A DNA stretch of 64,000 nt from assembly GCA_003021045.1 (NCBI GenBank), contig PXRN01000030.1, positions 1-64,000 on the forward strand, written 5' to 3'. Source of the DNA: Halobacteriales archaeon QS_4_69_34. GTDB lineage: Archaea; Halobacteriota; Halobacteria; Halobacteriales; Halococcaceae. Below the pieces are notes generated by a model, which saw nothing but the letters and a program-made list of their open reading frames with translations, made no database searches and was not told where the DNA came from. This document shows positions 1 to 64,000 of the stretch, piece by piece (the first letter of the stretch is position 1; every line of letters starts with the position of its first letter). The position numbers and the translations under genes are program-made.

Positions 1-119
1 TACGCTGCCAACTCTACCGCAAACCAGGGAGAGAAGCACTCGAACACGCTCTTCGAAAGGTGCTCTGACTCACCAACAATGTGCTTCCCAAGAGCGTTCG
101 CGGATTTCACGTCGCTCAC
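1..119 (-). CDS. possible 5' part of an unidentified gene running off the left edge
   Basis: Reading leftwards from a GTG at 117-119 the frame is open to the window edge for 39 codons. The peptide begins MSDVKSANALGKHIVGESEH and continues with an aromatic, mildly hydrophobic stretch (FECFSPWFAVELAA). Its codon use is less GC-biased than the neighbouring genes. I do not recognise a family. The segment is too short to exclude chance, and no clear ribosome binding site was found. It could be a small gene, a membrane protein start or a remnant. Confidence 0.25.
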   Translation of the reverse strand, partial: MSDVKSANALGKHIVGESEHLSKSVFECFSPWFAVELAA

Positions 120-455
120 GGGGCTGATCGCCGTCAGCCTCGCCGTCGTTCAGTCCCGCTGGCAGTACCCGGCGTCGAGCGGCCGCTCCGGATGCCGACC
201 GTTCCGGGGTGCCTGTAATCGCGGCGCTGGCGACCCTCGCGTTGCCGGTGAACGTCGATCCGACGAGCCCGGCGCTCGGCTGTTCGCCGAACAACGCCGG
301 ACTCGAAGACGCCCGAGGTGGCCGTCACGCTCGTGACGGTGGACACCGCGCGTCCGACTCCGTCAGGGTCGGCAGCGCCGAGGCCAGCAGAGGGGACGTT
401 CGGAGAGGGCGTCACGGCGCGCTCATCCGGGCGCGTTCGCCACGCACGTGTCCAG
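120..455. other. intergenic stretch without recognisable gene
   Basis: Open frames exist on both strands but their translations are arginine/proline-rich shadows typical of non-coding high-GC DNA. No RNA gene, promoter or repeat could be supported. It lies downstream of the ArsR-type gene that ends at 456. Confidence 0.5.
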
Positions 456-1379
456 TCACACCTGCTCGCGGCGCACGTCGAGCACGCGCACGTCCCCGTC
501 GATGGTGACCGAGAGCGTCTCGTCCTCTCCGGGGATCGTCAGCCGGACCTCCCAGGGGTCCTCGGCGAGAACCGTCACGAGCGCGTCGTTCCACATGAAC
601 TCCAGCTCCCAGGAGGGGGTCTCGAAGGCGTCGACGCCGTGCTCGTGGAGGAAGGCGACGACCGCCGAGTGGGCCTCGACGCTCTCGCCGACGGTCGTGC
701 GCATGTCGCCGGTGCACCGATCGCACCGGTGGACGACGCGCACCCGCCGCTCTACTGGATTTTCGCGCTCGCCCGATGCCCCTCCCGTGGTCAACTCTCC
801 CGGGGGTCCCTCGGCGACGATCGCCGAGGACATCCGCCCGAAACACCACGTACAGAGTCCGTTCGCCGCGAGCACCGTCTGGGCGCGCGTCCACAGGTCG
901 TACACGCGGAGGAGTTCCTCGGTGGTCCGCCCGGCGAGCGCCCCCGGTGGGAGCGGGAAGTCATGGAAGCCGCGTCCACAGTGAGGACACCGGACGACGA
1001 CGTGCTCGTGGTCGTAGCGCGCCTCCAAGGACTCGCCGCAGTTGTAACACGCGCTGTCGAGCGCGAAGGGCTCGACGCCATGCCCGTCGGCGTCGATCGC
1101 CGCGAGCATCGACCGGCAGACGGCGATCCCGCTGAACAGGAGCGCGTAGCCCTCGCCGGTCCGGTAGATGAAGCGGTCGGTGAGCCGCTTGAGGTGGTAG
1201 TTGAACCGCCCGCTGTCGCCGAGGCCGACCCGCTCGTTGAGCGCCGAAAAGGACACCGCCCGGTCGGGGGCGTCGTACAGCGCGAACAGGATCTCCAGCC
1301 GGGTCTCGTTGGCCAGCAGCCGGAACGCCTCCTCCAAGCGCGCCCCGGTCGAGGCCGTCAGCGCCCCCTCCTCGTTCAT
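456..1379 (-). CDS. ArsR-family winged-helix regulator with zinc-knuckle C-terminal part
   Basis: The 307-residue protein begins with an ArsR-type winged helix (about residues 12-82: FRLLANETRLEILFAL, then a recognition region ending NYHLKRLTDR). This is a class of haloarchaeal DNA-binding regulator. After it come paired CxxC motifs (C111-C114 and C131-C134) and further Cys pairs (CTWC, CDRC), suggesting one or two bound zinc ions in the sensor/dimer half. The start at 1379 was chosen because conserved wHTH sequence begins just after it; the frame stays open upstream only with low-quality sequence. The monocistronic position gives no clue to the target. DNA binding is known for the family; the ligand is unknown. 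Confidence 0.85.
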   Translation of the reverse strand: MNEEGALTASTGARLEEAFRLLANETRLEILFALYDAPDRAVSFSALNERVGLGDSGRFNYHLKRLTDRFIYRTGEGYALLFSGIAVCRSMLAAIDADGHGVEPFALDSACYNCGESLEARYDHEHVVVRCPHCGRGFHDFPLPPGALAGRTTEELLRVYDLWTRAQTVLAANGLCTWCFGRMSSAIVAEGPPGELTTGGASGERENPVERRVRVVHRCDRCTGDMRTTVGESVEAHSAVVAFLHEHGVDAFETPSWELEFMWNDALVTVLAEDPWEVRLTIPGEDETLSVTIDGDVRVLDVRREQV

Positions 1380-1834
1380 GGCTCTCCTGTGTGGCCGAGC
1401 GGCTAAAGCGTGTCTCCGGCGCGATGGGAGCGATCGTGGTGTTCGGCGTGGGTCGCGGTGTGAGTCGTGAGCGTCGGTGGGGCAGCGCGACGAGAACCGA
1501 ATGCCGGTGGAGCGACGCGATGAGTGTGTGCCGGGTAGAGCGAGACGACGACCGGATACAGGGGAAAGCGAGGCGACGCGACCGCGAACGCCGATGCACT
1601 TGAGAGACCGCACCGTCTGCGCCGCGACCGCAACGCGCCACACGCCTTCCACCCGATTGCTCCGTCCGAGCTCTCGGCTACCAGTTCACCACGACCGCGC
1701 CGCCGCCCCCCGCCCCACCCCGTCTCTCACACGAGCGGCCGCGCCGACGAACGGTGCGCAGCCGTGCGCCAGCGTACCGCTCACGGCTCCGCGCGTCGAC
1801 CCATCCCATCGCATACCGCGCTTGCGGCGATCGC
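1380..1834. other. 455-nt intergenic region carrying copy A of a dispersed repeat
   Basis: No gene is supported here. The right half (about 1570-1745) resembles stretches at 11644-11841 and 62299-62481 (see the repeat entries). The left part contains several GTGAGT/CGTGAGCG-type words but no convincing open frame or RNA. Confidence 0.5.
1570..1745 (+). repeat. dispersed intergenic element, copy A
   Basis: Shares ordered blocks with copies B and C. An early block contains CCGATGCACTTGAGAGACCG, followed by ACCCGATT about 60 nt on, then CTCTCGGCTACC and CGACCGCGCCGCC, and finally TCTCTCACACGAGCG. Copy B shares the first and last blocks and copy C shares the middle ones. Spacing is preserved apart from small indels. 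No terminal inverted repeats or open frame were seen. Confidence 0.5.
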
Positions 1835-3130
1835 TCACCGCTCGGCTGCGGCGAGGTCGGCGCGTGCGGCCGCCCGGACCTCCCCGGGATCGAGCGGCGC
1901 GTCGACCCACGCCGGCAGCCGACGGCCGGGTCCCGGCGGGACGACGGCGCTCGCGTATTCGTCGACCTGCTCGCGCTCGGCTGCGGTGTCGTACTCCAGC
2001 CCGTTGAACGCGGCGTCGGCGGCGTAGGCATCGATCAGCTCGGCCGCCGCCGCGCGGTAGCGGTCGGGAAGCGTCCCGTACTCCGGCTCGACGCCGCCGT
2101 CTTCGACCGCCCGGAGGAGCGCCCGGCCGACCGCGCCGCTCATGTCCGCGAGGCCGGCGGGGCCGTCGACTGCCCGGTGGGCGTGCTCGTGGACGCCGAG
2201 GTCGACCTGTGCCGTGCCCCCGAAGCCCACCTCCCGGAAGGCCTCCCCGAGCGTGCCGACTTCGAGGCCCCAGCCCCGCTGGACGCGGAGCCGGCGGGCG
2301 AGCTCCCCGGTGAGGGCGAACTCGCCGGCCAGCGCGTACCGGAAGGCATCGAGGTACCGCAGCACGGGAGCGTCGTGGCGTGCCCGCAGCGCACGCACGA
2401 GCGGCGCGTACAACAGGCGGCACAGCCGGCCGTACAGCCGGCCGTCCTCGACCCGGGCGTAGTAGCCCTTCACGAACGCGTACCCCTCGCTCGCGCCACC
2501 TGCGTCGTCGATGGACCCGGATTCGACCGCGGCCGACTCACCTCCCGTCGACCCCCGTCTCGTCGATCCGAAGCCGTCGGCCAGCGGCGCGAGCAGCCGC
2601 GGGACGTGGGCATGCGAGTACGTCCTGGCGTCGGCGTCGTGGACGACGACGAACTCGTGGTCGGCGGCGAGCCCGAGCGCCAGCCAGACGTCCCGGCCCT
2701 TCCCGCCGGGCGGTCCGTCCCGACTCGGGCGTCCGCCATCGCGGGTCGTTCTCCCCCCTTCGTTCGCGACCGCGCTCGATCCGTCGGCCCGTACCGCCTT
2801 CCCGGCGGTGTCTGCCCTACCGGCGTCGAGGCCGCGGTCGGCGAGCAGGGCGTCGAGCCGGGGGCCGCCACACCAGAGCGTCTCGACGGGGAGCGAGAAG
2901 GACCCGAGCCAGCTCTCGGCCGCGACGGCGCGTGCCGGCCCGGCCCGGAGCGCGACGATCACCCGCGCCGGTTCGACGGCGGCGAGCGTTTCGAGGGTGC
3001 GTTCGGCCGCCGGGCTCCGGCAGTCGCGCCCGGTCATCGGGACGACGATGCAGGCCCGCTCGGTCGGTGCGTCCGGCACGGGATCGGTGACGTCGTGCAG
3101 CGTCGCCACCCGTTCCTGGACGTACTCCAT
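1835..3130 (-). CDS. glucosyl-3-phosphoglycerate synthase-like glycosyltransferase (GT-A fold)
   Basis: The 431-residue protein resembles the GT81/GpgS group, which transfers glucose from an NDP-sugar to 3-phosphoglycerate on the way to glucosylglycerate-type solutes or lipid headgroups. Seen in the sequence: an N-terminal Rossmann-like half, the metal-binding DADA motif at residues 165-168 (VVVHDADARTYS), YAFVKGYYAR at about 217-226, and RGWGLEVGTLGE at about 285-296. The last two are typical acceptor/metal-site segments of this group. Two low-complexity insertions (about 105-146 and 188-214, rich in Gly, Arg, Ser, Asp) interrupt the fold and are probably flexible loops. No phosphatase partner (GpgP) is adjacent, so the product is inferred from the family only. 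Confidence 0.75.
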   Translation of the reverse strand: MEYVQERVATLHDVTDPVPDAPTERACIVVPMTGRDCRSPAAERTLETLAAVEPARVIVALRAGPARAVAAESWLGSFSLPVETLWCGGPRLDALLADRGLDAGRADTAGKAVRADGSSAVANEGGRTTRDGGRPSRDGPPGGKGRDVWLALGLAADHEFVVVHDADARTYSHAHVPRLLAPLADGFGSTRRGSTGGESAAVESGSIDDAGGASEGYAFVKGYYARVEDGRLYGRLCRLLYAPLVRALRARHDAPVLRYLDAFRYALAGEFALTGELARRLRVQRGWGLEVGTLGEAFREVGFGGTAQVDLGVHEHAHRAVDGPAGLADMSGAVGRALLRAVEDGGVEPEYGTLPDRYRAAAAELIDAYAADAAFNGLEYDTAAEREQVDEYASAVVPPGPGRRLPAWVDAPLDPGEVRAAARADLAAAER

Positions 3131-3256
3131 CCGGCTGCCCTACGGCTGTGCCACTCAAACCGGTTGCGATGGCCGGCCGCCCTCCGTCCGCTCCGCTCGA
3201 AGACGAGCGCAGGGGTCCAGAGGAACGAGTCCGGTCCCGCTCCACCGGCGTCGGCC

Positions 3257-4162
3257 CTACCGCCTGCTTCGATAGGCCTCGATCGCCGCTCGGTACCCCT
3301 CGCGGTAGGTGGGATGCTCGAACTCGTAGCCGAGCCCTCTCAACAGCTCGTTCGAGCAGCGCTTCTCGGTTTCGATGCGCCGCCGGGCCGCCGTCGAGAG
3401 GTCGTCCTCGGCCAGCCGCTCGGCTTTCGTCCGCTTTGCGGGAGCGGGGACGCCACAGCGCTCGGCGAGCCAGTCGGCGAGCGCGTGCTTCGAGATCGGC
3501 TCGTCGTCGACGACGAGCACCACGCCGCCGGTGTCGTCGGTCGCCGCGTCGCCCGTTCCTTCGAGTAGCAGTCGTACCGCGCCGGCGGCATCGTCCCGGT
3601 GGACCATGTTGAGGTAGCCCTCGGTGACCGGCCCGTCGAGGTAGCGATCGAGGCGATAGCGGCCGGGGCCGTAGAGGCCGGCAAAGCGCGCGACGAGTCC
3701 CGTGATTCCGTGCTCGGCCGCCTCCTCGCGGGCGACGCGCTCGGCTTCGGCGAGCACCCGGGTCTTCTCGGTCGTCGGTTCGACGGGGGTGGTCTCGTCC
3801 ACCCAATCGCCGCCATGATCGCCGTAGACGCCGGTACTGGAGGTATAGACCAGCCGATCGGGCGAGTCGGTGCGCCTGCCGAAGGCTTCGATGGCGGTCC
3901 GGAGCCCCTCGACGTAGACCTCGCGGGCGGCCGCGGCGTCGCGCCCGCCCGAGCTCGCGGCGAACACCAGCGTGTCGGCGTCGGGCACGGCTTCGAGCGA
4001 GGCGGCGTCGGTGACGTCCGCACGCACCCCCTCGAAACCGGCCTCGCTGATCGCGTCGAGACCCGCGTCCGAGCGCCGGACCCCCACGACCTCGTGATCG
4101 CCCGCGAGCCGGCGGCCGAGTTCGAGCCCGACGTACCCACAGCCGAGGACAGTGACGCGCAT
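3257..4162 (-). CDS. NAD(P)-dependent epimerase/SDR family protein (YeeZ-like)
   Basis: A 301-residue extended-type short-chain dehydrogenase. The N-terminal GCGYVGLELG is the dinucleotide-binding loop. VYTSSTGVYG holds the Ser/Thr region near the active site, and ARFAGLYGPGRY matches the later NAD-epimerase signature. The substrate is unknown; bacterial YeeZ/YeeZ-like relatives are also uncharacterised. The start at 4162 overlaps the TGA of the upstream DUF5791 gene by one base (TGATG), so the two are almost certainly one transcript with coupled translation. The longer frame upstream of this ATG lies inside the DUF5791 gene and is not used. Confidence 0.85.
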   Translation of the reverse strand: MRVTVLGCGYVGLELGRRLAGDHEVVGVRRSDAGLDAISEAGFEGVRADVTDAASLEAVPDADTLVFAASSGGRDAAAAREVYVEGLRTAIEAFGRRTDSPDRLVYTSSTGVYGDHGGDWVDETTPVEPTTEKTRVLAEAERVAREEAAEHGITGLVARFAGLYGPGRYRLDRYLDGPVTEGYLNMVHRDDAAGAVRLLLEGTGDAATDDTGGVVLVVDDEPISKHALADWLAERCGVPAPAKRTKAERLAEDDLSTAARRRIETEKRCSNELLRGLGYEFEHPTYREGYRAAIEAYRSRR

Positions 4163-4587
4163 CAGGGCTTCCGATCGTCGATGTAGCCGTGAATCGTCGC
4201 CAGCTCGTCGAGCGTCATCGGGAGCCGCCCCTCGATCTTCTGTTGGATCTCGCGGGCGTCGAGCGCGCCGTCGATGCCGGACTCGACTGCCTCGACGTCG
4301 AGGACGGCGGTGCTCATCCCCATCAACAGGTGATCGCGCGTCTCGGCGACGATCGCGTCGGCGTCGGGTTCGCTCTCTCGAGCCCCGAGCACCGACGCAC
4401 CGTCTTCGAGGGTGAGATCGGGTGACTCGCCGGCTTCGAGGGCGTCGATCGTCTCGCGTGGCACTCCCGAGGCGTCGGCGACCCCACCGACACCGCGCTC
4501 GTCGATGGCTATCCGGAGCTGCTCGTCGTAGCGCGCGCGCACCTCGTCGGGGGCGAGTTCGCCCGCGTCCGCGACCTCGTGGAACAT
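4162..4587 (-). CDS. DUF5791 family protein
   Basis: A 141-residue haloarchaeal protein of unknown function beginning MFHEVADAGELAPDEVRARY, the usual start of this family. It continues with alpha-helical, acidic sequence (ETIDALEAGESPDLTLEDGA) and ends in KIEGRLPMTLDELATIHGYI. There is no enzyme motif; the helix-turn-helix-like middle could bind DNA or protein, which is inference. It is coupled to the epimerase gene at 3257-4162. The frame is also open upstream for 186 codons, so a longer fused product starting at GTG 5145 cannot be excluded (see next entry). Confidence 0.75.
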   Translation of the reverse strand: MFHEVADAGELAPDEVRARYDEQLRIAIDERGVGGVADASGVPRETIDALEAGESPDLTLEDGASVLGARESEPDADAIVAETRDHLLMGMSTAVLDVEAVESGIDGALDAREIQQKIEGRLPMTLDELATIHGYIDDRKP

Positions 4588-5145
4588 GGCCACGAGTTCG
4601 TCCCGCCGACATACGTGCGTTGCGTTCGCTGCCTGCCGATCGACGTTCGCTGTCTGCGCGGAGCGAGTCCTGCACTCGTCACGAGTCACGATTTCGAGGG
4701 CATCGTCGTAGTCGCTGACCCGCCACCCGCCCTCGACGAGCCCGACCTCGGCGGCGATCCGCGCGACCGGCCCCGACCGGGCGGCGGCCGCCCGGGCGGC
4801 TCCGAGGGGATCGCGCCGCGCCCGTGCCGCGAGCGCCGTATCGTGGGGTTCCGCGAGCGCGACGAACCGACCGGCGGCGACCAGCAGTGCCGTCGCGCCG
4901 TCGCCGTAGACGCGCTCGGTGTCGCCCGCCGCGCCATCGACCCGGACGCACACCGATTCGGCGTCCCGCGTGGCCAGCGCACCGACGACGCTCGCGCGGC
5001 AGGCCGGGCTGTCGGCGAGCCGTCCGTCCGCGGGACAGCCGGTCGCGTCCACGACGAGCCGGTCGCCGAGGAGCGTCGGCTCGCAGCCACACGGCTCGCG
5101 CTCGGGGTCGTCGCTCCGCACTGGCCGCTCCGGCGGTGCCCGCAC
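4588..5145 (-). pseudogene. orphan N-terminal segment resembling haloarchaeal type II/IV secretion ATPases, in frame with DUF5791
   Basis: From GTG 5145 a frame of 186 codons runs into the DUF5791 gene. Its first 150 residues (CGC near the start; DRLVVDATGCPADGRL; ALLVAAGRFVALAEPHD; ARRDPLGAARAAAARSGPVA; IAAEVGLVEGGW) resemble, from memory, the N-terminal accessory domain that precedes the ATPase core in some haloarchaeal VirB11/GspE-type proteins. No Walker A/B core follows. The sequence then degenerates into a Thr/Arg/Ala-rich linker and the DUF5791 start. It may be a truncated ATPase gene, or a real fusion. The assignment is from family memory and unverified. Confidence 0.4.
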
Positions 5146-5218
5146 GCCCCGGCGTGGCCCCGCCTTCGGCCTTGAACTTCAGCCCCGGTCGCCCGTCCGG
5201 GTGGATGGACCGCCGTCG

Positions 5219-6565
5219 CTACGCGAGGCTCGTGCCGTCGAACGCGCCCCGGTCGTACTCGATCTCCATGAGATCGAGCAGCGTGGGCGTGATGTCGAAC
5301 AGGTCGGTGTCCTCACGGACGGTCGTGTCGGGATCGTCGACGAACAGACTGGCGTTCCCGAAGCTGTGCATCCCGTTGCGTGGCCCGGTGCCGAACACGT
5401 CGTCGTGGCCCGAAAAGCCCGCCTTGAGGTCGAAGCCGTGGGTAGGGATCGCCACAAGGTCGGGCGCGATGTCGTCGTGAGCCCCCTCGAAGGCCGTTTC
5501 CTTCTCGACGACGCGCTCACAGACCTTCCGGCCCTCGGGGCCTTCGAGCGTTTCGAGTGCCTTCTTCAGCTCCGTCCGCTTGGCCTCGTAGTCGGCCTCG
5601 GCGACGCCGCCGCGGGGCTCCCGCCCTTCGAGGTTGAGGTAGAATCGCCCGGGGATCAGCGAGTACGCCTCCGCGTCGTCAGCGATGTCGCCGAGGCTCT
5701 CGTGGTCGCCGTCCTCGAAGGAGAGCCAGCCCTCCCGGGCGAGCCACTCGTTGAAGTGGACTTCGTAGTCGAGGGTCGTGAATCCGTGGTCGCTGGCGAC
5801 GACCATCGTGACGTCCTCAGGCAGCGACTCGCGCAGGCGACCGAGGTAGCCGTCGACCTTCTCGTAGAACTCGAGGAACGCTTCCTCGTTCTCGCCGTCG
5901 CGCTCGTAGTCCTCGAACAGGAAGTGGTTGATCCGGTCGGTGGTCATGAACACGCCGAACAGGAGGTCCCAGTCGTCCCGCTCGACGTAGCGGGAGAAGG
6001 CTTCATAGCGCGCGTCGACGGTCTCGTGTGCGTCCTCGACGAAGTCGGTCTTGTCGTCGTCGTGGCCGAGCTTGGCGTTGGTGTCGATGCGGTAGTCGAT
6101 GCTCTGGAGGTAGTCCCGCAGCCCGTCGGGGTAGGCCGCCTTCTCGACGTCCGGGGAGAGGAATCCCGAGACCATCCGCCCGACGTCGCGCTGGGGCGGG
6201 AAGGTCACGGGGACGTTCATCACCGTCGCCGAGCGGCCCTCGCTCTCGACCCGGTCCCACACCCGGGTCGCCTGCACGTCCCGGCCCATCGGCACGTAGG
6301 TGTCGTAGGAGCCCACCTCCCGGTCCTGGAAGCCGTACACACCCGTCTCGCCGGGGTTGACGCCGGTCGTCAGGGAGGGCCAGCAGGCGCTCGACTCGGG
6401 GGGTACGATCGAGTCGATCGCTCCCCCTGAACCCTCCTCAGCGAGGGCAGTCAAGTTCGGAAAGCGATCGGGGTTGTCGGCGACGAGGCTGTAGGGCACG
6501 CCGTCGATCCCGAAGAAGGCGACGCGTGGGGCGTCTTCGCCGCGGAGCCGGTCGAACAGTCCCAT
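5219..6565 (-). CDS. alkaline phosphatase superfamily phosphodiesterase/nucleotide pyrophosphatase-like
   Basis: A 448-residue cytosolic member of the type I phosphodiesterase/nucleotide pyrophosphatase group. Near the start, FFGIDGVPYSLV supplies the first metal-binding Asp. PSLTTGVNPGETGVYGF holds the Thr nucleophile; FMTTDRINHF and VVASDHGFTTLDYEVHFN supply Asp and His ligands; THGFDLKAGFSGHDDVFG and NGMHSFGN supply the last ones. No signal peptide is present. Homologues in archaea act on phosphodiesters or nucleotide sugars, but the substrate here is unknown. The start MGLFDRL at 6565 is preferred to a GTG nine codons upstream because the family begins here. Confidence 0.85.
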   Translation of the reverse strand: MGLFDRLRGEDAPRVAFFGIDGVPYSLVADNPDRFPNLTALAEEGSGGAIDSIVPPESSACWPSLTTGVNPGETGVYGFQDREVGSYDTYVPMGRDVQATRVWDRVESEGRSATVMNVPVTFPPQRDVGRMVSGFLSPDVEKAAYPDGLRDYLQSIDYRIDTNAKLGHDDDKTDFVEDAHETVDARYEAFSRYVERDDWDLLFGVFMTTDRINHFLFEDYERDGENEEAFLEFYEKVDGYLGRLRESLPEDVTMVVASDHGFTTLDYEVHFNEWLAREGWLSFEDGDHESLGDIADDAEAYSLIPGRFYLNLEGREPRGGVAEADYEAKRTELKKALETLEGPEGRKVCERVVEKETAFEGAHDDIAPDLVAIPTHGFDLKAGFSGHDDVFGTGPRNGMHSFGNASLFVDDPDTTVREDTDLFDITPTLLDLMEIEYDRGAFDGTSLA

Positions 6566-6715
6566 GGCCCCGCTCGGGGGGCGGGCGCACAAAGGCGGTT
6601 CGTTTCGGCCGCGCTCGCGGGCGTCGCGGACGCCGGCAACCGACGCCGGTGGACGGGCGCTCGGCTCCGTCGATGCCGGGCACTCTCGGTCGCTACTAGA
6701 GGTCCGCCACCGCGC

Positions 6716-6865
6716 TCAGTGCTCGCTGAGCGGCCGGCCACAGGCCGGACAGCACGCGGCTCGCGTCCGCTCGCTGGTCGGTTCCTCGTTCCCGTCGGTG
6801 TCGAGGTCCGCGGGGATCACGGTCGGATGGGACAAGCCGACGTTCGCGGAGCGTTTGACCGCCAT
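6716..6865 (-). CDS. small haloarchaeal protein with CPxCG motif
   Basis: A 49-residue open frame from MAVKRSANVGLSHPTVIPAD, ending CCPACGRPLSEH. The single CPACG knuckle and basic start are typical of the many tiny zinc-finger proteins of haloarchaea, several of which have roles in swarming and biofilms. A second upstream ATG (6913) would add 16 residues of poorer sequence. It is transcribed away from the DMT gene. The function is unknown and expression is uncertain. Confidence 0.4.
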   Translation of the reverse strand: MAVKRSANVGLSHPTVIPADLDTDGNEEPTSERTRAACCPACGRPLSEH

Positions 6866-7043
6866 CACGGTCCTGCCTACGCGCCCGACACGCAAAAGAT
6901 TACCCATACGCATAACTCATGGCCGGTGGACGCGGGATAACCGCAAGGAATAGCGGCTGCGGGCGACGACTCCCGCACACCGGTTACAGCACGAGCGGCC
7001 ACAGCCGAGGCGGCTATACGTCGCGTGGTGCTAGAGGACGACA

Positions 7044-7970
7044 GTGTCTGCACGATGCCGGCGCCTCGGACTGTTCGTCCTCGCCAGCGTCCTCTTCGGC
7101 GGCACGTTCGTCGCCGCCCGCGCCGGGCTGGCGTACTTCCCGCCGCTGCTGTTCGTCGCCTTCCGCTTCGACCTCGCGGCGGTACTGCTGCTCGGCTACG
7201 TGGCGCTGACGCGCGAACACTGGCTGCCCCGGACCCACCGGGATCTCGTGGGCGTGTTCGTCACGGGAGTCCCGGCGCTGGGGCTGAGCAATGCGCTGCT
7301 GTTCACCGGCCAGCAGTACACGACGAGCGCGGTCGCGGCGGTCGTCTTCAGCCTCGCGCCCGTGCTCACGCCGCTGTTCTCGCTCGGTCTGCTCCCGGAG
7401 GAGCGCCTCTCCGCACGCGGCGCGCTCGGTCTCCTGGTCGGGCTGGCCGGCGTCGGGATCGTCGTCCGCCCCGATCCAGGTGCCCTGCTCGCCGGCGATA
7501 CCCTCGGACGGATCCTCCTTCTCGGTGGCGCGACGAGCGTCGCGCTCGGGAGCGTACTCGTCCGCCGGGCCGACGCCTCGCTGTCGGAGACCGTCACGAC
7601 CGCGTGGGGACTGGTTCTGGGCGCACTCACCCTCCACCTCGTCAGCGCGGGACTGGGCGAGTCCCTCGGTACCGTGGAGTGGACGCCGACGGCGCTCGCC
7701 TCGCTCGGCTACCTCGCCGTCTTCGCCGCCGCGATCGCCTACGTCGCGTACTTCACGCTGCTCGACGAGACGGGCCCGATCCGGGCGAACCTCATCAACT
7801 ACACCATCCCGGTCGTGACCACAGTGCTCGGGTGGCTGGTGCTCGGCGAGACGCTCGCCGCGACGACGGCCCTCGGGTTCGTGGTGATCGCGTGTGGGTT
7901 CGTGCTGCTGGAGTACCGCACGCTCGCCGCGGAGTGGTCGGCGAGCGCGCTCGGCCGTCGCTTCGAGTGA
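7044..7970 (+). CDS. EamA/DMT-family transporter
   Basis: A 308-residue membrane protein with ten predicted transmembrane helices arranged as two EamA repeats of about 140 residues each. The first repeat starts LGLFVLASVLFGGTFVAARA and the second starts near LLLGGATSVALGSVLVRRAD. Members export metabolites or amino acids with proton coupling; the substrate cannot be read from sequence. The GTG start at 7044 was chosen because it sits directly before the first helix. The C-terminus ends in a short cytoplasmic tail. The stop abuts (no gap) the end of the convergent lipoprotein gene. Confidence 0.9.
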   Translation: MSARCRRLGLFVLASVLFGGTFVAARAGLAYFPPLLFVAFRFDLAAVLLLGYVALTREHWLPRTHRDLVGVFVTGVPALGLSNALLFTGQQYTTSAVAAVVFSLAPVLTPLFSLGLLPEERLSARGALGLLVGLAGVGIVVRPDPGALLAGDTLGRILLLGGATSVALGSVLVRRADASLSETVTTAWGLVLGALTLHLVSAGLGESLGTVEWTPTALASLGYLAVFAAAIAYVAYFTLLDETGPIRANLINYTIPVVTTVLGWLVLGETLAATTALGFVVIACGFVLLEYRTLAAEWSASALGRRFE

Positions 7971-8807
7971 TCACCCCTCCGTTCGCGGCGTTCGCGCGGT
8001 CCGCGGGGTTCGATCCAGCCCTTCGAGCTTCGCGGCCTGCCGGCGGGCGATCCGCGTCACGGCCGCCACCCGCTCGGCCCGCGGCGGGAGTCCGTCCCCG
8101 GACTCGCCGCGATTGCCCGTGGACTCGCCGCGGGTCTTCCTCGGGGCGGCCGGCCGGTGCGTGATGCGGAAGACGTGGTCGGCGGTGACGACCTCGATGT
8201 CGGTCGCCGGCCCGGACCACCACGCGAACGCCGTCTCGCCGACCTCCAGGACTGTGGTCTCGACCGAGTCGTCCTTCCGGTAGCGCTCGGGCAGGCCGCC
8301 GAGCGAGCACTCCCCTCCGAGCGCGTCGAGCGCCTCGCCCCGACACGGCCAGACGCGGATCCGGAGCGTCCGTGGATACGGCTGGGCGCTGCGATAGCGC
8401 CCGACGATCGTTCCCCCCTCGCTCACCGCCGGCGCGCCCGTCAGCTCGTAGTTCCCGCCCTCGAGCTCCCCGGCCCGCAGCAGTCGTCCGGTGGACCCGT
8501 CGGGAGCCTCGCCCGTGGCGTCCCGTCCGCCGCCGGTCGACTCGACGGTCGCGTCGGTCGTGTCGGTCGGCTCGGCGGCCGACTCGGCCGTCTCTCGGGG
8601 CGCTTCGGTCGTCTCTCGGGTCGTCCCGCTCGGCCGGGGGACTGGTTCGGTCGGCCCGGGACCCGCTCCGGTCGACCCGGGGGCTGTTTCGGTCGGCCCG
8701 GTCGATCTCCGGGTCGAGGCCGTCGGGGAGCTGTCGGCGAGACATCCCGACAGCCCGGCGACGATCGCCGCCGCGCCGATCGAGCGGAGCAGCTCACGCC
8801 TGTGCAT
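7971..8807 (-). CDS. putative exported lipoprotein with Thr/Glu/Pro-rich stalk
   Basis: A 278-residue protein beginning MHRRELLRSIGAAAIVAGLS followed by GC: a Tat-like twin-arginine signal ending in a lipobox with Cys at about residue 22, so it is probably a membrane-anchored exterior protein. Residues about 25-110 are a Thr/Glu/Pro/Gly-rich stalk, a likely O-glycosylated spacer. A globular part follows (GGNYELTGAPAVSEGGTIVG, then CRGE...GGEC with two Cys that may pair). No enzymatic motif is recognised. The ATG at 8807 was chosen because the signal peptide begins there. It is convergent with the DMT gene. Confidence 0.6.
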   Translation of the reverse strand: MHRRELLRSIGAAAIVAGLSGCLADSSPTASTRRSTGPTETAPGSTGAGPGPTEPVPRPSGTTRETTEAPRETAESAAEPTDTTDATVESTGGGRDATGEAPDGSTGRLLRAGELEGGNYELTGAPAVSEGGTIVGRYRSAQPYPRTLRIRVWPCRGEALDALGGECSLGGLPERYRKDDSVETTVLEVGETAFAWWSGPATDIEVVTADHVFRITHRPAAPRKTRGESTGNRGESGDGLPPRAERVAAVTRIARRQAAKLEGLDRTPRTARTPRTEG

Positions 8808-8927
8808 TCGATCGGGAGCGGGGGGCACGGCGATCGACGGCGGTGCCCGGAACGGCAGTATCGTGGACAGCGTCGTGGATGGCGATGCCGGCGGTGACGG
8901 TGCCGGGGACGGTCGTCACGGGCGGAC

Positions 8928-9458
8928 TCAGGCGAACCGTTCCTGGTAGAGTTCTTGGGCGTGCTCGATGGCGTCGTGGGCCGCCGCCCGGCCCTCCCAG
9001 CCGAGCGTCTCGACTTCCTTGCCCGCTTCGAGGTTCTTGTAGGTCGAGAAGAACTCGTCGATCTCCGTGCGGGTCTGCTCGGGGATGTCCCCGAGGTCCT
9101 CGATGTGGTCGAAACGGGGGTCCTCCGTCGGGACGGCGATCACCTTGTCGTCCTGCTCGCCGTCGTCGTCCATGCCCATCAGCGCGACGGGTCGAACTTC
9201 GACGATACAGCCGGGGAACGTCGGATCCTCGACCAGCACGAGCACGTCGAAGGGGTCCTCGTCGTCGTAGTAGCTCCGGGGAATGAACCCGTAGTCGGCG
9301 GGGTAGTGGACGTTCGAGTGCAGCACCCGGTCGAGCACTACTCCGGGGACGTCCTTGTCGTACTCGTACTTGTTGCGCTCGCCCTTCAGACACTCGACGA
9401 CGGTATGGATCTCCTCGGGCGGGTCCGGGCCGGTCTCGAGGTCTTCCCAGAGGTTCAT
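8928..9458 (-). CDS. ppa: inorganic pyrophosphatase (class A)
   Basis: This 176-residue soluble enzyme hydrolyses pyrophosphate to two phosphates, pulling biosynthetic reactions forward. The substrate-binding ERNKYEYDK, HYPADYGFIPRS and the metal site DEDPFDVLVLV (the family's Asp triad signature) are all present, as is the late KNLEAGKEVE segment. Its length is standard for the hexameric family. The start MNLWEDLETG at 9458 fits the haloarchaeal consensus; an in-frame ATG three codons upstream is less likely. The gene is divergent from the PadR-type regulator at 9677 across a 218-nt gap. Confidence 0.95.
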   Translation of the reverse strand: MNLWEDLETGPDPPEEIHTVVECLKGERNKYEYDKDVPGVVLDRVLHSNVHYPADYGFIPRSYYDDEDPFDVLVLVEDPTFPGCIVEVRPVALMGMDDDGEQDDKVIAVPTEDPRFDHIEDLGDIPEQTRTEIDEFFSTYKNLEAGKEVETLGWEGRAAAHDAIEHAQELYQERFA

Positions 9459-9646
9459 CACGGTCACAGTATGAGAGGCGAGCGAAAAGTCCTTTCGTCA
9501 TCTCCGCGCCGGGGCCTGCGAGCGGGGTCCGACCGCCCGGGTCGGCCGCGACCGTCGTACGGCCACGGGCGACTCGTCCGGCTCGGTCCGGTCGCCCTGC
9601 CGTCCCGACGCTCTATCGTGTGGAACGAATGTGAAATAGCAAAGCA

Positions 9647-9653
9647 TTAAATA
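9647..9653 (+). promoter_or_regulatory. TATA box of the PadR-type gene
   Basis: TTAAATA in an AT-rich patch, about 24-30 nt before the ATG at 9677, predicts a leaderless or nearly leaderless transcript. GTGTGG occurs on both sides of it and could be part of an operator; that is inference. Confidence 0.55.
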
Positions 9654-9676
9654 GTGTGGTGACATATCCTCGCGCG

Positions 9677-10036
9677 ATGTCAGAGGCACGATCCATCCCC
9701 GACGATCCGGGCGTCGCACGCGACCTGACCGCCTTTCAGGGGAACATTCTGGCCGTCCTCTCCGAGGAGGCGATGTACGGGCTGGCGATCAAGCGCGAAC
9801 TGGAGGAGTACTACGGCTCGGAGGTCAACCACGGTCGGCTCTATCCGAACCTCGACGACCTCGTCGAGAAGGGGTTCGTCCAGAAGTCAGAACGCGACAA
9901 GCGCACCAACGATTACGCGCTCACCGACGACGGCTACGCGGCCGTCGTAGACCAGCTCGGCTGGACGCTCTCGAAGTTCGTCACCAGCGAGGAACGCGCC
10001 GGTACCATCCGAGACCTGATCGACGACCAGCTGTAA
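9677..10036 (+). CDS. PadR-family winged-helix regulator, RosR-like
   Basis: A 119-residue winged-helix protein. DLTAFQGNILAVLSEEAMYG, then LAIKRELEEYYGSEVNHGRL and YPNLDDLVEKGFV, cover the recognition helix and wing of the PadR fold. The NHGRLYPNLD segment is highly characteristic of haloarchaeal PadR proteins, including RosR, which reorganises transcription under oxidative stress. The C-terminal helix would dimerise. The longer frame from 9656 is rejected because the TATA box lies just before it and the second ATG matches the family start. It is divergent from ppa. Confidence 0.85.
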   Translation: MSEARSIPDDPGVARDLTAFQGNILAVLSEEAMYGLAIKRELEEYYGSEVNHGRLYPNLDDLVEKGFVQKSERDKRTNDYALTDDGYAAVVDQLGWTLSKFVTSEERAGTIRDLIDDQL

Positions 10037-10126
10037 CTCCCCGCGGCGTGGGGCGGCGACCGTCCGTCTTCCGCTCTCCTCTCCGTCGAGATCGCCGACG
10101 TCTGTTCGTGTGTTCGCCGTCGGGCG

Positions 10127-10708
10127 CTACTCCCCGGAGCGACCGCCGGCCCGCTCCTCGACGAGCGTGAGCGACTCCTCGACGACTTCTTCCTGCTCGT
10201 CGGTGGGCCACGTGTTCCGCGGGAAGTACTCCGTCAGGAACTCCGCGATCGTCGCCTCGGACGCGGATTCGACCCGGCGGGCGTGGTGGTTGCTCATGAA
10301 CTCGGCGAACGCCCGTGCGTTCGCGCCGTGGACTTCTCCATACTCGGCGGCGACGCGCTCGGCGACGCCCTCGTTGTGCGCCGCGATGTGCTCCCAGTCT
10401 TCGGCCTCGCCCGGCCCCGAGAGCCGCCGTTCGACCGCGCGGGAGCGGTCCTCGATCCGCCCCGGGCGCACGATCCCGTCCTCGATCCACTCCGCGGGAT
10501 AACAGACGAGCACCGCGTCCTCGTCCTCCTCGCGGACGCGCGCCGCGAACCCGCGTTCGGCGAGCAGCGCGTCGCGCTCGGCGCGGTAGGCGGCGCGCTC
10601 GCTCTCGTCGGCCGCTCCGCGTGCGAGACGGGTCAGCCGCTCGGCCTCCTCGACCGTCGCGCCCGGCAGCTCCGGCGATGACGGCGACGGCGAGTCGTCC
10701 TCAGCCAT
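10127..10708 (-). CDS. rnhA operon partner protein (haloarchaeal, unknown function)
   Basis: A 193-residue acidic, mostly helical protein. It starts MAEDDSPSPSSPELPGATVE and contains RLARGAADESERAAYRAERD, LVCYPAEWIEDGIVRPGRIE and FAEFMSNHHARRVESASEAT. I recall it as the uncharacterised 'rnhA operon protein' family (DUF7108-like). Its start overlaps the end of rnhA by eight bases, so the pair is translated from one message. No catalytic motif was seen. A role linked to RNase HI, such as handling RNA-DNA hybrids, is inference from the conserved pairing. Confidence 0.75.
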   Translation of the reverse strand: MAEDDSPSPSSPELPGATVEEAERLTRLARGAADESERAAYRAERDALLAERGFAARVREEDEDAVLVCYPAEWIEDGIVRPGRIEDRSRAVERRLSGPGEAEDWEHIAAHNEGVAERVAAEYGEVHGANARAFAEFMSNHHARRVESASEATIAEFLTEYFPRNTWPTDEQEEVVEESLTLVEERAGGRSGE

Positions 10709-11345
10709 CGTCGAGTGCCTCGGTGGCGAGTTCGTCCGCGCGCTCGTTGACCTCGCGGGGGACGTGTTCGATCGACCAGTCGTCGACGCCGGCGAGCAGC
10801 TCGCGGACCCTGACCCTGCGTTCGCGCAGTCCCGGGTCGTTCGCGTCCCACTCGCCCCGGACCTGCCGGACGACCAGCTGTGAGTCCCCGCGGAGCTCGA
10901 CCTCGGCGAAGCCGTACTCGCGGGCGATCTCGACGGCCCGGACGAGTGCCTCGTACTCGGCGCGATTGTTGGTGGTCTCGCCGATGCGCTCGCCGCCCTC
11001 GGCGACGATGCCCTCGCTCGTGACGAGCACCCACCCGACGGCGGCGGGTCCGGGATTGCCCCGCGACGCGCCGTCGAAGTAGACGTGGACGCGCCCGCCC
11101 GCCCGGCCGTCGTCCTCGCGGTCGCCCCCCTCGCCGTCGCTCCCGCGGCCGCCAGTCCGGAGGATCGCCGCGAGCCGGGCCGGCTCGCGTCCCTGCACGA
11201 CGACCTTCCCGTCGTAGGCGACCGCGGTCGCCCCTTCGTGTTCGGCCCGCCAGCGCTCGTGGTCGGTGTTGCCCGCACCCACCGCGACCCCGGCGGCGGC
11301 GAGCGCCTCGCGGGCCGCCTCGGCGTCGCACTCGACGACCGGCAT
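10701..11345 (-). CDS. rnhA: ribonuclease HI
   Basis: A 214-residue enzyme that cleaves RNA in RNA-DNA hybrids. The N-terminal 60 residues (MPVVECDAEAAREALAAAGV...) resemble the hybrid-binding-like extension seen in haloarchaeal RNase HI. After a Gly/Asp linker at about 70-82, the catalytic domain starts at VYFDGASRGNPGPAAVGWVL with the first Asp. NNRAEYEAL gives the Glu, ELRGDSQLVV the second Asp and NERADELA the last Asp, completing the DEDD set. It is divergent from tfb across 637 nt and overlaps its downstream partner by eight bases. Confidence 0.93.
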   Translation of the reverse strand: MPVVECDAEAAREALAAAGVAVGAGNTDHERWRAEHEGATAVAYDGKVVVQGREPARLAAILRTGGRGSDGEGGDREDDGRAGGRVHVYFDGASRGNPGPAAVGWVLVTSEGIVAEGGERIGETTNNRAEYEALVRAVEIAREYGFAEVELRGDSQLVVRQVRGEWDANDPGLRERRVRVRELLAGVDDWSIEHVPREVNERADELATEALDDG

Positions 11346-11643
11346 CGGTAGGAGGGTGTCGGCTGCGGGGCATATCGGTTCCGATTCGCCGCCGGCGACG
11401 GGAGGGGGTTCGGGCGAGCGGGACGCCGGCTGCGAGCGTCGATCGAGTCGGGACGGACCGCGAGTTCGGCGCGCGAACCGTGGTCGCCGCACCGCACGAT
11501 CCACGCGCCTCCCGGGCCGATTCGCCCATCGGATGGGCTGGACAGCAATACGCAAACATCGACCGGCAGCGAACGCTCGATAGCGCTGGGTGTTCCGGCT
11601 GCGTCTACGAGACGATTCCGTCCGACAGCACGACTCGGTCGGA

Positions 11644-11841
11644 TCGAGGTGCGACCGCGAGTGCCGATATACCCGAGAGACCGCACCCGCCCCGCGACGC
11701 CACCGCAGCCGTCCACACCGCGGGCGACACCCCCAACCGATTCGCTCGCTGGCCACCGACGACACACCGCAGTCACGCCACAGCCCTTCTCGCCCCTCTC
11801 CCACACGAGCGTTGCGTACGACGATTACGCGCGGCCGCGCC
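11644..11841 (+). repeat. dispersed intergenic element, copy B
   Basis: Matches copy A in the early block (GCGACCGCGAGTGCCGATAT, then CCCGAGAGACCGCACC), in AACCGATTCGCTCG, and in the late block CTCTCCCACACGAGCG followed by GCGGCCGCGCC. The distance between early and late blocks is about 120 nt in both copies. It lies upstream of rnhA and tfb but contains no open frame of note. Confidence 0.5.
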
Positions 11842-11947
11842 GGCCGCACCAGCCGACTCTCCGTGACTCCGGCCGTCCGACGGATCGACCGCCCGGCGAC
11901 GCGGTGGGGCCGGCGCGGGACTCCTCCCACAAAGCACTTACCAAGGG

Positions 11948-11953
11948 TTTAAG
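11948..11953 (+). promoter_or_regulatory. TATA box of tfb
   Basis: TTTAAG within CCAAGGGTTTAAGTTCG lies 30-35 nt before the ATG at 11983, predicting a leader of only a few bases. A second AT-rich word (TTAAATG) directly before the start is too close to serve as TATA. Confidence 0.6.
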
Positions 11954-11982
11954 TTCGACGAAGATACAACCACTTAAATGCG

Positions 11983-12957
11983 ATGACACGGTCCACCCGC
12001 CAGCGCGAGCGCCAGACCGAGACGGAGGAAGTCGAAGAACGGGACGAGCAGGGGGAGGGGGTGCGTGGCTGTCCCGAGTGCGATTCGTCGAACCTGATCA
12101 AGAGCTCCGATCGGGGGGAGCTCGTCTGTGAGGACTGCGGACTCGTCGTCGAGGAGGAGAACATCGATCCCGGCCCGGAGTGGCGCGCGTTCAATCACTC
12201 CGAGCGCCAGCAGAAGTCCCGGGTGGGCGCGCCGACCACCCAGACGATGCACGACAAGGGGCTCACGACGACGATCGACTGGAAGGACAAGGACGCGTAC
12301 GGGCGATCGATCTCCTCGAAGAAGCGCTCCCAGATGCACCGGCTGCGCAAGTGGCAGGAACGCATCCGCACGAAGGACGCCGGCGAGCGCAACCTCCAGT
12401 TCGCGCTCAGCGAGATCGACCGGATGGCGAGCGCGCTCGGGGTGCCCCGGTCGGTTCGGGAGGTCGCCTCGGTGATCTATCGGAGCGCGCTCGACGGCGA
12501 CCTCATCCGCGGGCGCTCGATCGAGGGCGTCGCCACCTCCTCGCTCTATGCGGCCTGCCGGAAGGAGGGCATCCCCCGTTCGCTGGAGGAGATCAGCGAG
12601 GTCTCCCGTGTCGAGCGCAAGGAGATCGGCCGCACCTACCGCTACGTCTCCCAGGAGCTCGGCCTCGAGATGGAACCCGTCGATCCCCAGAAGTACGTCC
12701 CCCGGTTCTGTTCGGAGCTCACGCTCTCGGAGGAGGTCCAGTCGAAAGCCAACGAGATAATCGACACCACCGCCGAAAAGGGACTCCTGTCGGGCAAATC
12801 GCCCACCGGGTACGCCGCCGCCGCCATCTACGCCGCGTCCTTGCTCTGTAACGAGAAGAAGACCCAGCGCGAGGTCGCAGACGTCGCCCAGGTCACCGAG
12901 GTCACGATTCGCAACCGGTACCAAGAGCAGATCGAGGCGATGGGCATCCATAGCTAG
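11983..12957 (+). CDS. tfb: transcription initiation factor IIB (TFB)
   Basis: A 324-residue general initiation factor that bridges TBP-bound promoter DNA and RNA polymerase. The zinc ribbon uses C30, C33, C49 and C52 (CPEC...CEDC). The B-finger/reader region follows ([20 protein letters not shown]), then two cyclin folds from about 120 and 215. The second ends with a recognition helix ([20 protein letters not shown]) that contacts the BRE. Haloarchaea usually carry several TFBs with differing promoter preferences; this one is full length and canonical. The short leader and strong TATA fit a housekeeping copy. Confidence 0.96.
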
Positions 12958-13232
12958 CTGCCCGCGTTCGACTCCGGTCGTCGCACCGGTCCGAAGCCGT
13001 ACCGACCGTTCGGGACGACCGGCGCGTTCCGCTCAACCTGGACGCCCGGTGCGGGGGCGGTGTCGTGGTGCTCGTGGGTGTCGTAGTTCGAGGCGGCGGC
13101 CGCGCTCGTGGTCCCACCGAGACCGAGCACGCCCGCGGCGAGCGCGCCCGTCGTCTCGAGGCGCGTCGAGCCGTCGGGCGGTATCGTTCGGGGCCGCCCG
13201 GGCGACCGAGGACGATTTCGGCCTCTGACCAT
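12954..13232 (-). pseudogene. possible remnant of an exported protein (signal-peptide-like segment)
   Basis: A 92-codon frame on the minus strand has a middle segment (RLETTGALAAGVLGLGGTTS) that looks like the hydrophobic part of a haloarchaeal Tat signal, but the twin arginines are absent. It is followed by a His/Pro-rich tail (NYDTHEHHDTAPAPGVQVER) and an early stop. The upstream 30 residues are Arg/Pro-rich and non-descript. It could be the decayed start of a secreted protein gene or a chance frame. It lies between tfb and the Tat-exported propeller gene. Confidence 0.3.
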
Positions 13233-13250
13233 CCCTTCCTCCGGCCGTCG

Positions 13251-13389
13251 CCCGGCCGCCGAACCTATTCTGTTAGGCCGTATTTTCTTGTGCGCGACGC
13301 CGGTATCGGCGCCCATGTCCCACGGACCGAACGGACGGCACGACCGGGGCGGCGAAGACCCATCGCGGCTCGACCTCTCGCGACGGACG
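13251..13389 (+). repeat. direct repeat, copy 1 (leader and signal-peptide start of the propeller gene)
   Basis: About 135 nt that recur, slightly altered, immediately after the gene at 15473-15606. This copy includes the AT-rich GGCCGTATTTTCTTGTG, the near-palindrome GACGCCGGTATCGGCGCC (13296-13313), the ATG at 13315 and about 25 codons. Confidence 0.8.
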
Positions 13390-15471
13390 CTGTTCAAGAC
13401 CGTCGCGAGCGGGCTGGCGGTCGCGGGACTGAGTGCGTCGGGGGTCGGCGGCCACCCGACGAGCGGCGACCACGGCAACGAGGGCCACGAGCACGTCCTC
13501 GAGGACGACTTCGGGATGACGAACGTCGGCTACCACTCGCTGGGCGGCGTCGGCAGCGAGTCACTCAGCGGGAGTCCCGACGAGCCCCACTACGGCGGCC
13601 TCAGCGAACTCCGCGTGAAGGGCGACATCGCGGCCTGCGGGCTGATCTCCAGCAAGTCGCCGACCGTCGACCGCGGGGTCGCACTGCTGGACGTCAGCGC
13701 CTACACCCGCGCCGAGAGCCGCGAGGAACTGGAACGAGCGGAGATGACGGTGCTGTCGTTCATCCCGAACGAGGACAACGCGACGTCGGTGATGGACGTG
13801 AAGTTCTCCGACGACGGCCAGTACCTCTTCGTCACCCAGCAGCCGGTCGCGGCCCTGTTCGCGGTACTGGCCGGCAACGCACCGGAGGCTCGCTCCGAGG
13901 GCGATAGCTTCGAGAACCCGGAACACGCGGGCGTGTTGGCGGTCGACGTCTCCAACCCCGGCGACCCCGAGATCCTCGGCCGCCAGGAGTACGCCTTCGG
14001 GATGCACAACTGCTATCACCACCGGATCGGCGGCGAGGACTACGTCTTCGGCGTCACGGGGCCGCTCGGCGACCCGGCCGGCGTCTACGTCCACCGGTTC
14101 GACCGCACCTCCGGAGAGCTCGAGCTGGTCAACTTCTGGGCCCACGACGCCGAATACCGGCAAGGCGAGGTCGGCGACCCCACGAACAAGGCCGGCCTCG
14201 CGAGCAACGAGTACTACGCCCACGACATTACGGTCATCGACGACCCCGTTACGGGCGACCCCTACGCGTACCTCGCGAACTGGGGCACGGAACACGACAG
14301 CGGGAACAGCAAGTCCGGCGCCCGCGTCCTCGACGTGAGCGACCCGGCGGACATCGAGGAACTCGGCGTGTTCACGATGGAGCGGGCCCACACGATCGAA
14401 CCGATCCGGCGGACGGTGAACGGCAAGCGGCTGTTCGTCGTCGGCCAGGAGAACCCCAACCCGGACGCCGACACCGGGGATGGCTCCGAGAAGTACACGA
14501 ACGAGCGCGGCCACACCGGTCACTACTACCTGGTGGACGCGACCGGCGTGGAGAAAGACGACGTGGACCTCGGGGCAGCCTCCCTCGACACCGAGGAGTC
14601 CACCGCGGGCGACGAGCTCGCGAAGTGGGTCTGGCGGACGAACGCCGCCTTCGACGATTTCACCTACAGCGCCCACAACATCGACATCATCGACACCGAG
14701 GTCGACGGCACTCGACGGCTGTTCGTCACCGCGGGCCACTATCACGCCGGCACGCGCGTCCTGGAGATCGGCTACCCCGGCGGACCGGCCGTTAGCGAGG
14801 AAGACCGGCAGGGCGACCCCTACGACGACCTCTCCGAGGACGAGGAACCGATCTCCGAGGGCGGCAACCCCTCGGGCTCGAACGGATGGCTCCTGGCCGA
14901 GACGGGCTGGTCGCGGACCCACTTCAACACGCCGCCGGACTCGAAGTTCGGCTCGCTGTCGGCGGCGACGCCGTACCGCTGGGGTGCCGTCGGGGAGAAC
15001 GGCGTGATCTTCTCGTCGGACATCTCGACGGGCGTCTACGCGATGCGGCTCGACGACCCCGCCATCCCCGTCGGGACCCGCACGGTCCACGAGGCGTCGG
15101 CGACCCTCGAGGACGACGGCTCGACGTTCACCGCCGGTCAGACCAATCAGGTGACGATCACTGTCGAGACCGAAGCGCCCGTCGAGGTCCGGCTCAACGT
15201 TCCACGGCTCTGGGAGGTCGTGGCCGGCGACCCCCATGAGGAGCGCGAGGTCGCGGACAACCGCCTCGTCGAGTTCGACGAGCCGGCCGACGGCTCGACG
15301 AAATTCGACGTGTTCCTGGAACCCCAGGAGGCACCCACCGGAACCGTCTACACGCTCGGCCCGGTCGAGGTGACGTCCGATGTCGACGCGGCCAACGACC
15401 AGCAGATCTGGGAGGCGCTTCCCGACACCGAGGACGCGAACGTCGTCGTCGGGCGGCGCCAGCCGTCCTGA
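13315..15471 (+). CDS. Tat-exported LVIVD/beta-propeller repeat protein
   Basis: A 718-residue secreted protein. LSRRTLFKTVASGLAVAGLS is a clear Tat signal. The body has repeated blades ending in LDVS/VDVSNPGDPEILGRQEYA-like segments (ALLDVSAYTR, LAVDVSNPGDPEILG, RVLDVSDPADIEELG), the LVIVD pattern, and many acidic and His residues. His-rich stretches (MHNCYHHRIGG, TAGHYHAGTRVLEIGY) could bind metal; that is inference. The last 140 residues (TFTAGQTNQVTITVETEAPV...) look like an Ig-type domain. The ATG at 13315 fits the signal. A partial copy of its 5' end lies just after the stop (15473-15606). Substrate or ligand is unknown. Confidence 0.8.
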   Translation: MSHGPNGRHDRGGEDPSRLDLSRRTLFKTVASGLAVAGLSASGVGGHPTSGDHGNEGHEHVLEDDFGMTNVGYHSLGGVGSESLSGSPDEPHYGGLSELRVKGDIAACGLISSKSPTVDRGVALLDVSAYTRAESREELERAEMTVLSFIPNEDNATSVMDVKFSDDGQYLFVTQQPVAALFAVLAGNAPEARSEGDSFENPEHAGVLAVDVSNPGDPEILGRQEYAFGMHNCYHHRIGGEDYVFGVTGPLGDPAGVYVHRFDRTSGELELVNFWAHDAEYRQGEVGDPTNKAGLASNEYYAHDITVIDDPVTGDPYAYLANWGTEHDSGNSKSGARVLDVSDPADIEELGVFTMERAHTIEPIRRTVNGKRLFVVGQENPNPDADTGDGSEKYTNERGHTGHYYLVDATGVEKDDVDLGAASLDTEESTAGDELAKWVWRTNAAFDDFTYSAHNIDIIDTEVDGTRRLFVTAGHYHAGTRVLEIGYPGGPAVSEEDRQGDPYDDLSEDEEPISEGGNPSGSNGWLLAETGWSRTHFNTPPDSKFGSLSAATPYRWGAVGENGVIFSSDISTGVYAMRLDDPAIPVGTRTVHEASATLEDDGSTFTAGQTNQVTITVETEAPVEVRLNVPRLWEVVAGDPHEEREVADNRLVEFDEPADGSTKFDVFLEPQEAPTGTVYTLGPVEVTSDVDAANDQQIWEALPDTEDANVVVGRRQPS

Positions 15472-15472
15472 C

Positions 15473-15606
15473 CCCGGCCGCCGAACCCACTCGATCAGGC
15501 CGTATTTTCTCGTGGGCGACGCCGGTATCGGCGTCCACGCCCCACAGACCGGACGGACCGACCGGGGCGGCGAGGACCCTCGGGGCTCGACCGCTCGCGA
15601 CGGACG
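15473..15606 (+). repeat. direct repeat, copy 2 (5' remnant after the propeller gene)
   Basis: Repeats 13251-13389 with small gaps: GGCCGTATTTTCTCGTGGGC, a perfect inverted repeat GACGCCGGTATCGGCGTC (15518-15535), then the counterpart of the gene's first 25 codons. The initiating ATG has become ACG, and homology fades after CTCGCGACGGACG. It looks like the promoter and start of a lost tandem paralogue. Confidence 0.8.
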
Positions 15607-15750
15607 TTCGTCGAGGGAGCCGGTCGCGGACACGACCGAATCGAACGCGGTCGCCGGCGTCGACAGCTCCGTCCGAGCGGGCCCCCCGGTCGCCGGGAGA
15701 CACTCCGGAAGTCCGCAGACCCCGGGGCCGCGAGCGGAGCCGAGCGGCGG

Positions 15751-16944
15751 TCACGCCGCCTCGGACCGCCGCGCGCGCCGTCCGGTCGGGAAGCCGACCG
15801 TGAGCTGCACTGCGGCCAGGACGGCGACGAGGGCCAGCGCTCCGATCCCGAACAGCCGGAAGACCGCCGTGTAGACGAGGCCCGCGTCGAGCAACGCGCC
15901 CACGGCGACGCTGCCGAGCGCGTTGAGCGAGATGAACGTCGCGCTGAACACCGCATACGCGCTCGCGCGGTGGGCGTCGGGCAGCGAGTCGAGGACGTAG
16001 GTGTCGATCGCCGGGAAGAGCCCGTGGATCACCAGCCCGAGCGCGACGCTCGCGGCGGCGAGCTGGCCGATCCCGGTGGCCGCCGTGAGCGCGAGCAGGC
16101 AGGCGGCGAACCCGACGCCGATCGACAGGAGGAGAGGAACGTACGCCACGCGGTCGGCGAGGCGGCCGGCCACCGTGAACGCGGGCACGCCGGCGGCGAA
16201 GACGACCGCCAGCAGCGTGCGGGCGGTGGCCTCCGGGACGGCCTTCGCCGCCACGAGGTAGGACACGTAGAAGTTGAACACGCCGTTCCACGCGAGCCCG
16301 GCGAACCCGGCGAGCGCGATGCCACCGAGGACGACCCGCCACTGCCGCCGGGCGGCCCCGAGGAAGTCCCGGCTCTCGCCCTCGCCGTTGGGCACGTTAC
16401 TCGTGCTGGCGATCGCCACGAACGCGACCGTCGCGGCCGCGGCGGCGACGCTCACGAGCGCGAAGACGAGCCGCCACCCGCCCACGAGGAGGACGCCGGT
16501 GACGAACAGGGGCGCACCCGCCGCGGCGAGCTGGCTCGCGGTTCCGTGGACCCCGACGGCGCTGCCGATCCGCCCGGGGAAGAGATCGCTCAACAACGGC
16601 TTCGCCGCGATGAAGTACATTCCGCTGGAGATGCCCATCAGGAAGGCGCTCGCCCAGAGGACCGGCAGGGAGGCCGCCGTCGCGGCGAGCAGCGGCGCGA
16701 CAGTGAGGATCGCCCCGGCCCCGCCGATCACCGCGTGCCGCGGGACCCGCGTGAGCAGGTAGCCCGTCGGCAGCCGCGGCGACGCGCTGCCGAGCCACGT
16801 CAGCGTCGCCAGCAGTCCGACTGCCGTCGCCGACGCGCCGAACTCCGTCCTGACGGGCTCGAGCAAGGGTGCGAACACCACGCGCGCGAGGTTGACCAGC
16901 AGCACCATCGAACACATCGAGCCGAACAGCCGTCTCCGTGACAC
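15751..16944 (-). CDS. MFS transporter
   Basis: A 397-residue major-facilitator protein with about twelve transmembrane helices. The helix 2-3 loop reads RLPTGYLLTRVPRHAVIGGA, a variant of the GxxxDRxGRR motif. The central loop near SNVPNGEGESRDFLGAARRQ separates the two six-helix halves, and the later AGRLADRVAYVPLL repeats the loop motif. The substrate is not identifiable; similar haloarchaeal proteins are annotated as nitrate/nitrite or cyanate-type carriers without proof. A GTG start at 16944 places the first helix directly after SRRRLF. It is divergent from nreA. Confidence 0.88.
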   Translation of the reverse strand: MSRRRLFGSMCSMVLLVNLARVVFAPLLEPVRTEFGASATAVGLLATLTWLGSASPRLPTGYLLTRVPRHAVIGGAGAILTVAPLLAATAASLPVLWASAFLMGISSGMYFIAAKPLLSDLFPGRIGSAVGVHGTASQLAAAGAPLFVTGVLLVGGWRLVFALVSVAAAAATVAFVAIASTSNVPNGEGESRDFLGAARRQWRVVLGGIALAGFAGLAWNGVFNFYVSYLVAAKAVPEATARTLLAVVFAAGVPAFTVAGRLADRVAYVPLLLSIGVGFAACLLALTAATGIGQLAAASVALGLVIHGLFPAIDTYVLDSLPDAHRASAYAVFSATFISLNALGSVAVGALLDAGLVYTAVFRLFGIGALALVAVLAAVQLTVGFPTGRRARRSEAA

Positions 16945-17167
16945 TCCTCTTGGGGGAGGGGCCGGCCGGGGTCAAGCCTTTCGACCCCGGCGTCGACCGC
17001 GGGGAGCGAACGACCGACGAGTGACCGGCCACGACCGGCGATCGGGCGGCGGCGCGACCAGCGACCGACGACCAGCGACCGACGAAGGCAGCGATCGACG
17101 ACCGTCGGCTCGACCGCGCGGGCGGACGATCCGAGGGTTCAAGCCGCTCAGGCCCCTTCTACCGCCA

Positions 17168-18451
17168 ATGCGGCTCGACGAATACTTCGAGGAGATCGAG
17201 CGCGACGCGGCCGCCGAGCGCCGGCAGCTCGTTCAGGAGAAGTCGTATGCGATCACCGAACACCTCGAAGCCGTCGAGCGCCAGTTCGACGACCACCTCT
17301 CGGGCGACTCGGTCCTCGGGAGCACCTCGCCGACGATCTTCGTCGGGCGCTCGAACTATCCGGAAGTGTCGGCGGGCGTCCTCTCACCAGTGGGCCACGA
17401 GGACCGGGCGGCGGAGTTCGAGACCGGCAGTCACTGGTACGAGCAGGACTACTCGATCGACGACGTCTTCGCTCGCCGCACGGGACTGCTGAACTCGAAC
17501 CGGCCGGCCGACGTGCGGAACGTCGCGGAGGCGTGGGACGGCGACGGCCTCGTGGGCACCCAACGGGAGGTCGCCATCGCCGACAGGCCCGTCGGCGTGG
17601 AAATCGGCCTCGACGGCGCGCCCGAGATCGACTTCGAGGTCTCCCGACGGGACGTCTCGACGCCGACCGGGCCGCGCGCCCGCGCTGAGAGCGCCGCCCT
17701 GACCGAGAACCCCCACGTCCCCCGGCCGGTGAAGAAGACCTTAGAGGACGACGACTGGCGAGCCGAGGGCGCGATGACCTACCTCTACAACCGCGGGTTC
17801 GACGTCTACGACGTCAACACGATCCTCTCGGCGGGCGCGCTCGGTCGCGGGGAGTCCCGACGGCTGGTGCCCACCCGGTGGTCGATCACCGCCGTCGACG
17901 ACACCGTCGGGCAGTTCCTCCGCGGGGGCATCGAGAACGCGCCGAGCGTCGACGCCACGGAGGTCCACTACAACGAGTACCTCGGCAACCGGTTCTGGGT
18001 CGTGCTCGCGCCCGGAAACTGGGAGTTCGAGCTCGTCGAGTTCAAGGCTCCCGGCAGCGTCTGGAACCCCGATCCCGACCGTGGCTACTGGGTCGCCGCG
18101 GACTACGAGGGTCACGGGGGCCGGACGGGCTACGTCGAGGAGACGGCGGGGGCGTACTACGCCGCGCGGCTGGGCGCGCTCGAACACCTCCGATCGCGGG
18201 GGCGGCAAGCCACGGTGCTCGTGCTCCGGCACGTCACGCCCGACTACTGGGGACCGACAGGGGTATGGCAGGTGCGCGAGACGGTGCGGAACGCCTTCGA
18301 TGGCGAGCCCGGCGAGGCCGAGTCCTTCGGCGACGCCATCGAAGGGATCGCCCCCCGGCTGCCGGTTTCGCTCGCGCGCCTCCGGCGAACGTCGACGCTC
18401 GCGGCCGGGGTGCAGTCGCGGCTCGAAGCGTTCGCGTCGAGTGCGAACTGA
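17168..18451 (+). CDS. nreA: DNA repair protein NreA
   Basis: A 427-residue protein of the archaeal Nre family, which works with PCNA and gives resistance to mitomycin-type DNA damage in Haloferax. Conserved segments include STSPTIFVGRSNYPEVSAGV, then DNPxMW-like SHWYEQDYSIDDVFARRTGL and ARAESAALTENPHVPRPVKK. NRFWVVLAPGNWEFELVEFK and LRHVTPDYWGPTGVWQVRET follow later. The C-terminal QSRLEAFAS fits a PCNA-interacting (PIP-like) box. Start MRLDEYFEEIERD at 17168 matches the family; the longer frame upstream is low-quality sequence. It is a single gene. Confidence 0.88.
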   Translation: MRLDEYFEEIERDAAAERRQLVQEKSYAITEHLEAVERQFDDHLSGDSVLGSTSPTIFVGRSNYPEVSAGVLSPVGHEDRAAEFETGSHWYEQDYSIDDVFARRTGLLNSNRPADVRNVAEAWDGDGLVGTQREVAIADRPVGVEIGLDGAPEIDFEVSRRDVSTPTGPRARAESAALTENPHVPRPVKKTLEDDDWRAEGAMTYLYNRGFDVYDVNTILSAGALGRGESRRLVPTRWSITAVDDTVGQFLRGGIENAPSVDATEVHYNEYLGNRFWVVLAPGNWEFELVEFKAPGSVWNPDPDRGYWVAADYEGHGGRTGYVEETAGAYYAARLGALEHLRSRGRQATVLVLRHVTPDYWGPTGVWQVRETVRNAFDGEPGEAESFGDAIEGIAPRLPVSLARLRRTSTLAAGVQSRLEAFASSAN

Positions 18452-18482
18452 CCTTTTTCACCCCGACCGTACAACGCCACGC

Positions 18483-19262
18483 ATGGGCGGAACCCTCTCC
18501 ACCGACGGGTCGGGCTGGATACTACACCGGCTCCGTGCCGCGGGCGTCGCCACCGCGGTCGGCGTCGTCGGCCTCGTCGTCGGGCTCGTGCTCTCGGCCG
18601 TCGCCGCACTCGTGCTGCTCCTCGGCGGAGTCGACGTCCAGTCCCAGCCCTTCCTCGTCATCGTCGTCTCGCTCATCCTCGTTCAGGGGGTGGCCTTCGG
18701 CGGGGTCGCGCTTGGCTATCTCCGCTATCGGGACCTCGGCTGGGGGTACGTCCCGGCCCGATCCCCCTCGATCCGGGACCTCCTCGCGGTGCTCGCGGGC
18801 TACGTCCTCGCGTTCCTCGGTGTCTCCGCCGGGACGCTGCTGATCACCTCCACGGGGGCCGAGCCGGCCGAGAACCAGATCGGCGAGATCGCCACCCAGA
18901 GCCCCGACGTGCTGCTCGTGCTCGTGCCGGCCTCGTTCCTGCTGATCGGGCCGGGCGAGGAGCTGCTCTTCCGCGGCGTCGTGCAGGGACGGATCCGGGA
19001 GGTCTTCGGCCCCGTCGCCGGCGTCGTGCTCGCCAGCGTGATCTTCGCCGCGATCCACGTCACCGCGCTCACCGGCGGACTCGGCGGCCGGCTGGCGACC
19101 ATCGCCATCCTCTTTTTTCCGAGTCTCGTCTTCGGCTCGGCCTACGAGCTCACCGACAACATCGTCGTCCCCGCGCTGATCCACGCCGCCTACAACGCGA
19201 CGCTGTTCGCCGGGCTGTACGTCTACCTCCAGTCCGGTGGGGCCCCGCCGACGCTGCTCTGA
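18483..19262 (+). CDS. CPBP-family intramembrane metalloprotease
   Basis: A 259-residue membrane protein with about seven helices. The Abi/CPBP motifs are complete: GPGEELLFRGVVQGRI (EExxxR), a conserved His in VIFAAIHVTALTG, and IHAAYNATLF (HxxxN). Such proteases include Rce1-like CAAX enzymes and bacteriocin-immunity proteins; substrates in haloarchaea are unknown. A T-rich patch (CCTTTTTCA) about 25-30 nt before ATG 18483 probably carries the TATA element. It lies 31 nt after nreA. Confidence 0.85.
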   Translation: MGGTLSTDGSGWILHRLRAAGVATAVGVVGLVVGLVLSAVAALVLLLGGVDVQSQPFLVIVVSLILVQGVAFGGVALGYLRYRDLGWGYVPARSPSIRDLLAVLAGYVLAFLGVSAGTLLITSTGAEPAENQIGEIATQSPDVLLVLVPASFLLIGPGEELLFRGVVQGRIREVFGPVAGVVLASVIFAAIHVTALTGGLGGRLATIAILFFPSLVFGSAYELTDNIVVPALIHAAYNATLFAGLYVYLQSGGAPPTLL

Positions 19263-19436
19263 GGACCCGACGCCGCGCTACGCGGGCTCGAGGTTCCCGA
19301 ACGCTCCGTCAACGTGTACGCCGGCGTCGAGCGCGTCGGTATCGATAGCGCGGTTCGTGCGGGCCAGGAGCCGGCGAAACGCTTTCCGCGTGGTCGATAC
19401 GAGGCGGCCCGGTGGCGGATCGCCGCTGGCTCGGAC

Positions 19437-20114
19437 TCACAGCGGCACCGGCAGCCACCGCAGCCACCGGACGACCGTCGCGGGCGCGAGCAGCGGCGGA
19501 TGGAGCACGAGCCAGTCGAGCAGCGTGAGACCGAGGCCGTGGGCGACCACCGAGGGCAGGATCGAGCCGCTCTCGTAGTCGACCAGCCCGAAGAGGACGT
19601 CCGTCGGTCCCGCGAGCAGGAGTTCCACCGGTGGCTTGCCGACGTGATGGAGCGCGTACAGCACCGGGCTGACGAGCACGCTCTTGCGCCCGAGGTCGTC
19701 GATCCCGACACAGAGCAACCCTCGATAGTAGGTCTCGGCGGCGAGGACGACGGTGAACTGCTTCGTGGCGTGGACGAGGAAGTCGGCTGGCGCGGCGCTG
19801 GTCTCCCACATCGGGTAGAACGCCCGCACGCCCGGCAGCGAGGAGCCCACGAGGTAGAAGGGCAGGACGAACGCCGCGAGCAACAGGGTGTTCCGGAGCG
19901 CGCGCCGGTCGACCCGCCAGCCGATCCGCCGGCCGTAGACCGCCGCGAGCAGCGCTGGCCCGCCGAGGTAGACCACGCCGTCGCGGGCGACCCGCGCGTT
20001 GAGGCCCGCGCTGTTCCACGCGGTCCAGACGATGGCCAGCACCACCCCCCACAGGAGCGACAGCTGCACCCACGAGAGCGAGGGCAGCTCTCGGCGCAGC
20101 TCCCGGACCGCCAC
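19437..20114 (-). CDS. divergent CPBP-like membrane protein
   Basis: A 225-residue protein with six or seven predicted membrane helices. ETYYRGLLCVGIDDLG occupies the place of the CPBP EExxxR motif but has only one Glu. LYALHHVGKPPVELLLAGPT supplies His residues, and VVAHGLGLTLLDW lacks the Asn of HxxxN. It is therefore a degenerate or functionally altered family member, possibly without protease activity. Three bases separate its start from the upstream DUF5789 gene, so they form an operon. Two CPBP-like genes lie face to face here (18483-19262 is the complete one). Confidence 0.65.
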   Translation of the reverse strand: MAVRELRRELPSLSWVQLSLLWGVVLAIVWTAWNSAGLNARVARDGVVYLGGPALLAAVYGRRIGWRVDRRALRNTLLLAAFVLPFYLVGSSLPGVRAFYPMWETSAAPADFLVHATKQFTVVLAAETYYRGLLCVGIDDLGRKSVLVSPVLYALHHVGKPPVELLLAGPTDVLFGLVDYESGSILPSVVAHGLGLTLLDWLVLHPPLLAPATVVRWLRWLPVPL

Positions 20115-20117
20115 GCG

Positions 20118-20528
20118 CTACTCGTCCGCGCTCGCCGCTTCGGCGTCGGTCGATTCGGCGTCCGCCGACGAGCCGTCGGTCGCGGGATCGCCGGCCGGGG
20201 AGCTGCCCGTCGACGTCGAGTCGTCGGCGGTCGGCACCGGCCCGCTGCCGACGATCCCGTGCACGGCGTCGATGAACGCCTGACGGCGCGGGAAGTAGGT
20301 GTCGTCGATCCCGTCGAGCACGTCGCTCAGTTCCCGTGGCCCGTCGGGCGTCCGGATCGCGGTGTCGCCCACCCGCCTTTCGAGTTCGCTCCTCGGCATC
20401 CCCCACGTCAGCCGCGAGGCGACCCGCGCTAGGGGGACCCCCTCGACGGGCTCGCCCTCGCCGAGCTCGACGACCGGCTCGTCCTCGCCGTCGGCTTCCT
20501 CCCCGTCGCCCGCGTCGTTGTCGGCCAT
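20118..20528 (-). CDS. DUF5789 family protein
   Basis: A 136-residue haloarchaeal protein of unknown function. The conserved core is PVVELGEGEPVEGVPLARVA, then RLTWGMPRSELERRVGDTAI, RTPDGPRELSDVLDGIDDTY and FPRRQAFIDAVHGIVGSGPV. A Ser/Asp/Thr/Ala-rich tail of about 35 residues follows and is probably unstructured. It is cotranscribed with the CPBP-like gene three bases downstream. Cytosolic; no enzyme motif is visible. Confidence 0.82.
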   Translation of the reverse strand: MADNDAGDGEEADGEDEPVVELGEGEPVEGVPLARVASRLTWGMPRSELERRVGDTAIRTPDGPRELSDVLDGIDDTYFPRRQAFIDAVHGIVGSGPVPTADDSTSTGSSPAGDPATDGSSADAESTDAEAASADE

Positions 20529-20754
20529 AGCGCTCGGTTCAACGCCGCGGCGAGTATACCTTTCGGACCGCTCGGCAGCGACGCCGAGAGGAGCGGCGCG
20601 GCCGGCGAGCGGTCGTCGAGAGGAGCGAAGCGCGAAAGGGAAAAGCAGGTGAGTCACGGGGACCGTGCAGGCCCCGGAGGGATCGTCGTGAGTCGTTCCG
20701 GTAGCCGCCGGCGTGGGATCGGCGGCTCCCGGCGAACGGTCACGACAGCCCCTC

Positions 20755-21216
20755 TCAGTCCGGGAAGAACAGCGAGGGGTCCTCGCAGGTGAACGTCACG
20801 CCCCGGTCGTCGGCGAGCGGGCGGACGTGGACGGCGAACTCCCCGGCCGCCCGGGCGCGCTCGCCGAGGCCCTCGGCCCGGGTGGGATCGTAGTACGCCG
20901 GACAGCAGACCGCGCGCTCGCGGGCCGCGTCCTCGACGGCGACCAGCAGGAAGACGATCCCCGCGTCCGCGCTGCGGTACACCTCGTAGCTCTCGAAGGT
21001 CCCCTCGGCGGCCAGCTCCTCTAGCCGGTCGAACTCGTCGTCGGGAACGAGCACGTCCAGCCCCGGGTACTCGCTGACCGCCACGGCGTCGCCGGGGTGG
21101 AGTTCGAGCGCCTTCCAGCCTGCCTCGCGGTACGCCGCGGCCGTGGCCTTGACGTCCGCTAGTACCGCGTCCCACGAGCCACTCACGCGCTCGAAGGGGT
21201 TCGCGTCGTCGGGCAC
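20755..21216 (-). CDS. haloarchaeal conserved hypothetical protein (DUF7529-like)
   Basis: A 153-residue acidic protein from GTG 21216 (first residues [20 protein letters not shown]). Recognisable conserved pieces are [58 protein letters not shown] and [14 protein letters not shown]. The assignment to DUF7529 is from memory and tentative. No catalytic motif is obvious; an alpha/beta fold is likely. The frame upstream of the GTG is low-quality and overlaps the pdh promoter, which supports the chosen start. Confidence 0.6.
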
Positions 21217-21320
21217 GGGGAGAGGGGAGGTGCTGGCGGGCAAAAGCGTTCCCCTCCCGGTTTCGGCGGGGGACGGCCGGCCCCGGCTCCGGGCTGGCAA
21301 TACTGGCACGCAGGCAAACG

Positions 21321-21341
21321 TTTTTACAAAAAGGATATAAC
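21321..21341 (+). promoter_or_regulatory. promoter of the 2-oxoacid dehydrogenase operon
   Basis: An AT-rich patch TTTTTACAAAAAGGATATAA, with a short inverted repeat TTTTTacAAAAA, stands 45-63 nt before the ATG at 21384 in otherwise GC-rich DNA. A transcript starting near 21360 would have a leader of about 20 nt. The inverted repeat could be an operator; unproven. Confidence 0.5.
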
Positions 21342-21383
21342 GGGCGCGGACGAACCGCCGCTCATGCCGGAGCACGGGTACTC

Positions 21384-22493
21384 ATGAGTGCGCTACAGCG
21401 CGACCCCGACGAGCGGGTGCAGGTGCTCGACGAGGACGGGCAGGTCCGGGAGGGCGCGGACGTACCCGACCTCGATAGCGAGGAGCTCGTGGCGATGTAC
21501 CGCGAGATGCGGTTGGTCAGGCACTTCGACCAGCGCGCGGTAAGCCTCCAGCGTCAGGGCCGGATGGGCACCTATCCCCCGCTGTCGGGACAGGAGGGAG
21601 CCCAGATCGGCAGCGCCCACGCGCTCGCCGAGGAGGACTGGCTGTTCCCCAGCTACCGCGAGCACGGCGCGGCGCTCGTGCAGGGGTTCTCGCTCGAACG
21701 CACGCTGTTGTACTGGATGGGCCACGAGGTCGGCAGCGAGGGGGAAGGCACGGACCCGAACGTGTTCACGAGCGCCGTCCCCATCGCCACCCAGATCCCT
21801 CACGCCACGGGTGCGGCGTGGGCCTCGAAGCTCGAGGGCGAGGAGAAGGCCTTCCTGTGTTACTTCGGCGACGGCGCGACGAGCGAGGGCGACTTCCACG
21901 AGGGGCTGAACTTCGCGGGTGTGTTCGACACCCCCAACGTCTTCTTTTGTAACAACAACCAGTGGGCGATCTCCGTGCCCCGGGAGCGCCAGACCGCGAG
22001 CGAGACGCTCGCGGTGAAGGCCGATGCCTACGGGTTCGAGGGCGTCCAGGTGGACGGCATGGACCCGCTGGCGGTCTATCAGGTCACCGAAGCGGCCGTC
22101 GAGAAGGCCAAAGACCCCGCGGAGGGCGAGCTGCGCCCGACGCTGATCGAGGCAGTGCAGTACCGCTTCGGCGCACACACGACGGCGGACGATCCCTCCG
22201 TCTACCGCGAGGACGAAGAGGTCGAACGCTGGAAGCGCAAGGACCCGATCCCGCGGCTCGAGACCTACCTCCGGGAGGAGGGCCACCTCGACGACGAGCG
22301 GATCGACGCCATCGAGGCAGCGATCGAAGACGACGTGGCCGACGCCATCGATGCCGCCGAGGCCGAAAAGCGACCCGACCCCGAGGAGATCTTCGCGTAC
22401 GTCTACGCCGACATGCCCGAGCGGCTCGACGAACAGCTCGCGTACCTGCGGCGGCTGCGCGAAACGCACGGTAACGACGCACTACTGGAGTGA
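21384..22493 (+). CDS. pdhA: pyruvate/2-oxoacid dehydrogenase E1 alpha subunit
   Basis: A 369-residue thiamine-diphosphate enzyme subunit that decarboxylates a 2-oxoacid and passes the acyl group to E2 lipoate. The TPP motif [20 protein letters not shown] and the following [13 protein letters not shown] are complete, as is [20 protein letters not shown] near the active site. [16 protein letters not shown] matches the phosphorylation-loop region. The substrate may be pyruvate or a branched-chain oxoacid; haloarchaeal paralogues (oadh) are hard to tell apart. It is first in an operon with E1 beta (10-nt gap) and E2. Confidence 0.92.
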
Positions 22494-22503
22494 GGGCCCG
22501 ATC

Positions 22504-23532
22504 ATGAGTCAATCACAGCAGGCGGACGGGACCGACGGGACGAGTAGCGAGGAGAGCCAGAGCCTGACGCTCGTCCAGGCCGTGCGCGACGCGCTCTACG
22601 GCGAGCTCGACCGCGATAAGGACGTGCTCGTGATGGGCGAGGACGTCGGCAAAAACGGGGGCGTCTTCCGCGCCACGCAGGGCCTCTACGACGAGTTCGG
22701 CGAGGACCGGGTGATCGACACGCCGCTCGCGGAGTCGGGGATCGTCGGGACGGCCATCGGGATGGCCGCCTACGGGCTGCGGCCAGTGCCCGAGATCCAG
22801 TTTCAGGGGTTCATCTACCCCGGGTTCGACCAGATCGTGAGCCACGCGGCCCGCCTGCGGACCCGCTCGCGGGGCCGGTTCACCTGCCCGCTCACGCTCC
22901 GTGCGCCCTACGGCGGCGGCATCCGCGCGCCCGAGCACCACTCCGAATCGAAGGAGGCCTTCTTCGTCCACGAGCCCGGGCTGAAGGTGGTGATCCCGAG
23001 CACGCCCCGCGACGCGAAGGGGCTGCTCGCTGCGGCGATCAGGGACCCCGATCCCGTGATGTTCTTCGAGCCGAAGCTGATCTACCGCGCCTTCCGGGAG
23101 GACGTGCCCGACGACACGTACACGACGCCGCTGGGCGAGGCCGCCGTCCGCCGGGAGGGGACTGACATCTCGGTGTTCACGTGGGGCGCGATGACCCGGG
23201 CGACGATGGAGGCCGCGGCGGAGCTCGCCGAGGAGGGGATCGACCCCGAGGTGGTCGACCTCCGCACCCTCTCGCCGCTGGACGAGGCGACGATCGTCGA
23301 CTCCTTCGAGAAGACGGGGCGGGCCGCGGTGGTCCACGAGGCGCCCAAGACGGGCGGGCTGGCGGGCGAGATCACCGCGACGATCCAGGAGGAGGCCCTG
23401 CTCTACCAGGAGGCCCCGATCGAGCGGATCACGGGCTTCGATACGCCCTTCCCGCTGTACGCGTTGGAGGACTACTACCTGCCCGAGGCCGAGCGCATCG
23501 CCGACAGCATCCGCGAGGCCGTGGACTTTTAG
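22504..23532 (+). CDS. pdhB: pyruvate/2-oxoacid dehydrogenase E1 beta subunit
   Basis: A 342-residue partner of E1 alpha, completing the alpha2beta2 decarboxylase. The transketolase-like fold shows VLVMGEDVGKNGGVFRATQG (the conserved Glu that activates TPP is in GED). Later segments are TPLAESGIVGTAIGMAAYGL, EIQFQGFIYPGFDQIVSHAA and RAPYGGGIRAPEHHSES. The C-terminal transketolase domain includes DISVFTWGAMTRATMEAAAE and PEVVDLRTLSPLD. The ATG at 22504 is ten bases after pdhA. Its TAG stop is followed at once by the E2 start. Confidence 0.93.
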   Translation: MSQSQQADGTDGTSSEESQSLTLVQAVRDALYGELDRDKDVLVMGEDVGKNGGVFRATQGLYDEFGEDRVIDTPLAESGIVGTAIGMAAYGLRPVPEIQFQGFIYPGFDQIVSHAARLRTRSRGRFTCPLTLRAPYGGGIRAPEHHSESKEAFFVHEPGLKVVIPSTPRDAKGLLAAAIRDPDPVMFFEPKLIYRAFREDVPDDTYTTPLGEAAVRREGTDISVFTWGAMTRATMEAAAELAEEGIDPEVVDLRTLSPLDEATIVDSFEKTGRAAVVHEAPKTGGLAGEITATIQEEALLYQEAPIERITGFDTPFPLYALEDYYLPEAERIADSIREAVDF

Positions 23533-25260
23533 ATGGTCCGCGAGTTCGAGCTGCCCGACGTGGGCGAGGGCGTCGCCGAGGGCGAGATCGTCTCGTGGCT
23601 GGTCGAGGTCGGCGAGGAAGTGAGCGAGGACCAGCCCGTGGTCGAGGTCGAGACGGACAAGGCCGTCGTCGAGGTGCCCTCGCCGGTGAACGGCACGGTG
23701 CGGGAGATTCGCGCCGAGGAAGGGGAGATGGTGCCCGTGGGAACGGTGATCATCACCTTCGACGTCGAGGGCGAAGAGGGCGAGCAAGCCGGTGCGACGG
23801 ACGCCGAGCGGCCGGCCGAGGAGCGGACCGACACCGCGACCGCGGCCGGACCGGCGGACGGGGACGCGGCGGGCGCGGCGGGCGCGGCGGCAGATGGCAG
23901 TGTGGAGGATGACACCGAACCGGCGCCGGAGCGGCCCGGCGGGCGGGTGTTCGCCGCGCCGAGCGCCAGACGGCTCGCCCGCGAGCTCGGCGTCGACATC
24001 GGTAGCGTGCGGGGGTCGGGCCCCGGCGGGCGCGTCTCGGAGGGCGACGTGCGCGCGGCGGCCGAGGGCGATCGTGGCGGCGGAGCGGCGGGCGACGGTG
24101 AGCCGACGGGAGCGAGCCCGTCAGAACCGGGAGGGACGGGGGCGGAGTCGGCCGTCGAACGCGTCGACGGCGAGTCGGCCAGCGGAGCGGCGGCCAGCAC
24201 GGAGGGAACGGACGGCGTGGCCGCGTCCGGGGCCGCCCGGCCGACGATCGAGTCGGCGGACCGCGAGCGCACGTTGGCCACACCGGCCACCAGACGGCTT
24301 GCCGCCGAGGCGAACGTCGACCTCGATAGCGTGCCCGCCAGCGAGCGGCGCGACGGCGAGGCGTTCGTCACCCCCGAGGCGGTACGGGAGTACGCCGACG
24401 CCCAGCGGGCGGCCCAGGCGGCCGACGCACGGGCGGTTACGGGCGGGGCGGGCGCGACCGAAGAGCGCGAGGAACGCGTGCCCTACCGCGGCATCCGGCG
24501 GACGATCGGGCAGGCGATGGAGCGCTCGAAGTACACCGCCCCCCACGTCACCCACCACGACGAGGTCGACGTCACCGAGCTGGTCGACACCAGAAGCGAG
24601 CTCGCGGCGGTGGCCGAAAAGCGGGGCATCTCGTTGACGTACATGCCGTTCGTGATGAAGGCCTGCGTGGCCGCGCTCCGGGAGTTCCCCGACCTCAACA
24701 GCTCGCTCGACGAGGAAGCCGAGGAGATCGTCCACAAGCACTACTACAACCTCGGCGTCGCGGTCGGGACCGACGCCGGGCTGATGGTGCCCGTGATCGA
24801 GGGGGTCGACCGGAAGGGTATGCTCCAGCTCGCCTCGGAGATGAACGAGCTGATCCGGAAGGCACAGGACCGCTCGATCGACCGCGAGGAGATGCAGGGC
24901 GGCACGTTCACGATCACGAACTTCGGGGCGATCGGCGGCGAGTACGCCACGCCGATCGTCAACCACCCCGAGACCGCGATCCTCGGGCTGGGCGCGATCA
25001 AGGAGAAACCGCGGGTGGTCGAGAGCGAGGCGCGGAGCGCCGCGGACGGGGCGAGTAGCGCGGAGCAAAGCTCCGCGGACAGTCGAGCGGCGAGGCCGCG
25101 AGACGACGGCGACGCCGCGAGCAAAGACGTCGTCCCCCGCAAGGTGCTGACGCTCTCGCTGTCGATCGACCACCGGGTGATCGACGGGGCGGTGGCCGCG
25201 CGGTTCACCAATCGGGTGAAGGAGTACTTGGAGCGCCCGCGACTGCTGCTGTTGGAGTGA
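23533..25260 (+). CDS. pdhC: 2-oxoacid dehydrogenase E2 (dihydrolipoyl acyltransferase)
   Basis: A 575-residue core enzyme that moves acyl groups from lipoate to CoA. Domains: lipoyl domain with ETDKAVVEV (lipoyl-Lys 43), an Ala/Asp/Gly linker, a first peripheral-subunit-binding domain at about 137-175 (APSARRLARELGVDIGSVRG), and a second such segment at about 249-290 (ATPATRRLAAEANVDLDSVP). The catalytic domain runs from about 318 to the end with DHRVIDG (His 547, Asp 551). An unusual insertion at about 498-535 (Ala/Ser/Asp-rich, built on a DNA palindrome at 25059-25077) sits in the loop before the active-site strand. No E3 gene follows, so lipoamide dehydrogenase must be encoded elsewhere. 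Confidence 0.92.
   Translation: MVREFELPDVGEGVAEGEIVSWLVEVGEEVSEDQPVVEVETDKAVVEVPSPVNGTVREIRAEEGEMVPVGTVIITFDVEGEEGEQAGATDAERPAEERTDTATAAGPADGDAAGAAGAAADGSVEDDTEPAPERPGGRVFAAPSARRLARELGVDIGSVRGSGPGGRVSEGDVRAAAEGDRGGGAAGDGEPTGASPSEPGGTGAESAVERVDGESASGAAASTEGTDGVAASGAARPTIESADRERTLATPATRRLAAEANVDLDSVPASERRDGEAFVTPEAVREYADAQRAAQAADARAVTGGAGATEEREERVPYRGIRRTIGQAMERSKYTAPHVTHHDEVDVTELVDTRSELAAVAEKRGISLTYMPFVMKACVAALREFPDLNSSLDEEAEEIVHKHYYNLGVAVGTDAGLMVPVIEGVDRKGMLQLASEMNELIRKAQDRSIDREEMQGGTFTITNFGAIGGEYATPIVNHPETAILGLGAIKEKPRVVESEARSAADGASSAEQSSADSRAARPRDDGDAASKDVVPRKVLTLSLSIDHRVIDGAVAARFTNRVKEYLERPRLLLLE
25059..25077. repeat. perfect inverted repeat inside the E2 gene
   Basis: CGCGGAGC-AAA-GCTCCGCG: two eight-base arms around a three-base loop, within the insertion that interrupts the E2 catalytic domain. 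CCGCGGAC recurs on both sides (about 25040 and 25073). It looks like a translated palindromic element. Confidence 0.7.
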
Positions 25261-25493
25261 GTGTTGGGGGTTCGCCGTCCAGCGAACGCCGCCGTGAGCC
25301 GACAGTCCCGGTCGTCTCGTGGCCACCGAAGCCGCTGTCGTAGCGCGGACGTCCCTCCCGGGCTCGATTCGCACTTCGGGGAGATGGACGGGCACCAGCA
25401 TCTCCATCACCGGGCAGGTAGGCTTCGCGCTCGGCGCGCCTTTCGATCGAGTCGTCACCGCTCACCGCCTTCGGCGCGCCCCGAGTGTCCCGC
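25261..25493. other. intergenic, convergent genes, nothing recognised
   Basis: Where an E3 gene would normally follow E2 there are 233 nt without a supportable open frame. Short tracts such as TCGCGCTCGGCGCGCC could form hairpins and serve as terminators for the convergent E2 and YgfZ-like genes. Confidence 0.4.
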
Positions 25494-26579
25494 TTACCCG
25501 TAGGCCGGTAGCCGGGCCGACCGGTCGCTCCCCTCGACGAACGGTAGCGCCTCGGCGCTCGCGGCTCTCTTCTCGCCGTCGATCTCCACGGAGAGCTCCT
25601 CGGCGTCGCACTCGAACTCGACCAGCGCGAGCGCGAGGGGCTCCTCGCGGGTCGGGCTCTCGACCGCGCGCGTGACCACGCCGACCGTCGCGTCGTCGTC
25701 GCGGACCGTCGCACCGAGATCGGGCACGCGCTCACACTGAAGTCCGACGAGCCGCCGGCTCGGCCGGCCCCGGTTTGCGACCCGGGAGACGACCTCCTGA
25801 CCGACGTAACAGCCCTTCTCGAAGTCGAGCGCGTTCCGCAGGCCGAGCACGTTCGGAACCGTCCCCCGAAGCTCGCTCTCGAACAGCGGCGTTCCGGCTT
25901 CGAGGGTCAGCGCGTCCCACGTCCGGTGGCCGAAGGGCGGCGCGTTTATCCCGCGCGTGAGGAGCGTATCGAACACGTCGGGGGCGTCGGCGGCCGCACA
26001 GATCACCTCGTAGCCCTCCTCGCCCGCGAGGCCGTCGCCTCGGACGACGGTGACGCCCGCGTCGCCGAGCTCCCCGCGGACGAACGTCAACCTGCCCTCG
26101 GGTGCGGTGGCCCCGTGGAGGACGCTGGCGACCTTCTCGGTCGCCCGGGGTCCGTGGACGCCGAAGACGCCGAACTCGGTCGTGCATACCGTGATTTCGA
26201 CGTCCTGGATGAACGTCTTCGCCGACCAGTCCTCGGCGACGGGGGCGGCCCGCTCCGGGGCGACGAACAGGAGCAGTCGCTCGCCGGCGTTGTAGACGTA
26301 GAGGTCGGTCTCGATCCGTCCCTGGGGGTCGAGCAAAAGCGCATAGCAGCCCCGTCCGTCGGCGTCGGGAACGCGGTTCGAGACGGCGTTGTCGACGAAC
26401 GCGACGCGATCCGTGCCCGTGACGGTGAGCACGCCGTAGCCCATCTCGATCGCGCCGACGCCGTTGCGCACCGCCCGGGCCGTGCGCTCGGGGCGGCCAT
26501 AGTCGGCGACGACCCGGGCTCCGCCGCGCTCTCCGAACGTCGCGCCGTGGTCGGCGTGGGCCTCCTCGACGACGGTCAT
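25494..26579 (-). CDS. YgfZ/GcvT-type folate-binding protein
   Basis: A 361-residue protein related to the glycine cleavage T-protein. The YgfZ hallmark KGCYVGQEVVSR is present at about 270, with the family's Cys. GVLTVTGTDRVAFVDNAVSN near the start and YALLLDPQGRIETDLYVYNA are also typical. YgfZ proteins use tetrahydrofolate in repair or maturation of Fe-S enzymes. Haloarchaea often label this gene as aminomethyltransferase; the KGCYxGQE motif favours the YgfZ role. The start at 26579 (MTVVEEAHADHG) is preferred over GTG/ATG nine codons earlier on family length. Confidence 0.82.
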   Translation of the reverse strand: MTVVEEAHADHGATFGERGGARVVADYGRPERTARAVRNGVGAIEMGYGVLTVTGTDRVAFVDNAVSNRVPDADGRGCYALLLDPQGRIETDLYVYNAGERLLLFVAPERAAPVAEDWSAKTFIQDVEITVCTTEFGVFGVHGPRATEKVASVLHGATAPEGRLTFVRGELGDAGVTVVRGDGLAGEEGYEVICAAADAPDVFDTLLTRGINAPPFGHRTWDALTLEAGTPLFESELRGTVPNVLGLRNALDFEKGCYVGQEVVSRVANRGRPSRRLVGLQCERVPDLGATVRDDDATVGVVTRAVESPTREEPLALALVEFECDAEELSVEIDGEKRAASAEALPFVEGSDRSARLPAYG

Positions 26580-26705
26580 CGCCTCCCCTGCGGGCCGGTC
26601 GAACAAAAGGGCCGTCCCTCGGCCGGCTCCGCTCCCCGCTTCCCGGCGCGTTCGCGGCCACGGCCGCGCGCGCCGTCCTCCGCCGGTCGGACGTCGGTTC
26701 GCACT

Positions 26706-27002
26706 TCAGAGTCCGAGCCGGTCGACGATGCGATCCACGAGCGAGGGCTCCGCCTCGTCCTCGCCGGGGTCGGGGACGACTCGTTCGTCGGGCTTGATGA
26801 CCGTCCGTCGGCCGTCCGCGTCGGCCTCGACGAGGCCGTCGTCGTTGAGTGCGGCGAGCGCGCCTTCGAGCTCGTCGATCCCGCTGTCGACGTGCGAGCG
26901 GAGCTCGAACACCGTCAGGCCCTCATCGGGACGATCACAGAGCGCATCGAGCACCGCGACCTCGACGTCCGCGCGGTCGCGGAACTCCCGCCGTGCGTCC
27001 AT
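26706..27002 (-). CDS. DUF6432 family winged-helix-like protein
   Basis: A 98-residue haloarchaeal protein. Its first 70 residues (REFRDRADVEVAVLDALCDR, then LTVFELRSHVDSGIDELEGA, LAALNDDGLVEAD) have the helix-turn-helix and wing layout of a small winged-helix fold. The acidic tail ends SLVDRIVDRLGL. DNA binding is likely but not shown. It is divergent from the DUF7093-like gene across an 81-nt gap whose AT-rich patches could hold both promoters. Confidence 0.8.
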   Translation of the reverse strand: MDARREFRDRADVEVAVLDALCDRPDEGLTVFELRSHVDSGIDELEGALAALNDDGLVEADADGRRTVIKPDERVVPDPGEDEAEPSLVDRIVDRLGL

Positions 27003-27083
27003 GCCTTCCGCTTCGTCGGGCCGCGTCTTACCGTTATCCCTCGAACAGCACGCTTATGCTCCCGGGTTCGGAAACGGGGTGCG

Positions 27084-28037
27084 ATGGGCCTGACGTGTTC
27101 GGTGCTCGGGCACGACTACGGCGAGCCCGCATCGGAGCGCGAGCGCGAGGAGCACGGCAGCGAGGTGCTCCTCACGGTCCGGGAGGTCGAGACCTGCGCG
27201 CGCTGTGGCCACGCGCGCACCGTCGCCGAGCGAACCGAGGTCGCCCCGCGATCGGCCGCCGCGACCGATCGGCGACCGGGACAGCCGGGCGAGGGAAGTC
27301 CCGCCGGTGCGGGGGCGGGGCCGGGGCCCTACGAGTCAGCGCCGGACGCCGGCAGCCGGGACGGCGCCGCGTCGGTCGACGTCTCACCGAGCGCTCCGTC
27401 GCGGAACGCTCCACCACGGGACGTCCCGAACGGCCCCGCCGGCCGTTCCGGGCCGGGCACCGGCGACACCGATCCCGAGCCCGGGCCGACGAGCGGCGGG
27501 ACGGGCGGTGCTCGCGTTCGCGGCCGCACGGGAAATTCGGCCCCGAGCGGGCCTGAGACCGATGGGACGACCACGGGAGGCGGGATCGGCGCGGCGGAGA
27601 GGGCAGGCGAGACGGGCGCGACGGGCGGCTCCGGCGGTCCGGGGGGTGGCCTCGACCGGATCGACCCGCCGGCCGGAGCCGACGACGCGGCCCCATCCGA
27701 CGTGCGTGCACCGGGCGAGTGGCCGGCCGCCGCCGAGGACGCGGGAGCGGACGACGGGCGACCGGACGAGGCACCGACGACCGACACACACGAGGGGACG
27801 GCGCTCGAGTCGTGGGCGCTCGGGCTCGACGAGCCCGAACCGGGCGACGACGCGGACGGGTCGACCACCGATCGGGGCGCGACCGACGGAACGCGAACGC
27901 CGGCCGACGGGACGGACGTACTTCGGTGTCCGGCCTGTGGGCTCTCCATGCAGGCGCTGGAGTCGTCGTTCCGTGCGGGCGATATCTGTCCGGACTGTCG
28001 TGGCGGGTATCTCGCGAACGAGACGCGAAAGGGCTAA
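27084..28037 (+). CDS. DUF7093-like zinc-ribbon protein with long disordered middle
   Basis: A 317-residue protein whose ends are conserved and whose middle is not. The N-terminus, MGLTCSVLGHDYGEPASERE then VREVETCARCGHARTVAERT, has a CxxC pair. The C-terminus, LRCPACGLSMQALESSFRAG then DICPDCRGGYLAN, forms a four-Cys zinc ribbon. About 200 residues between are Gly/Pro/Asp/Thr-rich and surely disordered. Known only from haloarchaea; role unknown, with protein or nucleic-acid binding possible. A DUF5611 gene follows after 26 nt in the same direction. Confidence 0.75.
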   Translation: MGLTCSVLGHDYGEPASEREREEHGSEVLLTVREVETCARCGHARTVAERTEVAPRSAAATDRRPGQPGEGSPAGAGAGPGPYESAPDAGSRDGAASVDVSPSAPSRNAPPRDVPNGPAGRSGPGTGDTDPEPGPTSGGTGGARVRGRTGNSAPSGPETDGTTTGGGIGAAERAGETGATGGSGGPGGGLDRIDPPAGADDAAPSDVRAPGEWPAAAEDAGADDGRPDEAPTTDTHEGTALESWALGLDEPEPGDDADGSTTDRGATDGTRTPADGTDVLRCPACGLSMQALESSFRAGDICPDCRGGYLANETRKG

Positions 28038-28063
28038 CCCGTCCCCTCCGGAAATTGGCACCC

Positions 28064-28453
28064 ATGCGCGAGTACAAGATGCGGCGCGGCGAGCACCTCG
28101 CCGATCGTCTCCCGGACCTCAGCGGGACCGTCGAGGAGTACTTCGGGCCGATCACCGGCACCGAGGAGTACGCCGGCAGCGAACTCTACGTCGTTGGCGA
28201 GCCCGACAACCCGGTCTTCGAGCGCATCGTCGCCGGGGCGGTCGACTACGGCAGCAAGAAGGACACGCTGGCCGTCGAGTTCGTCGAGCGCCCCGCCGCG
28301 GAGGTCCTCGACGACGCCGACGCCGACCCCGCCGCGGCCGTCGACGCGAAGAACTCCTTTCTGTGCGAGGCCACCGGTCGCGACGCCAAGAGCCGGCGCG
28401 AGTCGATGAAACGCACCGTGGAGGACGACGCCGAGACGCCGGACGTCGACTGA
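28064..28453 (+). CDS. DUF5611 family protein
   Basis: A 129-residue haloarchaeal protein of unknown function, strongly conserved. It reads MREYKMRRGEHLADRLPDLS then TVEEYFGPITGTEEYAGSEL, YVVGEPDNPVFERIVAGAVD and YGSKKDTLAVEFVERPAAEV, with a late ATGRDAKSRRESMKRTVEDD tail. The fold is probably alpha/beta and it is cytosolic. It follows the zinc-ribbon gene by 26 nt, so they are likely cotranscribed. Confidence 0.85.
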   Translation: MREYKMRRGEHLADRLPDLSGTVEEYFGPITGTEEYAGSELYVVGEPDNPVFERIVAGAVDYGSKKDTLAVEFVERPAAEVLDDADADPAAAVDAKNSFLCEATGRDAKSRRESMKRTVEDDAETPDVD

Positions 28454-28555
28454 CCCCTGCTTCGAGCACGCCGACGGCTCGTTTCTTTCGATTCCGGTCT
28501 ACCGCCGAACCGACGAGCGTGGGGGGGGCGGTCCGGTGGCTCGCCGGCCTTCGGG

Positions 28556-28915
28556 CTACTGGCCGAGCTTCGTGCGGTTGATGCCGACGCCCCCGGGCGT
28601 GACGATCAGCTGGTCGTCGGCCTTCTGGACGATGTCGCCGCCGACCTCGTGGGTCACCTCCTGGAGCTCGTCGATGACGCGCTCGATGGTCCGGTCGGCC
28701 GTGCTGTGGCGGGTCAGGTCCGCGATGACGATGTCGCCGCCGTAGATGGCGTCCTTGACCGCGACGACGTCCTGTTGACCCTCGATGGCGGCGACGTGGA
28801 CCCGCATCCGCGTCTCCGCCGCGGCCGTCTCGACGTCGTCGAGGTCGAGTTCGACGTACTCGCCCGTGTTCTGTGGCGCGCGACCGCCGCCGAGGAGGTC
28901 GTCCATGAGTCCCAT
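28556..28915 (-). CDS. sepF: cell division protein SepF
   Basis: A 119-residue archaeal SepF, the membrane anchor that ties FtsZ2-containing rings to the membrane at midcell in haloarchaea. MGLMDDLLGGG is the amphipathic membrane-targeting start. The SepF core runs RMRVHVAAIEGQQDVVAVKD, AIYGGDIVIADLTRHSTADR, IERVIDELQEVTHEVGGDIV and QLIVTPGGVGINRTKLGQ. The start at 28915 is set by the conserved amphipathic segment. No ftsZ gene is nearby. Confidence 0.92.
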   Translation of the reverse strand: MGLMDDLLGGGRAPQNTGEYVELDLDDVETAAAETRMRVHVAAIEGQQDVVAVKDAIYGGDIVIADLTRHSTADRTIERVIDELQEVTHEVGGDIVQKADDQLIVTPGGVGINRTKLGQ

Positions 28916-29172
28916 ACTCCCGGAACCGGCGCGGGCGGGCATAAGAGTGTGTGTTTCCGCGGGCGACGCGAAGACGAGCGATCACGCGGTAGGGTGATCG
29001 AAGCTCCGACCGGGCAGACGACCCCCGCTGGCACCTCCGTGCGTACCCCCCGATCGGGTGCCTGTGTCGTGCGGTGCCGACCGCCGTGCGGCACGGTCGC
29101 GGTGCGGTCTTTTCATGAACGTTTTGGGCGGGCCGGGCCAGACGACGGCTGGCGACCCCCGCGATAAACGGT

Positions 29173-29649
29173 TCAGGTGAAGCCATAGAGCTCGTCGCCG
29201 ACGTGGTGGAGGGATTCGACGACCTTGCCGGAGTCGCCGACCATGTCCGCGCCGTCGGTGAGTGCGCGTCCGACCGCGAGCACTTTTCCGTGTGTCTCCT
29301 CGGCGACGACCACGTGGTCGCCGGCCTCGATGTCGGGATCGGCGTCGGTGATTCCGGGGCGCATTACGTCCGCGCCGTCCGAGACGAACGACACCGCGCC
29401 GGCGTCGACGGTGACGACGCGTTTTTCTGGCGGGTGGGCGTTCGCGCCCCGCACGGTGAGGAAGGGCTCGTCGTCGAAGTAGGTGACCAGCGGCGCGCCG
29501 TCGACGAGGACGAGCTCGACGTCGCTGTCGGCGAAGACGACCCGCTCGTAGGACTCGCCGTCGAGATCGACGCCCAGTCCCTCCGTGAGGGTGCGCTCGA
29601 TCTCCCGGATGCCGTCCGAGCGGAGGTGGTGGCGCGAGGTGACTTCCAT
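29173..29649 (-). CDS. PUA-domain RNA-binding protein
   Basis: A 158-residue protein whose C-terminal half is a PUA domain (VTVDAGAVSFVSDGADVMRP, then GDHVVVAEETHGKVLAVGRA and the final TGK-like DSGKVVESLHHVGDELYGF). The N-terminal half (SRHHLRSDGIREIERTLTEG) matches archaeal pre-PUA proteins related to the MCT-1/eIF2D N-terminal part. A role in translation or tRNA/rRNA handling is expected from the family. The ATG at 29649 begins the conserved region. It is divergent from the small zinc-finger gene at 29818. Confidence 0.85.
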   Translation of the reverse strand: MEVTSRHHLRSDGIREIERTLTEGLGVDLDGESYERVVFADSDVELVLVDGAPLVTYFDDEPFLTVRGANAHPPEKRVVTVDAGAVSFVSDGADVMRPGITDADPDIEAGDHVVVAEETHGKVLAVGRALTDGADMVGDSGKVVESLHHVGDELYGFT

Positions 29650-29817
29650 GCCCGATCCTGCCGGGCGGCGGCTATAAGTCGTGCGTCCGCAGTGCGGGCG
29701 GTATGGGAGTCGTCCGGCGGCGAGTTCTCGTTCGGGTCGCCGCGAAGCGGCGACCGGAGTCCTGCGCCGGCACGGTTCGAGAAAAGGGCTAAGTACTACC
29801 CCGCACAACGGCGTCGT

Positions 29818-30117
29818 ATGTGGGATGCCCGGCGGAACCGGGGGGAGGAGACGGTGACCTGCATCGCCTGCGGGGAGTCCGTCGGCCGGTCCGAGGCGCG
29901 CGAGTACGACAAGTACGGCGACCGATGGGACCGTGAGGGAAAGGCGTTCGAACACCTCTGTAAGACCTGTTACCGCGAGCTCTGCCACCAGCCGCGCGCG
30001 GAGCTCGAAGCGCTGCTCGTCGAGAGCGGTGCGGGGGACGCGCGCGAGGCCTTTCTCGCGCGCTACGGCGCGCTCGTCGAGGAGGAGTACGGGCCGCTCG
30101 AAGAGCACGAGCCCTGA
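29818..30117 (+). CDS. DUF7562-like small zinc-finger protein
   Basis: A 99-residue haloarchaeal protein. CIACGESVGRSEAREYDKYG, then RWDREGKAFEHLCKTCYREL, provides two CxxC pairs for one zinc, followed by CHQPRAELEALLVESGAGDA and a helical tail. Function unknown. An AT-containing patch (GGCTAAGTACTACC) about 25-30 nt before the start is a plausible TATA element. The RNB nuclease gene follows in the same direction after 79 nt. Confidence 0.78.
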   Translation: MWDARRNRGEETVTCIACGESVGRSEAREYDKYGDRWDREGKAFEHLCKTCYRELCHQPRAELEALLVESGAGDAREAFLARYGALVEEEYGPLEEHEP

Positions 30118-30196
30118 GCGAGCGACCTCCGTCCCGTCCGATCGAAGAGAGACGGCGGCGGGCAAGGACTAACTATCGACCGTTCGTAGCCGGCGC

Positions 30197-31477
30197 ATGG
30201 GCGATCAGGCAGCCGCCGGCACCGCCGAGGCGCAGGGACCGGTCGAGATCGACGAGGAGCTCGCCCGCCACCTCGCAAACAAGCGCGAGGAACTGTTCGA
30301 GAAGTTCGAGATCCCGGATGGCTTCCCCGAGAGCGTGCTCGCCGAGGCCGACGCCCGCACCGAGGAGGTCGGCAGCGACATCGAGACCGAGATCGGCAGT
30401 CGAGCGGACCTCCGCGAGCGCACCACGTGGACGACCGACCCCGTCGACGCCCAGGACTTCGACGACGCGCTGAGCATCGAGAGACGCGACGAGGAGTGGG
30501 TCCTGTGGGTCCACATCGCCGACGTGACCCACTACGTCCACCCCGGCAGCGAGATGTGGGCGGCCGCGAAGGAGCGCGCGAACACGGTCTACCTCGCCGA
30601 TTACACCGTCCACATGCTCCCGCCGACGCTCGCCGAGTCGGTCTGCTCGCTCGTGCCCGGCGAGGACCGGCTCGCACACACCGTAGAGATGCACATCGAC
30701 CGCGAGACGCTCTCGCCGGACTCGATCGACATCTACAAGTCCGTCATCCGAAGCGACGAGCGCCTGACCTACACCGAGGCCGAGAAACGGCTGGACGATC
30801 CGGAGGCTCCGCTGCACGAGGAGAGCGCTCTGGTGTTCGAACTCGCCGATCAGCTCCACGAGCAGCGCAAGGAGGACGGCTCGCTCGTGCTCAACCCCCG
30901 GCGGGACCGCGCGCACACCATCATCGAGGAGTGTATGCTGAAGGCGAACAAGGCCGTGACCCACGAGCTCCAGTGGGTTCGCGGCGTCGAGGCGATGTTC
31001 CGCGTCCACCCCCAGCCCACGCCCGAGGAGTGGGACGAGGCCCTCCAGGAGATCCAGGAGTTGGACGGCGTGTCGATCCCCGGCGAGGCGTGGGGCGACG
31101 ATCCACGGATCGCGGTGAACGCGACCTTAGAGCAGGCCCCCGAGCGCCAGCTCGGCAAGATCCAGTGGGCCGTCATGAAGGTGATGCCCCGCGCGACGTA
31201 CATGAACGACCCCTTCGGCGGCCACCACGCGCTGAACTTCGAGGTCTACGGCCACTTCACCAGTCCGATCCGACGGCTCTCCGATCTCGTGAACCACTGG
31301 ATCGTCGCCGAGGGCGACGTGCCCGAGGACCTGGCGACGCTGTGTGATCGCGCCTCCGAGCGCCAGAAGGCCGCCGAGAAGTGCGAGCGCGAGTACGAGC
31401 AGTTCCTCGAAGAAGTGGGGTTGGACCCGAACGCGGTGAACAACCGGGGGCTGGAGGTCGTCGAAGACACCGAATGA
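30197..31477 (+). CDS. RNB-domain exoribonuclease (RNase R/II-like)
   Basis: A 426-residue compact haloarchaeal RNase R homologue, essentially only the RNB catalytic domain, without cold-shock or S1 domains. TTDPVDAQDFDDALSIERRD contains the acidic metal-binding cluster. WVLWVHIADVTHYVHPGSEM, RANTVYLADYTVHMLPPTLA and ESVCSLVPGEDRLAHTVEMH are standard, and NFEVYGHFTSPIRRLSDLVN is the C-terminal RNB signature. It degrades RNA 3' to 5' in relatives; haloarchaea lack an archaeal exosome, so it may be a main RNA decay enzyme. Confidence 0.93.
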   Translation: MGDQAAAGTAEAQGPVEIDEELARHLANKREELFEKFEIPDGFPESVLAEADARTEEVGSDIETEIGSRADLRERTTWTTDPVDAQDFDDALSIERRDEEWVLWVHIADVTHYVHPGSEMWAAAKERANTVYLADYTVHMLPPTLAESVCSLVPGEDRLAHTVEMHIDRETLSPDSIDIYKSVIRSDERLTYTEAEKRLDDPEAPLHEESALVFELADQLHEQRKEDGSLVLNPRRDRAHTIIEECMLKANKAVTHELQWVRGVEAMFRVHPQPTPEEWDEALQEIQELDGVSIPGEAWGDDPRIAVNATLEQAPERQLGKIQWAVMKVMPRATYMNDPFGGHHALNFEVYGHFTSPIRRLSDLVNHWIVAEGDVPEDLATLCDRASERQKAAEKCEREYEQFLEEVGLDPNAVNNRGLEVVEDTE

Positions 31478-31479
31478 AC

Positions 31480-31816
31480 GAGCTCCGGTCGAGTCGGAAC
31501 CACCCATCGGGAACGTACAGCTCTCCGTCGGTCGGGTCGATTCCGAGCGTCTCGATCCGGTCGACGGTGGCGAGGACCTGCGTGGCGATCCCCGAATCGA
31601 GGACGTACAGCACGCCGCAGTGGGACTCGGAGCGGCCGAGGAAGTCGTCGTCGCGGGTGAGTACGACCGACCGTCGTCGATCGCGTATCGGAGGATCACG
31701 CCGTCGTCGGTTCCCCCGCCGAGCACGTCGCACACCGTGACCACGTCGTGACCCGCCGCGCGGAGCGCGCCGACGGTCGCGTTCGAGACGTGCTCGTCGG
31801 CGACGATCCCGCGCGG
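31480..31816 (-). pseudogene. broken DUF5615 PIN-like toxin gene
   Basis: Directly after the antitoxin stop, the same frame encodes IVADEHVSNATVGALRAAGH then TVCDVLGGGTDDGVILRYAI, the start of a DUF5615 PIN-like toxin, but without a start codon. Near 31667 one base is missing (CGG where CGGG would restore the frame). The rest, VVLTRDDDFLGRSESHCGVL, ATQVLATVDRIETLGIDPTD and ELYVPDGWF, continues in another frame. The toxin reading therefore lacks both a start and continuity, though the Asp residues of the PIN-like site remain visible. Confidence 0.75.
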
Positions 31817-32137
31817 TCAGGCGTCCGGTTCGACGGGTTCGCCGCCGCGGGCGGGGCCGACGTCCTCTGGGTGGATGGTGCGGTCGCTCCCCGCCATCCG
31901 CTTTCGTGCGCGCCGCCGGACGGCCCGGATCTCCTCGGGGTGGTCGTAGTAGTGCGCCATCGCCCGGTGGACGTCCGCGGCGTCGAGATCGTACTCGGCG
32001 GCGATCCGCTCGGGCGACAGCCCGCCGTCGAGCGCGTCGGCGACGACGTGGTGGACGCCGATCCGGCGGCCCCCGATTCGCGGTGTGCCACCCAGCACCT
32101 CCGGCGTCGTCACATCTCGGCCATCGATCGTACTCAC
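31817..32137 (-). CDS. DUF433 antitoxin
   Basis: A 106-residue DUF433 protein, the usual partner of DUF5615 toxins. VTTPEVLGGTPRIGGRRIGV, then HHVVADALDGGLSPERIAAE and YDLDAADVHRAMAHYYDHPE, form the helix-turn-helix-like body; the acidic tail ends PVEPDA. It begins with GTG at 32137. The toxin just downstream is broken (31480-31816), so the antitoxin is now unpartnered here, or kept for other targets. Confidence 0.82.
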   Translation of the reverse strand: MSTIDGRDVTTPEVLGGTPRIGGRRIGVHHVVADALDGGLSPERIAAEYDLDAADVHRAMAHYYDHPEEIRAVRRRARKRMAGSDRTIHPEDVGPARGGEPVEPDA

Positions 32138-32306
32138 GGCCGCCAGCAGATAAACGCCGTCGGCGGCTCCGGTCCGTACCCTGCTCGGCCGGTCACGCCT
32201 CTCCCATCTCGACTACGCTGGAGTGGTGTTCGCCACTGCGAGACACGTCGATCTCGGCCCCGGTAGTCACGGGACGATCCGGCGATCTGTACGAGAACGG
32301 CGGTGA

Positions 32307-32474
32307 CTACTCGGCGATCGCCTGGGCGATCAGCGCGATGATGATCACCGGGATGCCGATGCCCGACGCGATCAGCACCACGAGGATGAGTATCTTGCCG
32401 CCGGTGCTCGCGTCGTCCCAGATCGAGCGGCGCGCGTCGTTGATGCTCTCGGCGAGGTCGGTGATTGCACCCAT
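32307..32474 (-). CDS. small single-span membrane protein
   Basis: 55 residues: a charged amphipathic start (MGAITDLAESINDARRSIWD) and one strong transmembrane helix (ILILVVLIASGIGIPVIIIA). No family is recognised with certainty. The ATG at 32474 is preferred to an upstream ATG that adds basic residues. Codon use matches real genes. Its neighbours are a DUF433 gene and an Hsp20 gene, both on the same strand but well separated. Confidence 0.55.
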   Translation of the reverse strand: MGAITDLAESINDARRSIWDDASTGGKILILVVLIASGIGIPVIIIALIAQAIAE

Positions 32475-32600
32475 GACTCTCCGTTCGGAGCGCACCGTCT
32501 TCACCGTTGGGGCGATTTTCGCAAGCGCCGCGCGGGATCGACCGCTCGGACCGTCCCGCGGGCGGCCGAAGCCGCGGCCGCCATCGGTTGGTGTCGGGAA

Positions 32601-32984
32601 CTAGTCGAGGTCGATGTTCGCCGAGTCCGCGGCGCGCTCGAAGGTGACTTCGAGGATGCCGTTGTTGTAGGTCGCGCTCGCGGAGTGTTCGTCGACGCGA
32701 ACGGGCAGGTGGACGCGCTCGTCGTACTCGCGCCGGTCGCCCGCCGCGCGGATCGTGAGGTGCTTGCCGTCGCAGGTAAGGTCGATCCCCTCCTTTGCGA
32801 CGCCGGGGAGGTCGGCGACCACGCGGACGGTCTCGCCGTCCTCGTGGACGTCGACGTGGGCCTTGGTCCCCGATTCGCCCGGGTGTACGTCGACCTCGCC
32901 ACCCATCATCCCGTTCATCATCCGCTCCAGTTCACGGAACAAGTCGTCGAAGGGGTCGCGGTCGTCGCGGTCGTCGCCTCTCAT
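32601..32984 (-). CDS. Hsp20/alpha-crystallin family small heat shock protein
   Basis: A 127-residue chaperone of the small heat shock family. A short acidic N-terminal arm (PFDDLFRELERMMNGMMGGE) precedes the alpha-crystallin domain: HVDVHEDGETVRVVADLPGV, AKEGIDLTCDGKHLTIRAAG and SASATYNNGILEVTFERA, the last in place of the usual AxxxxGxL signature. It holds unfolding proteins in an ATP-independent way. The C-terminal IxI motif is represented by NIDLD at most. Monocistronic. Confidence 0.9.
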   Translation of the reverse strand: MRGDDRDDRDPFDDLFRELERMMNGMMGGEVDVHPGESGTKAHVDVHEDGETVRVVADLPGVAKEGIDLTCDGKHLTIRAAGDRREYDERVHLPVRVDEHSASATYNNGILEVTFERAADSANIDLD

Positions 32985-33168
32985 GGATTCGGGTAGAGGC
33001 CTGCTCGGTCAAAAGGGTTCGCGTCGGGGCTCGATCGACCCTCCCGTCGCCTCGCCGGGACGTAGGCGGGCAGGGGACGAGAAGGGGAGAGGGAAAGAAG
33101 CGAAACGCCCCGGATGGGCTCGCCCGGCTCGCCGGTCGATGGCCCGGGTCGTCGAGACCGACGCCCGA

Positions 33169-34182
33169 TCAGAATCCCATGCCGAGCGCCTCGTTCGTCG
33201 TGGCGATGCTCTCCGCGGCGTCGGCGGTGCCGGCGACCGCGCGGATCGCGTCGACGTTCTCGGGGACGACGTCGGACTCCTGGTGGATCGCCTGGAACAG
33301 GTAGAGATCGCCGTCCTCCACGGTGATGGACTCGCTCCAGATGCAGTTCTCCCAGAGGTCGCCCCGCGGGCGGTCGGCGTCGAGCGCGAACTCCTTCAGC
33401 CCGCCCGCGCCGTCGATAGCCATCCCCTCCTCGACGAGGAAGACCCGCGACTCGTCGGCGAGGAGCTCGCGGACCTCCGTGGCCGTGGCCGCCCCGTCGA
33501 GCGAGACGTTGACGGCATGGGTGTGCATCAGCGTCGCCGGCACCTTCAGCCCGAGCGTGTCGATGGCGAGTCCCGGGAAGATCGTCTGTACGTCCGGGCC
33601 GTGGTGGGAGGGGATCGTGCGGGGATCGGGCAGAACGTCGTTGATCGGGCCCCGCGAGCTCTGGGCCGGGTCGCCACCGCGCCGGACGAGCGTCGCGCGC
33701 ACCTTCTCGATGCCGTAGGCCTCTTCGAGGGGCGCGACCAGCCGCGAGAGCCCCGTGGTGTTACACGAGACGACCCGGACGTGCTCGGCACCGCCGGCCT
33801 CGGTGAAGTTCGCGCGCGCGTTAAAACTGACGTCCACGAGATCGGCGTCCTCGCCGCCCTGATAGAGCGCTGGCGTTCCGTGTTCCTCGTACAGCGACTT
33901 GTTCTGTGCGCCGATCCCGGAGGGCGTGGCGTCGACCATCACCTCCACTCGCTCGACGAGTTCGTCGACTATGCCGGCGCGCTCGATGCCCGCCGCGTCG
34001 AAGCGGTCGGCGCGCTCCTCGACGGCGGCGTAGAGCGGGTAGCCCTTTCGGACGGCCGCTTCGGCCTCGAAGTTCGGGCGCGTCTTCGCTACGCCCGCCA
34101 CCTCCATGTCCGGCTGGGCGCGCACGGCGTCCGCGACGCGCTTGCCGATGGTGCCGTAGCCGTTGATCCCGACCTGGAGCAT
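33169..34182 (-). CDS. gapB: type II glyceraldehyde-3-phosphate dehydrogenase (phosphorylating)
   Basis: A 337-residue archaeal GAPDH, in haloarchaea mainly used in gluconeogenesis. [20 protein letters not shown] is the dinucleotide-binding start; [19 protein letters not shown] follows; [20 protein letters not shown] holds the catalytic Cys. [34 protein letters not shown] and [12 protein letters not shown] are typical of the type II enzyme. The start [13 protein letters not shown] at 34182 is the conserved one. The aminopeptidase gene lies divergently 113 nt away. Confidence 0.94.
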
Positions 34183-34295
34183 ACCGTCGACTCCACGAGC
34201 GACCGGAATAACGGTTTCGAGGTCCGGGAGCCGTCGAGCGGAGTCGGACACCGGAGTCGAAAGGCTCACGCGCAGGCGGGCCGGGAGAGCGGGCC

Positions 34296-35264
34296 ATGAG
34301 CCAGCCAGCGGGCAGCGCGAACGGGCCCTCGCTCGATGCGGCCGCCGAGACCGCGGTTCGCCAGTGCATGGGTCTCCGGGCCGGGGAGTCCTGTGTCGTC
34401 GTGACCGACGACGACAAGGAGGCGATCGGCGAGGCGCTCGACGCGGCCGCACGCGAGATCACCGACGAGGCCGTGCTCGCGCGCTACCCGCCGGGCGACC
34501 AGCACGGCGAGGAGCCTCCCGACCCCGTGGCGGCGGCCATGCGGAGCGCGGACGTCGTGCTCGCGCCGACGACCAGGAGCCTGAGTCACACGCGCGCTCG
34601 GGGCGCGGCGAACGAGGTCGGCGCGCGCGTCGCCACCCTGCCCGGGATCACCGAGGACGTCTTCTCGAAGGGGCTGGACGCCGACTACGCGACCATCCGC
34701 GAGGCCTGCGAGGGGATCCGCGCGCAGGTCGCCGACGCCGATGAGATTCGGGTTGCCTCCCCGCAGGGGACCGACGTCACCTTCGAGCCGGGCGAGCGCG
34801 AGTGGCGCTCGGACACGGGGATCGTCCACGAGCCCGGCGCGATGTCGAACCTCCCCGCGGGCGAGGTGTTCGTCAGCCCCGAGACTGCTGACGGCACCTA
34901 CGCCGTCGACGGGACGATGATGCCCCACGGGCGGCTCGACGACCCGATCGAGTTCGTCGTCGAGGACGGGTTCGTCACCGGGATCGACGACCCCGAGGTC
35001 CGCGAGCAGGTCGAGACGGCCGCCGAGGAGGTGGGAGAGGACGCGTTCAATCTCGCCGAGCTCGGAATCGGCGCCAACGTCGGAGTCCGGGAGCTCGCCG
35101 GCCACTTGCTGCTCGACGAGAAGGCCGCTGGAACCGTCCACATCGCCATCGGCGACGACGCGGGCATCGGCGGCGACACGGACGCGCCGCTGCATCTCGA
35201 CGGCATCCTCCGCGAGCCGACCGTCTTCGCCGACGGCGAGGAGGTGGCGCTGCCGGAGGTCTAG
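34296..35264 (+). CDS. M29-family aminopeptidase
   Basis: A 322-residue member of the thermophilic aminopeptidase (M29/AmpS) group, shortened as usual in haloarchaea. [20 protein letters not shown] starts the N-terminal domain. Later come [20 protein letters not shown] (metal-ligand Glu region) and [40 protein letters not shown] is followed by [20 protein letters not shown], where the remaining Glu/His/Asp metal ligands lie. It would remove N-terminal residues from peptides in the cytosol. Confidence 0.85.
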
Positions 35265-35546
35265 CAGCCTTCGAGATTCGATCGAGATCCACCTGTCATC
35301 GTGCGAGCCGGACGAACGGCCCGATGGCAGCGGTGCGGTCGCGGCGGCGGTGCGGTCGCGGTGGCGGTGCGGTCTCGCACGTCCCGGCGTTCGGCCCCCG
35401 CGTCGCCCGGCTCGACACTCACGGCACTCGCGGTCGCTGCGGTGAACGAACCCGTCGAAAGAGCGGCTGTAGCGCAGTTCGGTCCGGGTTCGCGCGTCGC
35501 TGCGGTCGCCCACCGTACTTTTACTCGTGCACGCAGTAGCTCGACC

Positions 35547-36197
35547 ATGAGCGAGCCAGCCGAGCGCGTCGCGGCCACTTGCCCGGCGTGTGCACCGGCG
35601 TTCGAAACCGCCCACGAGGTACTCAAACCAGGCGGGCAGGCGACGGTCCGCTGTGGCGAGTGCGGCCACGTCCACAAGACCCGCATCGCCGCGCCCGAGA
35701 CGGTCGAACTGGACGTCGTCGTCTCCCAGGACGGCGAGTCCTCGACGGCGAGGACCGACGCACCGGTCGGCGAGTCCGTCGCGGTCGGCGAGGAGTTCGT
35801 CCTCGACACGCCCGAAGCGCTGCTCACCGTGCGGATCACCGGCGTCGAGGCCGGCGACGAGCAGCGCATCGAGAGCGCGCCCGTCGGCGAGGTCGAGACG
35901 CTCTGGACGCGCGTGGTGGGGAACGTACGCGTCGACGTCACGCTCAACCCCGCCGAGGGAGCGCGCGAGGAGACCCGGGCGATCACCGTACCGGTGCCCG
36001 GCGACTACGAGTTTCGAGTGGGTGAGAGCGAGGACCTCGGCGGGGAACGGTTCGAGATCAAGGGCATCCACCTCCGTGAGGACGCCTCGGGCTATGGCTT
36101 CCCGACGCTCGATCACGAAGGAGACATGGCGTTCGCCAAGGACATCGCGCGGCTGTACGCCGACGACGAGTCGAGCAGCGCGTGGTCGGCGTGGTAG
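35547..36197 (+). CDS. HVO_0476-type zinc finger protein
   Basis: A 216-residue haloarchaeal protein. The N-terminal zinc finger CPACAPAFETAHEVLKPGGQ then VRCGECGHVHKTRI gives two CxxC pairs. A beta-rich body (GEEFVLDTPEALLTVRITGV, VGEVETLWTRVVGNVRVDVT) follows, then FEIKGIHLREDASGYGFPTL. A TATA-like TACTTTTAC stands 22-30 nt before ATG 35547. The pcm gene starts 12 nt after its stop, so the two share a transcript; the biochemical link is unknown. Confidence 0.85.
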   Translation: MSEPAERVAATCPACAPAFETAHEVLKPGGQATVRCGECGHVHKTRIAAPETVELDVVVSQDGESSTARTDAPVGESVAVGEEFVLDTPEALLTVRITGVEAGDEQRIESAPVGEVETLWTRVVGNVRVDVTLNPAEGAREETRAITVPVPGDYEFRVGESEDLGGERFEIKGIHLREDASGYGFPTLDHEGDMAFAKDIARLYADDESSSAWSAW

Positions 36198-36209
36198 GGG
36201 AGAAGAGAA

Positions 36210-36971
36210 ATGACCGACTTCCGCACGCGTCGAGAGCGACTCGTCGACCGGCTCGAAAGCCGGGGCCGCGTCGAACGGCGGGCGACGCTCGACGCCCTCC
36301 GCGCGGTGCCCCGTCACGCCTTCGTTCCCGAGGGACAGTCCAGGGCAGCCTACGAGGACCGCCCGCTGCCGATCGGCGAAGGCCAGACCATCAGCGCGCC
36401 CCACATGGTCGGGATCATGACCGACCTGCTCGCTCCTCGGCCGGGCGACCGAATCCTGGAGATCGGCACGGGCTGTGGCTACCACGCCGCCGTCACGAGC
36501 GAGATCGTCGCGGGCGGCCGAGCCGACGGCGGTCGATTCGACGGCGACCGCAGGGGGGACGACGATGGCGCGGACGACGGTGGCGGAGACGATGATGGCG
36601 CGGGCGACGATGACACTGGCAACGACACAGCTGGCGGTATCTACAGCGTCGAGTACCACGAGCGCCTCGCCGAGCGGGCACGCGAGCGCCTCGCCGAACT
36701 GGGGTACGGCGTCGCCGTCCGCACGGGCGACGGCCACGACGGCTGGCCTACACACGCCCCCTACGACGCGGCCTACCTGACCTGTGCCGCGTCCGAGATT
36801 CCCGCCAGCGTGATCGAGCAGGTCCACACTGGCGGCCGGATCGTCGCGCCCGTCGAGGCGGGTCGGCTCGGCGGTCAGACGCTCGTCCGCGCCACGAAGC
36901 GCGCCGACGGCGGGCTCGACCGCGAGGAGCACGGCGGAGTGCGCTTCGTGTCGATGCAGGGGAGTGAGTGA
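36210..36971 (+). CDS. pcm: protein-L-isoaspartate O-methyltransferase
   Basis: A 253-residue repair methyltransferase that uses S-adenosylmethionine to methylate isoaspartyl residues in aged proteins. RAVPRHAFVPEGQSRAAYED, PLPIGEGQTISAPHMVGIM and the SAM-binding RILEIGTGCGYHAAVTSEIV are complete. An acidic, Gly-rich insertion of about 40 residues (about 102-142; DGDRRGDDDGADDGGGDD-type) splits the Rossmann fold before GIYSVEYHERLAERARERLA. The insertion arises from GACGATGGC-like repeats and should loop out. Cotranscribed with the zinc-finger gene upstream; a paralogue follows 174 nt downstream. Confidence 0.9.
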   Translation: MTDFRTRRERLVDRLESRGRVERRATLDALRAVPRHAFVPEGQSRAAYEDRPLPIGEGQTISAPHMVGIMTDLLAPRPGDRILEIGTGCGYHAAVTSEIVAGGRADGGRFDGDRRGDDDGADDGGGDDDGAGDDDTGNDTAGGIYSVEYHERLAERARERLAELGYGVAVRTGDGHDGWPTHAPYDAAYLTCAASEIPASVIEQVHTGGRIVAPVEAGRLGGQTLVRATKRADGGLDREEHGGVRFVSMQGSE

Positions 36972-37145
36972 CCAGACGTGAAGCGACAGCGTGAGGGCCG
37001 GATCGAGCGTGAGGGCGAGGACGGTGAGTGACGTCGAGTGGCACCGACGGGGCCGTAGATAGCGGGCCAAGCGAAGCGGAAGGGACCGTGAGTGCCGATA
37101 CACACGAGGCGCGCGATTGAATAGCGTTCGCGCCGGAGTTCGGGC

Positions 37146-38024
37146 ATGGAACCGGCGGCGCTGCGCGAGGACATGGTCGCGGGCCTCGAACACGAGAGCA
37201 AGGGGGTCGTGCGCTCGGCGGCCACGAGCGTCGCCATGCGGGCCGTGCCCCGCGAGGCGTTCGTCGCCGAGGAGGCCGCGGCGTACGCCGATCGGGCCAG
37301 CGAGCGACTGGGGACGCGCGTGCTCGCGCCCAGCACCGTCGCGCGGCTGATCGAAGCGCTCGCGCCCGAGCCGGACAGTCGCGTCCTCGTCGTCGGTGCG
37401 GGCGTGGGCTACACGGCCGCGGTCTGTGCGGCGATCGTCGGCGAGGCCAACGTCCACGCAGTCGACATCGCCCGTCGACTGGTGGGCGAGGCCCGGGCCA
37501 ACCTCCGGCGGGCGGGCTACGGCGGCGTGCTCGTCGACCGGCGCGACGGAAGCGCGGGCCTCCCCGAGTACGCGCCGTTCGACCGGATCCTCGTCGAGGC
37601 CGCGGCCGTCCGGCCGCCGCGGGCGCTGGTCGATCAGCTGGCTCCGGGTGGTCGGCTGGTGCTCCCGCTGGGTGCACGCGAGCAGACGCTGACCGTCGTC
37701 GCCCCGACGGCGACCGAAGATGGGGCGGGAACGGCAGTGGATCGAGGCGCAACCGACGAGCCGACGGTCGGGACGAGAGGCCCGGAGACCGGCGCGAGTC
37801 GGGAGAACACGGCGATCGAGGGGACCGTGGACACGGCAGGCGGGGCGGCGGTCGCCGAGCGCCTCGGCACCGTCGCGTTCGCCCCGCTGCTGGTCGAGGG
37901 CGAGCGCGCGGACACCGTCGAGCGCAACCGCACCCGCAGGGAGGACCGCGAACACGCCCGGCGGGTCGACGGCCGGCGTCGCGGCTGGGAGCACGACTGG
38001 ATCGACTGGGACCGGCGGGGCTGA
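37146..38024 (+). CDS. PCMT-like methyltransferase paralogue
   Basis: A 292-residue second member of the isoaspartate-methyltransferase fold. RAVPREAFVAEEAAAYADRA and TRVLAPSTVARLIEAL align with pcm, but the GQTIS substrate loop is altered to TRVLAP. The SAM site RVLVVGAGVGYTAAVCAAIV is kept. The C-terminal third contains a Thr/Gly/Glu-rich insertion of about 50 residues before AERLGTVAFAPLLVEGE and ends in a basic/Trp-rich tail (GWEHDWIDWDRR). It is either a divergent repair enzyme or a methyltransferase with another target. Confidence 0.8.
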   Translation: MEPAALREDMVAGLEHESKGVVRSAATSVAMRAVPREAFVAEEAAAYADRASERLGTRVLAPSTVARLIEALAPEPDSRVLVVGAGVGYTAAVCAAIVGEANVHAVDIARRLVGEARANLRRAGYGGVLVDRRDGSAGLPEYAPFDRILVEAAAVRPPRALVDQLAPGGRLVLPLGAREQTLTVVAPTATEDGAGTAVDRGATDEPTVGTRGPETGASRENTAIEGTVDTAGGAAVAERLGTVAFAPLLVEGERADTVERNRTRREDREHARRVDGRRRGWEHDWIDWDRRG

Positions 38025-38219
38025 GCAGCACCGCTCCGCTCGATCGTCCGATAGGGGAACGAAGGGCGAGAGGCGGGCGGAGAAACGAGAGCAGCCACGG
38101 GCGCGTCGGAAGAGGGGATCGTTACCACGGAGAACCATCGCGGCCCGCGCGAGGCGCGGATGGCGCTCTCGCCCCGCCGGACGCGGCGTTTCGCCGGAAA
38201 TTTTTCCCGTGGATGAACG

Positions 38220-38280
38220 TAAAAGATAACTAAAAGTTAGTAAATTGGATCCAACCGATTCCAATTGGCCAGAAGGAGTA
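38220..38280 (+). promoter_or_regulatory. AT-rich, palindrome-dense promoter of the secreted beta-helix gene
   Basis: In strongly GC-rich surroundings this stretch holds TAACT-AAA-AGTTA (about 38227-38239), the perfect palindrome TTGGATCCAA (about 38245-38254) and CCAATTGG (38261-38268). These are ordered as a TATA-like element with possible operator sites. GGAG at 38275-38278 is a Shine-Dalgarno ten bases before ATG 38289. Confidence 0.55.
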
Positions 38281-38288
38281 TTCATTGT

Positions 38289-40535
38289 ATGGCTAAGTAC
38301 CCGGTGATGCCACGCAACGGAGCGCCACAGGCGGATAGCGACGGCACAACCGAAACGGTGCTTGCCGACAGGCGAACGTACCTCAAGGCGGCGGGGACGG
38401 CCGCGGCGTCGGTCCCGTTACTGGGCGGTGAGGCCGCCGGCGCGGTTGAGCGCCGCGGGATGGAGTTCGGCCGGGTCGTGAACATGGTCGAGGAGATGGG
38501 CTGTGACCCGACGGGAGGCCAGCCCTGCGACGGGGCCCTCCGGCGGGCCGCCGGCAGCAACACCCTGCTGGTGTTCCCGGCCGGTACGTACTACTTCACC
38601 GACGAGAACTCGATCATGGGCCGGGAGGACCTCGGCATCGTCGGACGGGGCAACGTCACCTTTACCGTCCCGGAGAACTTCAACCGGCGGCTGCTGAAGA
38701 TCGCCGGCGGTCACGGCCTGCTCGTCGAGAACATCACGATCGACCAGACCGCGGCGGGTGCGACGCCGGGGCTGATGCTGGGGGCCGCCGACGGGCTCCA
38801 GATCCGGGACGTCGAGGTCGTGGGCCGGGGCATCCACCCCGCGCTCGAACCGGACGGCCCGGACGTCGGCGACCCCGACGTCGAGCACGCGCTCGATCCG
38901 ATCGTCGAGTCGCCCGACGGCGAGGGCGTCGTCGAGAACTTCGTCGCGCGCAACGAGGGCCTGATGGGCTCCTACGGCCGCGGCGGCGTGTTCGTCGGCC
39001 GGAGCCACAAGGGCACGCTCACCTTCAGGAACTGCCATATCTCCGGGTTCTCGGGCAACGGGATGTACGCCTCCCGGACGCCGGGCACGGTACAGGTCGA
39101 GGGGGGGACCTTCCGCAACAACGACCTCTCGCAGGTGCGCATCGGCAGCCCGGACAGCTACGTCCGGGGTGCGACTATCGAGGTCGACACACGGGACTCG
39201 AACAGTCCGAACCCGCGGGGGATGCTCAACGGCAGCGGCGTCCGCCTCGAAGGCGGCGGGTTCGACCTCTCGGGCGCGCAGGTGCTCGACTGTGACATCA
39301 CCATCGCGGCGACGAACAACTCCGACGGCGGCGTCGTCGCCTACGGCAACTACGGCGATTTCGCCGTCGAGAACTCCCGGATTCAGGTCGACGTCGACCG
39401 GACGGCCGCGATCAAAGCCCACCCGCCCGGAGCCGGGGGAAATGTCCCGTCGGGCCCGACCGCAGCGACGATCCGCAACGTGAGCATGACCGGCACCGCC
39501 GACCACGCGAGCGACGTCCTGCTCCAGGGGCGGCCGGATTCGGTCGTCGAGGGCTGTTGCATCCACGACAGGGGCGCGAGTCGGGTGGGCGTGCTCCTCG
39601 AAGGGTCGGACGGCACACGGGTGGCGAACTCCACGATCAACGCGAGCCAGCGCACGGTGCTTCTCCGGAACACTAACGCCGACGTGAGCGGCATCGACCG
39701 GAGCGGGAGCTGTCCCGCACCGAACGCCGCCTCCGCACCGCCGTCGAGCGCGGCCGGAAGCGGCGGCTCGCCGTCGTCCGGGGCGGCCGACGCGGCCGCG
39801 GAGAGCGCCGAGCCCGCCGCAGCGGCAAGCGAGGGGGGCGACGACTCCGCCAGCAGCGCGGATGCCGGCGACTCCGGAAGCGACGGGGGCCAGTCGTTCG
39901 ATGCCATGTCCGTCGAAGTCGACGCTGGTAACGATGGAGCCGACTCGTCGGGATCGTCCGAACCGTCCGGGTCGACCGGCGGGTCACAGCCCACAGCGGC
40001 GTCGCTGCCCGACGGCGTCTCGTGGTCGGGTGGGACCATCGCCACGCCCGAGCTGAACGACGCGGCGTCGGCCGAGGAGGTCGTCGTCGCCGCGGAGGCG
40101 GCCGACGAGCCCGTCGAGTACGAACTCTCGGCGGCTGGCGAGGGCGTGCTCGGCGAGCGCGCGGCGACGACCGAGGATATCGACACCGTCTCCGCCGACG
40201 GCGTCTCGGGGCAGGTCGCCGGCGACGACCGGGACAGCTACGCCTATACCGGCGAGCAGTTCGCGCTCGAACTCGACGACCGCGCGACGATCAAGGTCGA
40301 CGAGGACGAACGGACGATCACCGTGACCGGCAACGACACGGGCCGGGTGGTCGACTACTCCATCGAGGTCAGCGGCGACCTCGAACACGCCGACGACTCC
40401 GCGGAGGACCGGATCGACGACGACGCGGTGGACGGTGCCGTCGCCAGCTGGTACGACCGCTACTCCTACACCGGCGCGGTGCTCTCGGCCGGCATCGACG
40501 ACGCGGTCTCGGCGACGTTCGACGCCGAGGAGTAG
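38289..40535 (+). CDS. Tat-exported right-handed parallel beta-helix protein
   Basis: A 748-residue secreted protein. ADRRTYLKAAGTAAASVPLL is the Tat signal. Residues about 60-460 show pectate-lyase-like beta-helix rungs (LVFPAGTYYFTDENS, FRNCHISGFSGNGMYASRTP, VRLEGGGFDLSGAQVLDCDI, VLLEGSDGTRVANSTINASQ). A Ser/Ala/Gly/Asp-rich linker of about 100 residues follows, with DGVSWSGGTIATPELNDA after it. The C-terminal module has two related DSYAYTGEQFALEL / DRYSYTGAVLSAGI segments, common in haloarchaeal surface proteins. Polysaccharide binding or cleavage is inferred from the fold only. The start is set by the Shine-Dalgarno. Confidence 0.8.
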   Translation: MAKYPVMPRNGAPQADSDGTTETVLADRRTYLKAAGTAAASVPLLGGEAAGAVERRGMEFGRVVNMVEEMGCDPTGGQPCDGALRRAAGSNTLLVFPAGTYYFTDENSIMGREDLGIVGRGNVTFTVPENFNRRLLKIAGGHGLLVENITIDQTAAGATPGLMLGAADGLQIRDVEVVGRGIHPALEPDGPDVGDPDVEHALDPIVESPDGEGVVENFVARNEGLMGSYGRGGVFVGRSHKGTLTFRNCHISGFSGNGMYASRTPGTVQVEGGTFRNNDLSQVRIGSPDSYVRGATIEVDTRDSNSPNPRGMLNGSGVRLEGGGFDLSGAQVLDCDITIAATNNSDGGVVAYGNYGDFAVENSRIQVDVDRTAAIKAHPPGAGGNVPSGPTAATIRNVSMTGTADHASDVLLQGRPDSVVEGCCIHDRGASRVGVLLEGSDGTRVANSTINASQRTVLLRNTNADVSGIDRSGSCPAPNAASAPPSSAAGSGGSPSSGAADAAAESAEPAAAASEGGDDSASSADAGDSGSDGGQSFDAMSVEVDAGNDGADSSGSSEPSGSTGGSQPTAASLPDGVSWSGGTIATPELNDAASAEEVVVAAEAADEPVEYELSAAGEGVLGERAATTEDIDTVSADGVSGQVAGDDRDSYAYTGEQFALELDDRATIKVDEDERTITVTGNDTGRVVDYSIEVSGDLEHADDSAEDRIDDDAVDGAVASWYDRYSYTGAVLSAGIDDAVSATFDAEE

Positions 40536-40655
40536 CGGATCGAACAGCGTTTCGTCTCCAGCTTCCGACCTCGACTCCTCCGTCAACCCCGGTTCACCGC
40601 GAAGCGGCGGCGTTCCCGGTCTGTCTGGCTGTAAAACCGTCGTATTCCCGGAGAA

Positions 40656-41180
40656 GTGCTATTCAAAAACCGAGCGCAACCGGAGCAGGGCGAAATAGCG
40701 TCGGTTCCTCGTACGGTTGCGGAGAAACTCGATGAAGGAGCTGCCATCACGCTCAGAGCGGGCGATGGATCCGTGACGATGACCTTGCTTTCTCGCTCGA
40801 CTTTCGAACTGAAAGCCGAGCGGGAAGGACCGACGGATGGTCCGAAAGAGCCGAGCGTCGAGTTCGAGCTCGAAGGGAACGAGAACGCCGAGAGTGGGAC
40901 CGGTGGAAGAGGACGGCTAGAAATCGAACGAGAGGCACGCTCTCCATCAGCTGATTCGCTACACGTTCGCCGAGCCTACGGCCGCGTGGACGGCTCTGTG
41001 ACACCCACGTCGTTCGCCGGCAAAGTCGTACGGGGAGCGGGAGGCGCGCTCTCGATAGGCCGTAGAGCGACTGTATCGCGGAGAATTCCAGCTATAAGTC
41101 GTCGAAAACCGATCTTCCCCGGGGAACGTATCGATCGCGCGCCGCTCTGGGTAGCGCTCGTCAAAAAACCGTTCCGATGA
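40656..41180 (+). pseudogene. degenerate amphi-Trp domain protein
   Basis: The first 90 residues match the amphi-Trp family (EVLFKNRAQPEQGEIASVPR, then TVAEKLDEGAAITLRAGDGS, FELKAEREGPTDGPKEPSVE, FELEGNENAESGTGGRGRLE). The normal start MPEEVLF appears as ATT-CCC-GGA-GAA-GTG, so the ATG is lost unless GTG 40656 or ATT is used. The expected Trp near ELEW is Gly, and the frame runs 80 codons past the usual end into non-descript sequence. It is probably a decaying gene. A TATA-like TGTAAAACC precedes it. Confidence 0.55.
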
Positions 41181-42354
41181 GCCGGATAGTACCGTATCCC
41201 ATGCCGAGCGCGAGTAGCAACGAACCGACCCACGCCAAGACCGTATAGAGCATTTTGCGGGTGCTAACGGCGGTCCCGCCCGCTGCGAAACCGCTGCCGA
41301 CGACGGCACTCACGATGATCTCGTTGAACGATACTGGGATGCCGAACACGACGGCCGTCTGGGCGATCACAAACGAAGGGATCAGCGCCGCGATCGAGCG
41401 ACGCGGCCCGAGCGAGGAGTAGTCCTGAGCGATCGCCTTGATCATCCGTGGAGCGCCCATCCACGATCCCAGCAGGAGACCTATTCCACCGAACACGAGC
41501 AGTGCGAACAGTGGAACCGTGATGGGAAGTGATACACCCCCGACCGCTGCGAGTAGTGGACCGACCGCGAGGCCGACCTGGCTGCCGCCGGCCGAAAACG
41601 CGACGAGACCGCCGAGCGACAGCAGAAAGCGGCGCTGTCCCCTCTCGGTATCCTTCTCGAGGTCCCGCGTGAGAACGTAGACGAGAACGAGAGCGAGGGT
41701 TAGCGACACGAACCCCCGCCCGATGGACGACGGGAATGGCAGTTCAGCCGCAGTCGCGGCAGCGATCGATGCGCCCGCACGATCGGACCCGAGAAGCGTA
41801 AACGGGATGTTCGCAACCACGAGACCGACGATGCCTCCGAGTAGCGGGATACTGTGTCTTTCTGGGACTGCCTCGCTTCGAAGCACCCGCGCGGTGAAGT
41901 ATGCGATACCGCCACCAACAAACGGGATGAGAACCCACAGCCCGACGATTTCGAGATAAGTCGACCAGACGGGTTCGCCACCGGTTCCTATCCCGACGCC
42001 GACGACTGCACCTGTCACGGTGAAGGCGGTCGCGATCGGGTACCCGGTGAAGATACCGATCGCAACGAAAGTAGCTGCAAGCAACAACAAGACCGTAGCT
42101 GGTACCGACGAGAGCGTTACTCCGCCGACGAGGTCGGTCCCTACCGAATCTGCCACGTTGGCACCCTGAAGAACAGCACCGGCGAACCCGAGAATACCGA
42201 CGACGAAGCCCGCTCGCATCACCGAAATGGCATCCGCGCCGACGGCTGGGGCAAACGGAGTGGAACCCGACGAACCGGCTCCGATCGTCCACGCCATAAA
42301 CAGGCTCGCAAGGCTCGCAACGAGAAGCACCAGCAGTTGCTCTCCGGTGGCCAT
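41161..42354 (-). CDS. PiT-family inorganic phosphate transporter
   Basis: A 397-residue membrane protein with ten to twelve helices and the two inverted PiT repeats. The first carries LQGANVADSVGTDLVGGVTL; the second carries LVAFSAGGSQVGLAVGPLLA, both looser than the usual GANDxANA. A loop with LTRDLEKDTERGQRRFLLSL separates the halves. It imports phosphate with H+ or Na+. Base composition is visibly less GC-rich than its neighbours. Immediately upstream lies a broken UspA gene, the partner often seen beside haloarchaeal PiT genes. Confidence 0.88.
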   Translation of the reverse strand: MATGEQLLVLLVASLASLFMAWTIGAGSSGSTPFAPAVGADAISVMRAGFVVGILGFAGAVLQGANVADSVGTDLVGGVTLSSVPATVLLLLAATFVAIGIFTGYPIATAFTVTGAVVGVGIGTGGEPVWSTYLEIVGLWVLIPFVGGGIAYFTARVLRSEAVPERHSIPLLGGIVGLVVANIPFTLLGSDRAGASIAAATAAELPFPSSIGRGFVSLTLALVLVYVLTRDLEKDTERGQRRFLLSLGGLVAFSAGGSQVGLAVGPLLAAVGGVSLPITVPLFALLVFGGIGLLLGSWMGAPRMIKAIAQDYSSLGPRRSIAALIPSFVIAQTAVVFGIPVSFNEIIVSAVVGSGFAAGGTAVSTRKMLYTVLAWVGSLLLALGMGYGTIRLIGTVF

Positions 42355-42489
42355 GTAGTAGTTGATCGGACGGAAACCAGCACCTAAACAGTATCCGTCT
42401 GCCGCTCGACAGCGATCGTTCCGTTCACAGGACGGTGTGCGCTGTGTGGATCTGGAGCGTCCATCGACGGTGCGAGGACCGGGCGATCA

Positions 42490-42770
42490 GGTTTCGATGC
42501 ATGATCGTGACGGGCACGGGCGACCGCTTGAGGAGGGTCGTGGCGACGCTCCCGAGAGTCTCCGATGTCGCTGCCGCTGTGGCTTCCGGCGACCAGGTGA
42601 TCGATGTCGTGATCACTCACGTAGTCGAGAATGACGTCGGCCGGACTGCCCTCTTCGGTCGTTGCGGTGATCGTCGCGCCCTGCTCGTCGACGTGTCGTT
42701 TTGCTGCCTCGATGACTCGTTCGGCGCGTTCGCGTTCCTCCTCGTGGAGGCCCTCATCGGTACCGAGAGT
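42490..42770 (-). pseudogene. UspA-family remnant, truncated and frameshifted
   Basis: A frame open from just after a TAA at 42771-42773 encodes DEGLHEEERERAERVIEAAK then RHVDEQGATITATTEEGSPA, VILDYVSDHDIDHLVAGSHS and GSDIG. The C-terminal GSVATTLLKRSPVPVTIMHRN continues in another frame after a shift near 42558-42566. The first half of a normal universal stress protein (ATP-binding strand and Asp) is missing. It lies directly upstream of the PiT gene. Confidence 0.75.
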
Positions 42771-42856
42771 TTATGCCGCCGCCGTCCTCTCGGATACGAA
42801 CCAATGACCCGCTCCGTCGCAGCGCTTACGTGGGCCACTCCCGAACGCCAATCGCG

Positions 42857-43462
42857 ATGGCGCTGACCGCGATCGTCGAGGACGATCGGACCAACGCAAC
42901 GCTCGGGTGGGGAGTCGTCTCCGTGTTGACGCTCGCTGCGGTAGCGAGCGCCGTGCTCGGCGGGCCCGCCTGGAGCCTTCTCGCGGGGGCCGCCGTCGCC
43001 GTCGCGGTCGTCCCTGCCGCTGCGTTCCGCGACCCGTCGGTGATGCCACCCTGGGAGCTGCTCGCCGTCGTGGCGTTGCCGACCGCGAGCCGGTTTTTCG
43101 CGCTGCCCGATGCCCTCGCGGACACGGCAATCTTCGTGGCGATCGTCGCGTTTTCGGTGTTGATCGTCGCCGAGCTCCACGTCTTCTCGCCGGTCGAAAT
43201 GCCCCCGCGGTTCGCGGCCGTCCTCGTCGTGTTGCTGACGATGGCGACCGCCGGCCTCTGGACGCTCGTCCAGTACGGCTCCGATGCGTTCTTCGGAACC
43301 GCGCTGATAGAGGACCAAACCTCCCTGATGTGGGATCTGGTGGTCGCCACGGCGGTGAGCGTGATCGGTGGCCCCCTCGTCGGCTACTACTTCGAGCGAC
43401 AGGCCGCCGAAGGAGGACGGTCGTTCCGAGCACGGTCGGCGGCGGGTGGAGGCGAGCGATGA
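42857..43462 (+). CDS. multi-span membrane protein of unknown function
   Basis: A 201-residue protein with six predicted helices (for example VVSVLTLAAVASAVLGGPAW, LLAGAAVAVAVVPAAAFRDP, ADTAIFVAIVAFSVLIVAEL, FAAVLVVLLTMATAGLWTLV). The extramembrane segments are short. Its stop overlaps the next gene's start as ATGA (43459-43462), so the two are translationally coupled and probably form a complex. The start MALTAIVEDD at 42857 is chosen because the upstream residues are poor sequence. Confidence 0.75.
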   Translation: MALTAIVEDDRTNATLGWGVVSVLTLAAVASAVLGGPAWSLLAGAAVAVAVVPAAAFRDPSVMPPWELLAVVALPTASRFFALPDALADTAIFVAIVAFSVLIVAELHVFSPVEMPPRFAAVLVVLLTMATAGLWTLVQYGSDAFFGTALIEDQTSLMWDLVVATAVSVIGGPLVGYYFERQAAEGGRSFRARSAAGGGER

Positions 43463-44100
43463 CGCTCGCCGAACGCCTCGACGGAGACGACAGTTCCCTC
43501 GAGTGGGTGGTGCGGGCGATGCAGGTGGTCCTCGCGGTCATCACGCTCTACGGGCTGGTAGCGCTGAACTGGGGACTCGTCATCAACGCCGGCGTTTCGC
43601 TGGCCATCACGTTTCTCCCGGGCTACCTCGAGAACGATCTTCACCTCCCGATGAACGCCGGCCTCGCGCTGTGGATCACGCTCGCGGTGTTCCTGCACGC
43701 CGTCGGGGCACTCGGTCCCTACGAGTGGTTCGGCTGGTACGACTCGGTAACCCACGCGCTCTCGGCGTCGATCGTCGCCGGCGCGGGCTATGCGAGCGCC
43801 CGCGCGCTCGACGTCCACTACGACGATCTGACGATCCCGCCGGCGTTCATGTTCGGGTTCATTCTGGTGTTCGTCCTCGCGTTCGGCGTGCTCTGGGAGA
43901 TCCTCGAATTCGCTTCGGGCGGCGTCGCGGCCGCGCTCGGTGGGGAGCCGGTACTCGCCCAGCGTGGAACCAGCGACATCGTCTTCGATCTCTTCTATAA
44001 CACCGCCGGCGGCACGATCGTCGCCGCGATCGGGACCGCCAAGCTCCGTCCGCTCGCGGACGTGCTTGCCGGTCAGTTCGGTGAACCGGATAGTGAGTGA
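43459..44100 (+). CDS. DUF2238/YjdF-like membrane protein
   Basis: A 213-residue membrane protein with about six helices. FGWYDSVTHALSASIVAGAG, then FVLAFGVLWEILEFASGGVA and TSDIVFDLFYNTAGGTIVAA, carry the Asp, His and Glu residues conserved in YjdF/DUF2238 proteins, which may bind a metal inside the membrane. Function is unknown in any organism to my knowledge. Coupled by ATGA to the preceding membrane gene. Confidence 0.78.
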   Translation: MTLAERLDGDDSSLEWVVRAMQVVLAVITLYGLVALNWGLVINAGVSLAITFLPGYLENDLHLPMNAGLALWITLAVFLHAVGALGPYEWFGWYDSVTHALSASIVAGAGYASARALDVHYDDLTIPPAFMFGFILVFVLAFGVLWEILEFASGGVAAALGGEPVLAQRGTSDIVFDLFYNTAGGTIVAAIGTAKLRPLADVLAGQFGEPDSE

Positions 44101-44446
44101 ATGGTGTCCGTGCGGACCTGGGCCGAACGAACCTCCCTCCTCACCGCTGTTCGGGTCGCGTCGCCGCAGTCGACGCTCGGTTCGGAGAGGCACTGAATCG
44201 AGGCGCGGCGTCTCGAGCGAGCGCGAACGGCGGAGCCGCGAGGCGAGGCCCGCGCGGTGGGCGGGCCGAGGGCTCGGTCGTGCGGTTGCAGTCACGGCGT
44301 GGTCCGCGAATGCGGTGGCGGTCGTCGCCAGCGACCCTGCCGCGAGCGGACGACCGAGCACCGCGAGGAAGAGCTCGCGGCCTTTTCGTCCAGGTTTTCG
44401 TGCGGGGTTCGGCGGAGCGAGCGCCCGCAGGGCGCGAGTGACAGAG
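44101..44446. other. intergenic between convergent genes; nothing coding recognised
   Basis: Frames here are Arg/Ala-rich and unlike genes. Repeated GAGCGAGCGC and GCGAGGC words give it a low-complexity look. The right end passes into two terminator-like repeats. Confidence 0.4.
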
Positions 44447-44501
44447 GCCCCGCACAAAAAGTGGGCGTGGGCGACGCGAGACCCCCCGCGCAAAAAGCGG
44501 G
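44447..44501 (-). terminator. two tandem terminator-like hairpins after the R2lox gene
   Basis: CCCGCACAAAAAGTGGG (near 44450-44466) and CCCGCGCAAAAAGCGGG (near 44485-44501) are related units, each a GC stem around an A-rich loop. The second lies four bases beyond the R2lox stop codon. They may end or stabilise its transcript and perhaps that of the convergent membrane gene. Confidence 0.5.
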
Positions 44502-44504
44502 CGC

Positions 44505-45455
44505 TTAGTCCGCGGCGGTGGGTTGTGCGCCCTCGATCTCGACGAGCTCGTCGACGTCGGGGAGGTCGGCCTCGCTGTCGGTGATGATCTCGATGCGGCG
44601 CTGGAGTTTCTCGCTGGAGTACTCGACGAGCGGGAGCGGGTCGAAGGTGTCGTCGTAGCCCTCCTGGACGATGGCGGCGACGTGGGGCATCAGGCTCTGG
44701 AGGGTTTCCTGGACGACGCTGGCGTCGACCTTGCCCTCGGCGACGAGCTGTTGGACCTTGTGCATCCCGAAGCCGACGTGGCGACCCTCGTCGCTACGGA
44801 TCTTCGTGATGCCCCCGACGAGGCCGTCGAGATCGGGGAACTCGCGGGCGGCGAGGTCGTCCGCGCCGCCGTCGCTGAAGCTCGACTGAATTCCATAGTA
44901 GCCCGTCTGGGCGAGCACGCTCTCGATGACGAGGTGGTAGTGACAGTACGCCTCCGCGCGGTTCTCGGGGGTGTCCTCCTCTAAGAGGCGCTGCATCGCG
45001 GCCTCGTTCTTGTCGAACAGCTCGACGTAGTCGTCGTCGAAGTAGCGCTCGTCGGTCGGTCGAGTGGACTCGAAGCCGCGGGCCTCGGCGACGGGGTCGA
45101 TGACCTCCCGCCAGTAGCGGTCGAAAAACTGGGTGTGTTTCGCCTCCTCGTAGATCTGTGAGGAGACGAACATCTGGTCGTCGACGTCCTCGAGTACGAG
45201 CGAGAGCGGTGCGAGATCCTCCGTGACGGCCTCCTCGCCGGCCCCGAACAGTGCGACGTTGCGCCGGATCGCCTCGAACTCCTCCTCGGTGAGCGCTTCG
45301 TCGCCGATCAGCTTCTCACGGTCGGCTTCGAGGTCTGCCTGTGGGATGTCCTCGTAGGGATCCCAGTGGCGGTACACTGCGTTGCGGAAGTACCCGCCGG
45401 CGAAGCCGTCGGGATCGATGCGCATCTCGCGGTCGGTATCCTCGACTTGGGTCAC
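44505..45455 (-). CDS. R2-like ligand-binding oxidase (R2lox)
   Basis: A 316-residue ferritin-fold protein, usually annotated as ribonucleotide reductase beta, but it matches R2lox. GEEAVTEDLAPL, YEEAKHTQFFDRYW, YHLVIESVLAQTGYYG and SDEGRHVGFG align with Mycobacterium R2lox. The metal ligands are E74, E104, H107, E178, E223 and H226. V77 and Y173 occupy the places of the Val and Tyr that form the ether cross-link at the Mn/Fe centre of R2lox. The radical Tyr region of RNR R2 is not evident, and no RNR alpha gene is near. A Bat-type regulator is divergent, 88 nt away. Confidence 0.82.
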   Translation of the reverse strand: MTQVEDTDREMRIDPDGFAGGYFRNAVYRHWDPYEDIPQADLEADREKLIGDEALTEEEFEAIRRNVALFGAGEEAVTEDLAPLSLVLEDVDDQMFVSSQIYEEAKHTQFFDRYWREVIDPVAEARGFESTRPTDERYFDDDYVELFDKNEAAMQRLLEEDTPENRAEAYCHYHLVIESVLAQTGYYGIQSSFSDGGADDLAAREFPDLDGLVGGITKIRSDEGRHVGFGMHKVQQLVAEGKVDASVVQETLQSLMPHVAAIVQEGYDDTFDPLPLVEYSSEKLQRRIEIITDSEADLPDVDELVEIEGAQPTAAD

Positions 45456-45514
45456 GGTACGCCTTCGTTACGGGAGCGGCGAGGATGTCGTTGCTGCCGG
45501 TCATCCGAGGGGTG

Positions 45515-45523
45515 TTTATGTAT
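45515..45523 (+). promoter_or_regulatory. TATA box of the HTH gene
   Basis: TTTATGTAT in a GC-rich context, 21-29 nt before ATG 45544, predicts a leaderless transcript. The divergent R2lox start at 45455 is 60 nt away, so both promoters share this short gap. Confidence 0.5.
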
Positions 45524-45543
45524 CACGGACGGTTCGTGGAGCC

Positions 45544-46188
45544 ATGCGCTACGCCACGTTCGTCATCGAGGCCGGTGCGGATCTCCATCCCGCCGACCGG
45601 GCGATCGCCGCGGAGCCGGCCGTCCAGCGGGAAGCGATCGACCAGATCAACCTCCTCGACGACGGGACCGTCGTCACCCTCTATCGGGTCCGTGGCGGTC
45701 TCGACCGGATGCGGGAGGTCCTGACCGAGCGCTCGGACGTGCTGGCGTGTGACGTCTCGGGCGAGCGCGAGGGACTCGCGTACGTGCGTTTCCACCCGAC
45801 CACGACCGTCGAGCGCCTCCTGACCGCGATGCAGGAACACGAGATCGTCCTCGACGTGCCGATCGAGCACACCGAGGCGGGCGGGCTGCGGGTGACCATC
45901 GTCGGCGAGGAGGACGCACTGCGGCGGGTCGGAAGCGCGTTCGCGGAGGTGGTCGCGATTTCGCTCGAGCGTACGGGCGAGTACCGGCCCGACCTGCGGG
46001 AGTTCTCGGCGCTGCTGACCGAGCGCCAGCGCGAGATCCTCGCTGTCGCCGTGGCGGCGGGCTACTACCGGACCCCGCGCGAGGCGACCCACGCCGACGT
46101 CGCGCGGTCGCTCGACCTCTCGGCGGGGACGGTCGGCGAGCACCTCCGGAAGATCGAGGCGCGCGTGCTCCCCGAGCTCGTCACGTGA
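45544..46188 (+). CDS. Bat-type helix-turn-helix regulator
   Basis: A 214-residue haloarchaeal regulator with the bacterio-opsin-activator HTH at the C-terminus: LLTERQREILAVAVAAGYYR, TPREATHADVARSLDLSAGT and VGEHLRKIEARVL. The N-terminal 150 residues form a beta-rich sensor-like part (MRYATFVIEAGADLHPADRA; LRVTIVGEEDALRRVGSAFA) without a PAS or GAF signature. Such genes control local targets; here the closest is the divergent R2lox gene, which is inference. Confidence 0.85.
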   Translation: MRYATFVIEAGADLHPADRAIAAEPAVQREAIDQINLLDDGTVVTLYRVRGGLDRMREVLTERSDVLACDVSGEREGLAYVRFHPTTTVERLLTAMQEHEIVLDVPIEHTEAGGLRVTIVGEEDALRRVGSAFAEVVAISLERTGEYRPDLREFSALLTERQREILAVAVAAGYYRTPREATHADVARSLDLSAGTVGEHLRKIEARVLPELVT

Positions 46189-46407
46189 GACGCGGCGTCG
46201 AGCGACACGGGACTCCCAGTTCGCCGTTCGCCTCGATGTCGCCGGTCGCGATCCGTCCGTGGACGGTGCTTCGCGCCGAGGGCGCCGAGGGCGGCGAGGC
46301 GGTCCGACTGTAGCGACGTGGGCCACCGGGCGGTGTAGGCGAGCGGGCCGAGAAAGGGGAAAAACGAGGGAGGATGATCCTTTCGGAACGTACTCCAGCG
46401 AAAGCGG

Positions 46408-46413
46408 TTTTTA
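46408..46413 (+). promoter_or_regulatory. TATA-like box of the REC-PAS gene
   Basis: TTTTTA followed by CTCGG lies 22-27 nt before ATG 46435, consistent with a leaderless message. Confidence 0.45.
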
Positions 46414-46434
46414 CTCGGACGACGAGCGACTGGT

Positions 46435-47271
46435 ATGAGCAGCGCGAACGGGGAACGGGTGCGCGTCCTCCACGTCGACGACGAGGCGCGATTCAGGGAG
46501 CTCACCCGGACGTTCCTCGAACGCGAACACGGGCATCTCGCCGTCGAGACCGCCGCCTCGGGCGCGGCGGCGCTCGATCGCCTCGACGGTGACACGGCCG
46601 GCGGCGGCACGGCCGACCCCGATGCGATCGACTGCGTCGTGAGCGACTACGCCATGTCCGGCATGGACGGCATCGAACTCCTCCGGACGATCCGGGAGGA
46701 GCGTCCTAACCTTCCGTTCGTGCTCTTCACCGGAAAGGGGAGCGAGGAGGTCGCCTCGGAGGCGATCTCAGCGGGCGTCACGGACTACCTCCAGAAACGC
46801 GGGGGCACCGAGCAGTTCGCGCTGCTGGCCAACCGGGTCGCAAACGCCGTCGAGGGCCGGCGCGCCGCGGACGCGCTCCGGCAGACCGAACGGCGCTACG
46901 AAACGATCATCGAGACGGTCACCGACGCGGTCTACACCGTCGACGGCCGGGGCCGGTTCTCCTCGGTCAACGGGGCGTTCTGTGAGCTCACCGGGTATTC
47001 CGAGGGAGAACTCGTGGGAGCGGACGTCGCCCTGTTGAAGGACGAACCGACCGTCGAGCGCTTCGAGGCGGCGGTCCGGAAGATGCTCCGTGGCGACGCC
47101 GAGGACCTGGTGGTCGAGTTCGAGTTGCTGACCGCGACCGGCGAGCGGGTCGCTTGCGAGGACCACATGACGCTGCTTCCCTTCGAGGACGAGTATCAGG
47201 GGGCCGCGGGCATCATCAGGGACGTCTCCGGGCGCGTCAGCCGTGCCGAGAGCACCCCGACCGAGGCCTGA
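46435..47271 (+). CDS. response regulator with REC and PAS domains
   Basis: A 278-residue signalling protein. The receiver domain (residues 9-130) has the acidic pair in VLHVDDEARF, the phospho-acceptor Asp 71 in CVVSDYAMSGMDGIELL, Thr in VLFTGKGSEEVA and its Lys. A PAS domain follows (YETIIETVTDAVYTVDGRGR; SVNGAFCELTGYSEGELVGA; EYQGAAGIIRDVSGRV). There is no histidine kinase or output domain after the PAS, so it must act through partners. No cognate kinase is adjacent. Confidence 0.88.
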   Translation: MSSANGERVRVLHVDDEARFRELTRTFLEREHGHLAVETAASGAAALDRLDGDTAGGGTADPDAIDCVVSDYAMSGMDGIELLRTIREERPNLPFVLFTGKGSEEVASEAISAGVTDYLQKRGGTEQFALLANRVANAVEGRRAADALRQTERRYETIIETVTDAVYTVDGRGRFSSVNGAFCELTGYSEGELVGADVALLKDEPTVERFEAAVRKMLRGDAEDLVVEFELLTATGERVACEDHMTLLPFEDEYQGAAGIIRDVSGRVSRAESTPTEA

Positions 47272-47292
47272 ACGCGGATCGGTGGTTCTCGC

Positions 47293-47478
47293 TCACACCC
47301 CCCGTTCTTTGGGGAGCCGGGCTCTCGATCGCGAGGTCGTAGAACGCGGGGTCGAGGACGAACACCGGCTGTACGGCGACGCCCTCGGCCTCGGCGGTGT
47401 CGACCGCACGCCGGAGCGCTCGGTTGTCCTCGATCCGGCGGTCGGTTCGGTGCCAGAGCAGGACGGACGTCTGTACTG
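47293..47478 (-). pseudogene. N-terminal remnant of a DNA photolyase/cryptochrome gene
   Basis: Reading right to left, VQTSVLLWHRTDRRIEDNRA, then LRRAVDTAEAEGVAVQPVFV and LDPAFYD match the first 45 residues of a photolyase (WHRxDLRxxDN ... VxPVFVFDPxFY). No start codon precedes it and the frame stops at TGA near 47293, so the FAD- and DNA-binding parts are lost. Confidence 0.65.
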
Positions 47479-47537
47479 GAGAAAGCGGGGGCCGTCGTTC
47501 GAGTCCGAGCGCGTCGCTCGCCGTGATCGGAGTCGCT

Positions 47538-47927
47538 CTAGTTCTGCTTGAGCCGGTCGAGGTCGCGCCGCAACCCGACGAGTTCGGCGCGCTGGGCTGC
47601 GAGATTGGCGATGTGGGCGTCGAGTTCGTCGAGCGCGTCCCGTATCTCCGTCTCGACCGCGTCGAGGCTGCGCTCGCCGGTCTCGATGCGGGCGCGGCGG
47701 ATGTGTTTACAGTCGGTATCGCGGTACTGGAAGTCAGGGCACGTACAGGACGGGAGGCGGGTGTCCACGAGGTACTCCTTGCCCGCCTCGCTGTAGACCC
47801 GATAGACGTCCGGGCCGTGATCGAGGACGATCAGCTCCTCGGCGAGCGCGCGCCGGTCGCGCCTGTCGATTCGGTGTTTGAACGGTCGCGTCGCGAGCGC
47901 GTCGTCGTAGGACTCGGATGAGCTCAT
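47538..47927 (-). CDS. SWIM zinc-finger protein
   Basis: A 129-residue haloarchaeal protein. LPSCTCPDFQYRDTDCKHIR carries the SWIM motif CxCx(n)CxH with C61, C63, C73 and H75, placed after a short beta strand region (ELIVLDHGPDVYRVYSEAGK). The C-terminal 50 residues form a coiled-coil-like helix (LDAVETEIRDALDELDAHIA; LAAQRAELVGLRRDLDRLKQ). SWIM domains bind DNA or proteins in recombination and repair settings. Start at 47927 (MSSSESYDDALATRPFKHR) matches the family's usual opening. Confidence 0.85.
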   Translation of the reverse strand: MSSSESYDDALATRPFKHRIDRRDRRALAEELIVLDHGPDVYRVYSEAGKEYLVDTRLPSCTCPDFQYRDTDCKHIRRARIETGERSLDAVETEIRDALDELDAHIANLAAQRAELVGLRRDLDRLKQN

Positions 47928-47948
47928 GAGTTCGTGATCACTCGGGTT

Positions 47949-48215
47949 TCAGCCTCCCTCCTCGATGCGCATCACCGCTTTACTACCGGGGAGGTTCGGC
48001 GCGTCGACCAGCCGGACGATGCGTTTGGTGCCCTTCGACTGTCGGAGGGACGGCCGGACCGTCGACTCGTGGCCGAGGATGTTCCCGCCGATGGGCCTCG
48101 TGGGATCGCCGAAGTACGAACCGGGGTTGCTCCGGACTTGGTTCGTCACGGTGGGCCTGTCGGCGGTCGCCGGGCCGACGCCCGGTAGACACTGTAGTTC
48201 TGGGGCTGCTGCCAC
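47949..48215 (-). CDS. internally deleted RadA (HhH motif joined to C-terminal segment)
   Basis: An 88-codon frame from GTG 48215. Residues about 6-17 ([13 protein letters not shown]) match the helix-hairpin-helix start of RadA. Directly after comes [40 protein letters not shown] and [20 protein letters not shown], ending MRIEEGG: the RadA C-terminal part (L2 region and last strands). The whole ATPase core with Walker A and B is missing. A GGAGG at 48222-48226 stands six bases before the GTG, so it may be expressed. Changed residues (STVRPSLRQ for STFRMYLRK) point to relaxed constraint. Confidence 0.6.
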
Positions 48216-48239
48216 ACTTTTCCTCCCAGCTCTACCGGG
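48181..48239. repeat. nine-base inverted repeat around the RadA-remnant start
   Basis: CCCGGTAGA at 48181-48189 and TCTACCGGG at 48231-48239 are perfect reverse complements separated by 41 nt. The pair encloses the ribosome binding site, the GTG and the first eight codons of the RadA chimera, so RNA folding could hide the start. Confidence 0.6.
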
Positions 48240-48442
48240 ATAAGGCAGCGCTAACATCTCGGTGAAAGTAGTTCCCGTCACGATCCGAAGCGCCACTCTC
48301 GGGCGAGAGACGGTCCGTCAGGCGCGCTCAGTTCAGTTCCGCTCGGCCGTGGACTCCGCGACCGAGAGCATGAAGTCGACGGTAGGAGGTGAGAACCCGG
48401 GCAAGCGGGGGGCTTTTGGGACTCGCAGCACTACCCTTCGTG

Positions 48443-50209
48443 ATGAAATACGCCGAGCTGGTCGACATCTATCGGCGTCTCGATGCCACCTCGTCGGGCT
48501 TGGAGAAGACCGCGATCCTCACCGAGGCGTTTTCGGCCGCCGATGAGCACCAGCTCCCGCTTCTCGTCAAGTTGGTCCGGGGAAGGCTGTACGCCCCGTG
48601 GACGTCCGAAGAACTCGGCGTCTCGTCGAGTCTCACACAGCGCGCCATCGCAAAGGCGACGGGTGTCTCGGAGGCCGAAATCGAGGAGACGTGGCGCGAG
48701 ACGGGGGACTTGGGTGACGCTGCCGCCGCGGGGATCACGAACCGCACACAGCGGACGCTCGTCGACACCGAGTTGACCGTTCGAGGAGTTCACGACGCAC
48801 TCCGCGAACTCGCCACGTACGAGGGAGCCGGGAGCGAGGAGCGCCGGATCGACGTGGTAGCGGGGCTCCTGAGCGACGCCGACCCCGAAGAGGCGCGCTA
48901 CGTCGTTCGAACCGTGCTCGGTCACCTCCGCGTCGGCATCGGCGACGGCACCGTCCGGGACGCCATCGCCGATGCGTTCCTCGATGGGAGCGAGGAGGCA
49001 GTCACAGCAGTCGAGCGCGCCTACCAGGTGACGAACGACTATCGGGAGGTCGCGCAGGCGGCTAGGGACGGCGGCCGGGACGGACTGGCCGAACTCGACA
49101 TCGAACTGTTCCGTCCGGTCGAGGTCATGCTGGCTCGGAAAGCCGAGACGCTGAGCGGCGGACTCGAAGACGTCGCTGCCCCGGAGGAGGGAGTGCTCCT
49201 CGAGTACAAGTTCGACGGCGTTCGCGCACAGATCCACAAGCGCGGCGCGGACGTCCGGGTGTTCACCCGCCGTCTCGAGGACGTCACCGAGCAGTTCCCC
49301 GACGCGGTGGCGGCCATACGCGAGCACGTCACTGCCCAGAGGTGTGTCCTTGAAGGCGAGATCGTCGGCTACGACCCCGATACCCGCGCGCTCGTCCCGT
49401 TTCAGGCGCTCTCGAAGCGCATCAAGCGAAAGTACGACATCGCGGAGATGGCGAGCGAGATTCCGGTCGTCGTCCACCTGTTCGATTGCCTTTATCTCGC
49501 TGGGCGGGCGCTGCTCGACGAATCGGCACGCGAGCGCCTCGGGGCTCTCGACGGGGTACTCTCCCCCGAGCGCGAGGAACTCGAACGAGCGACCCACCGG
49601 ACGCTTCCGCCCGCCGACGGAGCGAATCGGGAAAAAAGCGACGGCGGAAGTAGCGACGGCAGTATCGGCAGCGACGGCGAGGACGGCGCAGCCGACGACG
49701 CCACGCGCGCGTTCTACGAGGCGGCGCTCGACACCGGTCACGAGGGCCTCATGCTCAAGAACCTCGATGCGACCTACCAGCCGGGTCGTCGCGTCGGCTA
49801 CATGATGAAGGTCAAGCCGGTGATGGAGCCCCTCGATCTCGTCGTGACACGCGCTCAATGGAGCGAGGGGCGCCGGAGCGACTTCCTCGGCCGGCTCTTT
49901 CTCGGCTGTCGGAACCCCGAAACCGGCGAAATTGTCGAGGTCGGTCGGCTCGCGACCGGCTACACGGACGAGGAACTGCGCGAGCTGACCGCCCGGCTCG
50001 AGGGGCTCGTCACGGAGCGGGAGGGCCGCCGCGTCGACGTCGAGCCGGAGGTCGTCCTCGAAATCGAGTACGAGGAGATCCAGCGCTCGCCCGAGTACGG
50101 ATCGGGCTTTGCGCTCCGGTTCCCCCGGTTCGAACGGATCCGTGTAGACCTCGGTCCCGAGGACGTCGACTCGCTCGACCGCGTGCGGAGGCTCTATGAG
50201 GACCAGTAG
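48443..50209 (+). CDS. lig: ATP-dependent DNA ligase
   Basis: A 588-residue archaeal ligase that seals nicks in replication and repair. Domain order is standard: N-terminal DNA-binding domain (RGRLYAPWTSEELGVSSSLT), adenylation domain with EYKFDGVRAQIH (active-site Lys 256), further nucleotidyltransferase motifs (RCVLEGEIVGYD; GHEGLMLKNLDATYQPGRR; YMMKVKP), and an OB domain. A Gly/Ser/Asp-rich insertion of about 30 residues (DGGSSDGSIGSDGEDGAA) lies between motifs IIIa and IV. Start MKYAELVDIYRRLD is the family start. An MBL-fold nuclease gene follows after 147 nt. Confidence 0.94.
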   Translation: MKYAELVDIYRRLDATSSGLEKTAILTEAFSAADEHQLPLLVKLVRGRLYAPWTSEELGVSSSLTQRAIAKATGVSEAEIEETWRETGDLGDAAAAGITNRTQRTLVDTELTVRGVHDALRELATYEGAGSEERRIDVVAGLLSDADPEEARYVVRTVLGHLRVGIGDGTVRDAIADAFLDGSEEAVTAVERAYQVTNDYREVAQAARDGGRDGLAELDIELFRPVEVMLARKAETLSGGLEDVAAPEEGVLLEYKFDGVRAQIHKRGADVRVFTRRLEDVTEQFPDAVAAIREHVTAQRCVLEGEIVGYDPDTRALVPFQALSKRIKRKYDIAEMASEIPVVVHLFDCLYLAGRALLDESARERLGALDGVLSPEREELERATHRTLPPADGANREKSDGGSSDGSIGSDGEDGAADDATRAFYEAALDTGHEGLMLKNLDATYQPGRRVGYMMKVKPVMEPLDLVVTRAQWSEGRRSDFLGRLFLGCRNPETGEIVEVGRLATGYTDEELRELTARLEGLVTEREGRRVDVEPEVVLEIEYEEIQRSPEYGSGFALRFPRFERIRVDLGPEDVDSLDRVRRLYEDQ

Positions 50210-50356
50210 GCTCCCCTGGGGTCGGGCTCCGGGCCGTTCGATCCGCGCGGTCGCCGGAACGGCGTGTTTCGGGCCCTCGACGCCCGCCACGCGAGCGGAG
50301 CTGACACACCCGCCGGCTCGTGACCGAGCCGTCCGTCGCCATCGTGGACCGTTCCG

Positions 50357-51355
50357 ATGAGAGCGAACGTTCACCTGCGGGACGGCCTCCGCATCGAACT
50401 CGATTCGGGCGAGACGGTCGTTGCCGACGGCCGCCGGCCCGCGGGCGATATCAACGTACTCAGCCACGCCCACGGCGACCACCTCTACCGGCAGGCCCCC
50501 GCAGCGCTCGTCTGCTCGGAGCTGACGGCCGCGCTCGCCCGGCGTCGCCGCGACGAGGCGACCGCCGGCCGCCCCGCCCGGACGACCCATCCCTCGGTCG
50601 ACCTCCTGGACGCCGGCCACGTCGCCGGCTCACAAGCCGCTCGCATCGAGGACGAAGCGGCCGACGTCACCTACCTCTACACGGGCGACATCTCGACGCG
50701 GGATCGCTTCTATCTCTCGGGGTTCGAGCCACCCGACGCGGACGTGCTGATCGTCGAGACGACCTACGGGGAGCCGGGGTACGTCTTTCCGCCACAGGAC
50801 GAGCTCGAAGCCGAGATCGTCGACTGGCTGGACGACACGCTCGATCGGCCAGTGTTGCTGTTCGGTTACTCGCTCGGACGCGCACAGAAGCTCCAGCTCC
50901 TCGTCGAGCGCTCCGAGCGCTCGCGGCTGTACGTCTCGGACGCTATCGCCTGTATCAACGCCGTCGTCGAGACCGCACTCGACGTCGACTTCGGTGCCGA
51001 ACGCTCCGGACCGGACACGGAGTTAGCGCCCGGGGACGCGCTCGTACTGCCGACACAGACGAGCAAGCTCGCGTTCGTCGAGAACATCGTGGAATCGACC
51101 GGGGCGGTGAAGGCCGGGTTCTCGGGATGGGCGGTCGAGGAGAGCTTCAAGTACCGCGGCGACTACGGAGCGACCTTCCCGCTCTCCGATCACTGTGATT
51201 TCAATGAACTGACAGCAGTAGTCGAGGCGGTCGATCCCGAGATCGTCTACACCCACCACGGCTCCGCCGAGGAGTTCGCCACGCACTGTACCGGCAATCT
51301 CGGCTACGAAGCGCGAACGCTCAAGCGAAATCAGACGGCACTCGGCGATTTCTGA
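50357..51355 (+). CDS. MBL-fold nuclease, mRNA 3'-end-processing/ligase-associated exonuclease type
   Basis: A 332-residue metallo-beta-lactamase-fold protein. INVLSHAHGDHLYRQ is the HxHxDH zinc site; DLLDAGHVAGSQAARIE and TYLYTGDISTRDRFYLSGFE give the next ligands; VLIVETTYGEPGYVFPPQDE and the late FPLSDHCDFNELTAVVEAVD and VYTHHGSAEEFA complete the pattern. Related proteins are annotated as mRNA 3'-end processing factors, while bacterial relatives lie beside ATP-dependent ligases and are called ligase-associated DNA exonucleases. The gene order here supports a DNA end-processing role (inference). Confidence 0.82.
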   Translation: MRANVHLRDGLRIELDSGETVVADGRRPAGDINVLSHAHGDHLYRQAPAALVCSELTAALARRRRDEATAGRPARTTHPSVDLLDAGHVAGSQAARIEDEAADVTYLYTGDISTRDRFYLSGFEPPDADVLIVETTYGEPGYVFPPQDELEAEIVDWLDDTLDRPVLLFGYSLGRAQKLQLLVERSERSRLYVSDAIACINAVVETALDVDFGAERSGPDTELAPGDALVLPTQTSKLAFVENIVESTGAVKAGFSGWAVEESFKYRGDYGATFPLSDHCDFNELTAVVEAVDPEIVYTHHGSAEEFATHCTGNLGYEARTLKRNQTALGDF

Positions 51356-51737
51356 GCGCGGTATCTTGCCGTGAGTGCCCGTTCGGCCACACGCTCCGCA
51401 AGCGAGCACCGAGTGAGGTGGACACGGGGCGGCCGAAACCCACTGGCTACCGAATCGGCGCGGCACCGATTCCAGTAGCTGTCCTCGTTAGGTTTTCGGA
51501 GCCGACCGTCGGCGTCGGTGATGCCGTCGACCCGCTCGTTTCGGACTCCGTTCGGTATGGGCCCATAGGCCGATCGGGACCGAGAGCGGGTCTCCTCGCC
51601 GTCGAGCGGGCCCGGGCCGCGCGACCGTCGGCTCGCCGTGGTGGGTGCCTGGCGGTCACGCGGCCACATCTCCGCTTGCAGAACCACCGGACGGCAGCGT
51701 AGTAGCGCCGCTCTCGCGGTGAGCGTCGAGAGCCGCA
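51356..51737. other. intergenic region before tRNA-Asp, nothing coding recognised
   Basis: 382 nt downstream of the MBL gene and the tRNA. GTGAGTGCCCG and nearby words recall fragments of the dispersed repeat, but ordered blocks are absent. No convincing frame or RNA was seen. Confidence 0.4.
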
Positions 51738-51810
51738 CGCCCGAGGCGGGATTTGAACCCGCGTCATCACCGTGACAGGGTGATATGATGGGCCACTACA
51801 CCACCCGGGC
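51738..51810 (-). tRNA. tRNA-Asp (anticodon GTC)
   Basis: On the minus strand the 73 bases fold into a full cloverleaf: acceptor GCCCGGG/CTCGGGC with discriminator G, D arm TGTAGTGGCCCATCA, anticodon stem ATCACCCTGTCACGGTGAT with GTC, and T arm GCGGGTTCAAATCCCGC. No intron is present and CCA is not encoded. Confidence 0.96.
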
Positions 51811-51837
51811 AACGACGCGTGCTTGCCCGGTTCGACT

Positions 51838-51843
51838 CTTAAG
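51838..51843 (-). promoter_or_regulatory. TATA box of tRNA-Asp
   Basis: CTTAAG (symmetrical, so the same on both strands) lies 28-33 nt upstream of the tRNA 5' end at 51810 on the minus strand, the distance expected for an archaeal promoter. Confidence 0.6.
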
Positions 51844-51994
51844 GCTTTCCAACCGCGGCAGTCGAAGCGACCGCGCCCGTGACCCGAAGCCCCCGTGATC
51901 CGAAGCCACGTCCGCCCGCGTCGTCGCGTCCACCGAGAGCGGGCGGCCCCGCTCGGCGGGTTCGTCTCGGGAGCGCCGCGCCCGCCGGCGGAAT

Positions 51995-52008
51995 AGAAAG
52001 AGTTAATC
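51995..52008 (+). promoter_or_regulatory. probable promoter of the RNA polymerase operon
   Basis: AGAAAGAGTTAATC is the most AT-rich patch before rpoH. It is 63-76 nt upstream of ATG 52071, which predicts a leader of about 40 nt, longer than most here. Confidence 0.4.
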
Positions 52009-52070
52009 CGTCGTGGCCGATAGCGACAGTAGTATCTCGTGATAGCCACTTCTCCCCCGATCAGACAGCC

Positions 52071-52298
52071 ATGAATGACGGAGCCCAACACGAACTCGTG
52101 CCCGAGCACACCGTCGTCGACGACCCGGCGATCGAGGAGGTGCTCGCCGAATACGACATCGAGCGAACGGACCTGCCGAAGATCAAGCGACGCGACCCAG
52201 CCCTGCCGGACGACGCCGCGGTCGGCGACGTCGTCCGGATCGTCCGGGACTCCCGGACGACCGATCGGGCGGTCGTCCACCGGCTCGTGGTAGCATGA
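52071..52298 (+). CDS. rpoH: DNA-directed RNA polymerase subunit H (Rpo5)
   Basis: A 75-residue assembly-jaw subunit of archaeal RNA polymerase, related to the C-terminal half of eukaryotic Rpb5. [40 protein letters not shown] and [20 protein letters not shown] form the complete Rpb5C fold. First gene of the operon; its TGA overlaps the rpoB2 ATG (ATGA at 52295-52298), so translation is coupled. Confidence 0.95.
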
Positions 52299-53854
52299 AC
52301 AGGGAGGCCAGACGCACGGTATCGCGGGAGTATTTCTCGCGCGAGCGGCTCGCCGAGCACCACTTCCGGTCGTTCAACGGCTTCCTCGGCCACGGCATGC
52401 AGCAGGTCGTCGACGAGAAGGAGACGATCGACACCGACATCGGCGACAAGGAGGGCGAGGAACCCGTCTACGTCGAGCTCGGCGACGTCCGCGTGGTGAC
52501 GCCGCGGGTGCGGGAGGCCGACGGGAGCGAGGAACGCCTCTACCCACAGGAGGCCCGCCTGCGGAACATCACGTACTCCGCGCCGGTGTTCATGGAGATG
52601 GCGGTCGTCGTCGGCGGCTACGAGCAAGAGGAGCGCATGGTCGACTCGACGGAGACGAAGATCGGTCGGCTCCCGATCATGGTCGGCTCCGACAAATGTA
52701 ATATCGCCGGGTTCACCGACGAGGAGCTGATCGAGCTCGGCGAGGATCCCGCCGACCCCGGCGGGTACTTCATCGTCAACGGCTCCGAGCGCGTGCTGAT
52801 GACGAGCGAGGACTTGGCGCCCAACAAGATCCTCGCCGAGTACGACGCGAAGTACGGCGACGAGATCCAGGTAGCCAAGACGTTCAGCCAGCGACGGGGC
52901 TACCGCGCGCTCGTGCTGTGTGAGCGCAACCGCGAGGGCCTCCTCGAGGTGAGCTTCCCGAGCGTCGGCGGGTCGATCGAGTTCGTCACCCTCGTGCGGG
53001 CGCTCGGGCTCGAATCCGACGAGGAGATCGTCCGCCGCGTTTCCGATGACCCCGAGATCGTGAAGTTCATGCTCGAAAACCTCGAGGCCGCGTCGGTCCA
53101 GACCGAGGCCGCGGCGATCGAGGAGCTCGGCGAACGGGTCGCCCAAGGGCAGGGAAAAGACTACCAGCTCAAGCGCGCCAACTACGTCATCGATCGGTAC
53201 CTCCTCCCCCACCTCCACGAGGAGGGCGTCGAGGAGGAGGACGTCCGGGTCAACAAGGCCTACTACCTCTGCCGGATGGCCGAGGCGTGCTTCGAACTCG
53301 CGCTCGGGCGGCGCGAGGCCGACGACAAGGACCACTACGCGAACAAGCGCCTGAAGGTGTCGGGCGACCTGATGACCGACCTCTTCCGGACCGCACTGAA
53401 CAAGCTCGCCCGGGACGTGAAGTACCAGCTCGAACGGGCGAACATGCGCAACCGGAACCTCACGGTCAACACGGTGGTCCGCTCGGACGTACTGACCGAG
53501 CGACTCGAACACCCGATCGCCACGGGGAACTGGGTGGGCGGCCGGTCGGGCGTCTCCCAGCTGGTCGACCGGACGGACTACATGGGTGTCCTCTCCCACC
53601 TCCGGCGGCTGCGCTCGCCCCTCTCCCGCTCTCAACCGCACTTCGAGGCGCGGGACCTCCACGCCACCCAGTGGGGGCGGATCTGCCCCTCCGAGACGCC
53701 GGAGGGCCCGAACTGCGGGCTGGTGAAGAACTTCGCACAGGCGATGGAGCTCTCACAGGGCGTCGCGGACGACCGGGAGCTAAAGCGGGAGCTCCAATCG
53801 ATGGGCGTCGAGGGTATCCCCGGCTTCGACGGGGCAGGAGCGACGGCCGACTGA
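52295..53854 (+). CDS. rpoB2: RNA polymerase subunit B'' (Rpo2N)
   Basis: A 519-residue N-terminal half of the second-largest subunit (protrusion, lobe and fork). [60 protein letters not shown] and [20 protein letters not shown] are standard fork-region motifs. The split of B into B'' and B' at this place is normal for haloarchaea and not a frameshift. The next large gene, rpoB1, starts 78 nt later, and the gap holds a 26-codon frame. Confidence 0.96.
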
Positions 53855-53855
53855 T

Positions 53856-53936
53856 ATGAGCGACGGCCGATCGACGTATGGCACGCGAGGAATAGGGACA
53901 TCGACACGAGCCACACGCGGGAAGGACGCTACATGA
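53856..53936 (+). CDS. candidate 26-codon coupling ORF between rpoB2 and rpoB1
   Basis: ATG 53856 begins one base after the rpoB2 stop, and its TGA (53934-53936) overlaps the rpoB1 ATG (53933) as ATGA. The peptide is [20 protein letters not shown] plus RGKDAT, not similar to anything I know. Its value, if real, is probably to carry ribosomes from B'' to B'. It could also be chance. Confidence 0.35.
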
Positions 53937-55759
53937 GCCAAGCACGCGAATCGAAGGTCTACGTCAACGGGAGCCTCGTCGGAACGCACGCCGATCCCGA
54001 CGAGCTCGCCACCAACATCAGGGAGGCGCGCAGACACGGCGACGTGAGCGACGCGGTGAACGTCTCGGTGCGCCACCGCACGGACGAGGTGATCATCAAC
54101 GCCGACGCCGGCCGGGCGCGCCGGCCACTGCTGGTGGTCGAGGACGGCGAGCCCCTCCTCTCCGAGGAGGAGGTCGAAGCGCTCGAAGAGGGGACGCTCG
54201 ACTTCGAGACGCTCGTCGACCAGGGCGCGATCGAGTTCATCGACGCCGAGGAGGAAGAAGACGTCCTCGTCGCGGTCGACGAGGGCGATCTCTCTCCCGA
54301 GCATACCCACATGGAGATCGACCCCCAGCTCATCTTCGGGATCGGCGCGGGGATGATCCCCTACCCCGAGCACAACGCCAGCCCCCGGATCACGATGGGC
54401 GCGGGGATGATCAAGCAGTCGCTTGGCTTGCCCGCGGCCAACTACCGCGTCCGGCCGGACACGCGCCAGCACCTGCTACACTACCCCCAGCTGTCGATGG
54501 TCAAGACCCAGACCACCGAGCAGATCGGCTACGACGATCGCCCGGCGGCCCAGAATTTTGTCGTAGCTGTCATGTCCTACGAGGGGTTCAACATCGAGGA
54601 CGCGCTCGTGTTGAACGAGGGATCGGTGGATCGGGCGCTGGCGCGCTCGCATTTCTTCCGGACCTACGAGGGCGAGGAGCGCCGCTATCCCGGCGGCCAG
54701 GAGGATCGCTTCGAGATCCCCGCCGACGACGTGCGCGGGGCCCGGGGCGAGGAGGCCTACACCCACCTCGACGAGGACGGGCTGGTGAACCCCGAGACCC
54801 CCGTCGGGGAGAACGACGTCCTGCTGGGCAAGACCAGTCCCCCGCGCTTTCTGGAGGAGCCCGACGACATGGGCGGGCTCAGTCCGCAAAAGCGCCGCGA
54901 GACGAGCGTGACGATGCGAAGCGGCGAGTCGGGCATCGTGGACACGGTGACGCTGATGCAAGGCGAGGACGGCTCGAAGCTCTCCAAGGTGTCGGTGCGC
55001 GACCAGCGCGTACCCGAACTCGGTGACAAGTTCGCCAGCCGGCACGGCCAGAAGGGCGTCGTCGGCCACATCGCCCCCCAAGAGGACATGCCCTTCACCG
55101 AGGAGGGTGTGGTTCCGGACCTGATCATCAATCCCCACGCGCTGCCCTCACGGATGACCGTCGGCCACGTACTGGAGATGCTGGGCGGGAAGGTCGGCTC
55201 GCTGGAGGGCCGTCGGGTCGACGGCACCGCCTTCACCGGCGAGGACGAAGACGAACTCCGCGAGGCACTGGAGGAGAAGGGTTTCGACTCCTCGGGCAAA
55301 GAGAGGATGTACTCGGGCGTCACGGGCGAGAAGATCGACGCCGAGGTCTTCGTCGGCACCATCTTCTATCAGAAGCTCTATCACATGGTGTCGAACAAGA
55401 TCCACGCCCGCTCGCGGGGCCCGGTGCAGGTGCTGACGCGCCAACCGACCGAGGGCCGCGCCCGCGAGGGCGGCCTCCGGGTGGGCGAGATGGAGCGGGA
55501 CGTTCTCATCGGCCACGGCGCGGCGATGGCGCTCAAAGAACGGCTACTCGACGAGTCCGACCGGGAGTTCGTTTACATCTGTGGCAAGTGCGGGATGACG
55601 GCGGTCGAGAACCGCGAGCAGCGCCGGGTTTACTGCCCGAACTGCGGCGAGGAGACGGACGTCCACGAGATCGAGATGAGCTACGCCTTCAAACTCCTGC
55701 TCGACGAGATGAAGGCGCTGGGAATCGCCCCGCGGCTGGATCTGATCGATGCGGTCTGA
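53933..55759 (+). CDS. rpoB1: RNA polymerase subunit B' (Rpo2C)
   Basis: A 608-residue C-terminal half of the second-largest subunit. [20 protein letters not shown] and then [40 protein letters not shown] and [20 protein letters not shown] belong to the hybrid-binding and wall regions near the active site. The anchor region holds a zinc site (CGKCGMTA...YCPNCGEE). Start at 53933 overlaps the stop of the small ORF before it. Confidence 0.96.
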
Positions 55760-55849
55760 GGCGCTCCCGTCACGGCGATCGGACACGGGCGTCGCCCCCG
55801 GCAGCCACGGTCGCCCCGTCCGCATCGAACACGACGCAACCACCGACAC

Positions 55850-58800
55850 ATGAGCACGAACGCGACGCCAAAGGAGATCGGGACGATCAGCTTCGGGCTG
55901 ATGAACCCCGAGGAGTACCGCGAGATGAGCGCGACGAAGGTCATCACGGCCGATACCTACGACGACGACGGCTACCCGATCGACATGGGGCTGATGGACC
56001 CCCGGCTGGGCGTGATCGACCCCGGATTGGAGTGTCGGACCTGCGGGCAGCACTCGGGCTCCTGTAATGGCCACTTCGGCCACATCGAGCTCGCCGCGCC
56101 CGTGATCCACGTCGGGTTCACGAAGCTGATCCGGCGGCTGCTCCGCGGGACCTGCCGGGAGTGCTCGCGGCTCTGTCTCACCGACGAGGAGCGAAGCGAG
56201 TTCCACGAGCGGCTCACCCGGACCCGCGAGCTGGGCGACGACGTCGGCGACGTGATGAAGGCGGCGATCAGGCAGGCGCGAAAGCACGACCGCTGTCCGG
56301 CCTGTGGCGCGGGCCAGTACGACGTCACCCACGAGAAGCCGACCACCTACTACGAAGTGCAGGACGTTCTCGCCGCCGACTACGCTGAGCGCATCGCGGC
56401 GGCGATGCAGCCCGACGGCGAGGACGACGCCGGGACGAGTCCCCAGGAGCTCGCCGCGGAGACCGACATCGAGCTCTCGCGGATCAACGAGATCCTGGGC
56501 GGGGAGTTCCGTCCCCGGGAGGGCGGCCGGACGGCGATCGAGCGCGCGCTCGACGTCGACCTCACCGAGGAGGACATGAACAAGCTGATGCCGAGCGACA
56601 TCCGGGACTGGTTCGAGGACATCCCCGAGGCGGACATGCGGGTGCTCGGCATCGATCCCGAGCGCTCCCGGCCCGAGTGGATGATCCTGACCGTGCTTCC
56701 CGTGCCGCCGGTCACCGCCCGCCCCTCGATCACCCTCGACAACGGTCAGCGCTCCGAGGACGACCTCACTCACAAGCTGGTCGACATTATCCGGATCAAC
56801 CAGCGGTTCATGGAAAACCGTGAGGCAGGTGCGCCACAGCTCATCATCGAGGACCTCTGGGAGCTGCTCCAGTATCACGTGACGACGTTCATGGACAACG
56901 AGATCTCCGGGACGCCGCCCGCCCGTCACCGATCCGGGCGGCCCCTGAAGACCCTCTCCCAGCGTCTGAAGGGCAAGGAGGGTCGCTTCCGTGGCTCGCT
57001 GTCGGGCAAGCGCGTGAACTTCTCCGCGCGGACCGTCATCAGCCCCGATCCGACCCTGAGCCTGAACGAGGTCGGGGTCCCCGAGCGGGTGGCGACGGAG
57101 ATGACCCAGACGATGAACGTCAACGAGCGCAACTTGGAGGAGGCGCGCCGGTACGTCGCCAACGGGCCGGAGGGCCACCCGGGCGCGAACTACGTTCGGC
57201 GGCCCGACGGCAAGCGCCTGAAGGTCACCGAGAAGAACTGCGAGGCGCTCGCGGGCCGGGAGGACGCCGAAACCACGCAGGTCGTCGAGCCGGGCTGGGA
57301 GGTCTCCCGGCATCTGGTCGACGGCGACATCGTGATCTTCAACCGCCAGCCCTCGCTGCACCGAATGAGTATCATGGCCCACGAAGTGGTCGTGATGCCG
57401 TACAAGACGTTCCGGCTCAACACCACGGTGTGTACACCTTACAACGCCGACTTCGACGGCGACGAGATGAACATGCACGCCCTCCAGAACGAGGAGGCCC
57501 GGGCGGAGGCGCGCGTACTCATGCGGGTTCAGGAGCACATCCTGAGCCCGCGCTTCGGCGAGAACATCATCGGTCCCCTGCAGGACCACATCACCGGAAC
57601 CTACCTCCTCACCCACGCCGATCCCGAGACGGGCGAGCCCCCGCGCTTCAACGAGACGCAGGCGCTCGACCTGCTGCGGGCGACGCGGGTCGACGAGCTC
57701 CCCGAGCCCGACGGGATCGCGGAGGACGCCCCGGTGACCCAACAGGGCGACGGCGCGGCCGTCGAAGGGGGTGCGTACTGGAGCGGCCGAACGCTCTTCT
57801 CGGAACTCCTCCCCGACGGGCTGGACCTCAGGTTCAGGAGCGCGGCCGGCGAGGAAGTCGTCATCGAGGACGGCCGGCTCCTCGCGGGCACCGTCGACGA
57901 CGACGGCGTGGGCGCGTTCGGCGGCGAACTCGTCGACACGATCACCAAGGAGTACGGCGAAACGCGCGCACGGATGTTCGTCAACGAGGTCGCCGCGCTG
58001 GCGATGCGCTCGATCATGCACTTCGGGTTCTCGCTGGGCATCGACGACGAGTCGATCCCGCGCGAGGCCGAGGAGCGCATCGACGAGGCGATCGCCGCCA
58101 CCGACGAGCAGGTCGAGGAGCTGATCGCGGCCTACGAGGCGGGCGACCTCGAATCGCTCCCGGGTCGCACCGTCGACGAGACCTTAGAGATGAAGATCAT
58201 GCAGAAGCTCGGCCAAGCGCGGGACTCGGCGGGCGACATCGCCGAGAAGCACTTCGCTACGGACAACCCGGCGGTGATCATGGCCGAGTCGGGTGCGCGG
58301 GGATCGATGCTCAACCTCACCCAGATGGCCGCCTGCGTCGGCCAGCAGGCGGTGCGGGGCGAGCGCATCAATCGCGGCTACGAGGACCGCACCCTGAGTC
58401 ACTACGCGCCCCACGACCTCTCCGCGGAGGCCCACGGGTTCGTCGAGCACTCCTATCGGAGCGGGCTCACCCCCCGGGAGTTCTTCTTCCACGCGATGGG
58501 CGGCCGCGAGGGGCTGGTCGACACCGCGGTCCGGACCTCGAAGTCGGGCTACCTCCAGCGCCGGCTGATCAACGCGCTCTCGGAGCTGGAGACGCAGTAC
58601 GACGGCACCGTGCGGGACACGAGCGACAACATCATCCAGTTCGAGTTCGGCGAGGACGGCACGAGCCCCTCGAAGGTCGCCTCCAACGCCGACACCGACG
58701 TCGACGTCGAGGCGATCGCCGACCGCGTGATGGCGGCGGAGTTCGACGGCGAGGAGCGGGCGGCCTTCCTGTCGAGCGAGCGTCCGACGAACCTCTCGGA

Positions 58801-58873
58801 GTACGCCGACGACCGGATCGAGCCCGACGCCGAACCGACGACCGAGGCGGCCCCACCCACGACCGATGACTGA
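55850..58873 (+). CDS. rpoA1: RNA polymerase subunit A' (Rpo1N)
   Basis: A 1007-residue N-terminal part of the largest subunit (clamp, active centre, bridge helix region). The catalytic [12 protein letters not shown] supplies D534, D536 and D538, which hold Mg. The clamp zinc motifs [18 protein letters not shown] and CRECSRLC...CPACG are intact, as is [20 protein letters not shown]. The end ([20 protein letters not shown]) is an acidic tail. It overlaps rpoA2 by eight bases. Confidence 0.96.
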
Positions 58874-61781
58874 GATAACCGACGCGATCGAGACCGCCGT
58901 CGAGAACCGCGAGCTCCCCCGACGACTCAAGGATCGGATATACGGAACGATCGAGGCGCGCGACGTGGACGCCGAGCAGGCCGGGGCGATCGCCGCGGCC
59001 GTCGAGGAGCGCTACGCCGAGACGCGGATCGACCCGCTCGATCCCGTGGGGACGGTCAGCGCCCAGAGCATCGGCGAGCCCGGCACCCAGATGAGCGTGC
59101 CAGCCGACGAGCGGGTACTCGTCCGGCGGGACGGCGAGACCCGTCTTGAAGCGATCGGGGCGCTGGTCGACCGCGTCGTGGACGCCGGCGAGACGCGGAC
59201 CGTCGGGGACAGCGAAGTCGCGCTCGCACCCGCGGGGCTCGAAGCGCTGAGCCTCGGGGCCGACGAGCAGGTCGCGTGGCGGTCGGTCGAGGAGGTGAGC
59301 CGGCACGCGGCACCAGAGGAGCTGCTCCGGATCGAGCTCGAATCCGGCCGGACAATCCGCGCGACCAAGTCCCACTCGTTCGTCACCCGCCAGGACAACG
59401 CGGTCGTGCCCGTCACGGGGGAGGATCTCGCGGTCGACGACTGGCTGCCCGTGGTCGGCGCGTTCGACGTCGACGACGGCACGGAGACGGTCGACATCCG
59501 GCCGTACTTCTCCACTAATGAGTACTGGCACACCTCCGCGCTCACCGATGGCGGCGTTGCAGCGCCGAGGAGTGCGGACGAGGCCGGTACGGAGCTGCCT
59601 GCCGGCGACGATCAGGTCCGGAACAAGTGTGCGGCGCTCGACGCCGGCGAGATCGATGCGAACACGATTTATCCAGTCGGAGGAACCGTCGGCCTCCCCG
59701 AGCTGTTCCCGCTCGACGAGGGGACCGGCTTCTTCCTCGGTGCGTGGCTCGCCGAGGGGAACGCCACGGAGCACTACGTCTCGGTGTCGAACGTCGATCC
59801 GGCGTTTCAGTGTCGTGTTCGGGCGTTCGCCGATCGCTTCGATCTCTCGATCAACGAGTACGCGAACGAGAGCGGCTTCGCCGACGGCTACGACGTCCGC
59901 GTGAACGGCACGGTGCTGGCTGACCTCCTCCGGGCAACCTGCATGGCCGACGGCGAGAAGGTCGTTCCCGAGTTCGCCTTCGGTGCGAACGACGCGTTCG
60001 TCGTCGGGCTGCTCTCGGGGTACTTCGGCGGCGACGGCAACGTCGCCGAGCGCGCGGTCCGGTCGAGTTCGACGTCCGAGCGGCTCACCGAGGGGGTCGC
60101 GCTGTTGCTCGCACGCGTCGGTGTCTACGCGACGCTCGGCGAGCAGGACGACTCGCACACGCTCCGGGTTCCGGCGAAGTTCGTCCCGCGCTTCGCCGAG
60201 CGGGTCGGGATGGTCGGCGATCGCGGCGCACAGCTGGTTGAGCTGGCGGCGGACGTCGACCCAGACGGCCCCGACGCGACCGACCAGATCCCGAACTTCG
60301 GCGACGCGCTCGAAACCGCCGCACGTGCCGCCGGCATCCCCCAACGACAGATCAACAGCGCGGCGAAGCGCCAGCGGATCGGTCGCAACCGACTCTCGCG
60401 GCTGGTCGAGCAGGTCGAGCGCGAAACCGCCGTGCGCCCAGATACGCTCGACGTGCTGGAGCAGGCAGTCGACGGCGACGCTGTCTGGGAGCGGATCGAG
60501 TCGGTCGAAACCGTCGAACCCGAGGGCGAGCGCGTCTACGACCTCTCGGTCGCGGGGTTGGAGACGTTCACCACGGGATCGGGCGTCGTGACGCACAACA
60601 CGATGAACACCTTCCATTACGCCGGGGTCGCGGAGATCGACGTCACGCAGGGGCTGCCGCGGCTGATCGAGCTGGTCGACGCGCGCAAGGAGCCGGACAC
60701 GCCGATGATGACGGTCCACCTCGAAGGGGAGTACGCCACCGAGCGCGAGCGCGCCCACGAGGTGGTCTGGAAGATCGAGGCCACCCGAATTCTGGCGCTC
60801 GGGGACGTCTCGACGAACGTCGCGGACATGCGCGTCCAGGTCAGCCTCAACGAGGACACCTTACGCGAGCGCTGGCCGAAGGTCGAGACCGACGAGGGCG
60901 AGCTCGAAAGCGACGCGGTCCAGCTCGAACGGGCGATCACGGCAGTCGCCGAGACCACCGAGGACGCCCTCGGCGTCGAGGTGACGCGCTCGGACACGGT
61001 CCTTGAGTTCGGCCCCGAGCAGCCGAGCTACCGCGAGCTCCTCCAGCTGGTCGAGGAGCTCCGCGAGATCGTCTACAAGGGCATCGAGGAGGTCTCCCGG
61101 GTCGTCATCCGCAAGGAGGAGGTCGAGGACGCCGGGGCCGGCGAGGACGGAGCAGGCGAAGCGGGCGACGGCGAGCCGCGCGAGGAGTTCGTCCTCTACA
61201 CCGAGGGGTCGGCCTTCGGCGACGCGCTCGCCATCGAGGGCGTCGACGCCAGCCGGACGACCTGCAACAACATCCACGAGATCCACCGCGAGCTCGGCGT
61301 CGAGGCCGCTCGCGAGACCATCATCGACGAGACGATGAACACGCTCGAAGAGCAGGGCCTCGACGACGTGAACATCCGCCACCTCATGCTGGTCGCGGAC
61401 ATCATGACCGCGGAGGGCACCATCGAGTCGATCGGCCGCCACGGCATCTCTGGATCGAAGGACTCGGTGCTCGCGCGGGCCGCCTTCGAGGTCACGGTCA
61501 ATCACCTGCTCGACGCGGCGATCCACGGCGAGGTCGACGATCTCAACGGCGTCGCCGAGAACGTGATCGTCGGCAAGCCGATCAAGCTCGGCACCGGCGA
61601 CGTGAACCTCCGGATGAGCGGTGCGACCGGGACGACCGGCGGGCCGGCGACCGACGGCGGCACGCCCCGCGAGTCCGCGGTCGGCAGCGCCGCCGGCGGT
61701 GGTGACGGTGGCGCTGCCGACCCGGATACCGGCACCGACGGCGATGGCGACGCGACCGCCGACGGCGCGCCCATCGGGTAG
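58866..61781 (+). CDS. rpoA2: RNA polymerase subunit A'' (Rpo1C) with an intein
   Basis: A 971-codon gene encoding the C-terminal part of the largest subunit, interrupted by a 502-residue intein (residues 77-578). The exteins join as SIGEPGTQM / [15 protein letters not shown], the trigger loop that closes on the incoming NTP; the Met and His just after the junction correspond to catalytic trigger-loop residues. After splicing the subunit has 469 residues: jaw and cleft parts ([40 protein letters not shown]) plus a Gly/Asp/Thr-rich tail of about 50. The stop TAG is directly followed by the nusA ATG. Confidence 0.95.
59094..60599 (+). mobile_element. intein with LAGLIDADG homing endonuclease in rpoA2
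   Basis: Starts with Ser 77 ([15 protein letters not shown], block A), has TKSH in block B (T167, H170), two dodecapeptide motifs [12 protein letters not shown] (Glu 297) and [12 protein letters not shown] (Asp 390), and block [18 protein letters not shown]. It ends VVTHN (Asn 578) before Thr 579, so first residue Ser, penultimate His, last Asn and +1 Thr are all present: splicing-competent by sequence. Both endonuclease acidic residues remain, and a helix-turn-helix-like segment ([20 protein letters not shown]) may contact DNA. The allele site is one known for archaeal A'' inteins, as far as I recall. Confidence 0.95.
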
Positions 61782-62207
61782 ATGCGTCTCACGCTCTCGG
61801 ACGCGGCCCGCCGGCACATCGCGCTGTTCGAGGATATCACCGGTGCGACAGCACGCGACTGCCTGCTCGACGAGGGGGCCGAGCGGGTCGTCTTTCTGGT
61901 CGCGGCGGGCGAGATGCGGCAGGCGGTCGGGCCCGACGGGCACGCCGTGAAGAAACTCGAAGACCGGCTCGACGCGGAGGTCGCGCTCGTCGAGGACGCC
62001 GACGTTCCGGAGGCGTTCGTCGCCAACGCGCTCGCACCGGCCATCGTCCGGAACGTGACGATCAGCGAGGACGACTCGCGGGTCGCCTACGCGGAGGTCC
62101 CCGCAGAGGACAAGGGCGTGGCGATCGGGGCCGACGGACGGACGATCGAGACGGCCCGAACGCTGGCGAAGCGCCACTTCGACCTCGACGACATCGAGCT
62201 GGCCTGA
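61782..62207 (+). CDS. nusA: NusA-like transcription factor
   Basis: A 141-residue archaeal NusA, consisting of two KH RNA-binding domains only. VVFLVAAGEMRQAVGPDGHA and AEDKGVAIGADGRTIETART carry the two GxxG loops (GPDG, GADG). It acts with RNA polymerase in elongation or termination. The gene follows rpoA2 with no gap. In most haloarchaea rps12 and rps7 come next; here they do not. Confidence 0.94.
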   Translation: MRLTLSDAARRHIALFEDITGATARDCLLDEGAERVVFLVAAGEMRQAVGPDGHAVKKLEDRLDAEVALVEDADVPEAFVANALAPAIVRNVTISEDDSRVAYAEVPAEDKGVAIGADGRTIETARTLAKRHFDLDDIELA

Positions 62208-62730
62208 CGTTTTCTGCCGGCGAGCCACCGCCCCGCTCGGGCCGATTCTCGTGCTCTAAGAAATCGGCCGAGCCGCAGCGCGGACCGCGGGTGTCGAGCG
62301 AAGCAACGCGACGCGAACCACGAACGTCGATACACGAGCGACCACCCCCGCGGACAGCGACCGCTGCCCTGCGTTGCCCACGCGGCTCCCCACCCGATTC
62401 GCGCATTCGGCTCTCCGCTACCGTACCGCGACCGCCCCGCCAGCCCACCGCTCGCGGGTCGCTGCCCCGCTTGCAGCGAGGTGCTCACCCGTCGTCCCTC
62501 ACTTCGTCTCATTCACCGTCACCTCGCCCCGTTTGTCCCTCGTGCGAGCGGGCGTCCACGACGCGCCCGCCGTGTGCCGACCGGCTTCTCCGTGCTGTGC
62601 AGCATCACCGCCATTGTCCCCGTTTTCCGTCGTTACTTCCGGGTCGTCCTCCGCGCCACGCTCCGTGCCGCGTCGCTCGGACGCGTCGGCGGGAGGATGG
62701 AACTAAGTTGGGCCGGCAAGAATTGCGCGT
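62208..62730. other. 523-nt intergenic region after nusA
   Basis: Holds copy C of the dispersed repeat and the promoter of the cyclodeaminase gene (AACTAAG about 25 nt before ATG 62731). No gene is supportable. The usual ribosomal protein genes of the str operon are absent. Confidence 0.5.
62299..62481 (+). repeat. dispersed intergenic element, copy C
   Basis: Matches copy A best in the middle: CACCCGATTCGCGC, GGCTCTCCGCTACCG and CGACCGCCCCGCC, in the same order and spacing. Its first block is GAACGTCGATACACGAGCGA. The end block seen in A and B is not clear here. Confidence 0.5.
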
Positions 62731-63726
62731 ATGGAGACCCTCCTGTTGAACCGGGCGGCCGTCGCGGCGAACGCGCGGATGCCCGAGGTCGTCCGTGCCG
62801 TCGAGGACGCCTTCGCGGCCTACGAGCGCGGCGACGCCCTGATGCCCGCCAAGTCCTACGTCGACCTGCCCCGCTACGACGGCGACTTCCGCTCGATGCC
62901 AGCGTACCTGGACGCCGGCGACTGGGACGCCGCCGGGGTCAAGTGGGTCAACGTCCATCCCGACAACCCCCGGAAGTTCGACCTCCCGACCGTGATCGGG
63001 ACGATGATCTACTCGAACCCGGAGAACGCGGTCCCGCTCGCCATCGTGGACGGGACCGAACTCACGATGCAGCGCACGGGCGCGGCGGCCGCGGTCGCCA
63101 CCGACCACCTCGCACTCGCCGACGCGCGCTCTCTGGGCATCGTCGGCGCGGGGGTCCAGTCGTACACCCAACTCGAAGCCATCGCCGCGGTGCGGCCAAT
63201 CGAGGAAGTCGTCGTCTCGGACCTCGACCCGGACGCGGCCGCGGCGTTCGTCGAGCGCTTCGCCGATCGCTTCGACGTGCGCGCGGGCACAGTGGAGGAA
63301 GCCGCGGCCTGTGACGTCCTCTCGACGGTGACCCCCGCCACCGAACCGATCGTCTCGCGCGAACAGGTGGGCGAGACCACCCACGTCAACGCGATGGGCG
63401 CGGACGCCGCCGACAAGCAGGAGCTCGACCCCCAGATCCTGCGCGACGCGAAACTCGTCATCGACGACTACGATCAGACCACTCACTCGGGCGAGATCAG
63501 CGTCCCGTGGGCCGCCGACGAACTCGACGACGCGGACATCGACGCCGCGATCGGCGAGATCGTCGTCGGGACGTGCGAGGGCCGCACCGACGCCGACGGC
63601 ATCACGGTGTTCGACAGCACCGGGCTGGCAATCCAGGACGTGGCGACCGCCCACGTCGTCTACGAGCACGCCCGCGAGAACAATAATGGCTACCCCTTCG
63701 ACCTCGTCGGGACGGAGGTGCGCTGA
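62731..63726 (+). CDS. ornithine cyclodeaminase/alanine dehydrogenase-family protein
   Basis: A 331-residue member of the OCD/mu-crystallin family. AGVKWVNVHPDNPRKFDLPT (substrate Lys region), VDGTELTMQRTGAAAAVATD, LGIVGAGVQSYTQLEAIAAV (NAD-binding GxGxQ) and STVTPATEPIVSREQVGETT are typical. AMGADAADKQELDPQILRDA and DDYDQTTHSGEISVPWA follow. Archaeal members include alanine dehydrogenases and proline-forming cyclodeaminases, so the exact reaction is open. Start MetLeu-like METLLLNRAAV at 62731 follows a short AT-rich promoter. Confidence 0.88.
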   Translation: METLLLNRAAVAANARMPEVVRAVEDAFAAYERGDALMPAKSYVDLPRYDGDFRSMPAYLDAGDWDAAGVKWVNVHPDNPRKFDLPTVIGTMIYSNPENAVPLAIVDGTELTMQRTGAAAAVATDHLALADARSLGIVGAGVQSYTQLEAIAAVRPIEEVVVSDLDPDAAAAFVERFADRFDVRAGTVEEAAACDVLSTVTPATEPIVSREQVGETTHVNAMGADAADKQELDPQILRDAKLVIDDYDQTTHSGEISVPWAADELDDADIDAAIGEIVVGTCEGRTDADGITVFDSTGLAIQDVATAHVVYEHARENNNGYPFDLVGTEVR

Positions 63727-64000
63727 GCCGAGGCCGAGCGAGCGGTTCGCCGGCTGTGGGTGTCAACGGTGAACGTCGAGGAACGGCCCCGTTTCCGCGG
63801 CGCGAGAACCCGCCATCGATGTGTTCGAACGGCGCTGTCCCGACTGAGCATCACGCTGGAGGCAGTCCAGTTCGGCATTCCCGGTGTCGCGGTGGCCCGG
63901 CGTGCCCGGCGTGACCGTCCGGCGTACCTTCCGCGCCGCACTCGGCTCCTCGTCGCCGGTTCCGGGTTCGCTCACGACGATCCGATGGCAGGCGGGAGAC
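63727..64000. other. right-edge region, nothing recognised
   Basis: 274 nt after the cyclodeaminase gene. Short frames on the minus strand are Arg/Thr-rich with no family resemblance. A gene beginning beyond the edge cannot be excluded. Confidence 0.4.

Follow-up and report, generated by a model that had tools for sequence, protein, structure and literature searches.

The BOX elements of Streptococcus pneumoniae are modular, intergenic and non-coding; they vary in module number, form stem-loops and turn over slowly (PMC3049150). Among the haloarchaea, non-coding elements termed PATEs and SMRs have been described in Haloquadratum walsbyi; the PATEs are devoid of terminal inverted repeats, carry palindromes near their ends, and have these ends in common with IS605-type transposons (PMC3119063). 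REP elements, the units of the REP/REPIN system, are palindromes of 20-40 nt that occur with RAYT transposases (PMC3116915, PMC3733652).

The element analysed here was found in a window of 64,000 nucleotides from Halobacteriales archaeon QS_4_69_34 (contig PXRN01000030.1, positions 1 to 64,000). By behaviour it is closest to the BOX elements, being likewise modular (with a variable number of internal modules), non-coding, intergenic, furnished with stem-loops and slow to turn over, a likeness that carries no claim of sequence relation; in contrast to BOX it is archaeal and very G+C-rich, and neither terminal inverted repeats nor a related insertion sequence were found. Among haloarchaeal elements, its behaviour comes closest to that of the equally non-coding PATEs and SMRs; unlike the PATEs, it is not associated with TnpB, and four of six carrier genomes lack a Y1 transposase (the HqIRS elements were compared by description only). 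With REP/REPIN it shares numerous intergenic copies with hairpins, yet REPs are short palindromes. The RAYT of REP elements is a Y1-type transposase, the enzyme type that is absent from these four carriers. Literature searches, mostly outside the subscription journals, found no description of such a haloarchaeal repeat.

Copies in the window and in the surrounding genome

The original prediction had listed three copies with ordered blocks on the same strand, located in gene-free regions of 455, 637 and 523 nt and without clear terminal repeats. All three copies are present with their blocks in the described order (Table 1), the gap lengths are exact by gene calls, and a search of the three copies for terminal inverted repeats found none. 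A leave-out HMM, built from 16 own-genome copies outside the window, recovers all three and finds no match in the reversed window, an outcome far from chance level; block order is also conserved in further copies. The layout required two corrections: the last block of copy 3 is split off and displaced by an insertion, and the 11.6-kb gap holds a partial copy in addition to copy 2. Similarly, the single-block match near 37090 is real, but it represents the surviving head of a truncated copy and not a lone block; in a Halococcus-like genome, the whole element occupies the orthologous gap (L323:9794-10148) in the same orientation. Ordinary genes flank the window copies; copy 2 lies between an RNase H-like and a TFB gene that diverge from each other, and copy 3 lies 3' of nusA.

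Table 1. Element copies and their parts in the window (positions count from its first nucleotide), and loci with extra hairpin cassettes in other genomes.
Feature	Position	Strand	Support or composition
Copy 1	1580..1736	+	Leave-out profile E 1.8e-14; head (GACCGCGAACGCCGATGCACTTGAGAGACCGCACC), variable CCGCGACCGC spacer, block B (CACACGCCTTCCACCCGATTG), block C (GTCTCTCACACGAGCG)
Copy 1, putative G+C-rich inverted repeat on its 3' side	1737..1788	+	Arms AGCCGTGCGC (1760-1769) and GCTCACGGCT (1779-1788); fold weakly supported in own genome
Partial copy (head and block B), in the gap of copy 2	11429..11536	+	cmsearch E 1e-6; leave-out HMM 2e-4
Copy 2, complete	11653..11810	+	Leave-out profile E 4.7e-15
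Weak, possibly degenerate copy in gap 35265-35546	35303..35393	-	cmsearch E 7e-4; candidate only
Fourth site, truncated head (GACCGTGAGTGCCGATACACACGAG)	37084..37108	+	Sequence and orthologous gap
Copy 3	62317..62463	+	Leave-out profile E 1.5e-10; R1 E 1.5e-9
Displaced end block of copy 3 (GTCCCTCGTGCGAGCG)	62534..62551	+	Fits block C consensus of other copies
Extra hairpin cassettes	L237, L258, L261, L391 and L211, L225, L229		

In 40 own-genome stretches searched together with the window, the leave-out HMM gave 78 matches, and none in the reversed sequences. BLAST of the genome with copy 1 returned about 40 diverged matches, the best of them at G000:C11:81702 with 82% identity over 124 nt. 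The search models were built on alignments A2 and A3; R1, a profile of 18 copies from A2 that includes two window copies and leaves copy 3 outside its training set, found 112 matches at E <= 0.01 and 99 at E <= 1e-4 in the genome (2.57 Mb, 79% complete), which therefore carries approximately 100 copies. Since even the closest pairs of copies within one genome are just 76-92% alike, recent bursts are not seen. Elsewhere in this genome (G000:C7:44000-45500), a run of N between two near-identical coding stretches is probably an assembly gap.

On its displayed strand the element is C-rich. The own-genome consensus often has a GGTCGAGCGAAGCGACG stretch ahead of the head GACCGCGAGTGCCGATACACACGAGAGACCGCACC. 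Beyond the head, CCGCGACCGC-like units form a spacer whose length varies; block B (CCACACGCCTCCCCAGCCGATTCGCTCGCTCGGGCC, then ACCGCACCGCGACCGCACCGC) and block C (GGCCCTCGCTCACTCATCCCTCGCACGAGCG) come next, often with a G+C-rich hairpin 3' of the latter. Some copies, copy 3 included, have an extra hairpin-like insert within block C. The head differs between genomes: it is CACACGAG in 34 scorable own copies and CAAACGAG in 15 of 16 from Halococcus-like DNA.

All 58 own copies with both neighbours called are intergenic; 33 lie in tandem gaps (18 sense, 15 antisense), 14 in divergent and 11 in convergent gaps, as against 100, 62 and 25 similar-sized gaps without a copy. Placement is mixed as well in samples of 30 copies each from the Halorubrum-like genome G021 (99% complete) and the Natrialbaceae-like genome G118, where copies are dispersed over the chromosome. 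A link to gene direction was rejected for all three genomes; chromosome strand polarity was rejected on complete match lists, with none in G021 and just mild clustering in G118. Since the gap types are mixed and resemble those of copy-free gaps, a role tied to the transcription of the neighbours is unlikely. A terminator, a 3' UTR stability element or a leader element would fit the intergenic position and the stem-loops near the 3' end; yet gap types equal to background, the many copies flanked by diverging genes, and an even split of sense and antisense orientation make such a transcription-linked element hardly credible. The suggestion of shared regulatory DNA is likewise unsupported, as copy orientation and position are independent of the neighbouring genes.

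Distribution in relatives and turnover of sites

R1 matched all ten genomes of one sister genus (6 to 33 copies each), and no copies were found in seven genomes from two further genera in this family. When 68 named RpoA'' loci were searched, R1 matched those of Halobacteriales archaeon SW_9_67_24, Halococcus morrhuae and H. thailandensis; since these include Halococcus species, the sister genus is most likely Halococcus. In all three, a copy follows nusA in the same place and orientation as copy 3. The gene beyond nusA (gap 62208-62730) is ornithine-cyclodeaminase-like in the window and rpsL in Halococcus and SW_9_67_24, a break in a usually conserved operon. The nearby rpoA''-like gene (58866-61781) has 971 codons, compared to approximately 392 in Halococcus; its length, common to many named haloarchaea, suggests an intein inside. 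An exact-pattern scan of named genomes gave no match, the likely reason being a head pattern peculiar to the own genome, whose near relatives are possibly absent from the collection.

The conserved centre of the element is a 15-mer, CAC(G/A)CCTCCCCA(G/A)CC, located within block B. This core is present in 53 of 147 Halobacteriales genomes and 18 of 56 genera sampled, with up to 148 matches per genome (reversed-pattern control 0-1); single matches may be chance, but dozens per genome are not. Outside the family, the carriers known by name are Halorubrum sp. Atlit-26R and 48-1-W, together with four haloarchaeal plasmids from Halorubrum salinarum, Halobaculum and Halorussus. Viral carriage was rejected: 25 core matches on viral contigs look like chance, and none is accompanied by other blocks. 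The labels Halorubrum-like and Natrialbaceae-like are presumptive. Of the 14 best matches of R2, a model built from Halorubrum-like copies, in Halococcus-like DNA, 13 are R1 copies in register and one is a BLAST match; the E values are weak (2e-4 to 0.075), yet this coincidence with R1 copies supports a single family of Halorubrum-like and Halococcus-like elements. R2 finds just one own-genome copy, and the link from the window to the Halorubrum-like elements therefore runs via Halococcus.

An invariant 15-mer in many copies across the chromosome, oriented at random relative to genes, could also mark a DNA-level chromosome element, that is, a binding site for a nucleoid, replication or segregation protein. 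The lack of strand polarity in G021, the no more than mild clustering in G118, and the absence of the element from most genera make this quite improbable; moreover, a duplex binding site would not need the covarying hairpins described below.

Sites are gained and lost between species. Site 1 of G021 is empty in 12 Halorubrum-like genomes in which the same two genes are adjacent, which answers the original call for empty sites; since it is empty even in the three most distant genomes, the G021 lineage most likely acquired this copy. Site 4 was seen filled in G021 alone, although several other genomes differ in this neighbourhood. Site 3 is occupied in five of seven genomes read, always in one orientation, with the same boxes and entirely different hairpins. 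Among gaps with conserved neighbours in the own genome and in Halococcus-like DNA, two are filled only in the former and one only in the latter, one is filled in both in opposite orientation, and the nusA gap is filled in both; at 37.09 kb, the whole Halococcus-like copy faces the head that survives in the window. A site shared between distant species could be a repeated insertion. Comparison of occupied and empty sites defined no target-site duplication and no exact end, as the flanking sequences have diverged too far for the element ends to be located.

Hairpins and covariation

In G021 the element is a hairpin chain of about 300 nt. A linker with the 15-mer at its end joins a long upstream stem to a second hairpin; the box CTCCCTCGCGCG separates this from a third hairpin, whose last nucleotides are CACGCGCC. 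For 20 copies, RNAalifold predicted 14 pairs, seven of which changed on both sides; with one added pair, 93% of cells are paired. The covariation score was 0.315, against 0.119 in shuffled alignments, none of 500 reaching it, and no more than 0.083 in slid ones; as a caveat, the shuffle control can be inflated by relatedness, and the slid control is biased towards a structure that was itself drawn from these sequences. Arms paired at 8.29 of 9 positions within copies vs. 6.34 across copies; for the upstream stem, pairing within and between copies was 11.5 of 12 vs. 10.0 in G021 and 10.8 vs. 8.6 in a second Halorubrum-like genome, G149. At one pair of the outer stem, 23 of the 24 scorable G021 copies have G-C, and 20 of the 23 G149 copies have A-T; taken together, there are 24 G-C, 25 A-T, two mismatched and no G-T pairs (Fisher p 1.5e-12, which overstates the evidence since copies within a species are not independent). 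With G-C in one species and A-T in the other, pairing has been kept, and the copies within a genome change together.

Additional hairpin units were noted around some copies. At L252:1050-1360 in G021, head-to-tail units of 63 nt, each with a small CAGCCGCTCGGCTG hairpin, lie just upstream of a copy, and lone units stand upstream of others; in some copies from two families, extra hairpin cassettes (e.g. AGCGAGAATCGAAGATTCTCTGGCAG-CCGGCGCTACGCGCCGG-CGAC) separate the second hairpin from the CTCGCGCG box (Table 1).

The window's own family folds less convincingly. Alignment A2 yielded no consensus fold; the 3' region of own-genome copies has a mean z of -0.61 vs. 0.08 in control gaps, which is weak support, and the pairing of GAT/GAC with ATC/GTC is suggestive only (Fisher p 0.077). 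The folding check thus gave strong hairpins in Halorubrum-like copies and little in the own genome, and the proposal of a structured RNA family holds in part, for the covarying hairpins of these relatives, which may act as RNA or as single-stranded DNA, and finds no consensus fold in the family of the window. A functional structured non-coding RNA family, with copies transcribed and folded and with boxes and stems kept by selection on the RNA, would account for invariant unpaired boxes between covarying stems and for some sites being retained across species in the same orientation. Such a function sits poorly with 0 to 69 copies within a single genus (f17 g20), the gain and loss of sites, the poor folding of own-genome copies, and the result of the Rfam search, in which no match exceeded the gathering score and a permissive search gave nothing above chance level at the copies; on balance we consider it unlikely.

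Candidate copying enzymes and the nature of the element

The search for enzyme partners covered Y1 transposase, reverse transcriptase and TnpB. Among six carriers, Y1 transposase is absent from the own genome (just 79% complete), G004, G021 (99%) and G118 and present in G013 and G115; PF00078 (reverse transcriptase) has no match in any of seven carriers. Three carriers together contain 19 TnpB loci; a core lies within about 1.5 kb of one of them, a count that chance allows, and none is enclosed by element ends. Nothing indicates that this copy belongs to the transposon. A degenerate IS200/IS605-type remnant of the PATE kind, mobilised by Y1 transposase, would share the missing terminal inverted repeats and the hairpins near the ends, and there is precedent in Haloquadratum (PMC3119063); given the four Y1-free carriers and the single TnpB-near copy, this origin is very improbable.

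A MITE would have terminal inverted repeats, which the three window copies lack; no ends are shared with an IS200/IS605-type transposon, as a PATE would require; the RAYT-type Y1 transposase of REP/REPIN is absent from the same four carriers; and a SINE-like retroposed element finds no reverse transcriptase in the seven carriers. We class the element in purely descriptive terms, as a small interspersed repeat (BOX-like), on account of its dispersed non-coding intergenic copies, its modularity, and the stem-loops seen in relatives.

We consider it probable that this is a non-autonomous, non-coding interspersed element of haloarchaea, BOX-like in character, whose copying or gene conversion depends on a folded form. 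Given that the roughly 100 intergenic copies have diverged, contain no coding frame, and are gained or lost from one species to another, the old non-autonomous mobile element of the original prediction is the best fit. A copy is a chain of short invariant single-stranded boxes parted by hairpins or variable spacers, set between genes in either orientation, and the copies of a genome turn over by gain, loss and truncation and are homogenised. The existence of the family and the turnover of its sites are established; the mechanism is a proposal. Transposition or gene conversion would act on the folded form, most likely as single-stranded DNA hairpins processed by a trans-acting enzyme, and host genes would be tolerated neighbours rather than users. 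The element may spread by a trans-acting enzyme of another kind, or by recombination. Against this reading count the lack of an explanatory resident enzyme among Y1 transposase, reverse transcriptase and TnpB, the weak folding in the own genome, the absence of recent bursts, and the lack of definable exact ends. More tentatively, one may envision a haloarchaea-wide family in which copying and homogenisation need paired hairpins and use an archaeal machinery that is neither Y1 nor reverse transcriptase, with hairpin cassettes swapped among copies while the unpaired boxes stay fixed; this broader proposal is possible, though we would not presume it.

To our knowledge, interspersed repeats of such size and number are well studied in bacteria and little studied in archaea. 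The present element spans several haloarchaeal families, and explains part of the G+C-rich intergenic DNA that annotation has left blank in carrier genomes. The genome-wide swap between G-C and A-T is direct evidence that copies evolve jointly and that pairing matters; the question of what copies these repeats therefore becomes testable in culturable Halorubrum strains.
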